From NCBI GenBank assembly GCA_016788785.1, contig JAEUSM010000012.1:1-64000 (forward strand): a stretch of 64,000 nucleotides of DNA, written 5' to 3'. Below are positions 1 to 64,000 of this stretch, one piece after another (the stretch's first letter is position 1; each line of letters opens with the position of its first letter). The notes beneath the pieces were generated by a model, which saw nothing but the letters and a program-made list of their open reading frames with translations, was not told the DNA's origin and searched no databases. The translations under genes were made by a program, and so were the position numbers. The DNA is from Candidatus Kapaibacterium sp. GTDB lineage: Bacteria; Bacteroidota; Ignavibacteria; Kapaibacteriales; JAEUSM01.

Positions 1-262
1 ACCCCTCAGTCCTACGGACAGCTCCCCTTAAAGGGGAGCAATTTAAAAACACTCCCCTCCTAAATTAGGAGGGGTGCCATGAAATGGCGGGGTGGTATTT
101 ACGTAAGAAAACCCCTCAGTCCTACGGACAGCTCCCCTTAAAGGGGAGCAATTTAAAAACACTCCCCTCCTAAATTAGGAGGGGTGCCATGAAATGGCGG
201 GGTGGTATTTACGTAAGAAATCCCCTCAATCCTACGGTCAGCTCCCCTTTAAGGGGGAGTAA
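1..262. repeat. Tandem 110-bp duplication with a degenerate third copy
   Basis: Bases 1-110 and 111-220 read as identical units. A diverged partial third copy of the first 42 bases follows at 221-262. Each unit has two modules. The first, of about 42 bases, contains two small hairpins (GTCC-TAC-GGAC and GCTCCCC-TTAAA-GGGGAGC). The second, of about 50 bases, begins with CTCCTAAATTAGGAG and ends in a short GCCAT-GAA-ATGGC hairpin. The first module recurs at 49417-49458, and relatives of the second lie at 4607-4649 (inverted) and 52621-52666. No open frame runs through it. It looks like a REP/MITE-like dispersed intergenic repeat that was tandemly duplicated. The left border may lie outside the window. 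Confidence 0.85.
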
Positions 263-283
263 TTGAAAAATCCCCAATCAAAT

Positions 284-314
284 TTTGTTGATTTCTAAAA
301 AAGTGGTATATTTG
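284..314 (+). promoter_or_regulatory. Bacteroidota-type promoter for tRNA-Leu and tig
   Basis: TTTG at 284-287 is followed, after exactly 19 bases, by TATATTTG at 307-314. This is a full match to the -33 TTTG / -7 TAnnTTTG promoter described for Bacteroidota. It lies 24 bases before the mature tRNA and directly after the repeat block, so transcription probably starts near 320. Confidence 0.7.
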
Positions 315-338
315 TATTCTTGTTGAAAAACATCCGCT

Positions 339-423
339 GGGGATGTGGCGAAATTGGCAGACGCACTAGACTTAGGATCTAGCGGGTAACACCATGAGAG
401 TTCAAGTCTCTCCGTCCCCACCA
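339..423 (+). tRNA. tRNA-Leu (anticodon UAG)
   Basis: A class II tRNA with a long variable arm. The acceptor stem GGGGATG (339-345) pairs with CGTCCCC (413-419), with one G-U. The anticodon stem is CTAGA (366-370) with TCTAG (378-382), and the loop 371-377 carries TAG at 373-375. The T arm is GAGAG-TTCAAGT-CTCTC (396-412). The 3' CCA is encoded at 421-423. The UAG anticodon reads CUN leucine codons. The tig start is 32 bases downstream with no terminator between, so both probably share one transcript. Confidence 0.97.
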
Positions 424-455
424 AATCTATTTTCTCCCTCAAATACTATACAAAA

Positions 456-1748
456 TTGGAAACCAACTTTCATACCCTCGAAGGATGCTCACGCGAAGTT
501 GAAATATCATTAACAACCAATGAATTGCAACCGCATTTTGATAAAGCATACCGTGAAGCAATTCCTGAAATAGAAATCAACGGATTCCGTAAAGGAAAAG
601 CTCCGTTAAGTGTTGTTAAACAAAAATTCGGTCAACGTATCGAAAATGATTCATTAGAATCAATTGCAGATGAATCGTTCCGTACTATCATCAAAGAACA
701 AGACCTTAAAGTCATTGGACAACCAACCTTACGCGATTTACGGAAAGAACCAACGAAAACTACCTTTGTTATTCGTTATGATGTGTTGCCCGAAGTTGAT
801 TTGCAAGGCTATCAGTCGTTGACATTGAAAAAACCAATTTTCAATGTAACTGATGAAGATGTGGAAAAAGAATTAGACGCTATTGCATTGAATAATGGCA
901 CTACTGAAGTAGCAGATGCTATTGATTCATATCAAGTTCGTGTCAAAATCAAGGTTCACGAATTAGATTCTATCACTGGTATGCCAATCATCGGTGGAAA
1001 AGCTACTGAAGATAATTTCTTCTTAGATCACCCAGACATCGACCCAAAATTCAAAGAGAACTTTTTGAATTTGAAAACTGGAGATTCCTTCCGATTTACC
1101 TTCCCTCATCAACATGACCACGACCACGATCATGACCACGATCATGATCACTCAGATATTCCTTCATTGGTTGAGATTGTAAGTATTGAAAAAATCAATC
1201 CAGCTCCTATGACTGATGATCTCATTAATACTGTAACAAAAGGTCGTTTGACTTCAGTTGAAGCAGCTCGTGAAGATATCAAAAAATCGTTCACTCAGTA
1301 TTGGGAAACAGAATCAAGAAAACTGTTGGAAACGCAAATCGTTGACCAATTGGTTGAAATGCACGAATTTCCTTTACCAGAGTCATTGGTTTGGCAATTG
1401 ATGAACGAAATGGTGGAAGATATTAAACGCCAATATGCATCATCTCCGGGAATTGAAAAATTAACAGTACAGCAAATGGCAGGACAAATTCGCCCACAAG
1501 CGGAAAAATTGGCAAAATGGGAAATTATCCGTTCTGAAATTGCTGAAAAAGAACAGTTGAAAATTACTGAAGAAGAATTGATGCAATTAGCTGCAGAGTC
1601 GAATGTAACATTTGAACAACTACAAATGTATATCCAACAAAATCCTTCTTTTGTGGCAAGAATGCTTTCTGGAAAAGTATTTGAGAACATCATTGAAACA
1701 TCTGTGTTTCAAGAAGTTCCAGCTGAAGAATTTCAACAAATGATGTAA
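456..1748 (+). CDS. tig: Trigger factor, ribosome-associated chaperone/PPIase
   Basis: Trigger factor binds the ribosome exit tunnel and folds nascent chains. The N-terminal domain carries the ribosome-docking signature GFRKGKAP at residues 43-50. The middle region (about 150-245) occupies the FKBP-like PPIase position, and a long helical C-terminal chaperone domain follows. At 430 residues the length is normal for the family. The start is a TTG at 456: the frame upstream has no ATG or GTG back to the tRNA, and the family homology begins right here. No Shine-Dalgarno is visible. The oddity is an alternating His-Asp run at residues 218-233 inside the PPIase-domain region, resembling the metal-binding His-rich tail of SlyD. 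The gene is probably co-transcribed with tRNA-Leu and ends at a bidirectional terminator. Confidence 0.95.
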   Translation: METNFHTLEGCSREVEISLTTNELQPHFDKAYREAIPEIEINGFRKGKAPLSVVKQKFGQRIENDSLESIADESFRTIIKEQDLKVIGQPTLRDLRKEPTKTTFVIRYDVLPEVDLQGYQSLTLKKPIFNVTDEDVEKELDAIALNNGTTEVADAIDSYQVRVKIKVHELDSITGMPIIGGKATEDNFFLDHPDIDPKFKENFLNLKTGDSFRFTFPHQHDHDHDHDHDHDHSDIPSLVEIVSIEKINPAPMTDDLINTVTKGRLTSVEAAREDIKKSFTQYWETESRKLLETQIVDQLVEMHEFPLPESLVWQLMNEMVEDIKRQYASSPGIEKLTVQQMAGQIRPQAEKLAKWEIIRSEIAEKEQLKITEEELMQLAAESNVTFEQLQMYIQQNPSFVARMLSGKVFENIIETSVFQEVPAEEFQQMM

Positions 1749-1766
1749 TCGAATCTACATAAAGAG

Positions 1767-1804
1767 AAAAGCCACAATATTTTCGGATATTGTGGCTTTT
1801 TTTT
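1767..1804. terminator. Bidirectional terminator between tig and recQ
   Basis: A 14-bp perfect stem (1767-1780 with 1787-1800) encloses the loop TTTCGG. An A tract lies on the left and a T tract on the right, so it can stop both convergent genes. It ends at the recQ stop codon. Confidence 0.9.
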
Positions 1805-4403
1805 ATTGTGGTTGGTCTAAATATGCAAGAATAATTTTGAGTGTTGATGGTTGGATAATGCCTTGAAAATAAGCACCTACTTCATTTACATTACTATATC
1901 GATACTTTCTCCTAAATTCCTGTACAGCATTGACTTCAGAATCAGAGGCAAATTGAACGATTGGCAGTTTGATTCCTGCAGCATACGCTTGAAGAATGTG
2001 AAGGGTAACCGTATGTTCTTTTAAACCACGTTCAACGCAAATATCATCGAATATCATTCCTCGTTGTGCCACTTGAATTGTTTTGAGAACTGTTTGCGAT
2101 AATGTTGGTTTACTAGATTGAGGTTCGTTTGAAAAAATTCCAAGAACTGCTAAACCATATTTTTGAATCCATTGAGAAGTAATTCCGGGAACTTTGCGTA
2201 GGTCTTTTAAACTTTTCGGATGCGAATTTGCCAAAAGAGCTATGGTCTCATCATTAAGAATAATATCATTTGCTACATTCTGTTCAGTAGCAATTTTAGC
2301 ACGAAACTGCTGTAATTGGTATGTAAAGTTCGCAAATGTTGCCTCAACTATTGTATTTCCGACAACATTACGTTTAAAAGGTTCGACTTCAACTCCATTC
2401 GGCATAAAGAGTACTGGAAATTCTGTTTGAGAGTTAAGAATTTTTTTAGTAGAAATTCCAGCTTCAATTTCCGATTTGATTTCATCGTAGGAAAATTCTT
2501 TTGCTATGCCGAAAAAATCTTCTAAATGTAATTGTTTTTCTAAAACCTTTTTGGATTTTTTCCCATATAGTATATCTGCAATCATCGTTTTACCATATCT
2601 ACCATTCAACGTGGCAATAACGCGTTGTACTAACGACAAAAGATATTCACGTCGTTGTGAACGTGCAATATTTGCCGGTTCATTGACAACACATGAAGAA
2701 CATTTACCACAGGCTTTGCCATCGAATTGATCGAAATACTGTAAAAACAACAGTTGTTTACATTCTTGAGAATAGACATAATTTTCTACAAAGGAGAGTT
2801 TTTGTAAGGCAAAATCACGACGTTTTTGTATTTGCTCAAAATGTATTGGTAACGATTCAAGTGATTGTCGTTCCTTTAATATGGTAAAACCGACTGTTGA
2901 TTCTGATTGTTGAACAACTTCGATGACCTTCATAGCTTGTAATTGTTCCAAAGTAGAAAGTATATCTTTGTACTCTAACGAGTATTTATAAATCAACGTA
3001 TCAATAGATAGCTCAACAAATTGAGAAAATACTTCTGATGATACTGATCGTAACATTGCTTCAAAAGCGTTCCGTTTGAATCCTTGAAACTGTTCTAACA
3101 ATTCCAAAACTCTTTCTCGAGTGGTCATCACCTTCATCGCAATCATACTATCGTGTTTTCCTTTTCGGAGTAAATATGATTTTAAAAACAATTGCAAAAC
3201 TGATTGAATAATTTGTGGTGATATTTTGGTATAGGTTCCCAATTGAAACTCATCGAAGGAAAAAGTGCCTGTCGGCAATGCACCAAGAGGCGTTTTCAGT
3301 AAATCATACATTGCATTGTAGATAGTTTTGATATTGTCAATGGAAGGATGTTGTAAATCAATAAAAAAATTATGAATTCTTCTATCGTTTTGATGGTAGA
3401 GCAATATACAATCTGAGGGATTTCCATCCCTTCCAGCACGACCCGCTTCTTGGTAGTATGCTTCCAATGTCATTGGAGCTTCTGCATGAATCACTCTTCG
3501 AACATTCGGTTTATCAACACCCATACCAAAGGCATTTGTAGCAACTAAAATGGTGTTCGAACTTTCTATAAACCGCTGTTGATTGTACGATCGTTGAGAA
3601 TCTGATAATCCAGCGTGATAGGGTAAAACTGGTAAATCTGCCTTTGCTAAGGTTTGTGTATAACTTTCTACTTTTGCACGAGAAGCAGCATATACAATAC
3701 ACGGTCGATTGGTAGAATCCTCACATAGTGAAAGTAACCTGTCTACTTTGTTATCGGTGATTTCCGTTGTAAACGTCAAATTGGGGCGTTCAAAACCATT
3801 GATTACTACTGTTGGGTGATTGAGTTTGAGAATTTCTGCTATATCACTTCGTACTTCTTTGGTGGCGGTTGCTGTTAATGCAATTACCGGAACTCTGGGG
3901 ATGTGTTGAAAAATCAGAGGAATTTGTCGATACGAAGGACGAAAATCGTGACCCCATTCCGAAATACAGTGAGCCTCATCAATTGCTAAAAATGAAACCT
4001 TCAATGTTGCCAGAAAATTCAAAAACTGCTTGTTTTCTAAGCGTTCTGGAGCTATGTATAGCAATTTGTATTCGCCTTTTTGAGCTTGATGTAACCGATA
4101 GCGAACTTCGTTAAACTCTAAAGAAGAATTGATAAATGTCGCAGGAATTTTGGCTTTGTCCAATGCAAAAACTTGATCTTGCATAAGTGACATCAAAGGC
4201 GAAATCACCAAACATGTCCCATCAGATACTACTGCAGGAAGTTGATAACACAACGATTTACCGCCACCTGTTGGCAAAATTGCAACAGTATCTTTGCCAT
4301 TCATCAACGAATCGATAACTGATTTTTGTCCAGTTCGAAACTGAGAATAGCCAAAATGTTTGTGTAATTTAGAAAGTAAATCTTGTTCGGTAACGGTATT
4401 CAA
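1803..4403 (-). CDS. recQ: ATP-dependent DNA helicase RecQ, long form with C-terminal HTH
   Basis: A 3'-5' superfamily 2 helicase for recombination and replication-fork repair. Visible elements in order are the FGY..FR entry motif (17-23), Walker A TGGGKS (45-50), the DEAH box (142-145), the helicase C domain with QEAGRAGRDG, and a zinc-binding RQC region with four cysteines near 550-572. An HRDC domain (about 710-760) and a C-terminal helix-turn-helix near 778-810 follow. At 866 residues it is longer than the roughly 600-residue proteobacterial form; the extra length is the C-terminal part. The start is TTG: an in-frame stop lies three codons upstream, and the next methionine would remove the N-terminal FGY..FR motif. 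It converges on tig. Confidence 0.95.
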   Translation of the reverse strand: MNTVTEQDLLSKLHKHFGYSQFRTGQKSVIDSLMNGKDTVAILPTGGGKSLCYQLPAVVSDGTCLVISPLMSLMQDQVFALDKAKIPATFINSSLEFNEVRYRLHQAQKGEYKLLYIAPERLENKQFLNFLATLKVSFLAIDEAHCISEWGHDFRPSYRQIPLIFQHIPRVPVIALTATATKEVRSDIAEILKLNHPTVVINGFERPNLTFTTEITDNKVDRLLSLCEDSTNRPCIVYAASRAKVESYTQTLAKADLPVLPYHAGLSDSQRSYNQQRFIESSNTILVATNAFGMGVDKPNVRRVIHAEAPMTLEAYYQEAGRAGRDGNPSDCILLYHQNDRRIHNFFIDLQHPSIDNIKTIYNAMYDLLKTPLGALPTGTFSFDEFQLGTYTKISPQIIQSVLQLFLKSYLLRKGKHDSMIAMKVMTTRERVLELLEQFQGFKRNAFEAMLRSVSSEVFSQFVELSIDTLIYKYSLEYKDILSTLEQLQAMKVIEVVQQSESTVGFTILKERQSLESLPIHFEQIQKRRDFALQKLSFVENYVYSQECKQLLFLQYFDQFDGKACGKCSSCVVNEPANIARSQRREYLLSLVQRVIATLNGRYGKTMIADILYGKKSKKVLEKQLHLEDFFGIAKEFSYDEIKSEIEAGISTKKILNSQTEFPVLFMPNGVEVEPFKRNVVGNTIVEATFANFTYQLQQFRAKIATEQNVANDIILNDETIALLANSHPKSLKDLRKVPGITSQWIQKYGLAVLGIFSNEPQSSKPTLSQTVLKTIQVAQRGMIFDDICVERGLKEHTVTLHILQAYAAGIKLPIVQFASDSEVNAVQEFRRKYRYSNVNEVGAYFQGIIQPSTLKIILAYLDQPQ

Positions 4404-4499
4404 AAGTAATCAAAAATATGAAAAGAGGGATTCCGAATTGACGACGAATTGGCTTCAAGTTTATGACAAAGGATCAAGTGTTGAAAAGGTGTCGCATTT

Positions 4500-4528
4500 G
4501 TAAAGACGCCCTATATTGGCGTCTCAAA
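4500..4528. repeat. GTAGAGACGC-type palindromic repeat
   Basis: AGACGCC (4504-4510) and GGCGTCT (4518-4524) form a hairpin with the loop CTATATT. Near-identical elements lie at 49378-49404 and 49482-49509. It lies upstream of recQ, in the 330-bp gap between two leftward genes. Confidence 0.75.
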
Positions 4529-4548
4529 TAAAGTCAAATTAAAAACAT

Positions 4549-4592
4549 CTCCCTCTCCCTTGAGCGGAAGAGGCGAATGGGGTGATGGGTAA
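4549..4592 (-). repeat. CCCTCTCCCT-type dispersed repeat (inverted copy)
   Basis: Read on the minus strand, this matches the element at 52711-52750: it begins TTACCC, has a CACCCC block, and ends CAAGGGAGAGGGAG. It is degenerate in the middle. No coding frame is present. Confidence 0.6.
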
Positions 4593-4606
4593 TTCTTTAT
4601 TACTGA

Positions 4607-4649
4607 AATTCCACCCTGTCACTTCGTGACACCCCTCAAGAGGGGAACC
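4607..4649 (-). repeat. GGGGTG-hairpin dispersed repeat (inverted copy)
   Basis: On the minus strand it reads GGTTCCCCTCTTGAGGGG followed by a TGTCACGAAGTGACA hairpin and GGGTGG. This matches the second module of the repeat at 1-220 and the element at 52621-52666. The rest of the 330-bp gap 4404-4733 shows nothing further. Confidence 0.65.
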
Positions 4650-4733
4650 AATGTTGTTTCCGTTTTTTGAGGAGAAAGGACATGCTCTTTCTCTTTAGTA
4701 CTAACGTCAAATTCCCTCTTAAGGAAAGAATAT

Positions 4734-5426
4734 TTATAACGTTGATAATCCACCATCAATATGAAGGACTTGACCGGTTATCCACCTGCTCTTATCGGAC
4801 AGCAAAAAATTAACCATAGAGGCAATATCTGATGGAGTACCAATTGATTTTAAAGGATGACGGTCGGCTGAGGTTTGCTTTTTTTGGTCGGTGTTTAAAA
4901 GTCGCTCTGCTAATGGGGTGTCCGTTAAAGACGGTGCTACGCAATTGAAACGAATTTTTGGTGCGAATTCTGCAGCAAGAGAACGTGTTAGTGCTTCCAA
5001 AGCTCCTTTTGATGCAGCGACAACTGAATGGAAATTCATTCCACGTTGAACTGCGACACTACTAAAGGTTACGACACTCGAATTTTCAACTTTCGATATA
5101 GCAGGTAATAGTTGTTGTAAAGTTCTTATAAAACCACCAACATTCAGCTCGAAATCTTTTACAAATACATCTGATTGAATTCGTTTGAATGGGAGTAACT
5201 GAATTGAACCGGGACAATAAACTAATCCATTTACTTCATCTGGTAATTGAGGCAAAGGTTGTTCGGTAGTAACATCAAAATCAATATTCACAACTTTTTG
5301 GTCTAATATACCCTTACTTGTGGCATTCTTGCTGTAATTGAGAACAAAATTATCACCTTCTAATAGCTGTTCTACAACAGCTCTTCCAATACCACTTGAA
5401 CCACCAATAATAACAATTGTTTTCAT
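4734..5426 (-). CDS. SDR-fold protein lacking the catalytic tyrosine
   Basis: A classical short-chain dehydrogenase/reductase fold of 230 residues. The nucleotide-binding GGSSGIG is at 8-14, an active-site serine at 122/123, a lysine at 140, and a C-terminal ITGQVLHIDGG motif is present. Two signature positions are altered. The NNAG motif is replaced by YCPG (70-73), and the YxxxK tyrosine is valine (V136). The fold and cofactor site are therefore intact, but the usual proton-relay chemistry is not expected. It may be a non-reductive SDR or a binding protein. The gene stands alone between a repeat-rich gap and the purM terminator. The substrate is unknown. Confidence 0.85.
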   Translation of the reverse strand: MKTIVIIGGSSGIGRAVVEQLLEGDNFVLNYSKNATSKGILDQKVVNIDFDVTTEQPLPQLPDEVNGLVYCPGSIQLLPFKRIQSDVFVKDFELNVGGFIRTLQQLLPAISKVENSSVVTFSSVAVQRGMNFHSVVAASKGALEALTRSLAAEFAPKIRFNCVAPSLTDTPLAERLLNTDQKKQTSADRHPLKSIGTPSDIASMVNFLLSDKSRWITGQVLHIDGGLSTL

Positions 5427-5500
5427 AGATTTTTTCCTTATAAAGAGACGATAACATTACCTATGTAAATAATGTTCCAATAACCTATGAAAAGAAGTCA

Positions 5501-5526
5501 AAAAAAAGCCCTCGAAAAGAGGGCTT
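5501..5526 (-). terminator. Terminator of the purM operon
   Basis: The stem AAGCCCTC (5506-5513) pairs with GAGGGCTT (5519-5526) around the loop GAAAA. On the minus strand it is followed by a T run, just past the purM stop codon. Confidence 0.9.
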
Positions 5527-5532
5527 CTAAAT

Positions 5533-6519
5533 TTATTTGATTCTGCCGATAATTTTGGGACTTTCGTCGGCACATTGTGCCATTATCGTGTCGACATTTT
5601 TTTCGTCAGCGATAATAATCATTCCAATACCAAGATTGAAGGCTGCTCGCATTTCTTCATCTGATACGGAACCAGTTTTTTGAATAAGTTGGAAGATTGG
5701 TGGAATTTCCCAAGCATTCCAATCAATTTCTAAGGTTAATCCATCGGGAACTACACGTTTAGTGTTGCCGATAATTCCTCCTCCTGTGATATGCGATAAT
5801 GCTAATATTTGTTGCTTTTCTAACAGTGGTTTGATTGGTTCCAAATATGAACGGTGGATGGATAGCAATGCTGAACCTAATGATGTTCCTAATTCATCAA
5901 AATGCTGATTCACGTCATATTTAGGGAAAAGCACATTTCTTGCTAGAGAGTATCCATTGGTATGCAAGCCTGTTGAAGCAAGTCCAATAAGTACACTTCC
6001 TGATGCGATTTTATCCGAGCCAAGAATGTTGCTTTTCTCTACAACGCCAACTATCGTTCCAGCAAGATCATATTCACCATCTGAGTACATTGACGGCATT
6101 TCAGCAGTTTCACCACCAATTAATGCACAATTGTTTTTGCGACAAGCGGTAACTAATCCTGAAATGACTTGTTCAGCAACTCCAACGTTAAGTTTTCCAG
6201 TTGCAAAGTAATCCAAAAAGTACAATGGTACTGCACCACACGCCAAAATGTCGTTCACACAATGGTTGACAAGGTCTTGACCAATAGTAGAGTGTATATC
6301 CATCGCAAATGCGATTTTCAATTTAGTACCAACACCATCAGCAGAAGAAACTAAAATAGGATGTTCGTATTCTGGGAAACGTGCATCGAACATAGCACCA
6401 AAAAAACCAATATTACTGAGAACTTTTGGAGTAAATGTAGATTTGACCAAAGGTTTGATATTGGTTACTAACTGTTCACCAGCTTCAATATCCACACCAG
6501 CCGATTTATAAGTATTCAT
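5533..6519 (-). CDS. purM: Phosphoribosylformylglycinamidine cyclo-ligase (AIR synthase)
   Basis: PurM closes the imidazole ring of formylglycinamidine ribonucleotide, using ATP, in purine synthesis. The protein opens with the family signature Y..AGVDIEAGE. The SSADGVGTK and NDILACGAVPLYFLDY motifs and the GGETAEMP loop are present, as is the conserved HITGGGIIGN region. At 328 residues it matches the family. It is the last gene of a leftward run (methyltransferase, fumC, purM), starting 17 bases after the fumC stop and followed by a strong terminator. No other pur genes are in the window. Confidence 0.96.
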   Translation of the reverse strand: MNTYKSAGVDIEAGEQLVTNIKPLVKSTFTPKVLSNIGFFGAMFDARFPEYEHPILVSSADGVGTKLKIAFAMDIHSTIGQDLVNHCVNDILACGAVPLYFLDYFATGKLNVGVAEQVISGLVTACRKNNCALIGGETAEMPSMYSDGEYDLAGTIVGVVEKSNILGSDKIASGSVLIGLASTGLHTNGYSLARNVLFPKYDVNQHFDELGTSLGSALLSIHRSYLEPIKPLLEKQQILALSHITGGGIIGNTKRVVPDGLTLEIDWNAWEIPPIFQLIQKTGSVSDEEMRAAFNLGIGMIIIADEKNVDTIMAQCADESPKIIGRIK

Positions 6520-6536
6520 AGTTGTTTATAGTGGTA

Positions 6537-7928
6537 TTAACCTTTTGGAGAAAGCATCTCTTCGGGTCTTACATATTGATCAAATTGTTGAGCGGTCAAA
6601 AGTCCTAATTCAATAGCCGCATTTTTCAACGTTGTGTTGTTATGATGAGCATGTTTTGCAATCTTTGCTGCATTATCATATCCAATATGTGGGTTCAATG
6701 CAGTAACTAACATCAAAGAATTTTCCATGTAAAATTGTAATTTTTCTTTGATCGGCTCAATACCTTTTGCACAATGTTCGTTAAACATTTCCATTGTGTC
6801 AGCTAAAAGTCGAACACTTTGCAAGAAGTTATATATAATAACTGGTTTAAACACATTCAACTCAAAATTTCCAGAAGCTCCGCCAAAATTGATTGTAGTG
6901 TCATTGCCAAAAACTTGCGTTGCCACCATTGTCATTGCCTCAGATTGAGTTGGATTCACTTTACCAGGCATAATAGAAGAACCTGGCTCATTTTCAGGAA
7001 TAGCAAGTTCACCAAATCCACAACGTGGACCTGAAGCCATCCACCGAATATCATTTGCAATTTTCATCAGCGAAGCAGCTAAGGTTTTCAAACTTCCGTG
7101 TGCATACACCAACGCATCGTGAGCTGCTAAGGCTTCAAATTTATTAGGAGCAGATACAAATGGTAAACCAGTGAATCCTGCAATTTTTTCAGCAGTTTTC
7201 ACTGCAAATTCTGGATGTGTGTTGAGACCAGTTCCAACGGCAGTACCTCCAATTGCTAATTCGAACAGACCTGACAAGGAAGCAGTTATGCGTTGTTCAG
7301 CCATTTCTAACTGTTGAACATATCCAGAAAACTCTTGCCCTAAGGTCAAGGGAACTGCATCCATTAAATGTGTTCTACCACTTTTGATGATAGTAGAATA
7401 TTCATTTGCTTTCGCTTGGAATGTAGCACGAAGTTGTTGCAAACGAGGTAAAAGATAGTTCACAAGTTGGGAAGCTGCTGCAATATGCATTGCAGTTGGG
7501 AATGTATCATTAGAAGATTGGGATTTATTGACATCATCATTTGGATGGATTGGCTTTTTTGATCCCATTTCGCCACCAGCAAGTTCAATTGCACGGTTTG
7601 AAATCACTTCATTCACATTCATATTGGTTTGTGTGCCAGACCCAGTTTGCCAAATAGATAGTGGGAAGTGTTCGAAAAGTTTTCCTGCGATAACTTCATC
7701 AGCAACTTGAGCGATAAGATTTGCTTTATCAGTTTGCATAACACCCAATTCGGCATTCACCAATGCTGCAGATTTTTTAAGTAACGCAAATGCTTGAATC
7801 AATTCGTTCGGCATACGCTCGATACCGATAGCAAAATGGTGGAGTGAACGTGCAGTTTGAGCACCATAATAAGCAGAAGAAGGAACCGAAATTTCCCCCA
7901 TCGAATCTTTTTCTATTCTAACGGACAT
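6537..7928 (-). CDS. fumC: Fumarate hydratase class II
   Basis: FumC interconverts fumarate and malate in the TCA cycle; class II enzymes are cofactor-free tetramers. The superfamily signature [11 protein letters not shown] is near residues 313-323, with the catalytic serine in the SS loop. The substrate-binding segments [17 protein letters not shown] and [16 protein letters not shown] are clear. At 463 residues the length is typical. It begins one base after the upstream methyltransferase stop and is followed by purM 17 bases on, so the three are very likely co-transcribed. Confidence 0.96.
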
Positions 7929-7929
7929 A

Positions 7930-8493
7930 TTATTTTACAACTCTTAGTTTGAAATATACTTCTTCAGGAGAAAATAACCCAGCAAAAAATCGTTCGTACA
8001 TTACTGGTTCAATATTAACAATGGCATTCATCCATTTGAGAACAGCAAAGTTGGAAACATGGAAACGTTTTGTCAAAATTTCAAAACGAGCTTTTCCTTC
8101 ATAATTAGTTCTATGAGTAAGTTTCCATTGTTCGTAAAACTTCAATTTACGTTTTGTGATATCTTCATAGTTATCAAACGAACGAATAGAAAATGGAATT
8201 TTATGGTCAGGTTCACCAAAGTATTTTGTATTCAAAAAGAACGGAACATAGACATTGATAATACCACCTGGTTTTGTAATGCGATATAACTCAGTTACTG
8301 GTTTGTGAAAATCAGCTAAATGTTCTAAAATGTGGCTACAAAGAACCTCATCAAATTCATTATCCTCGAATGGATATGGATAGGAATTCAAATCGTGCAA
8401 CATATTACCACCGTAATCAACAATATCGAGATTTGTATAACCGGGTAGTATGAATTTACCGCAACCGACATTGAGTTTTTTTAGTTCTGCCAT
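7930..8493 (-). CDS. Class I SAM-dependent methyltransferase (Methyltransf_11-like)
   Basis: A 187-residue single-domain protein with the Rossmann methyltransferase core. The SAM motif [13 protein letters not shown] is at residues 7-19, followed by the acidic NLDIVDYG, an [13 protein letters not shown] motif, and a [13 protein letters not shown] strand. The HILEHL pattern is typical of small methyltransferases linked to envelope polysaccharide or sugar modification, but the substrate cannot be told. It is the first gene of the leftward methyltransferase-fumC-purM run, and a promoter-like sequence lies at 8529-8559. Confidence 0.85.
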
Positions 8494-8528
8494 TGGAATA
8501 ACTTTTCTTAGTTTTTGGATGTAGAATA

Positions 8529-8559
8529 CAAAAATACAAAAAAACGATGGTTTTAGAAA
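8529..8559 (-). promoter_or_regulatory. Probable promoter for the methyltransferase-fumC-purM run
   Basis: On the minus strand TATTTTTG (8536-8529) fits the -7 consensus TAnnTTTG. Nineteen bases upstream lies TTTC (8559-8556), one mismatch from the -33 TTTG. It is 36 bases before the start codon. Confidence 0.5.
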
Positions 8560-8644
8560 GTTTGTTGAACTTTGTTGTTCATTTTATATCAAATAAATTG
8601 GAGAATTTGAATATATTTGTTTTTTTCCTCTTCAATTAACTCCA

Positions 8645-9100
8645 ATGAAATTAGGACTTATTCTCATTCTGTTGTTTTCTTTAACAACTTCATTAACGTA
8701 CGCACAAAAGTATTATACCCCAAAAACAGGTTCTGCTGAGCGAAAAGAATTGATGGATGACATTCGCCCAGAATTTGAAAAATATTTTGGTGTTCCAGTC
8801 AAGATTGTTGTTTCAGATTTGCGAGTATTATACACTGCAACTGGGATGTATTCTTGGCTTGTATTTGAACCATCTCACCCTAAAGAAAATAGACTATATA
8901 AAATTGATGAAACCAAATTAAAAGATCAAGCGGAGTATTTTGATGGTGGCTTACGAACGTATGCTATCATAAAAAAAGAGGATAAAAAATGGTCGGTAAT
9001 TCACTATGTCTGTTCTCCAACAGATGTACCTTGGGGATGTTGGTGGAAAGAATATTCCTTCCCAAAAGAACTATTTGACCATACTGATGACGGATGTTAA
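8645..9100 (+). CDS. Small secreted protein of unknown function
   Basis: A 151-residue protein with a clear signal peptide (hydrophobic residues 3-17, cleavage probably after LTYA-Q). The mature part is charged and mixed alpha/beta in character, with GMYSWLVFEPSHP and GLRTYAIIKKEDKKWSVIHYV segments. It ends in an unusual Cys/Trp-rich stretch (C at 119, WGCWW near 126-130, terminal DDGC). I do not recognise a family. The region GLRTYAIIKK..KWSVIHYVCSP resembles periplasmic proteins that read like lysozyme-inhibitor or SH3-type folds, but this is only a guess. The gene is monocistronic or leads into pyrE, 25 bases downstream; a TATATTTG -7-like sequence lies at 8612-8619. Confidence 0.75.
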   Translation: MKLGLILILLFSLTTSLTYAQKYYTPKTGSAERKELMDDIRPEFEKYFGVPVKIVVSDLRVLYTATGMYSWLVFEPSHPKENRLYKIDETKLKDQAEYFDGGLRTYAIIKKEDKKWSVIHYVCSPTDVPWGCWWKEYSFPKELFDHTDDGC

Positions 9101-9125
9101 AATCTACTAACCAAATAATTATTAA

Positions 9126-9650
9126 ATGACAAAACCTGAATTAGCTATTGCTATATACGACGTTGCCCATTTGACGGGAGAATTCTTACTTCGATCAGGT
9201 ACAATCAGCAATGAATATTTTGATAAATATCTTTTTGAAGCAAATCCAAAGCTTTTAATGGCTATTGCAAAAGAATTTTCATTGTTAGTTCCAACTGATA
9301 CTGAAGTCTTAGCCGGATTAGAAATGGGTGGAATTCCCTTGGCAACTGCATTGGGATTAGAAACAGGACTACCACTTGCTTTCGTTCGAAAAAAAGCGAA
9401 AGATTATGGAACTCGTAAGGTTTCAGAAGGTGCTTCTGTTGAAGGAAAGAAGACGCTTATAATTGAAGACGTGATTACAACTGCAGGACAATTGCTTTTG
9501 AGTGCTGCAGAACTCCGGGCAAATGGAGCTATTATCACAGACGCGTTGTGTGTGATAGATCGAGAGTCAGGCGGTGGAGATAAATGTAAAGAAATTGGAA
9601 TTATCTTACAATCTCTTTTTACTATGACACAATTGAAAGAATCAAGATAA
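9126..9650 (+). CDS. pyrE: Orotate phosphoribosyltransferase
   Basis: PyrE joins orotate to PRPP, giving OMP in pyrimidine synthesis. The type I PRTase PRPP-binding motif TLIIEDVITTAG is at about 110-121. The orotate enzyme's FVRKKAKDYGT loop and the GLEMGGIPLA hinge are present. At 174 residues it is slightly shorter than the E. coli enzyme but normal for this group. It is followed after a few bases by a strong terminator, so it is probably the end of a short transcript with the upstream secreted-protein gene. Confidence 0.93.
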   Translation: MTKPELAIAIYDVAHLTGEFLLRSGTISNEYFDKYLFEANPKLLMAIAKEFSLLVPTDTEVLAGLEMGGIPLATALGLETGLPLAFVRKKAKDYGTRKVSEGASVEGKKTLIIEDVITTAGQLLLSAAELRANGAIITDALCVIDRESGGGDKCKEIGIILQSLFTMTQLKESR

Positions 9651-9653
9651 TAC

Positions 9654-9682
9654 AAAGCCCACGATATTGTGGGCTTTTTTTT
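9654..9682 (+). terminator. Terminator after pyrE
   Basis: AAAGCCCAC (9654-9662) pairs with GTGGGCTTT (9669-9677) around GATATT, followed by a T run to 9682. Confidence 0.9.
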
Positions 9683-9716
9683 GAACGAATGTTTTCACTT
9701 ATTCGTTTGTAGGAAT

Positions 9717-11153
9717 ATGAAATTTACAATATCATTATTTCTTTTAATTGCAACGTTATTTGTCTTGAATACACTTTCATCGTATTCTCAACAAGGATTA
9801 TTTTCCGTAGATGCTATTTCGCTACCCTCAACATGTCCCGACTCAGGAGTAGTTGTGTTGAGTTCAGAGTTTTCTAATCAAATGATTCCTTTTTTTGCAA
9901 AAAATTCCAATTCTACATCGTCGAAGGAATTTTCTTCATTGATACAATTGCAATTTGAAATCCGTGATTCTCTTGGAATTATAAGAAAACGAATTGTTTT
10001 TAAAGACACAATAGAAGCTGATATTAAAGAAGAGACACTTTCGAATGATATTCGCCATACTAAAAGCCATCGATTAACACTACAAAAGGGTTTTTATACT
10101 ATTAGTGCGTTGTTACAAGACCAAAATGGTAAACTGATTAAACGTCAAGAAGTTCGTTCTCAAATGGTACAATCTCAATTGATGTATGTTGGAACTCCAA
10201 CACCAAATTCTGATAAAGTCGAAGTTATAGATTTTTGGTCATCTCCTACAATCGCGTCTCCTTCATTTACCGAAAAAGTTTCAGAATCGTTGTACATTCA
10301 AATTTCTTCTGGTGGAAAATTACCTTACAAACATAGACCAATTATTGTAACAGCTCAATGCTCTTATTCTAATTCAAAACAAGAATATGAATATTCTGTT
10401 GAATTATTAGGAAACAAAGTGCAATTGGAAAAATTATGGTCATGGAAAGTGCCGCCTATATCGGGAAAATCAGAGGCGAAACGTTATGAGTTAGTTTTCG
10501 ATGAATCAAATCCATCGGCACCAATTTTTCAGAAAGTAGATATTTCTGTTCCGAACTTCAAATGCAATGTACCAATTCCGTCGTTAATACAAATTCGAGG
10601 AATGATTGAATTTCCACTCCCTGTGTCATCGTTAATTCCAGGTACATACAAACTTACCATCAAATCTGTGGGTAATCCTCAAATGGTTGAGCGATATTTT
10701 GAGATTTCTACTTTTCATCAAGCTCAAAGTTTAAAAAATTCAAAAAGTGCTGTTGCTGCAATGTATCATCTTCTTTCAGACAAGGAATTAAATAATTTAG
10801 AAGTTGCCTCAGATTATCAACGTTGGGAGTTTATTAATGCTTACTGGCGTAAGTTAGATCCTACACCAACTACTTCCTTCAATGAAGCACAAATGGAATA
10901 TTTTCGTCGTGCAGATATAGCTAGAACGAAATTTGCAGCAATTAATCAAAAAGATGGAGTTTTAACAGATTTTGGAAAGATTTTAGTTCTTTATGGAGAG
11001 CCAACTTCTGAACAAACTATCAAAGATGAAACCAACATAGAAATTATTCGTTGGAGTTATTCTAATAATGTTCAAAAACAATTTGATTTTAAAAAATCAG
11101 CAAACGGACTTTATACTTTATTGAATTATTCAGAACTTTCATCAAAGAAATAA
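9717..11153 (+). CDS. Secreted GWxTD-domain protein
   Basis: A 478-residue exported protein. The ATG at 9717, preceded by AGGA, is preferred: the longer frame would begin with a GTG inside the pyrE terminator. The signal peptide covers roughly residues 1-24 (hydrophobic core LFLLIATLFVLN, cleavage near SYS-QQ). The body is beta-rich. The C-terminal fifth (from about residue 370) fits the GWxTD domain: RWEFINAYWRKLDPTP, then an N-E-...-YF-RRAD helix, then GKILVLYGEPTSE and IIRWSY. The domain is widespread in Bacteroidota and Ignavibacteria, with no firm function. The motif here is degenerate (no literal GWxTD). Confidence 0.8.
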   Translation: MKFTISLFLLIATLFVLNTLSSYSQQGLFSVDAISLPSTCPDSGVVVLSSEFSNQMIPFFAKNSNSTSSKEFSSLIQLQFEIRDSLGIIRKRIVFKDTIEADIKEETLSNDIRHTKSHRLTLQKGFYTISALLQDQNGKLIKRQEVRSQMVQSQLMYVGTPTPNSDKVEVIDFWSSPTIASPSFTEKVSESLYIQISSGGKLPYKHRPIIVTAQCSYSNSKQEYEYSVELLGNKVQLEKLWSWKVPPISGKSEAKRYELVFDESNPSAPIFQKVDISVPNFKCNVPIPSLIQIRGMIEFPLPVSSLIPGTYKLTIKSVGNPQMVERYFEISTFHQAQSLKNSKSAVAAMYHLLSDKELNNLEVASDYQRWEFINAYWRKLDPTPTTSFNEAQMEYFRRADIARTKFAAINQKDGVLTDFGKILVLYGEPTSEQTIKDETNIEIIRWSYSNNVQKQFDFKKSANGLYTLLNYSELSSKK

Positions 11154-11216
11154 AATCAAAATCCATATAATTTTTGTACATTTGTAATCTTGTTATTGTA
11201 CCAATCTATACCTAAA

Positions 11217-12365
11217 ATGGAACAAACAGAGCAAAGAGTAATACTCTTTATTGATGATTTAGCGTCAAATCTTATGGCAGTCCAACTAATGTTGGAAGCG
11301 GAAGAGTATGTTGTGCAGACCGCAACAAGTGGCAGCAAGGCATTTGAATGGTTGGAAACTTCGATACAATTACCATCTTTGATCCTATGCGATGTAATGA
11401 TGCCAGACCAGTCTGGTTTTGAGGTTTGCCGACAGTTAAATAATGATTCGCGATACAAAGATATTCCAGTAATTTTTGTTACTGCAAGAATAACGCAAAA
11501 TGATATTTTAGAGGGTTTTGAGTCTGGTGGAGTTGATTATATCACAAAACCATTCAATAATATGGAATTAGCTGCAAGAGTCAAAAACCACATCGAATTA
11601 TCTGAAAATAGGAAAAAATTAGAACTTCAAAATAAGCAGTTAGAAGAAGCAAATCGAGTAAAAAGTGTTCTCTTTGATGTTATAGACCATGATATTCGGA
11701 CGCCTATTGAAGGGTTTATGAATCTTACAGAAATGATGTATAAACAACCATCGCATTTTTCTATTGAAACTGTGAAACAACTTTCCTCAGAAATGTACCA
11801 AAGTTCTCAACGATTAAATCAAATGGTTGAAAATCTGTTAAATTGGGGCAAGGTTCAATTGAATGGTTTTGAAATTATTCCATCGACAATAAATGTAAAA
11901 AATAAGGTTGTAGAAATAATTGAATTATTCAATACAATAGCAATCAAAAAGAAGATTAAATTTTCTGTTTCTATTGCATCTGTTTTAAAAATAGAAGCAG
12001 ATGAAGAAATGTTTGCGACGATACTTCGAAATGTAATTTTAAACGCACTTCAACATGCGAATGTATCGTCAACTGTAACCATTATTGGTGGCAAAACAAA
12101 CCCAGATTATATTACCATCTCAATACGAGATGAAGGTGTTGGAATGAGCAATGAAATTGTCAAAGCAATCGAAAACAGAACTGTATTATCAACAACATTA
12201 GAATCAGTCGCTGATTCTGCATTGGGTATTGGTTTGGGAATAATGCAAAATTTCGTAGAACTTCACAAAGGTACATTCTCTATTACAACAGAACCAAATG
12301 TTGGTAGTACCATTATGATTACACTTCCAACGGAAATTCGACAATTACATTCAACGGTATCGTAG
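11217..12365 (+). CDS. Receiver-histidine kinase fusion protein
   Basis: A 382-residue soluble signalling protein from the ATG at 11217 (a longer TTG start at 11190 is less likely). An N-terminal receiver domain (about 7-125) has the acidic pair DD near 13-14, phospho-acceptor D59 (LCDVMMPD), T89 and K111 (TKPF). A short coiled-coil linker (ELQNKQLEEANRVKS) leads to HisKA with H158 in the DHDIRTP box, then a HATPase domain with NVILNALQHA, DEGVGM and GIGLGIM. There is no transmembrane segment or PAS domain, so input probably comes through phosphorylation of the receiver. It ends directly before tatA. A TACATTTG -7-like sequence is at 11177-11184. Confidence 0.93.
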   Translation: MEQTEQRVILFIDDLASNLMAVQLMLEAEEYVVQTATSGSKAFEWLETSIQLPSLILCDVMMPDQSGFEVCRQLNNDSRYKDIPVIFVTARITQNDILEGFESGGVDYITKPFNNMELAARVKNHIELSENRKKLELQNKQLEEANRVKSVLFDVIDHDIRTPIEGFMNLTEMMYKQPSHFSIETVKQLSSEMYQSSQRLNQMVENLLNWGKVQLNGFEIIPSTINVKNKVVEIIELFNTIAIKKKIKFSVSIASVLKIEADEEMFATILRNVILNALQHANVSSTVTIIGGKTNPDYITISIRDEGVGMSNEIVKAIENRTVLSTTLESVADSALGIGLGIMQNFVELHKGTFSITTEPNVGSTIMITLPTEIRQLHSTVS

Positions 12366-12836
12366 ATGTTCGATATTGGTGGTGGTGAACTAATACTCAT
12401 TTTAATGGCAGTTTTGCTATTTTTTGGACCAAAAAAAATTCCAGAATTAGCCAAATCTGTCGGAAATGCAGTTCGACATATTCGTCGAGCTCAACAAGAA
12501 TTTTCACGACAAATTCATACAATGTCAGAGGAAGTTGATCAAGTTACTTCTTCAATAACTAACGAAGTTTCGACGATAGCAAATGAAGTCTCTTCCATTC
12601 ATACACAAGATGACCAAGTTGGTTATGAACATCATAACAACTTAGATCCGGGCAATAAACCAGATGAAATTACTTTAGAACCAATGCCTATACCAACAAT
12701 AAGACCAGTTGAAGGAGCTTTGGCTCAACAAGCATATACTTTTCCGACTGCATCTGAAAAAGAAACAGATGATTCGACTGAAAAGAATACAATAACTGAT
12801 ACAGAATCTGATTCAACAAAGAAAAATACACAATGA
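12366..12836 (+). CDS. tatA: Twin-arginine translocase TatA/TatB family protein
   Basis: A component of the Tat pathway for exporting folded proteins. It has one N-terminal membrane helix (about residues 6-20, GELILILMAVLLFFGP), the FGPKKIPELAKSVG hinge, and an amphipathic helix to about 45. A long, acidic, Thr/Glu-rich tail follows. The 156-residue length and long tail are more TatB-like, but the FGPKK.PELAKS hinge is TatA-like, so the A/B assignment is open. The start codon follows immediately on the kinase stop codon, and its own end overlaps the gatA start by 4 bases. No tatC is in the window. A likely Tat substrate is encoded at 17949-19511. Confidence 0.87.
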   Translation: MFDIGGGELILILMAVLLFFGPKKIPELAKSVGNAVRHIRRAQQEFSRQIHTMSEEVDQVTSSITNEVSTIANEVSSIHTQDDQVGYEHHNNLDPGNKPDEITLEPMPIPTIRPVEGALAQQAYTFPTASEKETDDSTEKNTITDTESDSTKKNTQ

Positions 12837-14230
12837 AATCATATAGCGATTTACGCCAATCTTATACCGATAATGCAATATTCAATGAAGTAGGTTCTAT
12901 TATTTCTCGTTATGAACATGAGTCATATAATTCCTATATAACAACTAATTTTGAAGATGCATTAGTTCAAGCAAAAGAATCTGACACACGAATTGCAAAT
13001 GGAACTGCTCGTGCTTTGGAAGGTATGATAATTGGTGTAAAAGACAACATTTCTACTAAAGGGATTAAAACTACAGCAGCGTCTAAAATTTTAGAAAATT
13101 TTACTCCCGTTTATGATGCAACTGTAGTTCAACGACTAAAAGATGCTGGTGGAATAATTATTGGTAAGGCAAATCTCGATGAATTTGCGATGGGTTCTTC
13201 TAATGAAACCTCGTACTTTGGACCTGTAAAAAATCCTTATGATATTGAACGTGTACCTGGTGGTTCATCTGGTGGATCAGCAGCTGCAGTAGCAGCAAAA
13301 TTTTGCCATACCTCCTTAGGTTCAGACACTGGAGGTTCTGTACGTCAACCTGCCGCTTTTACGAATACGTATGGTTTTAAGCCTACCTATGGGCGGATTT
13401 CTCGATATGGATTATTTGCATTTGCTTCTTCATTAGATCACATTGGTACGTTTTCTACTACTTTAGAGGATGCTGCACTTCTTTATGATGTAATCAGTGG
13501 AAATGATCCAATGGATGCCACAGCTTCTTCTGAAACAAATCCTTCATTAGTAGAAGCGTTAAAAACTAGCCCAACTTCAATGGTTATTGGTGAATTACCA
13601 GATGCAATTTTGAAAGATTGTGATAGTGAGATATTAGAACGTTATCAAGAATATAAACAACGGTTTATTGACTTGGGAGCTACGTTTAAAACTGTAACTA
13701 TTCCACATGATAATGCATGGATTCCAACATATTATATTCTTACTTCAGCTGAGGCATCATCAAATCTTTCTCGATATGATGGGGTTCGTTTTGGATTGAG
13801 AAGTGAATTGACCAATGATGTAATTGATTATGTTACTGCCTCAAGAACTGAAGGATTTGGCAAGGAAGTAAAACGAAGAATTATGCTTGGAACGTATGTC
13901 CTGTCATCTGGATATTACGATGCGTATTACAAAAAAGCTCAACAAGCAAGAAGAATCATTTTGAATTCTTACAAAGAAATATTCTCAACCGTTGATGCAG
14001 TATTTTTACCAACAACTGCAACTCCACCATTTAAAATTGGCGAGAAAACCAACGACCCAATTTCAATGTATTTGAGTGATTATTTTACAGCATCATCGCC
14101 TTTGGCTGGTAATCCCTCCATTTCGTTTCCTGCAGGATTTACCAAATCTGGATTACCAATAGGTTTGCAATTACAAACTTCCCATTTTCGTGAAGATCTG
14201 TTGTTCCAATTGTGTGCTAAGATTCGATAA
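12833..14230 (+). CDS. gatA: Asp-tRNA(Asn)/Glu-tRNA(Gln) amidotransferase subunit A
   Basis: The glutaminase/amidase subunit of GatCAB, which converts misacylated Glu-tRNA(Gln) or Asp-tRNA(Asn) to the correct aminoacyl-tRNA. The Ser-cisSer-Lys amidase elements are visible: lysine in GVKDNIS, serine in SLGSDTGGSVRQPA, and the Gly/Ser-rich GGSSGGSAAAVAA. The GatA-typical segment TYGRISRYGLFAFASSLDHIG and the C-terminal LPIGLQLQ are present. At 465 residues it is slightly short of the usual 480. It is translationally coupled to tatA through an ATGA overlap. gatB and gatC are not in the window. Confidence 0.95.
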   Translation: MKSYSDLRQSYTDNAIFNEVGSIISRYEHESYNSYITTNFEDALVQAKESDTRIANGTARALEGMIIGVKDNISTKGIKTTAASKILENFTPVYDATVVQRLKDAGGIIIGKANLDEFAMGSSNETSYFGPVKNPYDIERVPGGSSGGSAAAVAAKFCHTSLGSDTGGSVRQPAAFTNTYGFKPTYGRISRYGLFAFASSLDHIGTFSTTLEDAALLYDVISGNDPMDATASSETNPSLVEALKTSPTSMVIGELPDAILKDCDSEILERYQEYKQRFIDLGATFKTVTIPHDNAWIPTYYILTSAEASSNLSRYDGVRFGLRSELTNDVIDYVTASRTEGFGKEVKRRIMLGTYVLSSGYYDAYYKKAQQARRIILNSYKEIFSTVDAVFLPTTATPPFKIGEKTNDPISMYLSDYFTASSPLAGNPSISFPAGFTKSGLPIGLQLQTSHFREDLLFQLCAKIR

Positions 14231-14239
14231 TTCTAAAAA

Positions 14240-15817
14240 ATGAAGTACACTATTGAAGTAGATTTACTTCCCGAAGAGGAAATTCTTTCCAACGAAGAAT
14301 TGCTTCCTAAGGTACTCTCACAAGCAAATTTGACGATTCCAAAAACTACTTCCATTGGTATTCGTAGAGTAAAACAGTCATTAGATGCACGTTCACGCAA
14401 AATAATCTATCATACAACCTTTGAAGTTCTTACAGATAACGATGCAAATTCAAAAGAACAAGATGAAGTAAAAAAACTCCAGAAGGTCGGTAATTCATCG
14501 AAAACACTACTTATCATTGGTGCTGGTCCTGCAGGCTATTTTGCTGCCTTAGAGGCATTAGAACATGGAATTAAACCAATTGTTGTCGATCGTGGAAAGG
14601 ATGTTCAAGCTCGTAGACGGGATTTACGAGCAATTCAGCAATTTTCAGAGGTAAATCCACATTCTAATTACTGTTTTGGTGAGGGCGGTGCAGGTACCTA
14701 TTCCGATGGAAAACTTTATACTCGATCATTAAAACGAGGTACGTATGAAAAAACACTTCGGCTTTTGGTCGAACATGGTGCTAATACTCGAATCCTCTAT
14801 GAAACACACCCACATATTGGCTCAAACAAACTCCCAGTAATTATTCAAAATATTCGAAGAACTATAGAAGAAAATGGTGGGGAAATTTACTTTGAAACCT
14901 TTGTAACTTCTTTCATTATCAAAAATAACGTTGCAATTGGGGTACAAACTGAGGATGGGAAAGAACTATTTGGCGATGCAATTATATTGGCAACTGGGCA
15001 TTCTGCTCGAGATATTTATCAACAATTACATTCACAAAAGATTGCTCTTGAGCTAAAACCATTTGCAATTGGTGTTCGAGCAGAACATCCACAAGAACTT
15101 ATTGATGAAGCTCAATACCGACAAAAACCTCGCAATAAACTCTTACCTGCCTCAAGTTATAAATTAGTTACTCAAGTTGAAGGACGAGGTGTGTTTTCAT
15201 TTTGTATGTGTCCGGGTGGACTCATTGTACCAGCAGCAACAAATCCAAAAGAAATTGTTGTCAATGGAATGTCGATGTCTCGTCGTGATTCGCCTTTTGC
15301 AAATTCAGGTGTTGTCGTTGCAGTAAATGTGGAAGATATTCCAAATGTGGAAAAGTACGGCGTATTTGCTGGAGTTAAACTCCAAGAACAAATTGAAAAA
15401 AATCTGTTTGAACTTGGAGGAAAAAATTTACAACGTTCTGCAGCACTTCGAATTCCAGATTTTGTGAGTGGGAAGGTTTCAACATCCTTACCTTCAACTT
15501 CATATATACCAGGAATTGAACCATTACCATTACAAACAATATTCCCCGATTTTATTAAGAAACGTTTGCAAAAAGCATTTGATGATTTTGGAAAAAAAAT
15601 ACGTGGTTATGATAGTAATAATGGTATTGTTGTTGGAGCAGAATCTCGCACGAGTAGCCCAATTCGTATTCCTCGAGACCCACAAACATTACAACATATT
15701 CAAATTCGTCGATTATATCCTTGTGGTGAAGGAGCTGGTTATGCTGGCGGTATTCTCTCTGCTGCAATGGACGGACAGAATTGTGTTCGTGCCTTTGTTT
15801 CAACTTTTTTAATTTAA
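14240..15817 (+). CDS. FAD-dependent dehydrogenase of the COG2509 type
   Basis: A 525-residue flavoprotein. An N-terminal domain of about 85 residues (ISNEELLPKVLSQA..., IGIRRVKQSLDARSRKI) precedes a Rossmann FAD site LLIIGAGPAGYFAALEA near 90-106. The FGEGGAGTYSDGKLYTR motif is characteristic of this uncharacterised conserved family, as are GVRAEHPQ and the C-terminal YPCGEGAGYAGGI. The reaction is unknown; the N-terminal domain is basic and could bind nucleic acid or another protein. It is 9 bases after gatA and 4 bases before the prolyl oligopeptidase, so it belongs to the same transcript. Cytoplasmic, with no signal peptide. Confidence 0.85.
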   Translation: MKYTIEVDLLPEEEILSNEELLPKVLSQANLTIPKTTSIGIRRVKQSLDARSRKIIYHTTFEVLTDNDANSKEQDEVKKLQKVGNSSKTLLIIGAGPAGYFAALEALEHGIKPIVVDRGKDVQARRRDLRAIQQFSEVNPHSNYCFGEGGAGTYSDGKLYTRSLKRGTYEKTLRLLVEHGANTRILYETHPHIGSNKLPVIIQNIRRTIEENGGEIYFETFVTSFIIKNNVAIGVQTEDGKELFGDAIILATGHSARDIYQQLHSQKIALELKPFAIGVRAEHPQELIDEAQYRQKPRNKLLPASSYKLVTQVEGRGVFSFCMCPGGLIVPAATNPKEIVVNGMSMSRRDSPFANSGVVVAVNVEDIPNVEKYGVFAGVKLQEQIEKNLFELGGKNLQRSAALRIPDFVSGKVSTSLPSTSYIPGIEPLPLQTIFPDFIKKRLQKAFDDFGKKIRGYDSNNGIVVGAESRTSSPIRIPRDPQTLQHIQIRRLYPCGEGAGYAGGILSAAMDGQNCVRAFVSTFLI

Positions 15818-15821
15818 TGGT

Positions 15822-17912
15822 ATGTTTAACATCGGTAAATTCCTTATTTTGTGGTGCTTTGCAGTATTGTTCTTTTCTTCGTTTACACTCTTTTCTCAAA
15901 AAATAATGTTTACACCTCCAGAAACTCCTGTTCGTGAGATTTTAGATACTTTACACTCAGTTCCAATTAATGATCCATTTCGTTGGTTAGAAGATAAAAC
16001 TAATCCAGAGGTAATTGAATGGACAAAAAAGCAACATGATGCTACGATAGAGTATGTAGATGAAGTTTCAAAAAAATATGATGGTTTAGACAATGAGATA
16101 ACAGCATATTTGGATAGAGATATCACCACAGCGCCATCGTATCGTTTTGGAAGAGAATATTTTTATTCTCGAAAAAAAGGTGAACAACAATCTAAACTAT
16201 TTACTCGATTAGATGGAAAAGAAATTCTTATTTTTGACCCCATTGCTATTGACCCAACGGGAAAAACAGCAATCACTTCTTTTCAGCCAAAAATCAATAC
16301 ATCAATTGCACTTATTGCCACACAAAAAAAAGGTGATGAGATTAATGTTTATAGAATTATTGATACAAAAACTGGAAAAATAATTGGCAATCCTATTGAA
16401 AATTCAGGCGGTATCTCATTTTGTAGAGAAGAAGGATATGTGTATTTTTCTCCAAAAAGCAGAGAAACCATCGATAAACAAATTCCACAAAAAGTCTACA
16501 AACACAAATTAGGAACACCTCATAGTCAAGATATAGTACTTGCGAGTGCAAATGATGCAAAAGATTTTGTTTCTGTTTTTGACCCAATTGAAGCAAATGT
16601 TACCGTTTATAGTAACGGCGATTTTTATTCAAATACGATTAAAATTCAACGTCATGGAATTGATAAAGAACCAATTGAAATTTACTCAAGCAAAGAGTTT
16701 CGAGCTTATAGTGATTTCCATAAAGACAAGATGTATTTTTACACAAATCACCAAGCTCCAAAGTTCAAAATTATGGTTGCAGATTTTCAAAAACCCCAAT
16801 TTGAGAATTGGAAAGAACTTATTCCTCAAAGTAATGATGTCTTAGAAGGTTTTACGATTACAGATAACCATTTGATTGTTCAAATAAAGCATGAATTAAT
16901 TTCACGTCTAAAAGTATACACTCTTGATGGAAAATTTATTACCGATATTTCTTTCCCCGAAATAGGTAATCTAGAGGGAATTTCATACGATGTGGTCTCA
17001 AAAAAACTACGAGCTTCCATATCTTCTTTCACCTCACCTTCTACTGTTTATTTGATTGATGAAGCTACTTGGAAAACGACGCAAATTTATCGTGAGGATG
17101 TGAAAATAAACACAAAAGATATTGAATCGAAATTTGTGTATTATCCTTCCAAAGACGGAACTAAAATTCCTATGTACATAGTCCACAAAAAAGGAATGAA
17201 ATTGGATGGGAATAACCCAACGATGTTGTATGGTTATGGTGGATTCAATGTTGGAATTTCTCCAAGATTTATTGGTACCACCGCTTCATTCATTCAACGT
17301 GGTGGTGTTTATGCGTGGGCAGGTTTACGAGGTGGAGATGAATTTGGAGAAGAATGGCATAAAGCTGGGATGTTGGACAAAAAGCAGAATGTTTTTGATG
17401 ATTGTATCGCAGCAGCAGAATATCTTATCAAAGAAAAATACACTAACCCACAAAGGTTAGCACTTAAAGGTGGCTCGAATGGAGGCTTGTTAGTTGGTGC
17501 TGTTATTACGCAACGTCCTGAATTATTCAAGGTAGCATTCTGTATGGTTCCACTTTTGGATATGATTCGCTACCATAAATTTCTGATTGCTCGTTATTGG
17601 ATACCTGAATATGGTGATCCCGATAAAGCAGAAGATTTCCAAACATTGTTAAAATATTCTCCGTATCATAATATCAAAAATGGCGTACCATTGCCAACAA
17701 TGTTCGTCAGTGCAGGGGAAAATGATACACGAGTAGATCCATTGCATGCGAAAAAGTTTGTTGCAATGGCACGTCAGAATCCGGCTCAGAAAAATCCTAT
17801 TTTACTGCATATCGAATATGATTCTGGTCATGGAAGTGGTAAGTCTGTTAAACAAACTGTCGAAGGACTTTCACGTGAGTTGCGGTTTATGATGACAGAA
17901 TTAGGAATGTAG
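15822..17912 (+). CDS. Prolyl oligopeptidase family serine peptidase (S9A), secreted
   Basis: Cleaves short peptides after proline; here probably periplasmic, because residues about 6-25 form a signal peptide (LILWCFAVLFFSSFTLFS-Q). The mature protein starts with the family's DPFRWLED motif. A seven-bladed propeller region (about 80-440) is followed by the alpha/beta hydrolase domain. The catalytic residues are Ser552 in GGSNGG, Asp635 in GENDTRV and His670 in DSGHGSG. At 696 residues the length is typical. It is the last gene of the run starting with the kinase and ends at a terminator shared with the convergent flavoprotein gene. Confidence 0.94.
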   Translation: MFNIGKFLILWCFAVLFFSSFTLFSQKIMFTPPETPVREILDTLHSVPINDPFRWLEDKTNPEVIEWTKKQHDATIEYVDEVSKKYDGLDNEITAYLDRDITTAPSYRFGREYFYSRKKGEQQSKLFTRLDGKEILIFDPIAIDPTGKTAITSFQPKINTSIALIATQKKGDEINVYRIIDTKTGKIIGNPIENSGGISFCREEGYVYFSPKSRETIDKQIPQKVYKHKLGTPHSQDIVLASANDAKDFVSVFDPIEANVTVYSNGDFYSNTIKIQRHGIDKEPIEIYSSKEFRAYSDFHKDKMYFYTNHQAPKFKIMVADFQKPQFENWKELIPQSNDVLEGFTITDNHLIVQIKHELISRLKVYTLDGKFITDISFPEIGNLEGISYDVVSKKLRASISSFTSPSTVYLIDEATWKTTQIYREDVKINTKDIESKFVYYPSKDGTKIPMYIVHKKGMKLDGNNPTMLYGYGGFNVGISPRFIGTTASFIQRGGVYAWAGLRGGDEFGEEWHKAGMLDKKQNVFDDCIAAAEYLIKEKYTNPQRLALKGGSNGGLLVGAVITQRPELFKVAFCMVPLLDMIRYHKFLIARYWIPEYGDPDKAEDFQTLLKYSPYHNIKNGVPLPTMFVSAGENDTRVDPLHAKKFVAMARQNPAQKNPILLHIEYDSGHGSGKSVKQTVEGLSRELRFMMTELGM

Positions 17913-17922
17913 AAGAAACAAG

Positions 17923-17950
17923 AAAAGTGTTAGAAATAACACTTTTTTTT
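17923..17950. terminator. Bidirectional terminator, convergent genes
   Basis: AAAAGTGTTA (17923-17932) pairs with TAACACTTTT (17937-17946) around GAAA, followed by more T. The complementary A tract serves the leftward gene whose stop codon it touches. Confidence 0.85.
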
Positions 17951-19511
17951 ATGACGTTTTGAGATGTTGAAGAACCATATTGGCGGTATATTCACCGTGA
18001 GCAACCGCATTTTCTATCGCAGGTGCACAATCATTATCTGTGTGAGCAAAAAAGATAGAACCCAATGGTTTGTTGCTTAGTTGAGTGAGCATAGAATGAC
18101 TACCAACTGTTGGCACCACCAGCATATGTCCCCATCCGAAAAAGACCACCTGTTGCAATATATCCTTATTAATTTTCATTAGTTTACAAGCATAATCTAC
18201 AGCATTTTCTGTTAATTGTATTGCAAATTCATCACTCAGCAAATTATGACGTAAATCTTGAGGAATTGGATTGAATAATGAAACTACCGTATTCGTTTTT
18301 TTCTTATTCAATTGTGTTGGATTGACAATATCGACAAAATGTTTTGATTTAGGCAATACCCACGTATCAAACGCAGAATTGTTCGTTAATGGCTCATTTG
18401 CACATAAGTGAATAGTCGTATAAGGAGCATACTCAATCTTTGAGAAGGTTTCTCGGTATATAGCGGGTAAATCAGGAATAAGATGTTGAGCCAAAAACTT
18501 TTGTGTTGATAAAATACATGAATTTGCAATGTATTTTATTGGTTTATCTTCGTTATTGATACAAGTAATATGGACTTTTTTGTCAATTTGTTCTATACGA
18601 ACAGCCATGGTATTTGGTTGAAATGAATCTCCAATTAACTGTGAATACATCTTTGGTAACGTATGCGTTCCACCAACAAATGAATATCGTGGATACCCAT
18701 TTTCTTCACCCATTTCACTCTGATAAAAATTGAAAAATGAATAAAGGTTGACTTTCGAAACTTCCCCACCCATTGAGGAAAGAGTGTAAAGATTCAAATA
18801 TTCTCGAAGTAATTCTGATGGGTATTTATTGTTGATTAATGACTCAACAGATTGCAAATCGTATTCGTGGTGTTGTTTATTCAATGTAGGAGATACCGGA
18901 TAGGTAGGTACTTCCATAGCCAAAACGTCTTTTTTGAATTTCTGGAGAATTTCTAATTCTTTTGGTGATGAAGCTAAGACTTTCATGGTATCTTCTTTCC
19001 AAAAGTCATTATAATATTCACCCTTGTAAAAAAGAGCATCACCATTGATGGTAATTGGAGAAATACCAACTTCTTTGCTCATTGATTTGAGAGTGTCAGA
19101 ATAATCTACAAAGTAAGAAGATCCTAATGGAATTTCAATATCATTCCAAGTATAATTAACTGCAGCACCACCGGGTCTGTCTTCGTTTTCAATGAGAACA
19201 AATGATTTTTTTTCCTTACGAAGTATATGTGCGGCTGTTATACCTGCATAACCTGAACCAATAATGACACAATCTAATTCTTTAACAACTGTTGGTTCTG
19301 GAAAAGACTGATGATCACGTAAATAGGTATGAGCTCTACGAACACGCTGACGAACTAAGGAAATTTGCTCCATAGCACGAATGTCTGATCCTGATATGTG
19401 TTGTTCTAACTCCGCTTTTTCGACTTTTTTACAGCCAAATAAACTTGAACCAACATATAACGAACCAGTAGTATAGAGTAAGGTTTTTACGAAGGAACGA
19501 CGAGAATTCAT
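17949..19511 (-). CDS. Tat-exported FAD-dependent amine-oxidase-like flavoprotein
   Basis: A 520-residue flavoprotein. The N-terminus NSRRSFVKTLLYTTGSLY carries a twin-arginine motif (SRRSFVK) and a weakly hydrophobic segment ending in SLFGC, so it may be a Tat-dependent lipoprotein. The FAD site CVIIGSGYAGITAAHILR is at about 87-104, followed by ENEDRPGGAA, typical of NAD(P)-binding/amine-oxidase proteins that act on polyamines, carotenoids or protoporphyrinogen. The substrate cannot be inferred. C-terminally there is FFAHTDNDCAPAIENAVAHGEYTAN, the second FAD-binding segment. A tatA homologue is encoded 5 kb away. Confidence 0.85.
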   Translation of the reverse strand: MNSRRSFVKTLLYTTGSLYVGSSLFGCKKVEKAELEQHISGSDIRAMEQISLVRQRVRRAHTYLRDHQSFPEPTVVKELDCVIIGSGYAGITAAHILRKEKKSFVLIENEDRPGGAAVNYTWNDIEIPLGSSYFVDYSDTLKSMSKEVGISPITINGDALFYKGEYYNDFWKEDTMKVLASSPKELEILQKFKKDVLAMEVPTYPVSPTLNKQHHEYDLQSVESLINNKYPSELLREYLNLYTLSSMGGEVSKVNLYSFFNFYQSEMGEENGYPRYSFVGGTHTLPKMYSQLIGDSFQPNTMAVRIEQIDKKVHITCINNEDKPIKYIANSCILSTQKFLAQHLIPDLPAIYRETFSKIEYAPYTTIHLCANEPLTNNSAFDTWVLPKSKHFVDIVNPTQLNKKKTNTVVSLFNPIPQDLRHNLLSDEFAIQLTENAVDYACKLMKINKDILQQVVFFGWGHMLVVPTVGSHSMLTQLSNKPLGSIFFAHTDNDCAPAIENAVAHGEYTANMVLQHLKTS

Positions 19512-19536
19512 ACAGCTATACTATCTAAACGAAGGA

Positions 19537-20214
19537 TTAAATTTTTGTGATAACAATATAGGTGCTTCCTACATATCGTTTCCCTTTTGCACCTGATTTG
19601 GTGGGGGGTGGGTTTTTTGTATCAACGGTTTCCGTTGATGAAAACGTTATTCGCTCTTGATTTATACCTTTTGAAATAAAATATTCCACTAAATTTCTTG
19701 AACGTTCTTTTGCTAAACCAGGTTTGTTACCTTTTGAGTCCAAATACGTTTGGATTTCAATAGTTACTTCTTCATTGTTTTTAAGAATGGTTAAAAATGA
19801 CTCTAAATAATCTTCAAATCCAATACGAAGTTTCGATTTATTTCTTTCAAATGGCGATGTTGCAAGCAAAAAAGATTGAAATAATTTCTTTTCTTTGATA
19901 ATAAAATCATGGGAAATTTCAGAGTATTTATCTGTTTTGGGAATAGAAATAGGAAATGATTCTGTGAAATATCCATTCGCTAAAATTTTCACAGTATATT
20001 CTCCAGCTTTTAATCCTGCAGCAGAATATTCACCATCTGATTTGGAAGAAGGAACTTCACTCACTCGTTTATTATTTGTATCAAAAAACTGAAGTTTTGC
20101 TGCCACTGGTTTTCTTGTTCCTTCATCAAGAACAATTCCTGTTAGATTGACAACTCCTTGAGAAAAGCTGACAATTGGAAGAAAAAATAATGCAAACATA
20201 ACAATCAATCTCAT
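19537..20214 (-). CDS. Secreted CarboxypepD_reg-like plus OmpA-like protein
   Basis: A 225-residue exported protein with a signal peptide (residues 1-19, cleavage near VSFS-Q). Residues about 22-100 resemble the carboxypeptidase regulatory-like beta sandwich (LTGIVLDEGTRKPVAAKLQFFD ... GEYTVKILANGYF), common in Bacteroidota surface proteins. The C-terminal part contains an OmpA-like peptidoglycan-binding pattern: IEIQTYLDSKGN, then LAKERSRNLVEYFISKGINQERI. The OmpA core is shorter and more divergent than usual. It is coupled to the upstream WD40 gene by a TAATG overlap, so the two were probably retained as a pair. Confidence 0.8.
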   Translation of the reverse strand: MRLIVMFALFFLPIVSFSQGVVNLTGIVLDEGTRKPVAAKLQFFDTNNKRVSEVPSSKSDGEYSAAGLKAGEYTVKILANGYFTESFPISIPKTDKYSEISHDFIIKEKKLFQSFLLATSPFERNKSKLRIGFEDYLESFLTILKNNEEVTIEIQTYLDSKGNKPGLAKERSRNLVEYFISKGINQERITFSSTETVDTKNPPPTKSGAKGKRYVGSTYIVITKI

Positions 20215-21221
20215 TATTTTTTCCCTTTCTTTGTAGCTTTAGGAGATTTAGAAGTCGCCCTTTTTACAATATCTAATTTTTTGACATTTCCATCAGCACA
20301 ACCAACTATTAATATTTCAGCTTTCGATGTTAAATCAACTGACCATGCCTCTACTTCCAAATTTTTTGAATACAATTCTGTTCCAGTTTTTGCATCCCAT
20401 AACTTAAGATATTTATCCAAACTAACAGTAACGATGGTTTTATCATCCTCTGTAAATGAAAAGTCTTGGATTAAATCAGAGTGAGCTTTGATTGTTTTCA
20501 GCAAAGTCCAATCTTTCATTGACCAAAAACGTAATTCACCGTTTTGATCGCTTGAAATGAGTGTTTGGTTATCATAAGAAAATAGTACAGACAAAACAGG
20601 TGCTTCATGACCTTCTAATATTTTGAGAGGAGTTTTTGTCGTCAAGTCAGTAGACCAAATAAAGATTTTTTTATCATCCCCACAAGAAGCCAAATATTTT
20701 GAATCGTATGAATAGGCAACATTATTGGTTTGTCCAACATGACCACGAAGTGTTTTAACTTCAGATTGTAGTTGTAAATCCCACAATTTGACTGTTCCAT
20801 CAAAACTGGTAGAAGCAACAAATTTGCTTTCATCATCTTGACTGAAAAATACGCCAATCACTTCTCCGGTATGACCCTTGAGCGTTGTGATAAGTTCTCC
20901 ATTTGATGCATCCCAAATTTTAACTGTTCTGTCTGCACTTCCAGAGGCTATATATTTGTCATTACCAGAAAATGAGACATTATAGACTGCACCTAAATGC
21001 CCCTCTAAAGTGAAAAGCTCTTTTCCAGAGGGTAATTCCCATACTTTACACGTTTCATCTAAAGATGATGTTACTACCTTTGTATCATTTGAGTTAACAA
21101 AAACGCCAATAACTTCATCGTAATGTCTTCCAATAATTTTATCTTCATATTGAAGGCTTTGTGACGCCAAATTAGCGACAAAAAGAACAGAAAAAAGGAA
21201 AATTGCGATGGTGTTTTTCAT
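20214..21221 (-). CDS. Secreted WD40-repeat protein
   Basis: A 335-residue exported beta-propeller. The signal peptide is MKNTIAIFLFSVLFVANLAS-Q. About seven WD repeats follow, with recognisable GH...V.S...D...ASGS.D.T.KIWD cores (for example near residues 72-110 and 114-154) and a basic Lys/Ser-rich tail. WD40 proteins act as scaffolds; an extracytoplasmic WD40 with no enzymatic domain next to an OmpA-like protein suggests an envelope-associated scaffold, which is inference. The next gene starts within its stop codon (TAATG). A -7-like element TATATTTG lies on the minus strand at 21262-21255, without a good -33 match. Confidence 0.88.
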   Translation of the reverse strand: MKNTIAIFLFSVLFVANLASQSLQYEDKIIGRHYDEVIGVFVNSNDTKVVTSSLDETCKVWELPSGKELFTLEGHLGAVYNVSFSGNDKYIASGSADRTVKIWDASNGELITTLKGHTGEVIGVFFSQDDESKFVASTSFDGTVKLWDLQLQSEVKTLRGHVGQTNNVAYSYDSKYLASCGDDKKIFIWSTDLTTKTPLKILEGHEAPVLSVLFSYDNQTLISSDQNGELRFWSMKDWTLLKTIKAHSDLIQDFSFTEDDKTIVTVSLDKYLKLWDAKTGTELYSKNLEVEAWSVDLTSKAEILIVGCADGNVKKLDIVKRATSKSPKATKKGKK

Positions 21222-21337
21222 TGTAAAAGTACTTCTTATATGGAAAAGTATTTACAAATATAGAAAAATCACACCACTTTTCTTTCATTGTTTCAAAAAT
21301 ACTAACGATTTCGATGATTTATAGAGCATAATTACAT

Positions 21338-23038
21338 TCAAATTGGGAATGTGTTACTTTTTTGAGAATGAAAATATGTAACTAATTGTGAAAATGTTTT
21401 TGAGCCTTTAGATTGCTGTTGGATTTGAGATTTAGAAATTGAATTCTTCTTTTTTGTCAAAAAATGATATGCTGTAAAACCTAAAAAATTCTTAGCCCAA
21501 CGGAGGAGTCCTATTAAACCATGATGTTTGAATAAGTACGAATATGAATTCGGATATTTCACTGGAACAGACGACATCAATTTGTTGTAATCTTCCCATT
21601 TCAATGTATCTGTAAAGAGACTTTTTGCAACTGATTTTGGCAATTCCTGTAAAATTGAAACTATCATATTCATCATAGAATTGACAGTATTTGTTTCAAA
21701 CTTTTTCTTCCCAACTAAAAACTTTGCAAAATTTCCTACAATTGAAACATTTGGTTCATATGCATTAATTTCAGACAAATACTCCACATTAGTCAATTTG
21801 TTTTTGATAGCATACGATAAAAGGGTCGTAGTTCTGTCAAAATTTCTCACAAAAGAACCAAAACCGCAATAAGTCAAGGGCGAACTTAGAGCAGCAGAGT
21901 CTCCCAAACAGAGGATAGAATCTGTAGCAACTATTCGTGAGTTTCGTAATGTTGGGTGCAAAATAGACGGAATCATTCCAAATGCGGGTCTGCCATAATC
22001 AAAATTTTCACCTAACTTCTTATACGTTGGTAGTTTTTCAAAAAATATCTCAAATAGATTGAGCAATGATTTATCTGTTTCACTATCAATTTCATCATAG
22101 AAAAAAAGATACGTAACAAATTCATCATCCTTGGATGGGAAACCTTCCCATATAAACTGTCGTCCGTCAGGTTGTGCATCATCCAAAGTTAATAGTATTT
22201 CTCCTATTGATGGATCTACCTCGTCTTTTTGAGTACCTTGAACAAATCCACTTGATATAGTACCGACTGTTGGGCAACAATGGGTGAATGAACCTTTGGG
22301 ATTAAGCTGTTGTGCCACAGGTGAATATGAACCCATACAATCGACAAATACTGCACATTGAAGATAGGAAACGACCCCATCTTTTATAATTTCTATAGTT
22401 GCCTTTCCATCATAAACCCATACGTGTGAAAATGTAGTTGAATGAGAAAACGATCCACCATTTTCTATGAGTATATCTTTACAAGTGTGTAATAAATCGT
22501 TTGCAGACACTGCCATATCTAAAACGCCATCCATCCAAATCCTGTCACCTTTGAATTCTGAATTTTCAGAAAAAAACTCAACAAATCCATTCTTATATCT
22601 ACGAACAACAACCTCATCAGCTTGTTCTTTGGTCAATAAACCAATTTCAACAAGTCTATCAAATTCAACTTGAGATATATTCCAATCACGATGAGTTATC
22701 CCCACAGTGAATTTATCAAAAACTAATGGTTTTAAATTGTGTAATTTTGCCATTGCTGCAGCATGAATGGTTGCTAGACCACCACCTCCATAGACTACAT
22801 CATAATAAGGTGCATTTTTTGCAGATTGTGGTGGTTTTGAGTATGATATAACAACTTTTTTTTGCTGACCAATTCGTTGTTTCCATGAATGTTCCAATGA
22901 TAAAAGTCTCTCGAACCAATAGGAACCATTTTGCATCGAACGAAATGCTGATACCGTTTTGGGGTGGGAATGCAAATATTCTGTGTATACAGAATCTTTG
23001 GTAGAATATTCTTCAAGTTCAGTCAAACACACTGACAT
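21338..23038 (-). CDS. CruA/CruP-like lycopene cyclase family flavoprotein
   Basis: A 566-residue FAD-dependent protein from the ATG at 23038. A longer start at 23089 would lie in the loop of the preceding gene's terminator. The dinucleotide-binding motif DVVYGGGGLATIHAAAMAK is near residues 81-99. It is followed by FDKFTVGITHRDWNISQVEF, which corresponds to the (R/H)x(Q/D)WNIS signature of CruA/CruP lycopene cyclases, and then by GLLT. The later CLGDSAALSSPLTYCGFG matches the distal FAD-binding segment. CruA-type enzymes cyclise lycopene in green sulfur bacteria. No other carotenoid gene is visible here, so the substrate is unproven. Confidence 0.72.
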   Translation of the reverse strand: MSVCLTELEEYSTKDSVYTEYLHSHPKTVSAFRSMQNGSYWFERLLSLEHSWKQRIGQQKKVVISYSKPPQSAKNAPYYDVVYGGGGLATIHAAAMAKLHNLKPLVFDKFTVGITHRDWNISQVEFDRLVEIGLLTKEQADEVVVRRYKNGFVEFFSENSEFKGDRIWMDGVLDMAVSANDLLHTCKDILIENGGSFSHSTTFSHVWVYDGKATIEIIKDGVVSYLQCAVFVDCMGSYSPVAQQLNPKGSFTHCCPTVGTISSGFVQGTQKDEVDPSIGEILLTLDDAQPDGRQFIWEGFPSKDDEFVTYLFFYDEIDSETDKSLLNLFEIFFEKLPTYKKLGENFDYGRPAFGMIPSILHPTLRNSRIVATDSILCLGDSAALSSPLTYCGFGSFVRNFDRTTTLLSYAIKNKLTNVEYLSEINAYEPNVSIVGNFAKFLVGKKKFETNTVNSMMNMIVSILQELPKSVAKSLFTDTLKWEDYNKLMSSVPVKYPNSYSYLFKHHGLIGLLRWAKNFLGFTAYHFLTKKKNSISKSQIQQQSKGSKTFSQLVTYFHSQKSNTFPI

Positions 23039-23062
23039 ATTGTTCTTTTGGTTGGAATAAAG

Positions 23063-23099
23063 AAAAAAATGCACTTTTGGTTTAAACACCCAAAAGTGC
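23063..23099 (-). terminator. Terminator after the porin gene
   Basis: GCACTTTTGG (23071-23080) pairs with CCAAAAGTGC (23090-23099); on the minus strand a T run follows. It lies between the porin stop and the CruA-like start codon. Confidence 0.85.
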
Positions 23100-23131
23100 G
23101 AAATAATTCATTTTATAATTTGACGACGTAA

Positions 23132-24340
23132 TTAATAACTGATTTGAGCTTGCAATCGTAGTAATGAACCAGTTTGTAGATTGTTTTGAAGAATGAAATC
23201 TTCGTATCTACGAGAAGAAATAACAAATTCAGAAACTAATTCTAAACTTTCTATAGGTTGCCATTCAATTCCGATATTTAATTCTTGAATATCATAACTT
23301 CTTGCATCATTTTCATGCTTTTTTCCACCCTTGTAATACTGAGCTCTGATATATGGCATCATGGAAAAGGAACCAAAATCTTGAAAATAGCTAAGTGTAA
23401 CGAATCCTCCATGAAGATTTCTTGTTTCTATTGAATCTGTTTCTTTGTTAAATTCAGGTCCTTGACCAGCATTAAATTCTGCCAAAAGTCCAAACGGTTG
23501 AGGAGCAATAGAAATTGAACCACCAATTCGATAATCTTGATATTCTCTATCTGATTTCACCTTGACACCTGGTCTTAACTGGTCAGTAGTAAGTACATAT
23601 TTCCCAGTATAAGCAAAAATAGAAGGTTCTATAATCTGTTCTTTCCATTGAAAAGGATAAGTTAACTTACCAACTGTATGTAAAGTAGAATTTTGCTCTC
23701 TTCTGTTTAATGCTTGACCATTATAAACACCAAATGATATAACACCATAATCACCAGAGCCTTTTAATCTTGTATTTCCCATTTTTGAATAGAGTTCTCT
23801 TACATCTTTCGGAGCCCAATAAAAAAATGTGCCTATTGCGCGTTCATTTACAACGGCACTATTGAGAGCATCAGCTCTATCTAAAGGAATTCTATTGCCA
23901 GAAGATTGCATGTTTTCGTAGCCATAAGGAATTTTACTTTGACCAATTCTAAATCGAAATTCATTGTTTTTATTTAGACCTATATCAAAATAAGCGTCTC
24001 TAATTTGAGCATACTGTAGTGTATTATTCGGACCTGTTGCTGCAAAATCCGGTTGAATATACATGTAGACATGATCAGTTATATTCCCAAAAAAAATTAG
24101 TCGAATTCGTCTAAAAGAGAATCCCCCATTACCTCCCCAAGAGGCATCACATTGTTCACATTGCAAATTAGAATTAGACTCATACAATTGATTATAACGA
24201 AATTGAGTATATCCACGGATACTTAATCTATCATACCATGAAGATTTTTCATTGGGTGCAAATGTAGTATCATTTTTACTAAGGATAGTATTTGGAATGA
24301 TTAAAAGAAAAAAGAATACGATGGTAATGAGAGTTTTCAA
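23132..24340 (-). CDS. Outer-membrane porin, phosphate-selective porin O/P-like
   Basis: A beta-barrel porin with the OprO/OprP pattern: LSIRGYTQFRYNQ, FSFRRIRLIFFGNITDHVYMYIQPDF, a QIRDAYFDIGLNKNNEFRFRIGQSKIPYGYE segment, and a C-terminal strand ending in aromatic Y (QAQISY). The frame is open from 24400, but the likely start is the TTG at 24340, which gives a clean signal peptide (KTLITIVFFFLLIIPNTILS) and a 402-residue protein. The -7-like element at 24395-24388 would otherwise lie inside the gene. The solute is unknown: phosphate is only the family name, and no pho genes are nearby. A 22-bp palindrome overlaps its presumed -33 region. Confidence 0.85.
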   Translation of the reverse strand: MKTLITIVFFFLLIIPNTILSKNDTTFAPNEKSSWYDRLSIRGYTQFRYNQLYESNSNLQCEQCDASWGGNGGFSFRRIRLIFFGNITDHVYMYIQPDFAATGPNNTLQYAQIRDAYFDIGLNKNNEFRFRIGQSKIPYGYENMQSSGNRIPLDRADALNSAVVNERAIGTFFYWAPKDVRELYSKMGNTRLKGSGDYGVISFGVYNGQALNRREQNSTLHTVGKLTYPFQWKEQIIEPSIFAYTGKYVLTTDQLRPGVKVKSDREYQDYRIGGSISIAPQPFGLLAEFNAGQGPEFNKETDSIETRNLHGGFVTLSYFQDFGSFSMMPYIRAQYYKGGKKHENDARSYDIQELNIGIEWQPIESLELVSEFVISSRRYEDFILQNNLQTGSLLRLQAQISY

Positions 24341-24387
24341 AATGAGTAACCAATTGTTAAAAAAGCTCGCAAATCTAAAGAATACAT

Positions 24388-24433
24388 CAAAAATAATCAA
24401 AAATTAATATCAATGTTACCAAATGGTAACATT
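24388..24433 (-). promoter_or_regulatory. Porin promoter with an operator-like palindrome
   Basis: The palindrome AATGTTACC-AAAT-GGTAACATT (24412-24433) has perfect 9-bp arms. On the minus strand TATTTTTG at 24395-24388 fits the -7 consensus, and the -33 position falls within the palindrome, which suits regulation by a DNA-binding dimer. No regulator gene adjoins it. Confidence 0.55.
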
Positions 24434-24457
24434 ATGGTAATATTGAAATAGTTATGC

Positions 24458-24484
24458 AAAAAAAAAGCCTGATTCGCATCAGGC
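24458..24484 (-). terminator. Terminator of the CADD-like gene
   Basis: GCCTGAT (24467-24473) pairs with ATCAGGC (24478-24484) around TCGC; the A run at 24458-24466 reads as a T run on the minus strand. Confidence 0.9.
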
Positions 24485-24512
24485 TTTTCATTCAATTTAA
24501 AATTTTACTAGA

Positions 24513-25202
24513 TTAATTCAACGATGGAGATGAACAATATTTTTCGTAAACACCATCTAACAATAGATTTAAAGCATCTGCTGCTTCACGAGTTGCATCA
24601 AGTGCTATTTCTTTTTGAGAATCTGTTTTACAAAGTTCTACCAATGCTTCACGAGTAACAATTCTATGAATTTCATCAGCATGTTCATGAACTTGGAAAA
24701 ATTCTAATGCATCTTTAGTATCTAAATCATAATGTTTTTTCAGACCTTCAATTTTGGTAGTAGCAACTTCTGGCACTTGAGACTCATACGCATACAATGC
24801 AGCTAGTCCAACAGCAGGATTATCGTTTTTCGATAGATCTTTCAAAATTTTCACAGAAAGTTTTGTTTGAGCTGAATGATTACGAGTAAGCATCTCTTCT
24901 CGAGAGATTCCTAAGGAATCACCAAAACGTAACCAAAGTTCTGGGTGATTATTTTCACCTTGTTCTTCTTCAACTAAATTTTCCAATAGCATTTGACGAA
25001 TTTTAATGTCATCGCAATTAGCATGAGTTGCACTCACATATGTTGGAAAATTGTGAACATGGAGATAATATTCTTTTGCATATTCGCGAAGCATATCAAT
25101 AGTCAAAGCACCTTCGTTCCACATTTGGTAAAACGGATGTTGCAAAGCATGACGTTCTGCAATAATGCTATCGAGAGTCGTTAAAAATTCTTGGTTTGTC
25201 AT
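24513..25202 (-). CDS. CADD-family heme-oxygenase-like di-iron protein, candidate pABA synthase
   Basis: A 229-residue all-helical protein of the PqqC/TenA/heme-oxygenase-like fold. It resembles Chlamydia CADD (CT610), which makes para-aminobenzoate for folate by sacrificing its own tyrosine. With a constant offset of two residues, all metal ligands I recall for CADD are present: E79, H86, E140, H172, D176 and H179. Y25 and Y41 (tyrosines) and K150 match the reactive tyrosine and lysine positions. Motifs are EEEQGENNHPELW, YAYESQVPEVATTKIEGLK and FFQVHEHADEIHR. It is monocistronic, with its own promoter (25285-25255) and terminator. Function as a pABA synthase is inference from these residues. 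No pab or fol gene is in the window. Confidence 0.82.
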   Translation of the reverse strand: MTNQEFLTTLDSIIAERHALQHPFYQMWNEGALTIDMLREYAKEYYLHVHNFPTYVSATHANCDDIKIRQMLLENLVEEEQGENNHPELWLRFGDSLGISREEMLTRNHSAQTKLSVKILKDLSKNDNPAVGLAALYAYESQVPEVATTKIEGLKKHYDLDTKDALEFFQVHEHADEIHRIVTREALVELCKTDSQKEIALDATREAADALNLLLDGVYEKYCSSPSLN

Positions 25203-25254
25203 TGTTGTATAACTCCTTATTTGGATTATATGATGATAATTTTGACTAATTGTA

Positions 25255-25285
25255 CAAAAATACTTCTTTTCAATGAATAATCAAA
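25255..25285 (-). promoter_or_regulatory. Bacteroidota-type promoter for the CADD-like gene
   Basis: On the minus strand TTTG (25285-25282), a 19-base spacer, and TATTTTTG (25262-25255) match the -33/-7 consensus fully, 52 bases before the start codon. Confidence 0.7.
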
Positions 25286-25309
25286 GGATTTTTTCACTTT
25301 TATTCATTA

Positions 25310-26281
25310 TTATTTCATTTCATTTACGACTTTATTAATAGCTATCGTAGCATTAATTGTCCCAGATGATATTTGCTTTTTTAAATCATTGACAAATTCA
25401 ATCCTTAATGAAGAATGAAAAAAGTACATAAAGGCTATAGAATGAAGCAAATCATCAAACCATTGTATTTCTTGTTCTCGTCTTCTTTGAGATACTATAC
25501 CAGTAGATAATATATGTGTATTAAATGAAGTAATATGATGAAATAAGTTTTCACAATCTGATGAATCTAATGAACTAAATGTTTGGACTAATGTTTCCCA
25601 TCCAGCAGTGGATGGAGTTAAAAATTTGACTGCACGTTGATATTCTGCCTTTGTTAGTGCAGAAGCCATCTTTTGATCTCCATCTGCTTTATTGACTAAA
25701 ATTATATCGCTTATTTCCGTTATTCCACGCTTAAAACCTTGTAATTCATCACCAGCACCTGCAATCATAAGAAGCAAAAACAAATCTGTCATTGATCGAA
25801 CGGTAATTTCATTTTGACCTACACCCACAGTCTCAATAAAAATATAATCATACCCAGCAGCCTCACAAAGTAAAATTGTTTCTCTCATCTTTTTAGTCAC
25901 TCCCCCCAAAGAACCACCTGAAGGACTTGGCCTGATAAAACAATTTTGCATCTGAGAAAGTGAGCTCATACGAGTTTTATCACCCAAAATTGAACCTTTG
26001 GAAATGGAAGAAGTTGGGTCTACTGCTAAAACAGCAACTGAATAACCATTTGAGCATAGATATGTTCCAAATGTATCAATGAATGTACTTTTCCCAACTC
26101 CAGGAATTCCAGAAATTCCGATACGTAATGATTTTGATGGAATTTGTAAACATAATTCTACTAATTGATTTGCTTTATAAGTATCAGTTTCTAAATTACT
26201 CTCAATGAGTGTAATTCCTTTTGATAATGCTCTTGAATTTTGAGAAAGAATGCCGTCAAAGAGTTCTTGAATTGTTTGCAT
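25310..26281 (-). CDS. meaB: Methylmalonyl-CoA mutase-associated GTPase MeaB
   Basis: A G3E-family GTPase chaperone that protects and loads B12 into methylmalonyl-CoA mutase. The P-loop GIPGVGKST is at about 58-66. AVDPTSSISKGSILGDKTRM, the IETVGVGQNE switch region, the NKADGD guanine-specificity motif and the RPSPSGGSLGGV segment are all typical. At 323 residues it matches MeaB/ArgK proteins. No mutase gene adjoins it; the gene is divergent from the Rossmann-fold gene at 26446. Minus-strand TACTTTTG at 26315-26308 fits a -7 element, without a good -33. Confidence 0.93.
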   Translation of the reverse strand: MQTIQELFDGILSQNSRALSKGITLIESNLETDTYKANQLVELCLQIPSKSLRIGISGIPGVGKSTFIDTFGTYLCSNGYSVAVLAVDPTSSISKGSILGDKTRMSSLSQMQNCFIRPSPSGGSLGGVTKKMRETILLCEAAGYDYIFIETVGVGQNEITVRSMTDLFLLLMIAGAGDELQGFKRGITEISDIILVNKADGDQKMASALTKAEYQRAVKFLTPSTAGWETLVQTFSSLDSSDCENLFHHITSFNTHILSTGIVSQRRREQEIQWFDDLLHSIAFMYFFHSSLRIEFVNDLKKQISSGTINATIAINKVVNEMK

Positions 26282-26445
26282 AATTAAAAGAAATATGTTC
26301 GTTTTTACAAAAGTACAAAAAGTGTCGTAATTGATTTTTGATTTTTTGATATTGAATTTTAAATATCCGCTAGAAATTGGATTTCACTTTGTTCTAAAAA
26401 TAATGTATCTTTGCAGAATATACTTTCAACATACAGTAAAAATTA

Positions 26446-28131
26446 ATGCAAATAAACAATTCCACAGTCTTAGTCTTAGGTGGTTTCGGTTTGGTAGGAC
26501 ATGCGATTTGTCGTAAGTTAATTGAGCATTCACCCCAAAAATTAATTGTTACGTCGTTAAAACAGTCAGAAGCAGAACAAGCAGTTGAAAAATTACGAAA
26601 TGAATTCCCTTCTCTCCCTCAATCAACATTTGAGGCATGGTGGGGAGATGTATTTACACGAACTGAATGGAAAGATACAACAAAAAATTTGTTACTTTCA
26701 AATGATATCACTCGAACTGAAGTTGTTGAAGATATTTTCAACGAACTTTCAACCGAAAGACTACAACATTCAGCATTGTATCAATTACTTTTAGAAAAGA
26801 AACCAAATGTTGTCATAGATTGCATTAATACAGCTACGGCAATAGCATATCAGGATATCTATTCATCAGCTGCAAAATTACAACATGAAATAGCAAATGG
26901 TACGATAACATCTGAAAGTGTAGAACGAATGTTATCAAGTGATTACATCCCTCAACTCATTCGACATATACAAATTCTTTACAGAGGATTATTAGATGCT
27001 GCGACAACAATGTATATTAAAATAGGTACTTCTGGAACTGGTGGTATGGGATTGAATATTCCATTTACTCATAGTGAAGAAAAGCCATCACGTGTATTGC
27101 TCGCTAAAGCATCAGTAGCCGGAGCACAATCATTATTGTTATTTTTAATGGCAAGAACTCCCGAGGGACCAATTATCAAAGAGATTAAACCATCTGCAAC
27201 AATTGCTTGGAAAGAAATTGGTTACAAACCAATAAAACGAAAAGGAAAAGAGATAGAATTAGTAGATATGCCTAATCCTATGAAACTAAATTCAACATTC
27301 GACTTCAAACAATTTGATGGAATAATTGAAACCGGTGAAACATATAAGTCTGTATTTATAGATACAGGTGAAAATGGAGTTTTTTCAAGAGCTGAATTTG
27401 AAACAATATCTTCTTTAGGGTTGATGGAAATTATTACCCCAGAAGAAATTGCTCAGTATACTGTTTCTGAAATATTGGGTGGAAATACGGGTTATGAAAT
27501 TATCCAAAGCTTAGATGCATCAGTATTAGGACCATCTTATCGTGGAGGTATTTTACGTAACAAAGCATTAACCACATTACGAAATTTAGAAGCAAAAACA
27601 AATACTTCGTCCATAGCCTTTGAAATGTTAGGTCCACCAAGACTTTCCAAGTTACTTTATGAAGCATTTTTACTTAAAACTGTTTTTGGTAATTTTGAAA
27701 ATATTATATATACCCCAAATGAAGATATATCTTCCAAATTGGAACTATTAGTACGCTCAAACAGTATTATAAGAAAAGAGATGCTCAGTATTGGTTTGGT
27801 GATATTACTTTCTGACGGAATATCATATTTACGAGGAAAAGAAATTATCATACCACTACAAAAAAATGCTCAAAAAATTCCAATCAATTCCGAAAATGTT
27901 TCGAAGTGGTGTTATGATGGTTGGATAGATTTACGAAAAGAAAATTTCGAATTTTGGAAAAATATTTTCAAAAAAATAAAATTTCAAACTGAACAAAATT
28001 TACAAAGCGAAACAGGTTCATTATATCAATATGATAGTGCATTTTGGGATAACTTTGAAACAATTGATGAAGGAAAAGTTGTGGCATGGATATTTGAAAA
28101 TGAAGATAAAGGATATAGAATCAAACGGTAA
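26446..28131 (+). CDS. Large Rossmann-fold (SDR-like) protein of unknown function
   Basis: A 561-residue cytoplasmic protein. The N-terminus VLVLGGFGLVGHAICRKLIE is a classic extended-SDR dinucleotide-binding motif (residues 8-27). It is followed by a DVF acidic turn and NVVIDCINTATA, which resembles the central strand/motif of epimerases. There is no YxxxK pattern at the expected place, and the second half (from about residue 230) matches nothing I know. TSGTGGMGLNIPFTHSE near 198-214 looks like a second glycine-rich loop. Function unknown; it may be a dehydrogenase of a large substrate. It is transcribed away from meaB, with a TATCTTTG -7-like element at 26406-26413. Confidence 0.75.
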   Translation: MQINNSTVLVLGGFGLVGHAICRKLIEHSPQKLIVTSLKQSEAEQAVEKLRNEFPSLPQSTFEAWWGDVFTRTEWKDTTKNLLLSNDITRTEVVEDIFNELSTERLQHSALYQLLLEKKPNVVIDCINTATAIAYQDIYSSAAKLQHEIANGTITSESVERMLSSDYIPQLIRHIQILYRGLLDAATTMYIKIGTSGTGGMGLNIPFTHSEEKPSRVLLAKASVAGAQSLLLFLMARTPEGPIIKEIKPSATIAWKEIGYKPIKRKGKEIELVDMPNPMKLNSTFDFKQFDGIIETGETYKSVFIDTGENGVFSRAEFETISSLGLMEIITPEEIAQYTVSEILGGNTGYEIIQSLDASVLGPSYRGGILRNKALTTLRNLEAKTNTSSIAFEMLGPPRLSKLLYEAFLLKTVFGNFENIIYTPNEDISSKLELLVRSNSIIRKEMLSIGLVILLSDGISYLRGKEIIIPLQKNAQKIPINSENVSKWCYDGWIDLRKENFEFWKNIFKKIKFQTEQNLQSETGSLYQYDSAFWDNFETIDEGKVVAWIFENEDKGYRIKR

Positions 28132-28284
28132 ATTCATATTTTTTTAAGAAAACTATTGTTTTTCTTGTAAAATTTCCATAACTTGCATTGTTGAGTGCCA
28201 AAATGTTTGCTACTCAACCGATTAATTCATTACATTAGAAAAAAATTTATACACATGTTTAATTCTTTACAAGGTATGTTTATT

Positions 28285-31200
28285 ATGAGTAAGAAATTGC
28301 TAATACTTGCAATGACGCTTCTCATTAGCTTTAGCTCGTTGTTAGCTGAAGATGATGGTGAAGCAGTCTTACGAAGAAGTGCTTGGGGTCCTGGAGTTTC
28401 TGTTCCAGATGCACATTACCCCCAACCATTTTCTAGCAACAACAACCACTGGTCTCGTTCGGCTGCCTCATCTGGCTATTATGTAGTCGATAATTTTGAT
28501 GAGGTTGCTGGAGATTTTTGGAGACCACGTCCTGTTCCAGTTCCATTCATTGAAAACGGCGATCCAGCTGGTGGAACAGATAATTGGAGACGTATTTTTA
28601 ATGGTCCTAATGCTTGGAGTTTGAATCCAGGTGCACAAGACAATGGGAACTTTTTCCGCAACCCAGGTGATGCTAACGATACAACCGATGATGCATTTGC
28701 TGGTCCAATTCCTATCTTTAAAAATGGTCGCGTTTTCTATTTCAATGGTGTTCCTTATGACAGTTTTTATGTATCTACTAATGGGGTAATTGCATTATCT
28801 AATAATAGATATACATACACTGACAATACAACCAAAACTACTAGATTAGCTTACAATCCTATGTCGGAAGATAGAACTGGATTTGTTGGATCTGGTAGAG
28901 ATTTTGTGAATTACACATTACCATCTACTGGAGATCCAAATCCAGATAATTGGGGATTCCAATCAATAGCATGTGGTGGTGCACCAGCTACAGCTTTAGC
29001 AGGTATCCGTGCTAGAACAGGTTTTTTCCCTTATACTAACAATGCTCCAATTATTGCTCCTTTCTGGGGTGATTTGCATTTGTCTCAATGGAATGAAGCT
29101 TTAGTTCAACGTGAAGATTTTGGTAGAGTATTTTACAGACGTTCTGGAACAAACATCTCAAATGATTCATTGACAATCTATTTTGAGAATATCGCACCAA
29201 TTCGTACTAAAAACACTCCTTTAGGTGCTTATAATGCACTTCCGAATTTACGTCCTGGTCAACAAAACTTTACTTCTGCTAATGCACAAGTCATTCTGAC
29301 TAATACTGATAACTCTGTGAATTTCATTTACATGAATTTTCAAGGAGTTGTTATCATTAGCAACCGCTCAACTCCTGCAAATCAAGTTTTCAGACTGAAT
29401 TCATTAATTGGCGTATCTGGTAGAGCATTTAGAAATGCTTCTTCTACTTCAGGAGCTGGATGGAATAATGGTACTGGACACACTCGTATCTTACAATCTA
29501 CAACTTACAACAATAATGGTGGATTATTTACATCTGGTGATCCAAATACTGCATTAGTTAATTCACATGCGTTGAAATTCAAAGCATGGAAAAACACTAT
29601 GCGTTTACACTCTTTAGAGTATAGAGCTCGTAGAAGAGACGCATCAGCTCCATTAGATTTCTACAATGCTACATGTTGTGATATCATTACTGTTGCTAAT
29701 ATCAATAATTATGAGTTATTAGCTGGTGATGAGCGTTTAGGTAATATCCAACCAGTTGCATTAGTTCAAAACTTACAAAACAACTTTGCTCGTAATAATG
29801 GAAACGGTACATTAACAGACATTAACGTTGCTAATGGAAACCAAACTGACATCGGTGCTGAACTTATTTTCCAAGCTCGTTATCGTGTAATTAATGAGGC
29901 GATTTTACCACCGCAAAGTGATAGAGTGTATATTCGTACTGTACCTGTCGACTCTGCTTGTTTAGACAACAACTGTCTTGCTGATTTTAGAACTGATTGG
30001 ATGGGATATTCAGTTCCTACACCAAATGTTTCTACAGCAGCAAGATTACCATTAAATAACAATCCTAACCTGGGTGGTGCACCTGATGGAAGCGGTACTC
30101 CTTGGTATAGAACAGTACAAAATCCTGTTCCTGCTGGTCGTTTTGGTGGTATTCCTCCTTATGGCTTTACAAGAATCGCATTCCCTCCATTTGTAACATC
30201 TGAATTCATTGACAACCAAATCGGTCGTTTAAGAATGGTTGTTATGGTTGAGCCTATACGTCCTGACGGTACTCCAATTGTTGATCAATGGCCATTTGAT
30301 GATACATTACAAGTACAATTATTCAATATTCGTAGAATCCATCCAGATTCTATGGTTGAATTTGCATCTGACTTCCATGTAATCAATGGTGTAAATATGC
30401 CTTCTGTACACAGATGGGTAAACATTGATTGTGAAGTTACAAACGGTAATGCAACTACTTTCAATCCATTACCTCCAAGAGGAATTTTCTTTGCAGAAAA
30501 TGATTCATCTCAATCTGTAACTGTAGTTTCTCCTGTAATTAGAATGAATCGTTTAAATTTAGATGGTTCTGATAAATCTCCAATTCCTGGTTTTCCTGGA
30601 CCTGCTGATCGTGGTGATGAACTTCGTTCATTCCCTATTGACATGCGCCAAGTTCCAGGTAAACAAACTATTGGTTCAATTTTAATAGTTTCTTATCAAA
30701 GAACCGGTCTAAATGGTGGTTCTAAAGACTTCCCTCGTGGATGGAACGATCAAACATTAATTGGTCCTGAACCACGTTCAGTTGTAAACAATAATCCTCA
30801 AGATGTATTTGTTGGTGGTGGATCTACTCCAACTCCATCAGATAATTTGATTTTGGAATTTGCTCGCCCAACTAACAACGGTCTAAACTATGGTACTCCT
30901 GCAACACCTGCTGTTACAAACATTGGTGCTGCGAACTGGAGAAGCTTCCCTCGTCGTGGTGGAGCTGCAGCTGAGACTTCAAACCCAGCTTGGACTATCT
31001 TCGGTTCTGGTGGATTTATTCGTGGATTCGGTTCAGATTCTTATGGGCCAGGTTCTGATAAAGATACGGTACTTTCTGCTCTTCAAGGGTTAAGAGTTCG
31101 TTTATTTGATGATGGACATGAAGATGAATTTTTGAAAATCTTCTTACCAATTCCTGATACCATTATTAATTGGCCAGGTGGTGGTGGACGTGACTTCCGT

Positions 31201-33123
31201 TTCCGACTTCGTGTTTCTGCAAGAAATCACCAATTAGCGGATATCTTTATTCCAGATGATGCTGATGATTTCTTCGTTGATAACATATATATCCAAAGAC
31301 CATTTGAGGTTCCAGATTTAGAGATTACTTCTGTGAAAGCTCGTTGGCCATATACTATCGCTCCTGCATCTCAGGCAACACAAATTCCTATTGATGTGAA
31401 AGTTTCTAATATATCTGGTGTTCCTGCTTCATCATTTAGCGTTTGGGCACAGGTGTTTTTCCAAAACTCACAACAATATGTGTACTTACGTAATACACCA
31501 GTTCCATTTCTCCCAGCAGGTAATGAATTGGTAGTTTCTATGCCAAACTGGGATGCTTCTCAAGGAGGACCTTTACCAGGAACTACTCGTCAGTTGTATG
31601 ATTTACTTGCTGCTATTGAATATCCAGGTAGAGATGTTCGTGATATAAACAATATCCAACTTGGTGATTTTGAAATCAATTTTGGTGATGCATTTGCATA
31701 TGACCCTGTTACTCCAAGAAATGATGTACCTTCCTTCGATAGAAATGTTCCTCAAAGAACTTCTAAAGGTTTGAATACATTAGGTTATTCTCAAGGTGGT
31801 ATTTGGGCAGGTGTAGCACATAACTACTTAAATGCATGGGCTATGGGTGATGAAGCTGGTTCTGGTGCTGGTCAATTAGCAGCTAGATTCCAATTATTTG
31901 CTCAAGATACTATCAAAGGTTTCCAAGCATATTTTGCAGCCTTAAATCAATCTCCTGATGTAATTGAATTTGGAATTTATCCAGATCAGGGTGGTATCCC
32001 AGGATCTCCTGTCGTACCGGGAACAAAATTAGCTGCTGCCCGTGGTTATGATCCAATAACTGATCAAACTACATTCGATGAATACACAGATTACAAATTA
32101 GCTACTCCTGTAATTTTACAACCAGGCATTTATTGGGTGGGTGTTGCTCAATTAGGTCAAACTGGTCTTGAACTTGGTGGTTCCGCATCTCGTATGGGTA
32201 TGAGAACAACAAACGTTTCAAGAACACCTAATTTTGATGCTGCTGCTACAGCTTATGGTGCTGGTGGTTATCATTTGTTGATTGACAGACGTTTCCGTCG
32301 TCGTAACAACAATGGTGATTTAATCAATGATAACTATTTTGCTTATGAAAATAACAAAGGTTCTAATACTTGGACTCAAATGACTCCAACTATTGGTAAC
32401 CCTGGTTATGGTCACTTAGGTCATTATGGTGCTTCTCCTGTTGATGGTAGAACAAATACATTGTCTCGTGGTTCTTGGATTCCAATGGTTCGTCCATTCT
32501 TAGGAATGAAAAGCTGGCAACGTATTGTTATTCCTGTTGAGTTAACATACTTTGAAGGTAACAAACGTAATAGCGGTGTTGATTTGTTCTGGGAAACAGC
32601 TCAAGAGGTTAACAACGCTGGTTTCGAAATTCAACGTATTCAAGTTGGTAAAGATACTGAATGGAAGAAAATTGAATTCGTTCGCGGTGTTGGTAACTCT
32701 CAAGTAGCGAACCAATATGGTTATTTTGATCAAAATGTTGTTGCTGGAAATACTTATCAATATCGATTGAAACAAATTGATATCGATGGATCTTCTTCAG
32801 AATCAAGTTACTCAAATGTTCTTACATTTGACTTTAACCAAACTGGAACAATGGCAGTTGATCAAAACTTCCCGAATCCATTTAATAAATCTACGAACAT
32901 TTCTTTTGAATTGCCGTTCAAAACTGCAACTACAGTTGAAATCGTAGACTTATTTGGAAATGTAGTTAAAACTCTTGTTAATTCTGATTTAGAAGCTGGT
33001 CGTCACAACTACGAGTGGGACGGTTCTACTTCTAATGGTACTAAAGTTACTGCTGGTACATATATCTACCGTGTAACTACTACTGAAGGTACTCAATTTG
33101 GCAAGATGACTTTTGTTCAATAA
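28285..33123 (+). CDS. Very large secreted protein with C-terminal type IX/FlgD-like sorting domain
   Basis: A 1612-residue exported protein. The start chosen is the ATG at 28285 (10 bases after AAGG), giving a signal peptide SKKLLILAMTLLISFSSLLA. Residues about 120-230 contain YDSFYVSTNGVIAL and APIIAPFWGDLHL, resembling a nidogen-like extracellular domain. A long beta-rich middle follows. Near the end, VELTYFEGNKRNSGVDLFWETAQEVNNAGFEIQR is the fibronectin-like segment that commonly precedes sorting domains. The last ~85 residues (NFPNPFNKSTNISFELP ... VVKTLVNSDLEAGRHNYEWDG ... GTYIYRV) are the PNPFN sorting/FlgD-Ig type. Probably a cell-surface protein; its ligand is unknown. It is followed by a strong terminator. 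Confidence 0.88.
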   Translation: MSKKLLILAMTLLISFSSLLAEDDGEAVLRRSAWGPGVSVPDAHYPQPFSSNNNHWSRSAASSGYYVVDNFDEVAGDFWRPRPVPVPFIENGDPAGGTDNWRRIFNGPNAWSLNPGAQDNGNFFRNPGDANDTTDDAFAGPIPIFKNGRVFYFNGVPYDSFYVSTNGVIALSNNRYTYTDNTTKTTRLAYNPMSEDRTGFVGSGRDFVNYTLPSTGDPNPDNWGFQSIACGGAPATALAGIRARTGFFPYTNNAPIIAPFWGDLHLSQWNEALVQREDFGRVFYRRSGTNISNDSLTIYFENIAPIRTKNTPLGAYNALPNLRPGQQNFTSANAQVILTNTDNSVNFIYMNFQGVVIISNRSTPANQVFRLNSLIGVSGRAFRNASSTSGAGWNNGTGHTRILQSTTYNNNGGLFTSGDPNTALVNSHALKFKAWKNTMRLHSLEYRARRRDASAPLDFYNATCCDIITVANINNYELLAGDERLGNIQPVALVQNLQNNFARNNGNGTLTDINVANGNQTDIGAELIFQARYRVINEAILPPQSDRVYIRTVPVDSACLDNNCLADFRTDWMGYSVPTPNVSTAARLPLNNNPNLGGAPDGSGTPWYRTVQNPVPAGRFGGIPPYGFTRIAFPPFVTSEFIDNQIGRLRMVVMVEPIRPDGTPIVDQWPFDDTLQVQLFNIRRIHPDSMVEFASDFHVINGVNMPSVHRWVNIDCEVTNGNATTFNPLPPRGIFFAENDSSQSVTVVSPVIRMNRLNLDGSDKSPIPGFPGPADRGDELRSFPIDMRQVPGKQTIGSILIVSYQRTGLNGGSKDFPRGWNDQTLIGPEPRSVVNNNPQDVFVGGGSTPTPSDNLILEFARPTNNGLNYGTPATPAVTNIGAANWRSFPRRGGAAAETSNPAWTIFGSGGFIRGFGSDSYGPGSDKDTVLSALQGLRVRLFDDGHEDEFLKIFLPIPDTIINWPGGGGRDFRFRLRVSARNHQLADIFIPDDADDFFVDNIYIQRPFEVPDLEITSVKARWPYTIAPASQATQIPIDVKVSNISGVPASSFSVWAQVFFQNSQQYVYLRNTPVPFLPAGNELVVSMPNWDASQGGPLPGTTRQLYDLLAAIEYPGRDVRDINNIQLGDFEINFGDAFAYDPVTPRNDVPSFDRNVPQRTSKGLNTLGYSQGGIWAGVAHNYLNAWAMGDEAGSGAGQLAARFQLFAQDTIKGFQAYFAALNQSPDVIEFGIYPDQGGIPGSPVVPGTKLAAARGYDPITDQTTFDEYTDYKLATPVILQPGIYWVGVAQLGQTGLELGGSASRMGMRTTNVSRTPNFDAAATAYGAGGYHLLIDRRFRRRNNNGDLINDNYFAYENNKGSNTWTQMTPTIGNPGYGHLGHYGASPVDGRTNTLSRGSWIPMVRPFLGMKSWQRIVIPVELTYFEGNKRNSGVDLFWETAQEVNNAGFEIQRIQVGKDTEWKKIEFVRGVGNSQVANQYGYFDQNVVAGNTYQYRLKQIDIDGSSSESSYSNVLTFDFNQTGTMAVDQNFPNPFNKSTNISFELPFKTATTVEIVDLFGNVVKTLVNSDLEAGRHNYEWDGSTSNGTKVTAGTYIYRVTTTEGTQFGKMTFVQ

Positions 33124-33145
33124 AATTTATTGAATAATACAATTA

Positions 33146-33179
33146 ACTCCCCATATATTTGTTTATATGGGGAGTTTTT
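33146..33179 (+). terminator. Terminator after the large surface protein
   Basis: A 12-bp perfect stem ACTCCCCATATA (33146-33157) with TATATGGGGAGT (33164-33175), then TTTT. Confidence 0.9.
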
Positions 33180-33201
33180 GTTTTGTATAACCTTGATGAT
33201 A

Positions 33202-33543
33202 ATGAAAACAATTTTTGAAAAAATTATAGATAGGGAAATTCCTTCTACTATTGAATATGAAGATGAGTCTGTCATTGCTTTTCGCGATGTAACTCCACAA
33301 GCACCTATCCATATTCTTATAGTTCCAAAGAAACGAATATCATCGATTAATGAATGTAAGGCAGAGGATGTTGCTATATTAGGAGAATTGTTGTTGACAG
33401 CAAAGAAATTAGCTAAAAAACTCAAAATAGATGATAATGGATATCGATTAGTTGTTAATACAGGTAAAGATGCTGGTCAAACAGTTTTTCATTTACACAT
33501 ACATTTTTTAGCTGGTCGTGACTTGAACTGGCCACCTGGGTGA
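33202..33543 (+). CDS. HIT family nucleotide-binding hydrolase (HinT-like)
   Basis: Hydrolyses AMP-lysine-type phosphoramidates or dinucleoside polyphosphates. The active-site triad HLHIHFLAG is present near residues 94-102, with the IL.VPKK and GQTV.HLH framework. It is 113 residues from the ATG at 33202; a longer TTG start at 33130 would lie before the preceding terminator and is rejected. It overlaps or abuts kdsD (stop at 33541-33543, kdsD ATG at 33546), so the two are co-transcribed. Confidence 0.92.
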   Translation: MKTIFEKIIDREIPSTIEYEDESVIAFRDVTPQAPIHILIVPKKRISSINECKAEDVAILGELLLTAKKLAKKLKIDDNGYRLVVNTGKDAGQTVFHLHIHFLAGRDLNWPPG

Positions 33544-33545
33544 TA

Positions 33546-34502
33546 ATGAAACAAAAACTACAATATTCATCGTATTTTGAGGCGATTCAGCAAAGTATAC
33601 TACAAATTCAATCTACAATTGTTCCTACACTTGATAATGTGATTTCTATTTTATCAGAGTCAAATAATGTTGTTTGTTTAGGTATTGGCAAATCAAGTTT
33701 CGTTGCTCAAAAATTTGCTTCTGTTTTGAAAAGTATTGGTAAAACTGCTCATTTTGTTCATCCAACAGAGGCATTACATGGTGATTTGGGAAGTATTTCT
33801 GAAAAATCAACAATAGTTATTTTTTCTAAAAGTGGTATTGGTGCTGAATACGAAATTATTTGTCAAGAATGTATTCGCAAAAACATCTCAATTATACTTA
33901 TTTGCAGTTCATCAATTACACCTCTGGATATATATTGTAAAGTAAAAATATGCTTGCCTATCGACACCGAAGATCCATTTTTTAATACAATTCCATCTGT
34001 TAGTTTTGTCGTAAATAGCATTCTATCTGATGTTATTGTCTTTGGTATCGTTGAATCTATGGGTGTGACTAAAGAAGAATATGTACGTAATCATCCTGCT
34101 GGTCAAATAGGATATTTGCTTTCAACGAAAATTGAAGATGTTTGTCACAATGTAGATGTTGTCGGCATAGTAAGTAAAAAGGATACCTTAAAATCTGCAA
34201 TTATTCAAGCGACAAAGTTTCCTTTGGGTTGTGTTTGTGTCTGTGAAGGTAAAAAGTTGGTGGGTATTATAACCGATGGTGACATTCGGCGATACTTAGT
34301 TGAGCATTCGGATATTTCCTCAGTATTAGTCGAATCCTTGATGAATGCGTTACCATCGGTCATTGAAGCTCATTTAACGCTAAAAGATGCCGTAGAACGA
34401 ATGGAAAATGGTTCTAAAAAGGTTTCTGTATTGCCAGTTATTAAAAACGAAGAACTTTTTGGTGTTCTTCGTTTACATGATGTTCTTTCAGTTAGTTTCT
34501 AG
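33546..34502 (+). CDS. kdsD: Arabinose-5-phosphate isomerase (KdsD/KpsF/GutQ type)
   Basis: Makes D-arabinose 5-phosphate from ribulose 5-phosphate for Kdo synthesis. The SIS domain (about 25-165) has VVCLGIGKSSFVAQKFAS, the GDLGSISEKSTIVIFSKSG motif and HPTEALHGD. Two CBS domains follow (about 200-318), with the GIITDGDIRR motif. At 318 residues it is complete. Its presence fits a Gram-negative-type envelope with Kdo lipid A. The start is ATG 33546; a GTG at 33540 overlapping the HIT stop is possible. Its 3' end overlaps the rodZ-like gene on the other strand by 11 bases. Confidence 0.93.
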   Translation: MKQKLQYSSYFEAIQQSILQIQSTIVPTLDNVISILSESNNVVCLGIGKSSFVAQKFASVLKSIGKTAHFVHPTEALHGDLGSISEKSTIVIFSKSGIGAEYEIICQECIRKNISIILICSSSITPLDIYCKVKICLPIDTEDPFFNTIPSVSFVVNSILSDVIVFGIVESMGVTKEEYVRNHPAGQIGYLLSTKIEDVCHNVDVVGIVSKKDTLKSAIIQATKFPLGCVCVCEGKKLVGIITDGDIRRYLVEHSDISSVLVESLMNALPSVIEAHLTLKDAVERMENGSKKVSVLPVIKNEELFGVLRLHDVLSVSF

Positions 34503-35505
34503 GTCGAATCGGAACGTCTTTGATTACTGGCGGTCTGGAAACTTCTCGTTCAGACTTTTTCTTTTTCTGTGTAGTAGTTGATGCGGTTTCTTTTTTAGAT
34601 TTAGTTGTCGTTGAAACAGAGGAGTTAGATTCAGTTTTCTTTTGATCAGCTTCTGTTTGCCAAAGTGAAGATGAGGAAGTTACCTTTGTTTCTGTTATTT
34701 TTATATTTCTAACTGCTCCACCTTTGTTTGATTTAGCTAATTGTATATCTTTCCCATTTCGTCTGGCAATGAGTTTTTTACTATTATTTGTAGACAATGT
34801 ATATTGGGATTCAGCAGAAAATCTACGTCCTTGTTGAGGAAGTAAAACTATATCTTCAGTTTTTTTGTTATCGATTGTAATACTTATCCATACAGAATCA
34901 ATTGCTTTTAATTCTAAAATGAGGGAATCTGAAGGATAATCTTTGTTCATAAATGTGAACAATTTTGATAACGGTTCTTTTTTTGTTGTTGTTTCCGATT
35001 GTAATGAGTCTGCAACGGAATCGGATGTAAATGGTATTTCCTTTTTTTTGTCAAAAAAGTACATAAACAACAATATGACTAAACCAATTATCGCAGTATA
35101 AGAGAGTATCACTGGTAAAGAAAGTGTTCTTTTTTGATTAGGACTTGTTGCTCGAATTTTATCAACAACTAATTTCTTAACCGACGTTGTGATACTTTCG
35201 TTTTGAGTATATTCAATCGGTTGTAAACTTAGCGAACTGGTAGTAGATTTAGGAATTTCAATAGTTTTAATGAGTGGTAAGACTTCATTTTCAATTCGAG
35301 CACTAATTTCTTCATCTGGAATTCCTAAGAATGAACCATACGTCTTTAAAAAGGATTTAATATAGATAGCTGGTAGAGAAGTATAATGACCTTGTTCCAA
35401 ACTATATAACACTTTCTGACGGATTTTGGTCACATCGGTAACTTGGTCTATAGACAAGCCCTTTCTTTCTCGTAATTGTCGTAATAGTGTGTGTAATGGT
35501 GTCAT
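34492..35505 (-). CDS. RodZ-like cell-shape protein (HTH-TM)
   Basis: A bitopic membrane protein linking MreB to the elongation machinery. The N-terminal helix-turn-helix of the HTH_25 type covers residues 1-70 (LLRQLRERKGLSIDQVTDVTKI..KVLYSLEQGHY). A linker leads to the single transmembrane helix at 129-151 (SLPVILSYTAIIGLVILLFMYFF). A periplasmic segment resembling DUF4115 (LELKAIDSVWISITIDNKK) is followed by a Lys/Ser-rich tail. At 337 residues it matches RodZ proteins. No mreB is in the window, so the call rests on architecture. Minus-strand TATTTTTG at 35541-35534 fits a -7 element. Confidence 0.85.
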   Translation of the reverse strand: MTPLHTLLRQLRERKGLSIDQVTDVTKIRQKVLYSLEQGHYTSLPAIYIKSFLKTYGSFLGIPDEEISARIENEVLPLIKTIEIPKSTTSSLSLQPIEYTQNESITTSVKKLVVDKIRATSPNQKRTLSLPVILSYTAIIGLVILLFMYFFDKKKEIPFTSDSVADSLQSETTTKKEPLSKLFTFMNKDYPSDSLILELKAIDSVWISITIDNKKTEDIVLLPQQGRRFSAESQYTLSTNNSKKLIARRNGKDIQLAKSNKGGAVRNIKITETKVTSSSSLWQTEADQKKTESNSSVSTTTKSKKETASTTTQKKKKSEREVSRPPVIKDVPIRPRN

Positions 35506-35551
35506 TGGTCGTTCTAATTATGCTTATTTATTGCAAAAATAACAAATAAAA

Positions 35552-36109
35552 ATGGTTCATTTTGATTTTACAGTTTTTCTTTATTCAATGTATGTTGCAT
35601 TTGCTTACAGTTGCTTAGCATTTGGAGCTTTAGCCTTTCGACAAATTTCTGATTCGTTGCTAACAAAAGAATTTTCTACTGGAGAAGAACTCTTTTCACT
35701 TTCAAATCCAACATCAACCTATCTTATTGTTGTCTATTGCTTTCTTTTTACTATTTTTGCAATTGCGTCTGTTGTTCAAACAGAACCAATAATGGTTTTG
35801 TATGTAGCAGCTTTAGCATTTTGCGTTAATATACTGCAAGTTGTAATTCGTGGACGTTATCAACGTCATACTATTCATCGTTACGGAATTATCTTTCGCT
35901 ATATCTACTTTGGAGAAGTTTTTTTTATTCAATATCTTCAAGTAGAGACTCTCCGTTTTCAAAGTGAATTGTTTTGGATTTCAATTCAAATAACACTCAA
36001 AAACGAGAGTAAAATTTATGTAACAAAAATAAGGCCAAAAGATTTAGATAAAGTGGTTGACATCTTTAAACGTTATTCTTCGGCTGAAATTATTATTGAA
36101 AATTCTTAA
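35552..36109 (+). CDS. Membrane protein with a C-terminal PH-like domain, unknown function
   Basis: A 185-residue protein. It has hydrophobic segments at about 6-28, 52-72 and 76-98, then a soluble C-terminus (about 103-185) of alternating strands: RYGIIFRYIYFGEVFFIQYLQVETLRFQ ... FWISIQITLKNESKIYVTKIRP..LDKVVDIFKRY. This order resembles bacterial PH-domain membrane proteins. No further function is evident. It is the first gene of a five-gene run through the AtuA-like gene, DUF2279, GT2 and murB; the gap to the next gene is 8 bases. It is divergent from the rodZ-like gene. Confidence 0.7.
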   Translation: MVHFDFTVFLYSMYVAFAYSCLAFGALAFRQISDSLLTKEFSTGEELFSLSNPTSTYLIVVYCFLFTIFAIASVVQTEPIMVLYVAALAFCVNILQVVIRGRYQRHTIHRYGIIFRYIYFGEVFFIQYLQVETLRFQSELFWISIQITLKNESKIYVTKIRPKDLDKVVDIFKRYSSAEIIIENS

Positions 36110-36117
36110 CAATTCTT

Positions 36118-37476
36118 ATGAAACAATCAATTCGTATCGCTTCTGGTCAAGGTTTTTGGGGAGATTTGCTGACTGCTCCTTTGCAACAAGTTACTTTAGG
36201 TCCAGTTGATTATTTGGTTATGGACTATTTGGCTGAAGTAACAATGTCTATAATGCAAAAGCAAAAAAATAAAAATCCTCTTCTAGGGTATGCGAAAGAT
36301 TTGGTTGATACGACGTTGGATGTATTACCACATTTATTGAAAAACAATATCACCATGATTTCCAATGGTGGTGGTGTACATCCCGAAGCTGCTCGAGATG
36401 CCATTATAGAAGGTGCAAAAAAATTAGGTCTTTCTGGATTTAAAATTGCGATTGTCACAGGTGATAATATTTTGCCTTCTATCACTGAACTCATTGACCA
36501 AGGTCATTCCATGAAGCATATGGAGACCGGGGTACCTATTAATGAAGTGAAAGATAAACTACTTTCTGCAAATGTTTATTTGGGAGCAGAACCAATTGTT
36601 GAGGCGCTTCGACAAGGTGCAAATATTATCATCACTGGTAGAACTACAGATACCGGTTTAACGCTTGCACCAATGATTTACGAATTTGGATGGGATATCA
36701 ATAATGTTGATTTGATGGCTGCTGGTACAGTTGCTGGTCATATCAATGAATGTGGTGCTCAAGCAAGTGGTGGAAACTTTTTGGGTGATTGGAAATCATT
36801 AGAAAATATGGAAAATGTTGGTTTTCCTATCATTGAGGCATTTCCTGATGGTTCATTTCACGTTACAAAACATAAAAATACTGGTGGTAAGGTTTCTCGT
36901 GAAACTGTTTCTGAACAATTGATGTACGAAATTGGAAATCCTGAAGAATATATTACTCCAGATTGTATTGCAGACTTTTCTTCGATTAAGTTAGAAGATT
37001 TGGGGAATGATACTGTGAAAGTTTATGGCATTACCGGTAAACCTCGTACTCCATTTTTAAAGGTTTCTGCATCGTATGAAGATGGTTTTGTTGCATTTGG
37101 TTCTCTTACATACGCAGCTCCTGAAGCGTATGAAAAAGCATCTATGGCGGATAGAATACTTCGCAAACGACTTGAAAATTTGGGTTTATCATTTGATGAA
37201 ATTCGTACTGAATATATCGGAATGAATGCATGTTTTGGAGCAGCTGCTGCACCAATAGTACCTAATGAGGTTATGATGAGAATTGGTGTTCGAGGAAAAT
37301 CCTATGCTAATGTCAACAGATTTTGTAAAGAATTAGCACCATTGATTCTAACTGGACCTCCTTCAGTTACTGGTTTTGCTGGTGGTAGACCAAAACCATC
37401 GGAAGTTGTTGCCTATTTCCCTGCATTAATCGATAGAAATGTCATTAAAACATCTGTTACAACTACTTCTGTCTAA
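36118..37476 (+). CDS. AtuA-like (DUF1446) acyclic terpene utilisation family protein
   Basis: A 452-residue cytoplasmic protein matching the AtuA family: IRIASGQGFWGD at residues 5-16, MISNGGGVHPEAARDA, IITGRTTDTGLTLAPMIYEFGWD and CGAQASGGNF. AtuA is named for citronellol and geraniol catabolism in Pseudomonas, but homologues are broadly distributed and the reaction is not established. Here it is embedded in an envelope-gene run, so the terpene role is not supported by context. Its stop overlaps the DUF2279 start by one base (TAATG), so the two are translationally coupled. Confidence 0.85.
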   Translation: MKQSIRIASGQGFWGDLLTAPLQQVTLGPVDYLVMDYLAEVTMSIMQKQKNKNPLLGYAKDLVDTTLDVLPHLLKNNITMISNGGGVHPEAARDAIIEGAKKLGLSGFKIAIVTGDNILPSITELIDQGHSMKHMETGVPINEVKDKLLSANVYLGAEPIVEALRQGANIIITGRTTDTGLTLAPMIYEFGWDINNVDLMAAGTVAGHINECGAQASGGNFLGDWKSLENMENVGFPIIEAFPDGSFHVTKHKNTGGKVSRETVSEQLMYEIGNPEEYITPDCIADFSSIKLEDLGNDTVKVYGITGKPRTPFLKVSASYEDGFVAFGSLTYAAPEAYEKASMADRILRKRLENLGLSFDEIRTEYIGMNACFGAAAAPIVPNEVMMRIGVRGKSYANVNRFCKELAPLILTGPPSVTGFAGGRPKPSEVVAYFPALIDRNVIKTSVTTTSV

Positions 37477-38588
37477 TGAAAATTGTCTTGTTTCTTCTTC
37501 TTGTGTTTGTTGTCAATACTGAAAGTGTCTTTTCACTCAGTGATTCTTCAATCGTAACCTTAAAAGGAGAAGCTCAAATTTCTAAAGTGGAAACTTCAGA
37601 TTCTATATTTTGGAGTGAATCGCAAATTGCATTCAACAAATTAGATGTTGACCCAATATTTCAAAATGATACTAACGTAAGTAGCAAAGTAGTTGAAGTC
37701 AAACCAATTCAAGTTTTAAAGCCTTATACGTATGCAGGAAGTAAACGATATACTGTTGATGGTGAAGCTCCTAATAGTAAGCAATCATTCGATTGGGTTC
37801 CTGCTACTATAACAGCTGGAATTGCTGGTGGGGCGTGTACAGGATTATATTTGTATCAGAAAAATGCATGGTGGTCTGATAATCGTTCTGCCTTTCATGT
37901 CCAAGAAGATGGAAACTACTCCTTACGAGCAGATAAATTAGGACATTTTTATGGTGGATACGTTGTTTCCTATTTAATAGGTGAAGGCATTATTGCCTCT
38001 GGTGTTCCTTTACGAACAGCTTATGCATTGGGTGCATTGGGTGGAATGATGTACCAAACCTTTGTTGAAATACAAGATGGTTACGGTTCTAATTGGGGAT
38101 TTAGTCCATCAGATGCAATTGCAAATTATCTTGGAGCTTGGTATTATTTAGCTCAATATGAAGTTCCTCTCTTACAAAACTTTACTCCAAAAGTACAGTT
38201 TATACCGTCTCGTTGGGTTGGGGATAGACCTATGGTTCATGAAACGGCAGTTTTTGATGATTACCACTCGATGACATACCATTTATCTGTCGAAATGGAA
38301 AATATTCTTCCTGAAACAGTAAAAAACTTTTGGCCAGATTGGTTGAATTTGTCAATTGGATATAATGTGAGAAATATGGAATATTTTGATTCTCAAGGCA
38401 ATTCTCTTATTGAAAGAAATGTTGTTATTGGCTTAGATTATAATCTTACTCGGTTAATTCCTGAAACAAATTCGAACATTGTTAATTGGTTAGTGCAAAC
38501 ATTTAATCACTATAAATTTCCATCTCCTGCAATAGTTATCGGAAAAGATGTTAAATTTGCAGTAATGTTTCCTTTTTTAGTACTTTAA
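37476..38588 (+). CDS. DUF2279 periplasmic/envelope protein
   Basis: A 370-residue exported protein with a signal peptide (residues 1-20, VLFLLLVFVVNTESVFS). After a linker there is a hydrophobic stretch (AGIAGGACTGLYLY, about 115-130), then the DUF2279 core: LRADKLGHFYGGYVVSYLIGEG, ALGALGGMMYQTFVEIQDGYGSNWGFSPSDAIANYLGA. The core resembles the YfiM lipoprotein family. Function unknown. The C-terminal third carries aromatic strands (WLNLSIGYNVRNMEYF, VVIGLDYNLTRLIPE) and may be membrane-associated. It is coupled to the AtuA-like gene by TAATG. Confidence 0.85.
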   Translation: MKIVLFLLLVFVVNTESVFSLSDSSIVTLKGEAQISKVETSDSIFWSESQIAFNKLDVDPIFQNDTNVSSKVVEVKPIQVLKPYTYAGSKRYTVDGEAPNSKQSFDWVPATITAGIAGGACTGLYLYQKNAWWSDNRSAFHVQEDGNYSLRADKLGHFYGGYVVSYLIGEGIIASGVPLRTAYALGALGGMMYQTFVEIQDGYGSNWGFSPSDAIANYLGAWYYLAQYEVPLLQNFTPKVQFIPSRWVGDRPMVHETAVFDDYHSMTYHLSVEMENILPETVKNFWPDWLNLSIGYNVRNMEYFDSQGNSLIERNVVIGLDYNLTRLIPETNSNIVNWLVQTFNHYKFPSPAIVIGKDVKFAVMFPFLVL

Positions 38589-38630
38589 ATTTTTTGATTT
38601 TTGAACAGTTTATCTGTAGAAGTTTTTCGG

Positions 38631-39449
38631 ATGCGCGATATTGACCAAGATGATTTTGTCGTTACTGATTCTATCAGCAATGAAGATATTCATCTTGAAC
38701 AATTATCGACACCATTAATTAGCATCATTATACCGGTTTTAGAAGAAGAGAAATTACTTCCACTTACGTTGGAGTTGTTTACTTCTTCAAGAAAGAAAAT
38801 GTATAATATTGAAGTAATTGTGAGTGATGGTGGTTCGAAAGATGCTACAGTTTCTATAGCCAAGCAATATGCAGACATTGTTGTAGTTCATAAAGAGAAT
38901 CGAAAACAAAGAATATCTGAAGGAAGGAATCTGGGAGCTGAAAAAGCATCTGGGGACATTTTAGTCTTCTTGAATGGAGACACAACCATTGCTAATCCTG
39001 AAATGTTTTTTGAAGAAATAGTTTTATGGTCAAAAGGAAAAGGCTCACTCCGGCCATGTGATGCTTTAGCATTCCCAGTGAAGATATCTCCTGCTGAAAG
39101 TAGATTGAGTGATAAACTTTTTCATTCATTTTTTAATGTGTATTTACATTTTCTCAATAAAATTGGCTTGGGAATGGGTCGAGGAGAATGTCAAGTAGTT
39201 AAATCCAAAATATTCAAAAAAGTTGGCGGATATAATCCAAAAGTAGCTGCTGGTGAAGATTTTGATTTGATGCATCGAATTTCAAAAATTGGAACAGTTG
39301 GATTTGCAAAGAATATCCTTGTATACGAATCTCCCCGTAGATTTAGAAAATTTGGCTATAGCCGAATTATGTTCACCTGGTTTACTAATTGGTTATCTGT
39401 ATTAGTATTTGGTAAATCTACTTCTGAAGAGTGGGAAGCTGTTCGATAG
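38631..39449 (+). CDS. Family 2 glycosyltransferase (GT-A)
   Basis: A 272-residue inverting GT2-type transferase. The N-terminal fold begins ISIIIPVLEEEKLLPLTLELF, with VIVSDGGSKDATVSIAKQY, RKQRISEGRNLGAEKASGDILVFLNGDT (the DxD-equivalent is NGDT) and GAGEDFDLMHRI near the acceptor site. The donor and acceptor are unknown; the position before murB suggests envelope glycan work. The start chosen is the ATG at 38631, because the upstream TTG at 38601 would add a weak extension. One base separates its stop from murB. Confidence 0.87.
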   Translation: MRDIDQDDFVVTDSISNEDIHLEQLSTPLISIIIPVLEEEKLLPLTLELFTSSRKKMYNIEVIVSDGGSKDATVSIAKQYADIVVVHKENRKQRISEGRNLGAEKASGDILVFLNGDTTIANPEMFFEEIVLWSKGKGSLRPCDALAFPVKISPAESRLSDKLFHSFFNVYLHFLNKIGLGMGRGECQVVKSKIFKKVGGYNPKVAAGEDFDLMHRISKIGTVGFAKNILVYESPRRFRKFGYSRIMFTWFTNWLSVLVFGKSTSEEWEAVR

Positions 39450-39450
39450 T

Positions 39451-40464
39451 ATGATTGAACATCATAAAGACTTAACTTCCTTAACGACTTTTCATGTACC
39501 TGCTGTTGCTGAACAGTATTGTAAGGTTACTACGATTGATGAAGCAAGGTCTGTCATCCAAATTGCAAAAGAACAAAAAAAATCTCTCAAAATATTAGGT
39601 GGTGGTAGTAATATTCTTTTGACAAAAGATTTAAATTCTTTAGTTCTTCACACTTGTATCGATGGTATGAAAACCGAAGTGAATACTTCAACAACATTAC
39701 TTACTGTCAACGCAGGTGTTGAATGGCATTCTCTTGTTAGTTATTGCGTTGAAAATTCCTTAGGTGGAATTGAAAATTTAGCACTTATTCCTGGTTTTGT
39801 AGGTGCAGCTCCGATTCAAAATATTGGAGCTTATGGAGTAGAAATTGCAGATGTTTTAGAATCCGTTACACTGTTAGATCTTAACACATTAGAACAGTAC
39901 ACCCTTTCTAATTCAGAATGTAAGTTTGGATATCGAGATTCAATTTTTAAACGTTCACTCGCAGGGAAAGTTCTTATCGTCTCTGTTTCTTTGCTTTTGA
40001 CCAATACGAATCACAAAATCAACTATTCCTACAAAGATGTTGCCTTGGAATTAGAATTACATTCAATAAATACTCCAACAATTGCTGATGTTTTTTCGGC
40101 AGTAGTATCTGTTCGAAAAAGAAAATTACCTGATCCAAATGTACTTGGTAATGCAGGGAGTTTTTTCAAAAATCCGGTAATACCAAAAACATTGTTAGAA
40201 GAAATTCAACGACAATTCCCAACCATTCCATCGTATAAATATGATGATGAGAATGTAAAAGTTGCAGCTGCATTTTTGATTGAAAATGTCGGTATGAAGG
40301 GCTATCGTTCGAATGAAGTAGGTACCCATATTCATCAGCCGTTAGTATTGGTAAATTATGGTAATGGGACTGGTGGTGAAGTCTTGGAATTGGCACATAC
40401 CATTATTGAAAAAGTAAAATCTACATTTGGAATTACCCTGCAAACAGAAGTCAATATTTGGTAG
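39451..40464 (+). CDS. murB: UDP-N-acetylenolpyruvoylglucosamine reductase
   Basis: MurB makes UDP-MurNAc from UDP-GlcNAc enolpyruvate using NADPH and FAD, committing to peptidoglycan. The VAO-type FAD site ILGGGSNIL is near residue 50, followed by GFVGAAPIQNIGAYG, FGYRDSIFK, LGNAGSFFKNP and C-terminal EVNIW. At 337 residues from the ATG at 39451 (one base after the GT2 stop) it matches the type I MurB length. A longer start at 39409 would overlap GT2 by 41 bases and is rejected. It is the last gene of the envelope run. Confidence 0.95.
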   Translation: MIEHHKDLTSLTTFHVPAVAEQYCKVTTIDEARSVIQIAKEQKKSLKILGGGSNILLTKDLNSLVLHTCIDGMKTEVNTSTTLLTVNAGVEWHSLVSYCVENSLGGIENLALIPGFVGAAPIQNIGAYGVEIADVLESVTLLDLNTLEQYTLSNSECKFGYRDSIFKRSLAGKVLIVSVSLLLTNTNHKINYSYKDVALELELHSINTPTIADVFSAVVSVRKRKLPDPNVLGNAGSFFKNPVIPKTLLEEIQRQFPTIPSYKYDDENVKVAAAFLIENVGMKGYRSNEVGTHIHQPLVLVNYGNGTGGEVLELAHTIIEKVKSTFGITLQTEVNIW

Positions 40465-40552
40465 TTTTTTATCGAATTGTTTACTCTCTCCATACGACTT
40501 CATTAAAATTTGCGTAAATTAGTGCTTATACTACAAAATCTGATTCTTTTCT

Positions 40553-43240
40553 ATGCAAAATCAACTACGAATTCTTCTTTTTATATTCATTAGTAGCTTT
40601 CTAACATTAGCAGCGCAAGATACCCAGTTAGTGAATCCTTCGGTATGGAATTATCCATTGGGAAATCCATCTGGTACATTGCTGCAATTGTATAAATCTG
40701 CACCACAAGAATTAGAATGTTGTTTTAATGTCAAATGGTCTACATCAGCAATTTCTGGCGATGTGCAACCATTAATAGGTAACATAATCAACAACGCACC
40801 GGTTAGTGGAGATTTTTTCCGTTCACCAAATGAAATTGTTGCCTACGTAAATGGTCAGATAGTGATTTTAGATGCATACGGTCGTCAAAGAATAGCAGGA
40901 CTACCATTTGATGTTGCTATAACTGCAAGTAAGGTTTCGTTACTCATAGATACAACAACAGAAAGTTCATATTCACTTTCTGGTGAACAAACAATGGTAT
41001 TTTGTTTGGAAGGGTACGAACAAGTTCGAGATAGAGATTCCGTTGCTTATGCTTGGGTTATGGGTGTAATTCCAAATACAGATTCCTTGAAACTTATTCA
41101 TCGATTGGCAGTAAGTTTGGGTGATTTTGCACCAAATACTTTTGCTTCTGTCACTCCATTCTATGCTAGAGCAGAACGAAGTACTTCACCAAGAAGACCT
41201 TGGTACATTTATGTACAAGTAAATATGACGAACCCAGTGGTTCAATTTGGCAATAGAACACCCTTTTATCGTGGAATTGGCGTGTTTTCGATGAATGAGT
41301 TTGACTCTCCATTAGCACTATTCGATGCATCTGATGAAAAACCATTTCGATTTTATACAGGACCTGAAGTAACATCATATCCTCCATCAGTAGATCAAAC
41401 ATTTCAAAATGGTCGTATGGAAGATGCTGTAGTGTTACCCTCATTTTATCCAACACCTACGATACAAAGTTCCGTAGCAACTGGTATAGATTCTACTATT
41501 GTTACCTTTGCAAACACTCCCTATGTTGCAGGGTTACGTGTTATAAATGAACAGCCTTCTTTTGCAATTCGTCCTTATTTTATAAATTCTACTCTTACTT
41601 CAGGAGCTATTCGTCCGATTATTCGAATGATTCCGTATTCATTTACTGATGTTGAAAACGAAACTGAAGTGGAAAAAAAGTTTTATATCGTTTCTGAAGA
41701 ATATACTGGTCGAGATACTTCCATTGGGCGTTCAAAATTGCATTTGTTTCAAGAAGTTCCAAATTTTAATTTCATAGAACCAATAACATTTCCAAATTCT
41801 GAAATTACTCCATTTTTAGGTGATTCAAATCATTTATGGTCAATTGGAATAGGAAATGTTGACGGAACGGATAAAACAAATGAGTTTCCTGCAGGTAATG
41901 GACCAAAGTTTTTCCCATTTAATCCAGGGAATGAAATTGTAGTAACTCAATCAAGTAAGGATTTTGTCATTGCACAAAGCAAAATAAGTGTTTTGCGATA
42001 CAGAACTGACGAAGTGATGAAAGCAGTTCCTTTGCAACCATTTAGAAAATTTGACACCATCGCTTCTGCAAAAATCTCAGGCTGGTTGGCAGCAATCAAT
42101 GATTTGGATGGACAAATAGATGGTAAAGAAGAAATTATTCTTATAGATGGTTCAGAATTGAAGGTTCTGCGTTTACGAGATTACAAAAGCAAGGAATTTC
42201 TATCGGGCGACCCATTTCAAATTGTTTACAAAAAGAATTTCCCTTTTGAACAAATTCGTTCAGTCGCTGTAGCTGATTTGGAAGGTGATGGGTTGAATGA
42301 TATCATCGTTACAACAACCAAACAAACCTATGCTTTAGGAAGTCCACTTATTTGTACTACCTTTGTTTCGAAAGCCTCAATTCCAACTTCAGCAACTTCT
42401 GGAGATGAAATTAGAATCTCTGGTCAGTCATTGTGTGCTAAACCAGTTCGATTAGAATATTCTTATGATCAACTAAATTGGACCTTTGTAGATTCTGCTA
42501 TAACCAGAAACGAGGCGGGTTCATTTAGTTTTATTACCACCGTTCCTTGCCCATATTTTGAATGTACAGAATCAATTGATAATGGAAAAGTTGTCTATTT
42601 TCGTGTTAGTACGACATCTTCAGGTATACTCATTGGTGACACTATTCCAGTGATTGTATTTCCAAAAAAAATCAACTTTACTGTTGACAATGGGGTAACA
42701 CCTTGTCCATATTTTGCTTTTCGTTGGACAAAAGATACTGTGAATATTGGTCAAAATTATACGTTGTTTTATTCTTTAGATTCAGGTTCTACTTTTATAC
42801 AAATTGCATCAGTTCCTGCTTCTAGCGGATTTTACGAATGGAGTTCTTTACCGACCAAACTACCTCCTATGATGAAAATGCGTTTGTGCGGTTTCAATGA
42901 TTGTATAATAACAGATACAACACTGATTTTCCCTACAGAAGAAAATCCAGATTTAGTTATTGTAGCTCCTAATCCTTTCAATCCAATGAGAGAATCTGCT
43001 GAAATTGTCTACAGCGTTCCTGAAAATTCTAATTTGACTATTAAAGTTTATGATGAGAATAATAGGGTTGTTGCAGAGCCAATCCGTAACTCCCCAAGAA
43101 TAAAAAATGTCTCTTATTGTGACCGTTGGGATGGAACCAGAATGGATGGTTCATACTCATCAAATGGGATGTATTACATTTCATTAGAGTATGATAATGG
43201 TATGCGTGAAATTCGACCTGTATATGTACGTAAAAAATAA
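40553..43240 (+). CDS. Secreted protein with C-terminal type IX/FlgD-like sorting domain
   Basis: An 895-residue exported protein. A signal peptide covers about residues 4-20 (RILLFIFISSFLTLAAQ). The mature part is beta-rich, with an FG-GAP-like IRSVAVADLEGDGLNDIIVTTTKQTYALG near residue 575, of integrin/propeller type. C-terminally (last ~85 residues) VIVAPNPFNPMRESAEIVYSVP, YDENNRVVAEPI, YCDRWDGTRMDG and GMYYISLEYDNG form the PNPFNP sorting domain. Surface location is therefore likely; the binding target is unknown. It is separated from murB by 88 bases with a repeat-free AT-rich leader. Confidence 0.85.
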   Translation: MQNQLRILLFIFISSFLTLAAQDTQLVNPSVWNYPLGNPSGTLLQLYKSAPQELECCFNVKWSTSAISGDVQPLIGNIINNAPVSGDFFRSPNEIVAYVNGQIVILDAYGRQRIAGLPFDVAITASKVSLLIDTTTESSYSLSGEQTMVFCLEGYEQVRDRDSVAYAWVMGVIPNTDSLKLIHRLAVSLGDFAPNTFASVTPFYARAERSTSPRRPWYIYVQVNMTNPVVQFGNRTPFYRGIGVFSMNEFDSPLALFDASDEKPFRFYTGPEVTSYPPSVDQTFQNGRMEDAVVLPSFYPTPTIQSSVATGIDSTIVTFANTPYVAGLRVINEQPSFAIRPYFINSTLTSGAIRPIIRMIPYSFTDVENETEVEKKFYIVSEEYTGRDTSIGRSKLHLFQEVPNFNFIEPITFPNSEITPFLGDSNHLWSIGIGNVDGTDKTNEFPAGNGPKFFPFNPGNEIVVTQSSKDFVIAQSKISVLRYRTDEVMKAVPLQPFRKFDTIASAKISGWLAAINDLDGQIDGKEEIILIDGSELKVLRLRDYKSKEFLSGDPFQIVYKKNFPFEQIRSVAVADLEGDGLNDIIVTTTKQTYALGSPLICTTFVSKASIPTSATSGDEIRISGQSLCAKPVRLEYSYDQLNWTFVDSAITRNEAGSFSFITTVPCPYFECTESIDNGKVVYFRVSTTSSGILIGDTIPVIVFPKKINFTVDNGVTPCPYFAFRWTKDTVNIGQNYTLFYSLDSGSTFIQIASVPASSGFYEWSSLPTKLPPMMKMRLCGFNDCIITDTTLIFPTEENPDLVIVAPNPFNPMRESAEIVYSVPENSNLTIKVYDENNRVVAEPIRNSPRIKNVSYCDRWDGTRMDGSYSSNGMYYISLEYDNGMREIRPVYVRKK

Positions 43241-43291
43241 CTGAAATTTACATTCGTTACATATATTCATTGTAAAAAAGACATAGTAAAA

Positions 43292-44065
43292 ATGAGAATT
43301 TTAGTTATAGAAGACGAAAAAAAAGTAGCGAAGTTTATCAAATCAGGGTTAGAAGAAGAACGCTACACCGTTGAAGTCGCAAATGATGGAGTTACAGGTT
43401 TAGAACACGCTCTCAATCATTTTTACGATGTCATTATATTAGATGTGATGCTTCCACGGAAAAGTGGAATGGCAGTACTGACAGAAATCCGAAATGCAGG
43501 ATTAGCGACACCAATTTTGATGTTGACTGCTCGCGGAACCACCGATGATAAGGTAATGGGTTTAGATTTAGGTGCAGATGATTATTTACCTAAGCCCTTT
43601 CATTTCGAGGAATTAGTCGCTCGAATTCGTGCAATCTCTCGTAGAACTTCCACAGAAAAAAATACAAAACTCTATTGTAATGATTTAGTACTTGATACTG
43701 TTTCCCACCTTGCATATCGTTTTAATCAAGAAATTGAACTGACAACAAAAGAATATTCTCTCCTTGAATATTTAATGAGAAACAAAAACAAAATTGTTTC
43801 ACGTTCTTTGATTATGCAACACGTTTGGAAAACAGCATTTGACTCAGAGTCAAATATTATTGATGTATATATCAAACGATTACGTAACAAAATTGAAAAA
43901 TCTGGAAGTGAACGAATTTTGTATTCTGTACGTGGGTCAGGCTATCGTGTTCGTGAACGTTTAGAAGGCAAATCGGATGGTTCTGAACAAGAGTTCTCTG
44001 CAGGACTTGATGAAGAATCGGATGTGTACGAAGATGATGATGCAGATTCTGATTCGTCAAAATAA
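43292..44065 (+). CDS. OmpR/PhoB family response regulator
   Basis: A two-component DNA-binding regulator. The receiver (residues 1-115) has ED at 7-8, phospho-acceptor D51 in ILDVMLP, T in LTAR and K in PKPF. A winged-helix domain follows (about 128-225): LTTKEYSLLEYLMRNKNKIVSRS, VDVYIKRLRNKIEKSGSE, and VRGSGYRVRE, a complete Trans_reg_C. The last 30 residues form an acidic Asp/Glu/Ser-rich tail unusual for the family. No histidine kinase adjoins it, so its partner is elsewhere (orphan regulator here). It is followed by the MazG-like gene, 8 bases on. Confidence 0.93.
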   Translation: MRILVIEDEKKVAKFIKSGLEEERYTVEVANDGVTGLEHALNHFYDVIILDVMLPRKSGMAVLTEIRNAGLATPILMLTARGTTDDKVMGLDLGADDYLPKPFHFEELVARIRAISRRTSTEKNTKLYCNDLVLDTVSHLAYRFNQEIELTTKEYSLLEYLMRNKNKIVSRSLIMQHVWKTAFDSESNIIDVYIKRLRNKIEKSGSERILYSVRGSGYRVRERLEGKSDGSEQEFSAGLDEESDVYEDDDADSDSSK

Positions 44066-44073
44066 TTCATTGT

Positions 44074-44409
44074 ATGAGTAAAACCGACTATAATGAAGTA
44101 CCTTTTCATTCTTTGCTACAAGTAGTTGCAGAATATATTCAACCACTACAAAGATCTTTTGATATCTATCAACAAGAATATTTCCTAAAAAGACCTCCAG
44201 AATTTTTTGCTTTGGAGTTATGTGGTGAAGCAGGAGAATTAGCGAATAAAGAAAAAAAATTGTGGAAAGGTAAGGATATTTCCTTAGAGGAACTTTCCGA
44301 AGAGGCTGCAGATGTTGTGATTGCTTTATTCAACTATGCAAATTCTCGAAATATAAATCTTGCTGAAGCATTAGTTAATAAATTAGAAAAAATTCAGCCA
44401 AAACCGTAA
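44074..44409 (+). CDS. MazG-like nucleotide pyrophosphohydrolase
   Basis: An all-alpha NTP pyrophosphatase of 111 residues with the MazG signature: ALELCGEAGELANKEKKLWKG then EELSEEAADVVIALFNYAN, giving the E-x-x-E-x12-28-E-x-x-D metal-binding arrangement. Members hydrolyse non-canonical or modified nucleoside triphosphates to monophosphates. A single domain (short form). It is followed by a terminator and probably read on the same transcript as the OmpR-type regulator. Confidence 0.88.
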   Translation: MSKTDYNEVPFHSLLQVVAEYIQPLQRSFDIYQQEYFLKRPPEFFALELCGEAGELANKEKKLWKGKDISLEELSEEAADVVIALFNYANSRNINLAEALVNKLEKIQPKP

Positions 44410-44415
44410 ATCTTT

Positions 44416-44437
44416 AGCCCCAAATTGGGGCTTTTTA
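44416..44437 (+). terminator. Terminator after the MazG-like gene
   Basis: AGCCCC (44416-44421) pairs with GGGGCT (44427-44432) around AAATT, followed by TTTT. Confidence 0.8.
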
Positions 44438-44451
44438 GTCAATAGTCACTT

Positions 44452-45087
44452 ATGAATCTACATACTCAACCAACATTTTTGTGGTATTGTTCAGTCTACG
44501 CACATAAATATTCCAATCAACTTCGAGATACATGCAAACATTTTTTCTCTGGGAAAGGTATTCCACCTTCTCATTCAGATAAACTGAAGGTAGTCAAAGA
44601 ATATTATTCGAAGTACAAACCATCAGTTTTTGTCGAAACTGGAACATATTTGGGACATATGCTTCATTCTGTTCATTCTTGGTTTTTACAAACGCATAGT
44701 ATTGAATTAGACCCTATTTTTCATACTCGAGCAGTGAATCTATTTTCGAAGTTTCCTTCAGTCATCATTCATTTAGGTGATAGTACGACTGTGTTGCCAA
44801 AGGTCATAGAGTCAATAAATGAACCAATTCTCTTTTGGTTAGATGCTCATTATTTTGGGGGAGTAACTGCATTTGGAATGGAGGAAACACCTATTTTGAA
44901 AGAATTACAAGCAATTTTCCAACATCCAATAAAAAACCACATTATTCTCATCGATGACGCACGATGTTTTACAGGTGAGAATGGTTACCCAACTCCAATA
45001 GATTTGACTGAATTTGTTGCGAAATATCGACCAGATTTGTTGTGTGATATTCGGCGAGATGTCATTCGAATAGTACCGAAAGCGTAA
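44452..45087 (+). CDS. Putative SAM-dependent methyltransferase family protein
   Basis: A 211-residue protein with a Rossmann-like core. VFVETGTYLGHMLHSV (about 59-74) is a variant of the SAM-binding glycine motif, followed by HSIELDPIFHTRA with the acidic ribose-binding residue. The motif WLDAHYFGGVTAFGMEETPILKEL and HIILIDDARCFTGENGYPT are characteristic of a family of small methyltransferase-like proteins of unknown substrate, seen next to polysaccharide genes elsewhere. The gene is 2 bases before copA. Confidence 0.75.
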   Translation: MNLHTQPTFLWYCSVYAHKYSNQLRDTCKHFFSGKGIPPSHSDKLKVVKEYYSKYKPSVFVETGTYLGHMLHSVHSWFLQTHSIELDPIFHTRAVNLFSKFPSVIIHLGDSTTVLPKVIESINEPILFWLDAHYFGGVTAFGMEETPILKELQAIFQHPIKNHIILIDDARCFTGENGYPTPIDLTEFVAKYRPDLLCDIRRDVIRIVPKA

Positions 45088-45089
45088 TA

Positions 45090-47279
45090 ATGGCAACTGT
45101 CACTGAAAACTTTGATATACAAGGAATGTCATGTTCAGCTTGTGAACATTCTGTACAATCCACACTCCAAAAAGCACCAGGAATTGAAAAAGTAGAAGTT
45201 CACTATTTAGGTGCTGATGCGACAATAACCTACGATCCAACTGTTTTTTCACTTTCAAACGTACAACAACAATTAACCAGCTTAGGGTATGGAATTTCAG
45301 AAAAAAAAGAATTTGACGATTCACCTCTGAAAGAAAATTTTCCAATCAAAAATATCGTTGGCTGTGGGATTTTAGCAGTGCCACTTTTTACAATTGGGAT
45401 GATTTTTCACTCAATGAGTTTAGAAATAGCAGTATTTTCTGGAATTTTGGCATTTCTTATACTTGCCATTTACGGTCGTAATTTGATTGTTTTTGGTATC
45501 AAAAAACTCTTTGCAGGTTCACCAACTATGGATTCATTGGTGGCAGTGGGTGCAGTAGTTGCGTACGCTCAAAGTTGTTATGCTGTTGTTCAATCACTTT
45601 TGCAAGATCATTTTCACCACATTGAAACGTACTTTGAAACTTCGGGGATAATCATTTTTTTTGTCTTAATTGGAAAACATCTCGAAGAACGTGGTAAAAA
45701 AGCTTCTTCAAATGCATTACAATCTTTGTTGTCAACTACAAATGAAACTGTGAATGTTTTGCGAAATGGGAAGAATTTGCAATGTTTACAAAGTGAAATA
45801 GAAGTTGGTGATATAATAGAAATTAAACCAGGTGATAAAATACCTGTCGATGGAATTATCATCAATGGTGAAAGTTATGTAGATGAACAGATATTTACTG
45901 GAGAGACCAAATTCCCGTTAAAAACGCAAGGTTCATTTGTGTTTGCAAGTTCAATGAACCAAAACGGGACATTCACTCTAAAAGCTACCAGAAGAACTAA
46001 AGAAAGTTATGTACAAGCGATAAGAAAATTTGTACAACATTCACTCCACTCAAAGGCCTCCATTGAGACACTCACTGATAAAATTTCTCGCTATTTTGTT
46101 CCAACAATTTTTGTAATGAGCTTTGGAGTGTTTTTGTTTTGGTACTTCAACGGTATATCTACTCAACAATCGATTGAATTTGCAGTGAATGTGTTGGTGA
46201 TTGCATGTCCTTGTGCATTAGGTTTAGCAACTCCAATGGCGGTTATGGCGGGATTCTCATTAGCATCACGAAAAGGTATACTCATTAGAGAAGCATCTGT
46301 TTTTGAGCAATTAGCTTCAATCAGAACCATTGTTTTTGATAAAACTGGAACAATTACTAAAGGTATTTTACAAATTAAGGATAGTTTTTTTGACGAAACA
46401 AACTTCACCAAAGAACAAATTCTTTCCTCTATCGTTGCAATTCAATCCAAATCAGAACATCCAATCGCATCGTCCATTTTGGATGCTTATCAAGAGTATT
46501 CAAATCCTTTATTACAACCAGTAAATTTTGAAGCAATTCGTGGCAAAGGTGTAGTTGCAACAATTGATAATTCTCTTTGGCATATTGGTTCAGTTGCGAT
46601 GATGAAATCTTTTGAAACAATCGTTCCTTTTTCTCAAGAAATTTCATCTTTTTTGACAAAAAATTCATTAAGAACCATTGTTTTAGTGGCTTCAAATGGA
46701 ATTGTTGTTGCTGCTTTTGCACTCGATGATAGCATACGTGAAGGTGCAAAAGAAATCATAACAACCTTACAAGACCAACAAATTGAGCCAATTTTATGTT
46801 CTGGGGATTCAAAAAATGTTGTTGAGTCAATTGCAAATGAAGTTGGTATTATTACTTATTATGGAGAATGTTTGCCGATAGAAAAAGCCCAAATAATAGA
46901 GCAATTGCAAAAGGCATCGACTGTTGCATATATGGGTGATGGAATCAATGACTCAATCGCAACAGCAAAATCAACAGTTTCTATTGCTCCAAAAAACGCT
47001 TCAGAAGCTATCAAAGAACTTTCTTCAGTGATATTGCAAAATGATTCATTGCAATCAGTAATTGAGATATTTTCCATAAGTAAAAAGGTAAGAAGAAAAA
47101 TTATTGGAAACCTTTCTTTTGCATTTGGATTTAATGTACTGTCTATTCCAATTGCAGCTGGAGTTCTCTTTACTCAATATCAAATTTCCCTCAATCCGAT
47201 GATTGCTTCTGTTGCAATGGCAATGAGTTCACTGTTTGTTGTATTGAATACCCTGCTCTTACTTCAAAAGAAAAATTAG
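45090..47279 (+). CDS. copA: Copper-exporting P1B-type ATPase
   Basis: Exports Cu(I) from the cytoplasm. One N-terminal metal-binding domain (HMA) carries GMSCSAC at residues 12-18 (C15, C18). About eight membrane helices include the CPC ion motif in VIACPCALGLATPM. The phosphorylation site DKTGT, the SEHP motif, and the hinge GDGIND complete the ATPase core. TGE is present in FTGETK. At 729 residues the length is typical for a single-HMA CopA. No CueR-type or CopY regulator, copper chaperone or cop box adjoins it. Confidence 0.93.
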   Translation: MATVTENFDIQGMSCSACEHSVQSTLQKAPGIEKVEVHYLGADATITYDPTVFSLSNVQQQLTSLGYGISEKKEFDDSPLKENFPIKNIVGCGILAVPLFTIGMIFHSMSLEIAVFSGILAFLILAIYGRNLIVFGIKKLFAGSPTMDSLVAVGAVVAYAQSCYAVVQSLLQDHFHHIETYFETSGIIIFFVLIGKHLEERGKKASSNALQSLLSTTNETVNVLRNGKNLQCLQSEIEVGDIIEIKPGDKIPVDGIIINGESYVDEQIFTGETKFPLKTQGSFVFASSMNQNGTFTLKATRRTKESYVQAIRKFVQHSLHSKASIETLTDKISRYFVPTIFVMSFGVFLFWYFNGISTQQSIEFAVNVLVIACPCALGLATPMAVMAGFSLASRKGILIREASVFEQLASIRTIVFDKTGTITKGILQIKDSFFDETNFTKEQILSSIVAIQSKSEHPIASSILDAYQEYSNPLLQPVNFEAIRGKGVVATIDNSLWHIGSVAMMKSFETIVPFSQEISSFLTKNSLRTIVLVASNGIVVAAFALDDSIREGAKEIITTLQDQQIEPILCSGDSKNVVESIANEVGIITYYGECLPIEKAQIIEQLQKASTVAYMGDGINDSIATAKSTVSIAPKNASEAIKELSSVILQNDSLQSVIEIFSISKKVRRKIIGNLSFAFGFNVLSIPIAAGVLFTQYQISLNPMIASVAMAMSSLFVVLNTLLLLQKKN

Positions 47280-47354
47280 CAATAAAAACCAAAATTTTTG
47301 GAATGTACAAACGTGATATTGCTATACATTTTTCTAAATTTTTGGAGTTCTCAA

Positions 47355-49304
47355 ATGTCGAACGAACAAACAACACCAATGCCAGTACCTCCAACGTATC
47401 CTGAAAAGAAAAAATCACGTTGGTGGATTCCTGTGCTAATCGTAGGGGTTTTGATTGTCGGCTTTTTTGGTTTTATAGTAGTAGTTATTGTATCTATATC
47501 TAGTTCTGTAGGTTCTTTTACAACGAAAAAAGAAGTGAATGTAAAAGAAAATTCGGTACTCTTTCTACCGCTTTCTGGTACGATTGATGAGTATGCCTCT
47601 GCTTCTGGAAATATATTAGAAAGTATCTCCAATTCTAAAAAAGCAAACTTTTTAGAAACTCTTCAAGCAATCAAACAAGCAAAAAAAGACCCAAGTATCA
47701 AAGGTATGTATTTAAAGCCTGTGGGTGTTGCTTTAGGTGGTGCAAAGCTGATGGAGTTGATGGATGTTATTAAAGATTTTAAATCCTCTGGAAAATTTAT
47801 TTATACCTATATTGATCAAGCTTCCAAAAGTGATTATTTACTTGCATCTTTAGCAGATTCTGTGTTTACAACGGAAGAAGCGATGTTTGACATCACTGAT
47901 TATTCGATAACAGCGATGTTTATGAAAAATCTAACGGAAAAATTAAACGTCGATGTAACGGTTTTTCAATTTGAAGAATACAAAGGCGCTGGAGAATCTT
48001 TTTCAAGAACTGGTTTTAGTCCAGAAACTCGTACTGCGTACTTACCAATTTTGCAACAACGCAAAGATGCATTTATTTCATGGGTTTCTCAAAACAGAAA
48101 TTTATCCAAAGATGCTGTGAATGCAATATTACAAAAAGGTATTTATACTGCTGACAGTATGAAAGCTTTTGGACTTGTTGATGCAATGGCAACAGAATTA
48201 CAAGTGCGTGAAAAAATGCGTATTCGTTCAACAGGTGATACAGCTAAAACAGAAGATAAAAAGAAATCATTACGCTTAGTGAATATTTCTCGCTATGTTG
48301 AAAGTCCAAATTATGCTAAAAATTATGACTCGAAACAAGAAGATGAATCTCAAATTGCCATTATCTTTGGTGTTGGTGGTATTCAAACTGGTAAATCTGA
48401 GTCTAATCCACTTTCTGGTGGTGAGCAAGTAATCTCTTCCGATGAAATGGTCAAAGATATTCGCAAAGCTCGCGAAAACAAAAAAGTGAAAGCAATTATT
48501 TTGCGTGTCGATAGCCCTGGTGGGTCTGTTCTTGCTTCCGATATCATATGGAACGAGATTATGGAAACTCGCAAAGTGAAGCCAGTGTATGCGTCAATGA
48601 GTGATGTTGCTGCATCTGGTGGTTACTACATTTCAATGGCGTGTGATACAATCCTTGCTCATTCTAATACTATCACTGGATCAATCGGTGTCATTGGAAT
48701 TATTCCGAATTTCCATCGTGCAATGAATTCGGTTGGCGTAACTGTTGATACCATTTCTGTTGGAGCAAGCAAATCATTTTTCAATGTGATGATGCCTATG
48801 ACAGAACAAGATAAACAACGTATCACTTCCATCATGCAACCAATCTATACTCGTTTTGTATCGAAAGTTGCTCAAAGTCGTGGCAAAACCTACGAACAAG
48901 CTCGTGAAGTAGCTAAAGGACGTGTTTGGACAGGTGCAGATGCGAAAAACGCTGGTTTAGTAGATGTCAACGGTGGTTTGTTTGACGCAATCGCATTGGC
49001 AAAAAAACGCATTGGTGTTGGTGACGACAAAAAAGTCTCAATTGTTACTTATCCAGAAAAAGAAGATGATATTGAAGTAATTTTGAAAGCATTAGGAATT
49101 AATAAAGATGAAGACTCTGAATCTTCATCTACAAGTAGTTCTATCTTCCAACAAAATACAATGAACGATATGCCATTTGCATTTGCATTGAAATTACTTC
49201 CTGCAGACGTAGCCTCATCAGCAAAACAACTTCTACAAATATTAGGAATCTCATTGAAAGAACCAATCATGGTCGCCTCTCCAATGTTTAATCCATATAT
49301 GTAA
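47355..49304 (+). CDS. sppA: Signal peptide peptidase SppA, 67K type
   Basis: A membrane-bound serine protease that clears signal peptides. An N-terminal transmembrane helix is at about 23-47 (WWIPVLIVGVLIVGFFGFIVVVIVS). Two ClpP-fold halves make the double-domain 67K form. The Ser/Lys dyad is K210 in EYKGAGES and S421 in SDVAASGGYY. The start is the ATG at 47355, preceded by GGAG 7 bases away, a rare good Shine-Dalgarno here; an earlier TTG at 47298 is rejected. The 649-residue length fits the long E. coli form. A strong terminator follows. Confidence 0.92.
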   Translation: MSNEQTTPMPVPPTYPEKKKSRWWIPVLIVGVLIVGFFGFIVVVIVSISSSVGSFTTKKEVNVKENSVLFLPLSGTIDEYASASGNILESISNSKKANFLETLQAIKQAKKDPSIKGMYLKPVGVALGGAKLMELMDVIKDFKSSGKFIYTYIDQASKSDYLLASLADSVFTTEEAMFDITDYSITAMFMKNLTEKLNVDVTVFQFEEYKGAGESFSRTGFSPETRTAYLPILQQRKDAFISWVSQNRNLSKDAVNAILQKGIYTADSMKAFGLVDAMATELQVREKMRIRSTGDTAKTEDKKKSLRLVNISRYVESPNYAKNYDSKQEDESQIAIIFGVGGIQTGKSESNPLSGGEQVISSDEMVKDIRKARENKKVKAIILRVDSPGGSVLASDIIWNEIMETRKVKPVYASMSDVAASGGYYISMACDTILAHSNTITGSIGVIGIIPNFHRAMNSVGVTVDTISVGASKSFFNVMMPMTEQDKQRITSIMQPIYTRFVSKVAQSRGKTYEQAREVAKGRVWTGADAKNAGLVDVNGGLFDAIALAKKRIGVGDDKKVSIVTYPEKEDDIEVILKALGINKDEDSESSSTSSSIFQQNTMNDMPFAFALKLLPADVASSAKQLLQILGISLKEPIMVASPMFNPYM

Positions 49305-49326
49305 TAATTCAAATCAAATAACAAAA

Positions 49327-49353
49327 AAAGCCCACATTCGTGGGCTTTTTTTT
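49327..49353 (+). terminator. Terminator after sppA
   Basis: AAAGCCCAC (49327-49335) pairs with GTGGGCTTT (49340-49348) around ATTC, followed by T. Confidence 0.9.
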
Positions 49354-49377
49354 GTTTAGCAGAATATAGTCGCAGTC

Positions 49378-49404
49378 GTAGAGACGCCCTATATGGGCGT
49401 CTCA
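49378..49404. repeat. GTAGAGACGC-type palindromic repeat
   Basis: A perfect hairpin: GAGACGCCC (49381-49389) with GGGCGTCTC (49395-49403). It matches the element at 4500-4528 closely, including the TATAT loop. Confidence 0.8.
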
Positions 49405-49416
49405 AACGTGTATCAA

Positions 49417-49458
49417 ACCCCTCAGTCCTACGGACAGCTCCCCTTAAAGGGGAGCAAT
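49417..49458 (+). repeat. Copy of the 42-base repeat module of the window's left end
   Basis: Matches bases 1-42 and 111-152 over the whole 42-base module, including both small hairpins. It stands alone here, without the adjoining second module. Confidence 0.85.
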
Positions 49459-49481
49459 GATAATCTATTTGTTTGTTTTTT

Positions 49482-49509
49482 GTAGAGACGCAAGATTTTG
49501 CGTCTCTAC
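49482..49509. repeat. GTAGAGACGC-type palindromic repeat, perfect form
   Basis: GTAGAGACGCAA (49482-49493) pairs perfectly with TTGCGTCTCTAC (49498-49509) around GATT. There is no T run on either side that would make it a clean terminator for the leftward sugE, so it is listed as a repeat. Confidence 0.85.
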
Positions 49510-49523
49510 GATTCGAAAATTAT

Positions 49524-49844
49524 TTACTTCGCAGATACGAATTTCAAACCGATGATGGAGGCTATGAGGGTGAAAAGGAAAAATATTCGCCAAAAGTTGT
49601 GGGGTTCTTTGAAGAAGAAAATGCCGATGAGAACAGTTCCAACTGCTCCTATCCCCGTCCATACTGCATACGCTGTTCCCATTGGGATAGTTTGTGTTGC
49701 CATATTAAGCAAGTAAAAACTCGTGAACGATGTTATTACAAAACCTACAGTCCATCGCCAATCGGTGAAATTGTTGGAAAGTTGTAAGCACGTTGTAAAG
49801 CCTATTTCGAAGGCTCCTGCGGCGAATAATATCATCCAGTCCAT
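49524..49844 (-). CDS. sugE: SugE/Gdx-like SMR-family efflux protein
   Basis: A 106-residue four-helix small multidrug-resistance protein. The essential proton/substrate glutamate is E13 (AFEIGFT). The SugE-type segment GTAYAVWTGIGAVGTVLIGIFFFKEP distinguishes it from EmrE-like members. SugE/Gdx proteins export guanidinium or quaternary ammonium compounds. No guanidine riboswitch could be recognised upstream; the 71 bases before the start contain only the terminator of the preceding dehydrogenase gene. Its 3' flank contains repeats. Confidence 0.9.
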   Translation of the reverse strand: MDWMILFAAGAFEIGFTTCLQLSNNFTDWRWTVGFVITSFTSFYLLNMATQTIPMGTAYAVWTGIGAVGTVLIGIFFFKEPHNFWRIFFLFTLIASIIGLKFVSAK

Positions 49845-49854
49845 AGTGTTTGGT

Positions 49855-49890
49855 ATAAAGAAAACCCCAAAGTGTATACTTTAGGGTTTT
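49855..49890 (-). terminator. Terminator after the 3-hydroxyacyl-CoA dehydrogenase gene
   Basis: AAAACCCCAAAGT (49861-49873) pairs with ACTTTAGGGTTTT (49878-49890), with one G-U in the minus-strand RNA. TTTTCTTT follows on the minus strand. Confidence 0.75.
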
Positions 49891-49915
49891 ATGAAGAAAA
49901 AAAGTGTTGTATGTC

Positions 49916-50764
49916 TTAGTATGTAAAGAAACCTTTGCCTGATTTGCGACCCATATATCCAGCTGCAACCATTTTACGAAGTAATGGACATGGACGGTAT
50001 TTTGAATCGCTGTAACCATTGTGCAATACTTCCATAATTGCCAAGCAAACATCCAATCCGATGAAGTCTGCTAAGGTTAATGGTCCCATTGGATGTGCCA
50101 TTCCGAGTTTCATTACGGTATCGATGTCTTCAGCTGACGCAACGCCTTCCATTAAACAATAGATTGCTTCGTTGATCATTGGCATCAACACACGATTGGA
50201 GATAAACCCAGGGTAATCTTGTACAGAAACTGGTACTTTTTCAATTGCTAACGAAAGTGAATGAATCACATCATGCGTTTCGTTACTGGTAGCAATTCCA
50301 CGAATCAATTCTACCAATTTCATCACTGGTACCGGATTGAAAAAGTGCATTCCTATAAATTTGTCTGCTCTTTTGGTAACAGCTGCCAAATCAGTAATTG
50401 AAATAGACGATGTATTTGTTGCGAAAATAGTTGTGTCAGGGCAAATAGCATCAAGTTGAGTGAAAATTTTCTTTTTCACATTAATGTCCTCACTTGCTGC
50501 CTCGATAATCAAATTTGCTTTTGGAGCAACAGAAGCGAGATCAGTGGAAAGAGAAATATTTGCCAATGTAGCACTCATTTGATCTTCAGTCAACGTACCT
50601 TTTTTCACTTGACGAGAAAGATTATTCGTGATATTAGTTAGCCCCTTATCCAACGAACTTTGAGCAATATCAACGATAGTTACTTTGTAACCATATTGAG
50701 CAAAAACATGGGAAATTCCATTCCCCATAGTTCCTGCTCCAATAACAACGATAGATTGAATCAT
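49916..50764 (-). CDS. 3-hydroxybutyryl-CoA / 3-hydroxyacyl-CoA dehydrogenase
   Basis: Oxidises 3-hydroxyacyl-CoA with NAD(P)+ in beta-oxidation-type or butyrate pathways. The N-terminal dinucleotide motif IVVIGAGTMGNGISHVFAQYG is at 4-24. The catalytic region FIGMHFFNPVPVMKLVELI contains the catalytic histidine, and the C-terminal domain has the GFISNRVLMPMINEA and MAHPMGPLTLADFIGLD motifs. The 282-residue single-function form matches Hbd/PaaH. Substrate range (butyryl versus phenylacetate-derived) is undetermined; a paaN-like gene lies 6.5 kb away but is not in the same operon. Confidence 0.92.
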   Translation of the reverse strand: MIQSIVVIGAGTMGNGISHVFAQYGYKVTIVDIAQSSLDKGLTNITNNLSRQVKKGTLTEDQMSATLANISLSTDLASVAPKANLIIEAASEDINVKKKIFTQLDAICPDTTIFATNTSSISITDLAAVTKRADKFIGMHFFNPVPVMKLVELIRGIATSNETHDVIHSLSLAIEKVPVSVQDYPGFISNRVLMPMINEAIYCLMEGVASAEDIDTVMKLGMAHPMGPLTLADFIGLDVCLAIMEVLHNGYSDSKYRPCPLLRKMVAAGYMGRKSGKGFFTY

Positions 50765-50785
50765 ATTTATCCTAAAAATTATATG

Positions 50786-51439
50786 TTATGCTTTTTTTGT
50801 AGCAAACTTGTGTTTGAGAAACTCAATAATTCCTGGCAAAATCGAAAGAAAGATAATACCAAAAATAACTAAGGTGAAGTTCTTTTTTACAATTGGTACA
50901 TTTCCAAATAGAAAACCTAAAATTGTAAATGAGGCTATCCACAAAACTCCACCAATAACATTGTATGAAAAGAACTTTTTGTAAGTCATCGAACCTACAC
51001 CAGCAACAAAAGGCACAAACGTACGTACAAAAGGTGCGAATCTGGCAATAATGACAGCCTTTCCACCATGTTTTTCATAAAATGCGTGAGTGGCATCTAA
51101 GTTCTTTTGATTTAAAAATCTAGCTTTAGGGTTTCGAAACAACCGAAGTCCAATTTTTTGTCCAATGGTATAATTGACAGCATCACCAACAACGGCTGCT
51201 ACAATGAGAAGTGGAATCATTATCCAAACATTCAATGCACTATCTTGTAAAGCACAAACTGCTCCTGTAGCAAATAGTAACGAATCTCCTGGTAAAAAAG
51301 GAGCTACTACTAAACCTGTTTCGGCAAAAATAATAAGGAAAAGAAGTGCATAAAGCCAAATTCCGTATTCTAATGTCCATTGAACTAAGTATCTATCTAA
51401 GTGGAGAAAGATGTCGATAAATGATTGTAATAATTCCAT
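50786..51439 (-). CDS. DedA (SNARE-associated/VTT) family membrane protein
   Basis: A 217-residue polytopic protein of the DedA family, implicated in lipid scrambling/undecaprenyl phosphate recycling and membrane homeostasis. The signatures are FAETGLVVAPFLPGDSLLFATGA near residue 45, GDAVNYTIGQKIG and the IARFAPFVRTFVPFVAGVGSM motif with conserved arginines. The start is the ATG at 51439. A longer frame to 51580 would overlap the divergent FNR gene and adds no family sequence. A -7-like TACCTTTG lies on the minus strand at 51504-51497. Confidence 0.9.
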   Translation of the reverse strand: MELLQSFIDIFLHLDRYLVQWTLEYGIWLYALLFLIIFAETGLVVAPFLPGDSLLFATGAVCALQDSALNVWIMIPLLIVAAVVGDAVNYTIGQKIGLRLFRNPKARFLNQKNLDATHAFYEKHGGKAVIIARFAPFVRTFVPFVAGVGSMTYKKFFSYNVIGGVLWIASFTILGFLFGNVPIVKKNFTLVIFGIIFLSILPGIIEFLKHKFATKKA

Positions 51440-51571
51440 ACACCCTATGAAGTAAAATTTGTACTCTTTTACGTTAGGGATGTAAAAAAATTGTTTCAAA
51501 GGTAAATTGCAAAGAAATACACAGACCTGTAAAACGTCAACGGTGTTGTTTTGTAAATAACTCCGTGAAAT

Positions 51572-52573
51572 ATGATTCATACCGATATACTTATTGTTGG
51601 AGCAGGTCCAGTTGGACTATTTGCCGTTTTTGAAGCAGGATTATTAAAGCTACGATGCCATTTGGTTGATGCACTTCCAATACCGGGAGGTCAATGTGCT
51701 GAACTTTATCCCAAAAAACCTATTTATGATATACCTGCATTTCCATCGGTTTTAGCAGGTGATTTGATTGATAATTTGATGAAACAAATCGAGCCTTTCA
51801 AACCTGGTTTCACACTTGGCGAACGAGCTGACTCGATTGAAAAAACTGAAAATGGATTTATTCTGACTACCAATAAAGGCACGAAAATATCCGCACCAGT
51901 GATTTGTATTGCTGGTGGACTTGGCTCTTTCGAACCGCGTAAACCACAATTAGAACGACTGATAGAATTTGAAGATAAAGGTGTTAATTATTTTGTAAAA
52001 GACCCAGAAGTTTTTCGAGATAAGAATATTGTGATTGCTGGTGGAGGAGATTCTGCTTTAGATTGGACAATAAACTTACAGCCCCTTGCAAAATCTGTTG
52101 CATTAGTACATAGAAGTAAATTGTTCCGTGGAGCACCTGATTCAGTGGATAAGGTAACAGCACTTGCTGCAGAAGGAAAAATTTCGTTGTATTTGGATTC
52201 TGAAGTTACAAAACTTAACGGTGGGAATACTTTAGAATCTGTAGAAATTACCATCAAAGACCAACCAACAGTAACGCTGCCAACAGACAATTTTATACCA
52301 CTTTTTGGTTTGTCACCTAAATTAGGACCAATCGCAGAATGGGATTTGTCATTAGAAAAGAATTTTATCAAAGTAGACCCAATCACATTTGAAACGTCCA
52401 CCAAAGGAATTTACGCAATAGGCGATATTTGCGATTACGAAGGGAAATTGAAGTTAATTCTTTGTGGTTTCCACGAAGGAGCAATGATGGCACATGCCGC
52501 TTACCACCAAATGTTCCCAGAAAAGAAGTTAGTTATGAAATACACCACTGTCGCAGGTGTTACCGGATTCTAA
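51572..52573 (+). CDS. Ferredoxin-NADP+ reductase, thioredoxin-reductase-like type
   Basis: A 333-residue flavoprotein with two dinucleotide domains. The FAD site is ILIVGAGPVGLFAVFEAG (6-23), followed by PIPGGQCAELYPKKPIYDIPAFP, diagnostic of the bacterial FNR (YumC/ChlorobiFNR) type. The NADP site is IVIAGGGDSALDW near 154. The CxxC redox pair of true thioredoxin reductases is absent, consistent with FNR. The C-terminal GFHEGAMMAHAAY segment matches. Reduces NADP+ from ferredoxin or the reverse. It is transcribed away from dedA and ends at a strong terminator. Confidence 0.92.
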   Translation: MIHTDILIVGAGPVGLFAVFEAGLLKLRCHLVDALPIPGGQCAELYPKKPIYDIPAFPSVLAGDLIDNLMKQIEPFKPGFTLGERADSIEKTENGFILTTNKGTKISAPVICIAGGLGSFEPRKPQLERLIEFEDKGVNYFVKDPEVFRDKNIVIAGGGDSALDWTINLQPLAKSVALVHRSKLFRGAPDSVDKVTALAAEGKISLYLDSEVTKLNGGNTLESVEITIKDQPTVTLPTDNFIPLFGLSPKLGPIAEWDLSLEKNFIKVDPITFETSTKGIYAIGDICDYEGKLKLILCGFHEGAMMAHAAYHQMFPEKKLVMKYTTVAGVTGF

Positions 52574-52574
52574 T

Positions 52575-52603
52575 AAAAAAGCCCATCAATGATGGGCTTT
52601 TTT
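52575..52603 (+). terminator. Terminator after the FNR gene
   Basis: AAAAAAGCCCATC (52575-52587) pairs with GATGGGCTTTTTT (52591-52603) around AAT. Confidence 0.9.
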
Positions 52604-52620
52604 ATTAATGGTTTTCTGAA

Positions 52621-52848
52621 TTCCCCTCCAAAGGGGGTGCCACTAAGTGGCGGAGTGGAATTTTTACATTGGTAGGGGTAAACTTCTGTGTTTGCCAATG
52701 AATACAGAATTACCCCTCACCCCGACCCTCTCCCTCAAGGGGAGAGGGAGTTATCGAGTATTTGTATGGACAGGTCGAGACCTGTCCTTTCGCAAGAATA
52801 TGAGCCACCCGCCGATAACGACACCCCTCCAAATGAGGGGAATTGGAT
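52621..52848. repeat. Cluster of four dispersed palindromic elements
   Basis: This fills the 315-base gap 52574-52888. The first element (52621-52666) matches module two at 1-220, including the GTGCCACTAAGTGGC hairpin. The second (52711-52750) is the CCCTCTCCCTC / GGGGAGAGGGAG hairpin whose inverted relative is at 4549-4592. The third is a perfect palindrome GGACAGGTC-GA-GACCTGTCC (52768-52787). The fourth (52821-52841) is a CCCCTCCAAATGAGGGG hairpin. Short open frames cross here on the plus strand but have no support. The order suggests repeated insertion into one intergenic site. Confidence 0.75.
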
Positions 52849-52858
52849 GTATTCTACC

Positions 52859-52885
52859 CAAAAAAAAAGCCCCAATTTGGGGCTT
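52859..52885 (-). terminator. Terminator after the tandem small secreted genes
   Basis: AAGCCCC (52867-52873) pairs with GGGGCTT (52879-52885); the A run at 52860-52868 reads as T on the minus strand. Confidence 0.85.
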
Positions 52886-52888
52886 ATG

Positions 52889-53302
52889 TTATTGTTTGTC
52901 GATGTTGATGGTGAGAGAGAAATTGAATTCGTCTTGTCCTTCCCATTTTACTGTTCGTTGGTACCGTTCATTGTTATGTTCGAAATAATCTACTGCTGTT
53001 CCTTTAATGATGTTTTTTTTCAATGCATCTTGAGAAAGATTATATAAATCTCTCCATTCACCGATTTCTTTAACCTTACCCAAAGCTTCTGAAGCAAGTT
53101 CAGGTTGCACAATTGTTTGAGGTTTTGTAACATCAACAATACTAATTTCTTGAATTCTTGTGTACCGTACTTTCCCGTCACTAATTTCATCGGTTCGAGT
53201 TGTATGAGATTTTCCTTCAATAGAATGTGTAATCTTGATTTCTCTGGCATTTGCTACTGAAGTAACAAGTAGCAAGGTTAGAAATATTCTGAGTATTTGC
53301 AT
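52889..53302 (-). CDS. Small secreted protein, downstream paralogue of a tandem pair
   Basis: A 137-residue exported protein from the ATG at 53302 (GGA precedes it). The signal peptide is about residues 1-18 (QILRIFLTLLLVTSVANA-R). The mature N-terminus varies relative to its neighbour, but the last ~65 residues are conserved: EWRDLYNLSQDALKKNII, GTAVDYFEHNNER, QRTVKWEG and a closing INIDKQ. I do not recognise the family. It follows the paralogue at 53327-53737 in the same direction with a 24-base gap, and they probably arose by duplication. Cell-envelope or periplasmic role is likely from the signal peptide only. Confidence 0.78.
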   Translation of the reverse strand: MQILRIFLTLLLVTSVANAREIKITHSIEGKSHTTRTDEISDGKVRYTRIQEISIVDVTKPQTIVQPELASEALGKVKEIGEWRDLYNLSQDALKKNIIKGTAVDYFEHNNERYQRTVKWEGQDEFNFSLTINIDKQ

Positions 53303-53326
53303 AAAATTCCAATCCAAAAAAATTGA

Positions 53327-53737
53327 TTATTGTTTATCAATGGTAATGACGAGAGAGAAATTATCTTTATTGGTTCCTTCCCATTTGACAGTTCGTTGGA
53401 AGCGTTCGTTGTTATGCTCGAAATAATCAACTGCTGTACCTTCAATTATATTTTTCTTCATAGCATCGTGAGCAAGATTGTACAAATCTTTCCATTCACC
53501 GATGAATTTTTGTTCAGTATACTTTTCAGAATATTCTTTAGGATCTAAGGCAAATTCACCTTTTTGATAACCTTTCCCAAAAAGAGAAAGCGAACAAATT
53601 CCAGTTTGATCATCATGAGTTTCTTCTGAACCATAAAATTTACCATTATCGCCACCAGAAGCTGAAATTCTAATTTCACGAGCTTGCAAGACAGTTGTAA
53701 CCATAACTAAAGCAACAAATAATTTGAACAAAAACAT
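53327..53737 (-). CDS. Small secreted protein, upstream paralogue of a tandem pair
   Basis: A 136-residue exported protein from the ATG at 53737 (a longer start at 53809 would add a poorly supported extension). The signal peptide is FLFKLFVALVMVTTVLQA-R. It shares the mature start REI(K/R)I and the C-terminal EWKDLYNLAHDAMKKNIIEGTAVDYF, HNNER, QRTVKWEG, ITIDKQ with the gene at 52889. The middle (GGDNGKFYGSEETHDDQTGICSLSLFGKGYQKGEF) has no counterpart, so the pair diverged in that part. No family recognised. It is the first gene of the pair; nuoD's terminator lies upstream. Confidence 0.78.
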   Translation of the reverse strand: MFLFKLFVALVMVTTVLQAREIRISASGGDNGKFYGSEETHDDQTGICSLSLFGKGYQKGEFALDPKEYSEKYTEQKFIGEWKDLYNLAHDAMKKNIIEGTAVDYFEHNNERFQRTVKWEGTNKDNFSLVITIDKQ

Positions 53738-53811
53738 AGAAAATCTAATTAGAAATTTTGAGAATATCGAAATAATTACCCTAATATACACAAATATTAC
53801 TTTAAACAAAC

Positions 53812-53840
53812 AAAAAAAAGCCTTTCTTTTGGGAAAGGCT
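53812..53840 (-). terminator. Terminator after nuoD
   Basis: GCCTTTC (53821-53827) pairs with GAAAGGC (53834-53840) around TTTTGG; the A run at 53812-53820 reads as T on the minus strand. Confidence 0.85.
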
Positions 53841-53868
53841 TATAAATACTATATTCATTTGTTTAGGT

Positions 53869-55149
53869 TTATTTATCTGCTTCGCCCATAACCGGGTCAA
53901 TGGAACCGATAATGGCAACAACATCAGAAATCATTGAACCTTCGCACATATATTTCAATGCTTGTAAATTTGCTGTCGATGGAGAACGAATTTTCATTTT
54001 CCAAGGATGACCAGTACCATCAGAAACAACAAAGAATCCAAGTTCACCTTTTGGAGATTCGATAGCTGTGTAAGATTCTCCGATTTCAGGTGCACATCCA
54101 AAATTAATGAGCATAAAGTCATTGATAAGTTCTTCCATTTTTGTATAAACACGTGCTTTATTTGGAAGAACATTTTTTGGATCATCTGCTAAAATATCAC
54201 CTTTTGGCATAGATTCTAATCTATCCAAAATTTGGTGAACCATTTTCGCAGATTGTTTTACTTCATCCATACGAACATTGAACCTGCCCCATACATCACA
54301 GTCATTGTGAGTAATAACATCAAATTCCAATTCATTATATGCCAAATATGGAATATCTTTACGTAAATCACGAGCAATACCAGAACCTCGTAAGGTCGGA
54401 CCAGTTAGACCAAGTGAAATAGCTTTTTCCGGTGGCATATATCCAACACCAGCCATACGCTCAACGAAAATACGATTACGCATTACCAAGCCTTCAAATG
54501 ATTTCAATTCATCTGGTAGTGCATTAAGCCACTGACGTGTTTTTTTCAAAACCTCCGATGGAATATCATTTGCAACACCACCAATACGAGTATAAGAAGT
54601 CGTAAACCTAGCACCGCAAATTAATTCAAAAATATCGTAGAGTTTTTCACGTTCAGCAAATGTCCAAAGGAACAAAGTCATCGCTCCAACGTCCATCGAA
54701 GTTGCTCCAATTGCCAACATATGCGAAGAAATTCGAGCTAATTCGGAAATTAACATACGAATCCATACTGCACGGGTAGGAACAGTAACACCTGCAGCAG
54801 TTTCAATTGCCATTGCAACTGCAACATTGTTTGAAAATGGAGCGAGGTAATCTAATCTGTCTGTATGTGGAATAAATTCATGATAGGTAACTGACTCGGC
54901 AAGTTTTTCGTATCCTCTATGTAAGTACCCCAATTCTGGTACACATTTTATAACAGTTTCTCCATCTAAACGAAGAACTACACGCAAAACTCCATGGGTA
55001 GCTGGGTGTTGTGGACCCATATTGAGAACCATATCATTTTCTAATGGATCTTCAAATTGGATACTAGTGTCTTTACTCAGAAGTTCTTTGTAAATTTTAC
55101 TTTGGCGAAGCCCGTGAATTCGTTCAGATAATTCTAATTGTTTATCCAT
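53869..55149 (-). CDS. nuoD: NADH-quinone oxidoreductase subunit D
   Basis: The 49-kDa subunit of complex I, at the quinone site. The signature MVLNMGPQHPATHGVLRV is at residues 40-57, followed by CVPELGYLHRGYEKLAE, FIPHTDRLDYLAPFSNN and the C-terminal DPVMGEADK. At 426 residues it is complete and is not the NuoCD fusion. It stands alone: no other nuo gene is in the window on either side, and it has its own promoter (55225-55194) and terminator, so the complex is split in this genome. Confidence 0.95.
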   Translation of the reverse strand: MDKQLELSERIHGLRQSKIYKELLSKDTSIQFEDPLENDMVLNMGPQHPATHGVLRVVLRLDGETVIKCVPELGYLHRGYEKLAESVTYHEFIPHTDRLDYLAPFSNNVAVAMAIETAAGVTVPTRAVWIRMLISELARISSHMLAIGATSMDVGAMTLFLWTFAEREKLYDIFELICGARFTTSYTRIGGVANDIPSEVLKKTRQWLNALPDELKSFEGLVMRNRIFVERMAGVGYMPPEKAISLGLTGPTLRGSGIARDLRKDIPYLAYNELEFDVITHNDCDVWGRFNVRMDEVKQSAKMVHQILDRLESMPKGDILADDPKNVLPNKARVYTKMEELINDFMLINFGCAPEIGESYTAIESPKGELGFFVVSDGTGHPWKMKIRSPSTANLQALKYMCEGSMISDVVAIIGSIDPVMGEADK

Positions 55150-55193
55150 AATTGTCGTCTAAATTTTTTGTACAATAGTAATCGACATAATAA

Positions 55194-55225
55194 CAAATAT
55201 ACGGCGAAAATAATTCTTTATCAAA
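55194..55225 (-). promoter_or_regulatory. Probable promoter for nuoD
   Basis: On the minus strand TTTG (55225-55222), a 20-base spacer, and TATATTTG (55201-55194). The spacer is one base longer than the usual 19; it lies 45 bases before the start codon. Confidence 0.6.
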
Positions 55226-55323
55226 TTAGATTTCATTTTATTAAGACTATGTACTCTAATTACCATAATTTGCAATGTAATTCGTAAATACGTTGTTGTT
55301 TGTTCATTAAACTTTTCAAAAAT

Positions 55324-56364
55324 ATGAAGTATGTTTTTTCCTTAGTAACGTTAGTGATTGTGTCACTTACGTTCATTTCTTGTGGCTCGAGTTCTCAAAG
55401 TGTTTCACAAAAAAAATCAAATGTAAATGACAGTTTACAAATTTTACATACTTTTTCAATCCAATCTGAAGAGAAAATATATTCAGTAGCCCATTATCTT
55501 TCAAAGCAATGGCTTTTGGCTATTTCGGATACCACGTTAATGGTTTACGATGCTCGAGATGGTAAATTTGTCAAAAAAATTGGAAAAGTTGCACAACCAG
55601 GTACTTTGAAAGTCAATGGTGGTTTATTATTCTTTTTAGATAAAGGTCAAGAAATTGTTCAATCCATTTTGTTGCCGAATTTCGAAACTTCAGGAATCAT
55701 TGCTCCAGGTAGATTGAAAAAACCTGTTGATATGACAATATTTGCTTCTGATGGTAATAAAACTTCCTATTATATTTCACATTTGGGAGATACGACAAAA
55801 GAAAATTCACCGAAAATTTCTGCAGGTGCAAGTTATTTTGCATTAAATGAAACATCAGAAGATATGGGTGTTCCACCATTAGGAGAAACAAATGGACCTG
55901 GAGTAATTTACAAACCAGGTGCAATTGAAGTGGATCCTACTACTGCACAAATTGCTGTAGTAGAAGAAAGCGTTTACCCGAATATACTGAAGTTTTTTGA
56001 TTTCAATGGTCAATATGATGCTTCAGTGCGTATGAACTTTACGCCTACCGGTTCTATTCCGGATTTGAATTTATACTATTGCCCGGAAATTAAAGGATAT
56101 TGGCTTGTTGCTCAAAATACGGAATTAGGTGGTAAAAGAGCCTCTGTCACATTTATTGATAGATTAACCTACGAAAATAAAGGTGAAATTACTTTTCAAG
56201 ATGTTGATGAAATTCGCTCAATGTGCTTGGTTCAATCTCGATTGGGAACAAATATAGGGGGTATGTTATTTATAGTTGATGCAAAAGGTGCTGTATATGG
56301 CTATCCTTGGGAATCGATCAAAAATGCTCTTAAGTTGACTCATTTCTGCGAAATAAATAGATAA
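55324..56364 (+). CDS. Lipoprotein with repetitive beta structure, unknown function
   Basis: A 346-residue exported lipoprotein from the ATG at 55324. The signal peptide ends in the lipobox TFISC (cysteine at residue 19), so the mature protein is lipid-anchored. The rest is a series of short strands with aromatic/hydrophobic spacing (IYSVAHYLSKQWLLAISDTTLMVYDARDG, ILKFFDFNGQYDASVRMNF, TFIDRLTYENKGEITFQDVDEIRSM), looking like a divergent beta-propeller. No catalytic motif visible. It ends at a bidirectional terminator shared with the leftward paaN gene. Confidence 0.75.
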   Translation: MKYVFSLVTLVIVSLTFISCGSSSQSVSQKKSNVNDSLQILHTFSIQSEEKIYSVAHYLSKQWLLAISDTTLMVYDARDGKFVKKIGKVAQPGTLKVNGGLLFFLDKGQEIVQSILLPNFETSGIIAPGRLKKPVDMTIFASDGNKTSYYISHLGDTTKENSPKISAGASYFALNETSEDMGVPPLGETNGPGVIYKPGAIEVDPTTAQIAVVEESVYPNILKFFDFNGQYDASVRMNFTPTGSIPDLNLYYCPEIKGYWLVAQNTELGGKRASVTFIDRLTYENKGEITFQDVDEIRSMCLVQSRLGTNIGGMLFIVDAKGAVYGYPWESIKNALKLTHFCEINR

Positions 56365-56382
56365 ACATTCTCCGTTGAAAAT

Positions 56383-56421
56383 AAAAAAAAAGGTGAAGAA
56401 CTTTCGTTCCTCACCTTTTTT
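56383..56421. terminator. Bidirectional terminator, convergent genes
   Basis: AGGTGA (56391-56396) pairs with TCACCT (56411-56416), extended by GAAC/GTTC with one mismatch. A and T runs flank it on opposite sides, serving both convergent genes. Confidence 0.8.
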
Positions 56422-56435
56422 AGTACAAAAACCTA

Positions 56436-58118
56436 TTATGAAACCTTTCTCACACCTATCACATTATATCTATTCGATACAAACGAAAGATCTGAAAACG
56501 TAGCATTTCCAGCTGGAGAAGCTCCAGAACCGTGCATGTCGCTAAATGAAGCAGATTGATTTACCCAGATTGGTCCAGTAAAATTAATACTTAATGGCGC
56601 TCCAGATTCTACTATTTCTTCAGTTGCTTTTTCTTCAATGCTTGGATTTTGTGTATACAACGATGCACTCAAAGCTCCTTCTTTTCTTATCAAATCTGAC
56701 ATTACCTCTATACCTTTTTCGGCAGTATCAACTGGAATAACAAAGGCTATTGGACCAAACCATTCTTTAGAATAGATAGTGGAATCTTTTTGGTCTAATT
56801 GAATGACTACAGGAGAAAAGCTACGAGCTGATTCAAAATTAGGTTGTTCAATTTTTTGCGATTCCAAAAGTACTGTTCCTCCAACAGTGGTTACTTCTTT
56901 CACTCGATTGTAAGTATCGTTATTTTGTAATGCACCTAATGTACCTGCACCAGCTTTTGGATTCGTTGCTAATTGTTGCACTTTTGCTACAATGGTTTGA
57001 GCAACTTCATCGAAACTGATAGAACCATCAGAAGTTTGTATTCCATCTTTAGGTATAAAAATGTTTTGTGGTGCTGTACACATTTGCCCACTATAAAGTG
57101 ATATACTAAATGCAAGATTATCAGCTACTGCATCAAGAGATTTTACCGAATCAATCAAAACAGAATTAACACCTGCTTTTTCCGTAAAAATGACTTTTTT
57201 GTTTTTTTGAGCAATTTCTTCTAAAACATTTCCGAATTTTGTTGATCCAGTATAATCAATAATTTGTACATCTGGGTGTGAACAAAGTTCAATGGTTTTT
57301 GGCTGATCTTTTGAATCAACGACTATTTGAATAATGTGTGGATCAACTCCTAATGAAACTAAGGTTTCTTGAGCAGAATGCACAAATATCGCCATTGGTA
57401 ACACAGATAGAGGATGTGTTTTGGCTATTGTTGTATTTCCGGTGATTATATTTGCAAACATTCCTGGTAATGAATTCCATAATGGAAATGTCGAACATCC
57501 AACCACAACACCAATTCCTTTTGGAACTGATACAAATTCTTTTTGAACTGTCACTTCCATTTTACCCATTGGCTTAACCCATGTAACAGAAGATTCAAAG
57601 GATTGTAATGATTTTAATCCAACTGCAATGGCTTCCAAAGCTCTATCAAAAGCATGAGGACCAGATGCTTGGAAGGACATCATAAATCCTTGACCTGTCG
57701 TGTGTTGAGTGGCAAAGGCTATGTCAAAAAACTTTTTTGAAGCACGTTCTAAAACCTCCAACAAGATTGCCGCACGTTCTGATGCTGAAATTGCTTTCCA
57801 TGTTTTTTGAGCAATAACTGATTTTTTGATAGTCTCATCTATATCAAAGCGAGGATAGAGAATTCCCATAGGAAAACCATACGGTGATTGTTCTTCCCCA
57901 ACGGTTGAGCTAACTGTTCCTGACTGATGAGGGAAAGTGAAAATGGAGTTAATCATAGCTTTGAAACGTTCTTCACCTTCGGCTTGAGCAGTTTCACCAT
58001 AGATTTTTCCACTAGGGATTTCAGGCCAATGTGCGTAAAAACTTCTATCGGTAACAGCACGAATCGCTTTTTGAATGGATTCGCTATGGAGTTCAAGATA
58101 TTTTGAAAAATTTGACAT
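56436..58118 (-). CDS. paaN: PaaN-like aldehyde dehydrogenase family protein
   Basis: A 560-residue member of the aldehyde dehydrogenase superfamily. The overall sequence and length fit the PaaN family (phenylacetate degradation) better than generic ALDHs: it begins SIQKAIRAVTDRSFYAHWPEIPSGK and contains the PKGIGVVVGCSTFPLWNS NAD-binding region. The catalytic Cys347 is in YSGQMCTAPQN. The ENA/GG glutamate region reads VIFTEKAGVNS, a variant of ELGGK. Oxidises a ring-cleavage aldehyde in the family's proposed role. It is 27 bases downstream of rpoN in the same direction. No other paa gene adjoins it, so the pathway is not demonstrated here. Confidence 0.85.
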   Translation of the reverse strand: MSNFSKYLELHSESIQKAIRAVTDRSFYAHWPEIPSGKIYGETAQAEGEERFKAMINSIFTFPHQSGTVSSTVGEEQSPYGFPMGILYPRFDIDETIKKSVIAQKTWKAISASERAAILLEVLERASKKFFDIAFATQHTTGQGFMMSFQASGPHAFDRALEAIAVGLKSLQSFESSVTWVKPMGKMEVTVQKEFVSVPKGIGVVVGCSTFPLWNSLPGMFANIITGNTTIAKTHPLSVLPMAIFVHSAQETLVSLGVDPHIIQIVVDSKDQPKTIELCSHPDVQIIDYTGSTKFGNVLEEIAQKNKKVIFTEKAGVNSVLIDSVKSLDAVADNLAFSISLYSGQMCTAPQNIFIPKDGIQTSDGSISFDEVAQTIVAKVQQLATNPKAGAGTLGALQNNDTYNRVKEVTTVGGTVLLESQKIEQPNFESARSFSPVVIQLDQKDSTIYSKEWFGPIAFVIPVDTAEKGIEVMSDLIRKEGALSASLYTQNPSIEEKATEEIVESGAPLSINFTGPIWVNQSASFSDMHGSGASPAGNATFSDLSFVSNRYNVIGVRKVS

Positions 58119-58145
58119 AATGAATTTGGTAAATGTTCTGTAAAA

Positions 58146-59813
58146 TTATAATTCTTTTCGCAAACGAGCAACTGGTAATTTCAATTGTTCACGATATTTG
58201 GCAACGGTTCTTCTTGCAACGTTAAAACCAATTTTTTTCAAATCTTTAGAGATTTTATCATCAGAAAGAGGTTTTGATTTGTCTTCTGTATCTATCATTT
58301 CTTTTATTTTGTCTTTTATGACAGTCGTGGAAACCTCATCTCCATCATCGGTAGGCAATGCTTCACTAAAAAAATACCGTAGCTCGAAGGTTCCAAAATC
58401 AGTTTGAGCATATTTGCCATTGACAATTCGACAAACGGTAGATATATCTAATCCAGTTACATCAGCAACGTCTTTGTAAATGAGTGGTTTTAATCCAGAG
58501 GCACCTTGAAAAAAGAAATCACGTTGTTTATCTGCAATGTAGGTCATTGCATGCAACATTGTTTGTTTTCGTTTGGATATTGCCTTTATCATAAACTGTG
58601 CATCGTCATATTTACGACGAAGCCAATCCTTTGTTTCAGCGTTAAATTTTCTTATACGTGCTTCTTTTTTTAGTTTTTCGTACAGTTTATTTAGTTGGAG
58701 AGCAGGAATTCTACCATCATTGACTTGTATAAGCAAATCTGTACCATCGTGATTTTTTGTAATGATAAAATCAGGAATAACCGTATTTGATTGAGAGCTA
58801 AAAGTTCCTGAACCTGGTTTGGGGTTGAGAGCTTTGATTGCTTCTAACCCTTCTTTGAGCGTTTCTTCACTAATATTGAGGACTTTACAAATAGCAGGAT
58901 AATGCTTCATCGTAAATTGATGATAGCATTCTGTTAGAATATTCTTTGCAATTAATTGCGACTCAGATAAGGACGGTAAAACAGCTAATTGTGCCAGTAA
59001 ACACTCTTGGATTGTTCTTGCTCCAACTCCCGGAGGATCTAATCGATGAATTACTTTCAGCACTTTTTCTGCTTGATCTAATGTTACTTGCGGCAACAAT
59101 TCTACCTCACCCTCAAAATCATCATCTGTGTACAAAAGTGCTTTCGCTTCAGATGAAAGAGCATATTGCATTGCCGGATTGTCAGCCTCTTCTACTTCTC
59201 CGATTAATGATTGCCGTCTTGCGATATTCTCTTCGATGATATCAATATTCGTTTCTTTGACAATTTCGCTAAGTTCTCGACGCAAATATCCATCAGCATC
59301 AATCTCACCTATGATATGTTCTCCTAACATCATAAATGATTCTGGGAGAGGCATCAAACGAAGTTGTTGCAACAAATCTTCTATAAAAGAACCAGCATCT
59401 TTTATTTGAAAAAAACCGTCGTCATCATCTTCATCATTCGATTTGTAATGCTGACGAGGACCGTCCGAATCATCTTGCCATGTTAAATTATACAGCTCAA
59501 ATGGATCTCGTTCATCTTGTATTTGCGACGCAGATTCGTCATATTGCTCTGGTGAGCCATCGTAGGTGTTGGTATAATAAAAATCTTCAGTATCAGGATC
59601 ATTTTGCAAAATTGAAGACTCAGCAGATTCATCATCTTGAGAAATTTCATCATCCATCACTTCTTCTAACAGTGGATTTTGCTCAAGTTCTTGCTGGATA
59701 TGTTGTTCCAATTGCAAAACTGGAAGTTGCAACAATTTGAGATAATGTATGTATTGCGGTTTTAGGGTTTGTGTAGTTCCTAAAGAACTCGAAAGAGAAA
59801 GTCCTAATCTCAT
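58146..59813 (-). CDS. rpoN: RNA polymerase sigma-54 factor
   Basis: The alternative sigma factor that recognises -24/-12 promoters and needs enhancer-binding activators. The N-terminal region I (MRLGLSLSSSL..TQTLKPQYIHYLKLLQLP) is glutamine/leucine-rich as usual. An acidic region (about 45-130) follows. The core-binding and DNA-binding domains include IHRLDPPGVGARTIQECL, and the C-terminal RpoN box ARRTVAKYRE lies at about 533-542. At 555 residues it is slightly long, due to the acidic region. It overlaps the upstream DUF3109 gene by 4 bases. No enhancer-binding activator gene is adjacent. Confidence 0.95.
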   Translation of the reverse strand: MRLGLSLSSSLGTTQTLKPQYIHYLKLLQLPVLQLEQHIQQELEQNPLLEEVMDDEISQDDESAESSILQNDPDTEDFYYTNTYDGSPEQYDESASQIQDERDPFELYNLTWQDDSDGPRQHYKSNDEDDDDGFFQIKDAGSFIEDLLQQLRLMPLPESFMMLGEHIIGEIDADGYLRRELSEIVKETNIDIIEENIARRQSLIGEVEEADNPAMQYALSSEAKALLYTDDDFEGEVELLPQVTLDQAEKVLKVIHRLDPPGVGARTIQECLLAQLAVLPSLSESQLIAKNILTECYHQFTMKHYPAICKVLNISEETLKEGLEAIKALNPKPGSGTFSSQSNTVIPDFIITKNHDGTDLLIQVNDGRIPALQLNKLYEKLKKEARIRKFNAETKDWLRRKYDDAQFMIKAISKRKQTMLHAMTYIADKQRDFFFQGASGLKPLIYKDVADVTGLDISTVCRIVNGKYAQTDFGTFELRYFFSEALPTDDGDEVSTTVIKDKIKEMIDTEDKSKPLSDDKISKDLKKIGFNVARRTVAKYREQLKLPVARLRKEL

Positions 59814-60385
59814 TGTGAGCCTTTCTGTTGACGTGAATTGCTAACCAAAACTGCATTATTGAACCACTCTTCGCCATAAAGACGAACTAACGCATCTTTT
59901 GAATTTGACAACACTGTTGAAGAAGATACTACTCCATGTGAGAGTGCGGGTTTACATTCATCAAACTGTTCGTAATAGATGTAATCCCCACCAAAAGAAA
60001 CTTTTCGAATTGGAAATAAATGACAAGAAATTGGTTTCCGAAATTCGTTTTTCCCTTCAAAATACGATTTTTCAATGGAGCATTTAGCTATTCCATTATC
60101 ATAAAAAACAAAAACACAATCTTTCTGATTGATAGTATTGGTGTAGAATTTACCGTCAATTTCTTCCCAAACTCCATTAGATTCAATAACATCTAATGAC
60201 AGTTGAGTCAAATACTTTTTCGCAACATCAAACGATGTTTCAATAGATTGAAGTTCAGATTCTAACAATGGAGCACCTTGACCACCTTCTAAGGTACAAC
60301 ATGCACCCTTGCATTGTTGGACATCACAAGAAAACGGTTGGGTCAATACTTTGGGGTCAACTAAAACAGAATCTATCAGAATCAT
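59810..60385 (-). CDS. DUF3109 family cysteine-cluster protein
   Basis: A 191-residue cytoplasmic protein from the ATG at 60385; a TTG at 60421 is possible. Eight cysteines are placed as in the DUF3109/YkgJ-like zinc- or iron-cluster families: C20, C25, C29, C30 (FSCDVQQCKGACC), then C90, C102, C121 and C144. Other conserved parts are GAPLLESELQSIE, SIEKSYFEGKNEFRKPISCHLFPIR and YYEQFDECKPAL. Function unknown, probably metal or cluster binding. It overlaps the rpoN start by 4 bases (ATGA), so its translation is coupled to sigma-54. Confidence 0.85.
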   Translation of the reverse strand: MILIDSVLVDPKVLTQPFSCDVQQCKGACCTLEGGQGAPLLESELQSIETSFDVAKKYLTQLSLDVIESNGVWEEIDGKFYTNTINQKDCVFVFYDNGIAKCSIEKSYFEGKNEFRKPISCHLFPIRKVSFGGDYIYYEQFDECKPALSHGVVSSSTVLSNSKDALVRLYGEEWFNNAVLVSNSRQQKGSQ

Positions 60386-60522
60386 AGTATCTACATTGTG
60401 TTTATTCGTACTAATGTACAAATTTTCTTAAACATGGCACAATGTTTGTGAAAAAATTATACAAAATTCTTAGATTCACTCCCAATTATTCATCATATTT
60501 GAACAAAAAATACTAAGATATG

Positions 60523-60559
60523 TACAAAAAAAAGGACAATTTAAACAAATTGTCCTTTT
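60523..60559 (-). terminator. Terminator after the Wzz-like gene
   Basis: AAAAGGACAATTT (60531-60543) pairs with AAATTGTCCTTTT (60547-60559) around AAAC; the A run before it reads as T on the minus strand. Confidence 0.9.
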
Positions 60560-60589
60560 CTATTTTCAGCTTTTTTACATAATGCCTGT

Positions 60590-61762
60590 TTATTCTGTTT
60601 GGGTCGATGCTTTTTTCAAAGTCTCGTATAACATCAATCCAAATATTGAAAGAATAAGTGACGTAACAAAAGCTACAACAACCATTGCAGGTCTTTTGGG
60701 TGCAACCTTCAAATACACAGGTTCGGCGTAATCTAATACTTGAATAGTAGTGATATCCTTTGTTTCTTGAATATATTCTTGAAATCGTTGCGTAATCAAA
60801 AATGCATTAATTGATTCCAAAATTTTTATGTCACGTGTTAATCCCAAAAATACTCGAGAAATTTCTGGAACTTGCGTTAATGGAATAGAAAAATTATCTG
60901 AACCAACTATACCTTTTTCTTGGACATTTTTATACTGAGTTTTTAACGTTTCAACCTTTTTACGAAGAAGAACAACATTCGGAGCCTCAGGTGAATATTC
61001 CAACAATGCCAATTTCAATTCTACTTCGGCTGCAGCTAAAGCAGAACCAATATCAACTGCAGAAGTTACAATTGCACCTAATTGTTCTTCCAATGAAAAT
61101 GCTTTGTTCTTTTCACGAAAATCTTGAAACTTTCTTTGTAATATTTCCAAAGAATCTTTGTTTTCCTCAATCATTTTATCAATAAAAACACGCGAACGTT
61201 TTGCACTTGAGTTTGATTTTTCTCGATTGAGAACATCTAAGTAATGAAGAGCCAAATTAACTATTTTGGATGCAAGTTCTGCTGTATATTTTTTTTCTTC
61301 CGATGAACTAAAAAATGTACCAGTAGATAATTCAAAATTGACGGTAATACTTCCAGATTTTGTGACTGTTATTGTGAACAAATCCGTTAACATTGCTACT
61401 GCCTCTTGTTTAGTAGCGCCTTTGAACAATGGATAGTTCAACAATTTTAAGCTATCAATTATTTTAGAAGATAGGGTTTTACTTTTCAAAATAACCATGT
61501 AGTTTTCCGAAACAGAGTTTTTACCCATTCCTGGAAGTTCCAAACTACCTAATGGAGATGCTTTTAAAAGCGAGGAAAGTCCCCCGGACATAGAAGAAGT
61601 TTCAGGTGGTAATAACAAAGCATCTGATTCATACCTATATGGAATTGCGAAAGATATGAGCAAAGTTATGATGGTTGAACTTGACGTTATCAGAAAAAGT
61701 AACTTTTTGTACTTTTTGAAAACTGATACTAAGGTAAAAGATGGGATTTCTTGCTGTTCCAA
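60590..61762 (-). CDS. Wzz/chain-length-determinant polysaccharide co-polymerase
   Basis: A 390-residue inner-membrane protein that controls surface polysaccharide length or export. One transmembrane helix is near residues 17-37 (LLFLITSSSTIITLLISFAIP) and one near 362-382 (PAMVVVAFVTSLILSIFGLML), with a large periplasmic helical domain between them containing Wzz-type coiled-coil stretches (FQDFREKNKAFSLEEQLGAI, EVELKLALLEYSPEAPNVVLLRKKVETL). The typical proline-rich motif before the second helix is present (PVYLKVAPKRPAM). The start is a TTG, which keeps the N-terminal helix. It lacks a tyrosine kinase domain. It starts 4 bases after the SLBB gene. Confidence 0.88.
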   Translation of the reverse strand: MEQQEIPSFTLVSVFKKYKKLLFLITSSSTIITLLISFAIPYRYESDALLLPPETSSMSGGLSSLLKASPLGSLELPGMGKNSVSENYMVILKSKTLSSKIIDSLKLLNYPLFKGATKQEAVAMLTDLFTITVTKSGSITVNFELSTGTFFSSSEEKKYTAELASKIVNLALHYLDVLNREKSNSSAKRSRVFIDKMIEENKDSLEILQRKFQDFREKNKAFSLEEQLGAIVTSAVDIGSALAAAEVELKLALLEYSPEAPNVVLLRKKVETLKTQYKNVQEKGIVGSDNFSIPLTQVPEISRVFLGLTRDIKILESINAFLITQRFQEYIQETKDITTIQVLDYAEPVYLKVAPKRPAMVVVAFVTSLILSIFGLMLYETLKKASTQTE

Positions 61763-61766
61763 AATA

Positions 61767-63422
61767 TTAAAGTCTACTAAATGTAATTAAGAAACCAGAT
61801 ATAGTAAGTAACTGAGCTAAAATTGTTAAACCAACAGTTACAACATCAATGAATTTTGTTTGAATTTTTCCAGGAATGATAATTTGATCACCAGCTTCAA
61901 TTTTGTATGCTTCGACATCAGATGCTTCGTAACGAACTCCATTTGATTTCACTACTTGAATTTGACCTTCATCAGCTTGATAGGTCAATCCATTTGCCAA
62001 TTGTAAATAATCAGAAAATACTAATTTGGAATTATACTGTTGCAAACCAGGATTTTTGACTTCACCAATGACATTGACATAATCCAAGCGTTTTAAAATT
62101 ACAATTGAGTCTCTATGTTCTAAAACCACGTTATCTTCGATGCGTTCTTTTTCTAACAAACGTGCAAAGTTTACAGCCATTTGTCCTTTTGTCGAACGAT
62201 TTTGTACAGTCAAATACTGACGTTCAGCATCAGTTAATTCTAAGTCACTATTTTTTTTCTGAAGTCGAAGTAACTCCTTATCTTCCGGTTGCTCTTGATG
62301 ACGAACAAAAAACGATGTTTCCAAACTCGCTGTGGGTAATACACCTCCAGCACGCTTAAGAATACTTAGTAATCTTTCCTCAGGTCCAATAGAATATCTT
62401 CCAGGGAAACGAACTTCTCCTGTCAAGGAAATATATCGCAATTCGAAATATTTCGATTTTGCACGTACATAGATTCTATCTCCCAAAATGAGATTCATAT
62501 CATTCGGAAATGTTGCATTAGGTTGATAAAATGTTTCTTGTTTCCATGCGGAAGCATCTATGACATAAATATTCGTTTCGTTGGTTTTATAATTTAAACG
62601 AACGAGTTCTACAGAATCTATTAAAGATTTTGGAGTAAATCCACCTGCAAAACGAATAATCGTTGAAACTTTATCACCTTCACGAAACTCATATTTTTTC
62701 TCTTTGTTATTTGCAACTTCTCCATTTATTTCAATGAAATTTGTTTTTCCATCTGTAAATGGAACAACAATGACATCACCACCTAACATTGTAGGATTAT
62801 GAGTTTTGTCACCGAGTGCATAATATTTCATCAAATCTACATTGAGAACTGTTCCGTTCTCTCGTTTTATCAAAATATTTCTCGTAGAGGCATTTTCCAA
62901 TGGACCACCAGCGCGAACCATTATCTCAGACAATCTTACTGCTTGTGTAGCATTAACATAAGCAGGTGTTCGAACTGCTCCAAGAATTGATACTTTGAAT
63001 TCTGATAGTTTAGAAAGTGACAAAGAAACTTCCGTTGTTTTGTACATCTTTGTAGCACGTTGCATTACTTCTTTTTCTACTTCTGCTAAAGTTTTACCAT
63101 TAGTGGAAATAACACCAACATCTTTGATGACAATACTACCATCTGGATTAACAGGTATCTCAAATTGTCTTGATGGGAATGTTAATACTAAGAAAGTAAG
63201 TTTATCTCCTGGAGAAACAAGATACGTGTTTTTATCAACGGGAGTTTCTTGAATGTTTGTAACTTCTTTTGTGATTTCTAATAAATTTTTGACCCCCAAT
63301 GTATCGTACTCACCTGGTTTTTCTACACCCTTTGTAGGGAAAGTGATTCCCTGCATTTGACTAAATAGAGCAGAAGGAAGAAAGATTACAAGGAAAGTGA
63401 TTGCAAATAAAATACTGCGCAT
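61767..63422 (-). CDS. Outer-membrane polysaccharide export protein (Wza-like, SLBB)
   Basis: A 551-residue exporter for capsule or exopolysaccharide. A signal peptide (LFAITFLVIFLPSALFS-Q) is followed by the Poly_export domain (LVSPGDKLTFLVLTFPSRQFEIPVNPDGSIVIKDVGVISTNGKTLAEVEKEV). Then come two or three SLBB soluble-ligand-binding beta domains (VSILGAVRTPAYV; ISLTGEVRFPGRY; VNVIGEVKNPGLQ). It ends in a hydrophobic helix (VVTVGLTILAQLLTISGFLITF) which is longer than the usual Wza C-terminal helix. With the Wzz-like gene it makes a two-gene export pair. The minus-strand -7-like TATATTTG is at 63468-63461. Confidence 0.9.
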   Translation of the reverse strand: MRSILFAITFLVIFLPSALFSQMQGITFPTKGVEKPGEYDTLGVKNLLEITKEVTNIQETPVDKNTYLVSPGDKLTFLVLTFPSRQFEIPVNPDGSIVIKDVGVISTNGKTLAEVEKEVMQRATKMYKTTEVSLSLSKLSEFKVSILGAVRTPAYVNATQAVRLSEIMVRAGGPLENASTRNILIKRENGTVLNVDLMKYYALGDKTHNPTMLGGDVIVVPFTDGKTNFIEINGEVANNKEKKYEFREGDKVSTIIRFAGGFTPKSLIDSVELVRLNYKTNETNIYVIDASAWKQETFYQPNATFPNDMNLILGDRIYVRAKSKYFELRYISLTGEVRFPGRYSIGPEERLLSILKRAGGVLPTASLETSFFVRHQEQPEDKELLRLQKKNSDLELTDAERQYLTVQNRSTKGQMAVNFARLLEKERIEDNVVLEHRDSIVILKRLDYVNVIGEVKNPGLQQYNSKLVFSDYLQLANGLTYQADEGQIQVVKSNGVRYEASDVEAYKIEAGDQIIIPGKIQTKFIDVVTVGLTILAQLLTISGFLITFSRL

Positions 63423-63500
63423 ACTGTCTTTACGACTGAAAAATTTGTTGTTGAGATTTACAAATATACGAAAATTACGGTTACTATCTATTATTACTCT

Positions 63501-64000
63501 ATGGATTTGAATAATTTACAAACGGTTGCTATTGATGCTGCTATACAGGCTGGAAAAAAGTTACGAGAAGGTTTTGGAAGTGCATTTGAAATATCGAATA
63601 AAGAAGGTGTTCACAATTTAGTGACAGAATATGATTACATTGCCGAGCAAACAATTATTTCACAAATAAAACACTCGTTTCCTAATCATTTTATTCTTTC
63701 AGAAGAAGCTGGAGCAAATGATTCAACATCGGATATTCGCTGGATTATAGACCCATTAGATGGGACAGTAAATTTTGCTCATTCCATTCCAATATTTTGT
63801 GTTTCTATTGGTGTAGAGATGGCCGGTGAAATGGTAGTTGGAGTGATTTACAATCCAATGCTTGAAGAGCTTTTTGTTGCAGTTCGTGGTAAAGGTGCGA
63901 CATTAAATGGTCGTCAAATCAGGGTTTCTACGACAACAAACTTAAAAGACGCTATTTTGGTAACAGGATTTCCCTATAATGTTGCTCAAAATATTGATGG
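63501..64000 (+). CDS. Inositol-1-monophosphatase family protein (truncated by window edge)
   Basis: An open frame from the ATG at 63501 runs to the window's right edge with no stop. The 166 codons read contain the IMPase signature: the metal-binding glutamate in ILSEEAG, IDPLDGTVNFAHSIPIFCVSIG with the DPLDGT motif, and an NPMLEELFVAVRGKGATLNG loop. The family includes SuhB and dephosphorylates inositol phosphates or related sugars. It is divergent from the Wza-like gene. The start is supported by the family N-terminus (an AIDAAIQAGKKLREGF helix). Confidence 0.9.
   Translation, partial: MDLNNLQTVAIDAAIQAGKKLREGFGSAFEISNKEGVHNLVTEYDYIAEQTIISQIKHSFPNHFILSEEAGANDSTSDIRWIIDPLDGTVNFAHSIPIFCVSIGVEMAGEMVVGVIYNPMLEELFVAVRGKGATLNGRQIRVSTTTNLKDAILVTGFPYNVAQNID

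Follow-up and report, generated by a model that had tools for sequence, protein, structure and literature searches.

The textbook source of pABA is chorismate, and an organism that loses the shikimate pathway would be expected to lose folate synthesis with it. A different origin has been described for the proteins CADD (CT610) of Chlamydia trachomatis and NePabS (NE1434) of Nitrosomonas europaea. In these, the side chain of the protein's own tyrosine (Tyr27 in CADD, Tyr25 in NePabS) is cleaved and oxidised to pABA, a lysine (152 in CADD, 159 in NePabS) provides the nitrogen, and each protein is used a single time (PMC11965152, PMC13108848). The NePabS reaction also requires Tyr41, with contributions from Tyr45 and Trp99 (PMC11965152). 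CT610 had been flagged for folate by a comparative study in 2007 (PMC1971073), and homologues have been listed in Rickettsia, Wolbachia, Chloroflexi and Sphingomonas (PMC11965152). Rickettsia make no chorismate, and their gene of the CADD family TIGR04305 is mostly degraded (PMC5615194). Aromatic amino acid synthesis is predicted to be lacking in a bacterium of the Bacteroidetes/Ignavibacteria/Chlorobi group from a hot spring (PMC6338057, which discusses OPB56 as well).

Here we analyse a CADD-type gene found in a 64,000-nucleotide stretch of DNA from Candidatus Kapaibacterium sp., of the order Kapaibacteriales; we refer to the stretch as the window. The original prediction presented the gene as a candidate pABA synthase outside Chlamydiae. 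The protein fits that description, but the claim is not new, as NePabS is characterised and further homologues are given in PMC11965152; both the kind of enzyme and its spread beyond Chlamydiae are already known.

A CADD-type protein with a complete active site

The gene runs from ATG to stop on the minus strand (24513-25202) and encodes a protein of 229 aa, P0001, identified by its TIGR04305 match, alignment and fold. In an NCBIfam profile search, P0001 scores 282.6 bits against TIGR04305 (fol_rel_CADD; cut-off 200), with PqqC (TIGR02111) as the next-best family at 63.2 bits. Its Pfam matches are TENA_THI-4 and Haem_oxygenas_2. Among PDB chains, phmmer retrieved NePabS (9pj4, 1.8e-49) and CT610 (1rcw, 3.5e-49), to which P0001 is 41% and 38% identical. 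An AlphaFold model (pLDDT 92.3) superposes on 1rcw_B with a Z of 32.2 and an rmsd of 1.1 Å over 214 residues, the structure-based alignment pairing residues 5-220 with 7-220. Profile score, identity and fold together bear out the predicted membership of the CADD family. The best named relatives, at 69-75% identity, come mostly from Candidatus Kapaibacterium, Ignavibacteria and Chlorobiota MAGs.

In the sequence alignment, CT610 numbering equals that of P0001 plus two, with no gap as far as H179/H181. E79, H86, E140, H172, D176 and H179 thereby fall on CT610 E81, H88, E142, H174, D178 and H181, which we take to be the CADD metal ligands, and this mapping fits the range of the structural alignment. 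The dimetal site of P0001 is complete, with three histidines and three carboxylates. Y25, Y41 and K150 fall on Y27, Y43 and K152, so the two-residue offset originally proposed for ligands, tyrosines and lysine is correct throughout; the tyrosine and lysine positions also hold when the AlphaFold model is aligned with 1rcw by structure. Across 52 full-length homologues, Y25, Y41, Y45, W90 and K150 are invariant.

Other oxidases of the heme-oxygenase-like (HDO) fold, namely PqqC, BesC, UndA and TenA, share their architecture with P0001 (Z 28.1 for PqqC) but are only 11-22% identical to it and reach at most 63 bits, against 282.6 for the CADD model. We rejected two of these identities outright: pyrroloquinoline-quinone synthase, as the PqqC score lies far below its cut-off of 240, and thiaminase II (TenA, TIGR04306), at 21.4 bits against a cut-off of 130.

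Relative to its two characterised homologues, P0001 is a hybrid at the metal-selecting positions, a feature that the original prediction did not mention. With CADD it shares the six ligands and the equivalents of Y27, Y43, K152 and Y141 (Y27, K152, Y141 and Y170 following the CADD numbering used in PMC11965152), but it has F168 where CADD has Y170, so its Mn dependence may differ. With NePabS it shares the sacrificial Tyr25 and the lysine, the essential Tyr41, Tyr45, Trp99 (W90 in P0001) and F177 (F168), whereas Y139, matching CADD Y141, replaces F148, and the 9-residue insert that NePabS has after position 62 is absent. The pair Y139/F168 corresponds to the F148Y variant of NePabS, which is cambialistic (PMC11965152). 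We therefore predict by analogy that P0001 is cambialistic too, with Fe/Fe and Mn/Fe about equally suitable. The same Y/F pair is common to all full-length homologues examined in the order, which extends the prediction to the order as a whole.

A gene with its own promoter and terminator, outside any folate cluster

The 107-nt gap upstream of the gene, between it and meaB, contains a Bacteroidota-type -33/-7 promoter on the minus strand, TTTG-N19-TATTTTTG (25255-25285). The window contains nine occurrences of this pattern where 3.6 are expected, and about 0.003 would be expected on the minus strand of the gap. A scan for sigma-70 promoters returned five against 5.5 expected, no excess; the Bacteroidota type is the relevant pattern for promoters here. 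Downstream lies an intrinsic terminator, also on the minus strand, with a 12-bp stem and a T-tract (24462-24489). Both the full promoter and the dedicated terminator had been predicted. The upstream neighbour meaB, for the methylmalonyl-CoA mutase-associated GTPase (25310-26281, minus strand), is given as context and probably does not belong to the pABA system. No folate gene cluster surrounds the CADD gene within the 64-kb window, and searches of relatives' loci with the organism's own FolP, FolB and FolK found no folate genes beside CADD. NePabS likewise lies outside any folate cluster. CT610 differs in this respect, and its host, unlike this one, is a parasite; the death-domain role of CADD is not implied for P0001, and nothing points to a host.

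The host genome retains folate genes but not the chorismate route

The draft host genome (2.97 Mb, 18 contigs, 99.45% complete) encodes FolP (TIGR01496, 284.7 bits), FolB and FolK, all above cut-offs. Family searches found no PF00425 chorismate-binding enzyme in it, hence no PabB, TrpE or MenF. PabA/TrpG was also absent, the two sub-cut-off matches lying in CarA- and GuaA-sized frames of 381 and 518 aa, as was PabC, since IlvE (427.7 bits against 279) accounts for the single Aminotran_4 protein. Chorismate synthase (AroC, PF01264), the shikimate gene that we examined, was not found by family search of the 18 contigs. The canonical pABA route is thus absent, and judging from gene content chorismate is apparently not made. 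That folate could be supplied with pABA without PabA/B/C, as first suggested, is supported by gene content and structural alignment, the activity itself being a prediction; the additional absence of chorismate synthase takes the evidence beyond that suggestion. In a genome without chorismate synthase or PF00425 enzymes, chorismate-derived menaquinone or ubiquinone should be missing as well.

Absences in an 18-contig draft might reflect assembly gaps or divergent pABA or aroC genes, CADD then being a redundant or conditional supplement, and one genome of the order (G418) does hold PabB alongside an intact CADD. We consider this very unlikely, given that the PF00425, TIGR00566 and PF01264 searches were positive in 14 of 14 control genomes and that the same absence recurs in 50 genomes of the order, single-contig ones included.

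The setting differs from those of the described systems. Nitrosomonas is expected to have chorismate synthase, which is missing here. Hosts of the Rickettsia TIGR04305 gene (frC) resemble this organism in having neither chorismate synthesis nor PabABC, but their locus is reported to be degraded and their folate synthesis incomplete (PMC5615194), whereas the gene described here is intact, in a genome that encodes FolB, FolK and FolP.

CADD across the order

We surveyed 123 genomes of the order, using raw counts uncorrected for shared ancestry. Full-length CADD occurs in 62, and in 50 of these (families f1, f2, f3, f4 and f56), among them the single-contig genomes G059, G043 and G416, both PF00425 and AroC are absent. 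Every full-length-CADD genome without PF00425 is also without AroC (50/50); the other 12 (f6, f57 and f58) have both. A simple exclusion between CADD and PabB across the order holds for PabB proper. Raw counts of PF00425 are a poor guide to it, since isochorismate synthase or TrpE makes up most of the matches sampled in CADD genomes (G275, G472, G474). PabB and CADD of any type coincide in two of the 123 genomes, G418 and G473 (Fisher p 2e-4, kinship uncorrected), and PabB proper tracks AroC in 12 of 13 cases, again uncorrected for shared ancestry.

The second of these genomes, G473, encodes a PabB-PabC fusion, and its CADD copy, on a long branch, carries Y25F, Y41F and K150F as well as W28L while keeping all six ligands. 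The pABA residues have thus been lost where PabB/PabC is present, and by sequence this copy is a natural control for the sacrificial residues. The copy itself (L080:1667-2350) is either decaying or has a new HDO function. A separate aberrant copy (L079:4786-5553) comes from G398, where PabB is absent; it has the changes E140K and D176E and, close to the metal site, an insert of 4 residues, and may be a gene in decay or the product of misassembly.

In a tree, a single clade (support 100/99) unites full-length CADD proteins from eight families of the order and includes the window copy, a topology consistent with old vertical inheritance. TIGR04305 members are scattered patchily across phyla, as they would be if the gene were a recent horizontal acquisition with no set role. 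Given the single clade and the gene's own promoter and terminator, we find this explanation hardly credible.

Not every genome with FolP has a recognised source of pABA. About 26-32 genomes, mostly of f5, have FolP but neither PabB nor recognised CADD, so absence of PabB alone is no proof of another internal source. In G448, G353, G450, G461-464, G419 and other f5 genomes, FolP is present, and PabB, CADD and a short form of CADD described below are all absent. Uptake of pABA or a further route must therefore exist in the order.

A divergent short subfamily

A short CADD-like protein of about 185-190 aa occurs in 16 genomes of f5 and f7, some copies ending at contig edges (L076:4835-5395, L071:4888-5445, L029:1495-2049 and others, from alignment A1). 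These proteins are about 25% identical to P0001, well under the TIGR04305 cut-off, and all 12 members scanned gave TIGR04305 matches below that cut-off. A profile of the subfamily finds CT610 at 2.7e-22 and PqqC at 0.005. Y25, Y41, Y45, W90 and K150 are kept in 12 of 12, as are the ligands with E/D exchanges, and PabB is absent from all 16 genomes. From their sequences, they are likely pABA synthases that annotation misses.

These patterns bear on whether P0001 might be a CADD-fold dimetal oxidase that now performs another oxidation, in an organism that imports pABA or folate. HDO enzymes are diverse in function (PMC13108848), some FolP-bearing members of the order have no known pABA route, and the G473 copy shows the fold persisting without sacrificial residues. 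Set against this, Y25, Y41 and K150 do not vary among 52 full-length homologues or among 12 short ones that are about 25% identical, the sacrificial residues are lost, among the sequences examined, only where PabB-PabC is present, and PqqC, BesC and TenA score far below the CADD model. We regard a changed function as improbable, and favour pABA synthesis.

Pairing of CADD with clpS

The genes for ClpS and CADD stand head to head in all 22 loci examined from families f3, f4, f56, f57 and f58. The total is 34 such loci when duplicates from two collections are counted (clpS at L085 5724-6077, L038 5583-5939, L033 5608-5907 and 31 others). The pair was not found in f1, the family of the window, in f2 or f6, or in the examined loci of more distant relatives. 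Apart from clpS, no shared CADD neighbour was seen in the examined loci of f4, f56, f57 and f58. In f2 and f3, a class-II glutamine amidotransferase-like gene lies directly 3' of CADD (L031:6675-7619; L035:6848-7768), followed by a NuoL/Mrp-like gene.

ClpS serves the Clp protease as its N-degron adaptor. Given that a CADD molecule acts a single time, it is reasonable to hypothesise that the pairing reflects a dedicated means of removing the spent protein. Alternatively, the two genes may be regulated together, or their order may be frozen. An N-terminal glycine is no classical ClpS signal. The NePabS reaction gives a fragment starting at Gly25 (PMC11965152), which counts against clearance by ClpS.

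Discussion

Family membership, residue conservation, fold and the presence or absence of pathway genes were established directly in this analysis; for the chemistry of P0001 we draw on its characterised homologues. On this evidence, P0001 very probably provides the pABA for folate as a dimetal oxygenase of the CADD/NePabS kind, one that sacrifices itself in a single turnover. In the proposed mechanism, the dimetal site (E79, H86, E140, H172, D176, H179) would activate O2, and a radical route through Y139, Y45 and W90 would lead to Y25. The Y25 side chain would be severed from the backbone, leaving glycine, and oxidised to the carboxylate, while K150 would donate its amino group and become aminoadipate. 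FolP would then couple the resulting pABA to pterin. The source of pABA would be tyrosine, necessarily imported, instead of chorismate. Because the PabABC genes and chorismate synthase are both missing, we infer that CADD is the sole pABA route of this organism and its relatives, and infer likewise its physiological role and the import of tyrosine by its hosts.

Searches of the open-licence literature turned up no earlier description of the free-living setting without chorismate or of the pairing with clpS: as far as they show, an intact CADD has not been described as the sole source of pABA in free-living bacteria that lack chorismate synthase, nor has a clpS-CADD pair. We tentatively suggest a wider scheme, of which we remain doubtful as a whole. 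A large free-living group would make folate free of chorismate, deriving pABA from scavenged tyrosine in a single-use enzyme; in most families of the order, the head-to-head clpS would be a sign that spent enzyme is cleared and recycled by a dedicated Clp (N-degron) pathway; and the subfamily of about 187 aa would do the same job.

A lineage of several families thus seems to retain folate synthesis without chorismate, by means of an enzyme destroyed for every molecule it makes. This opens a way to test, beyond pathogens, what suicide enzymes cost and why they are used; the homologues of the order offer a natural set of metal-selecting variants, and the clpS pairing gives a handle on the fate of the spent protein.
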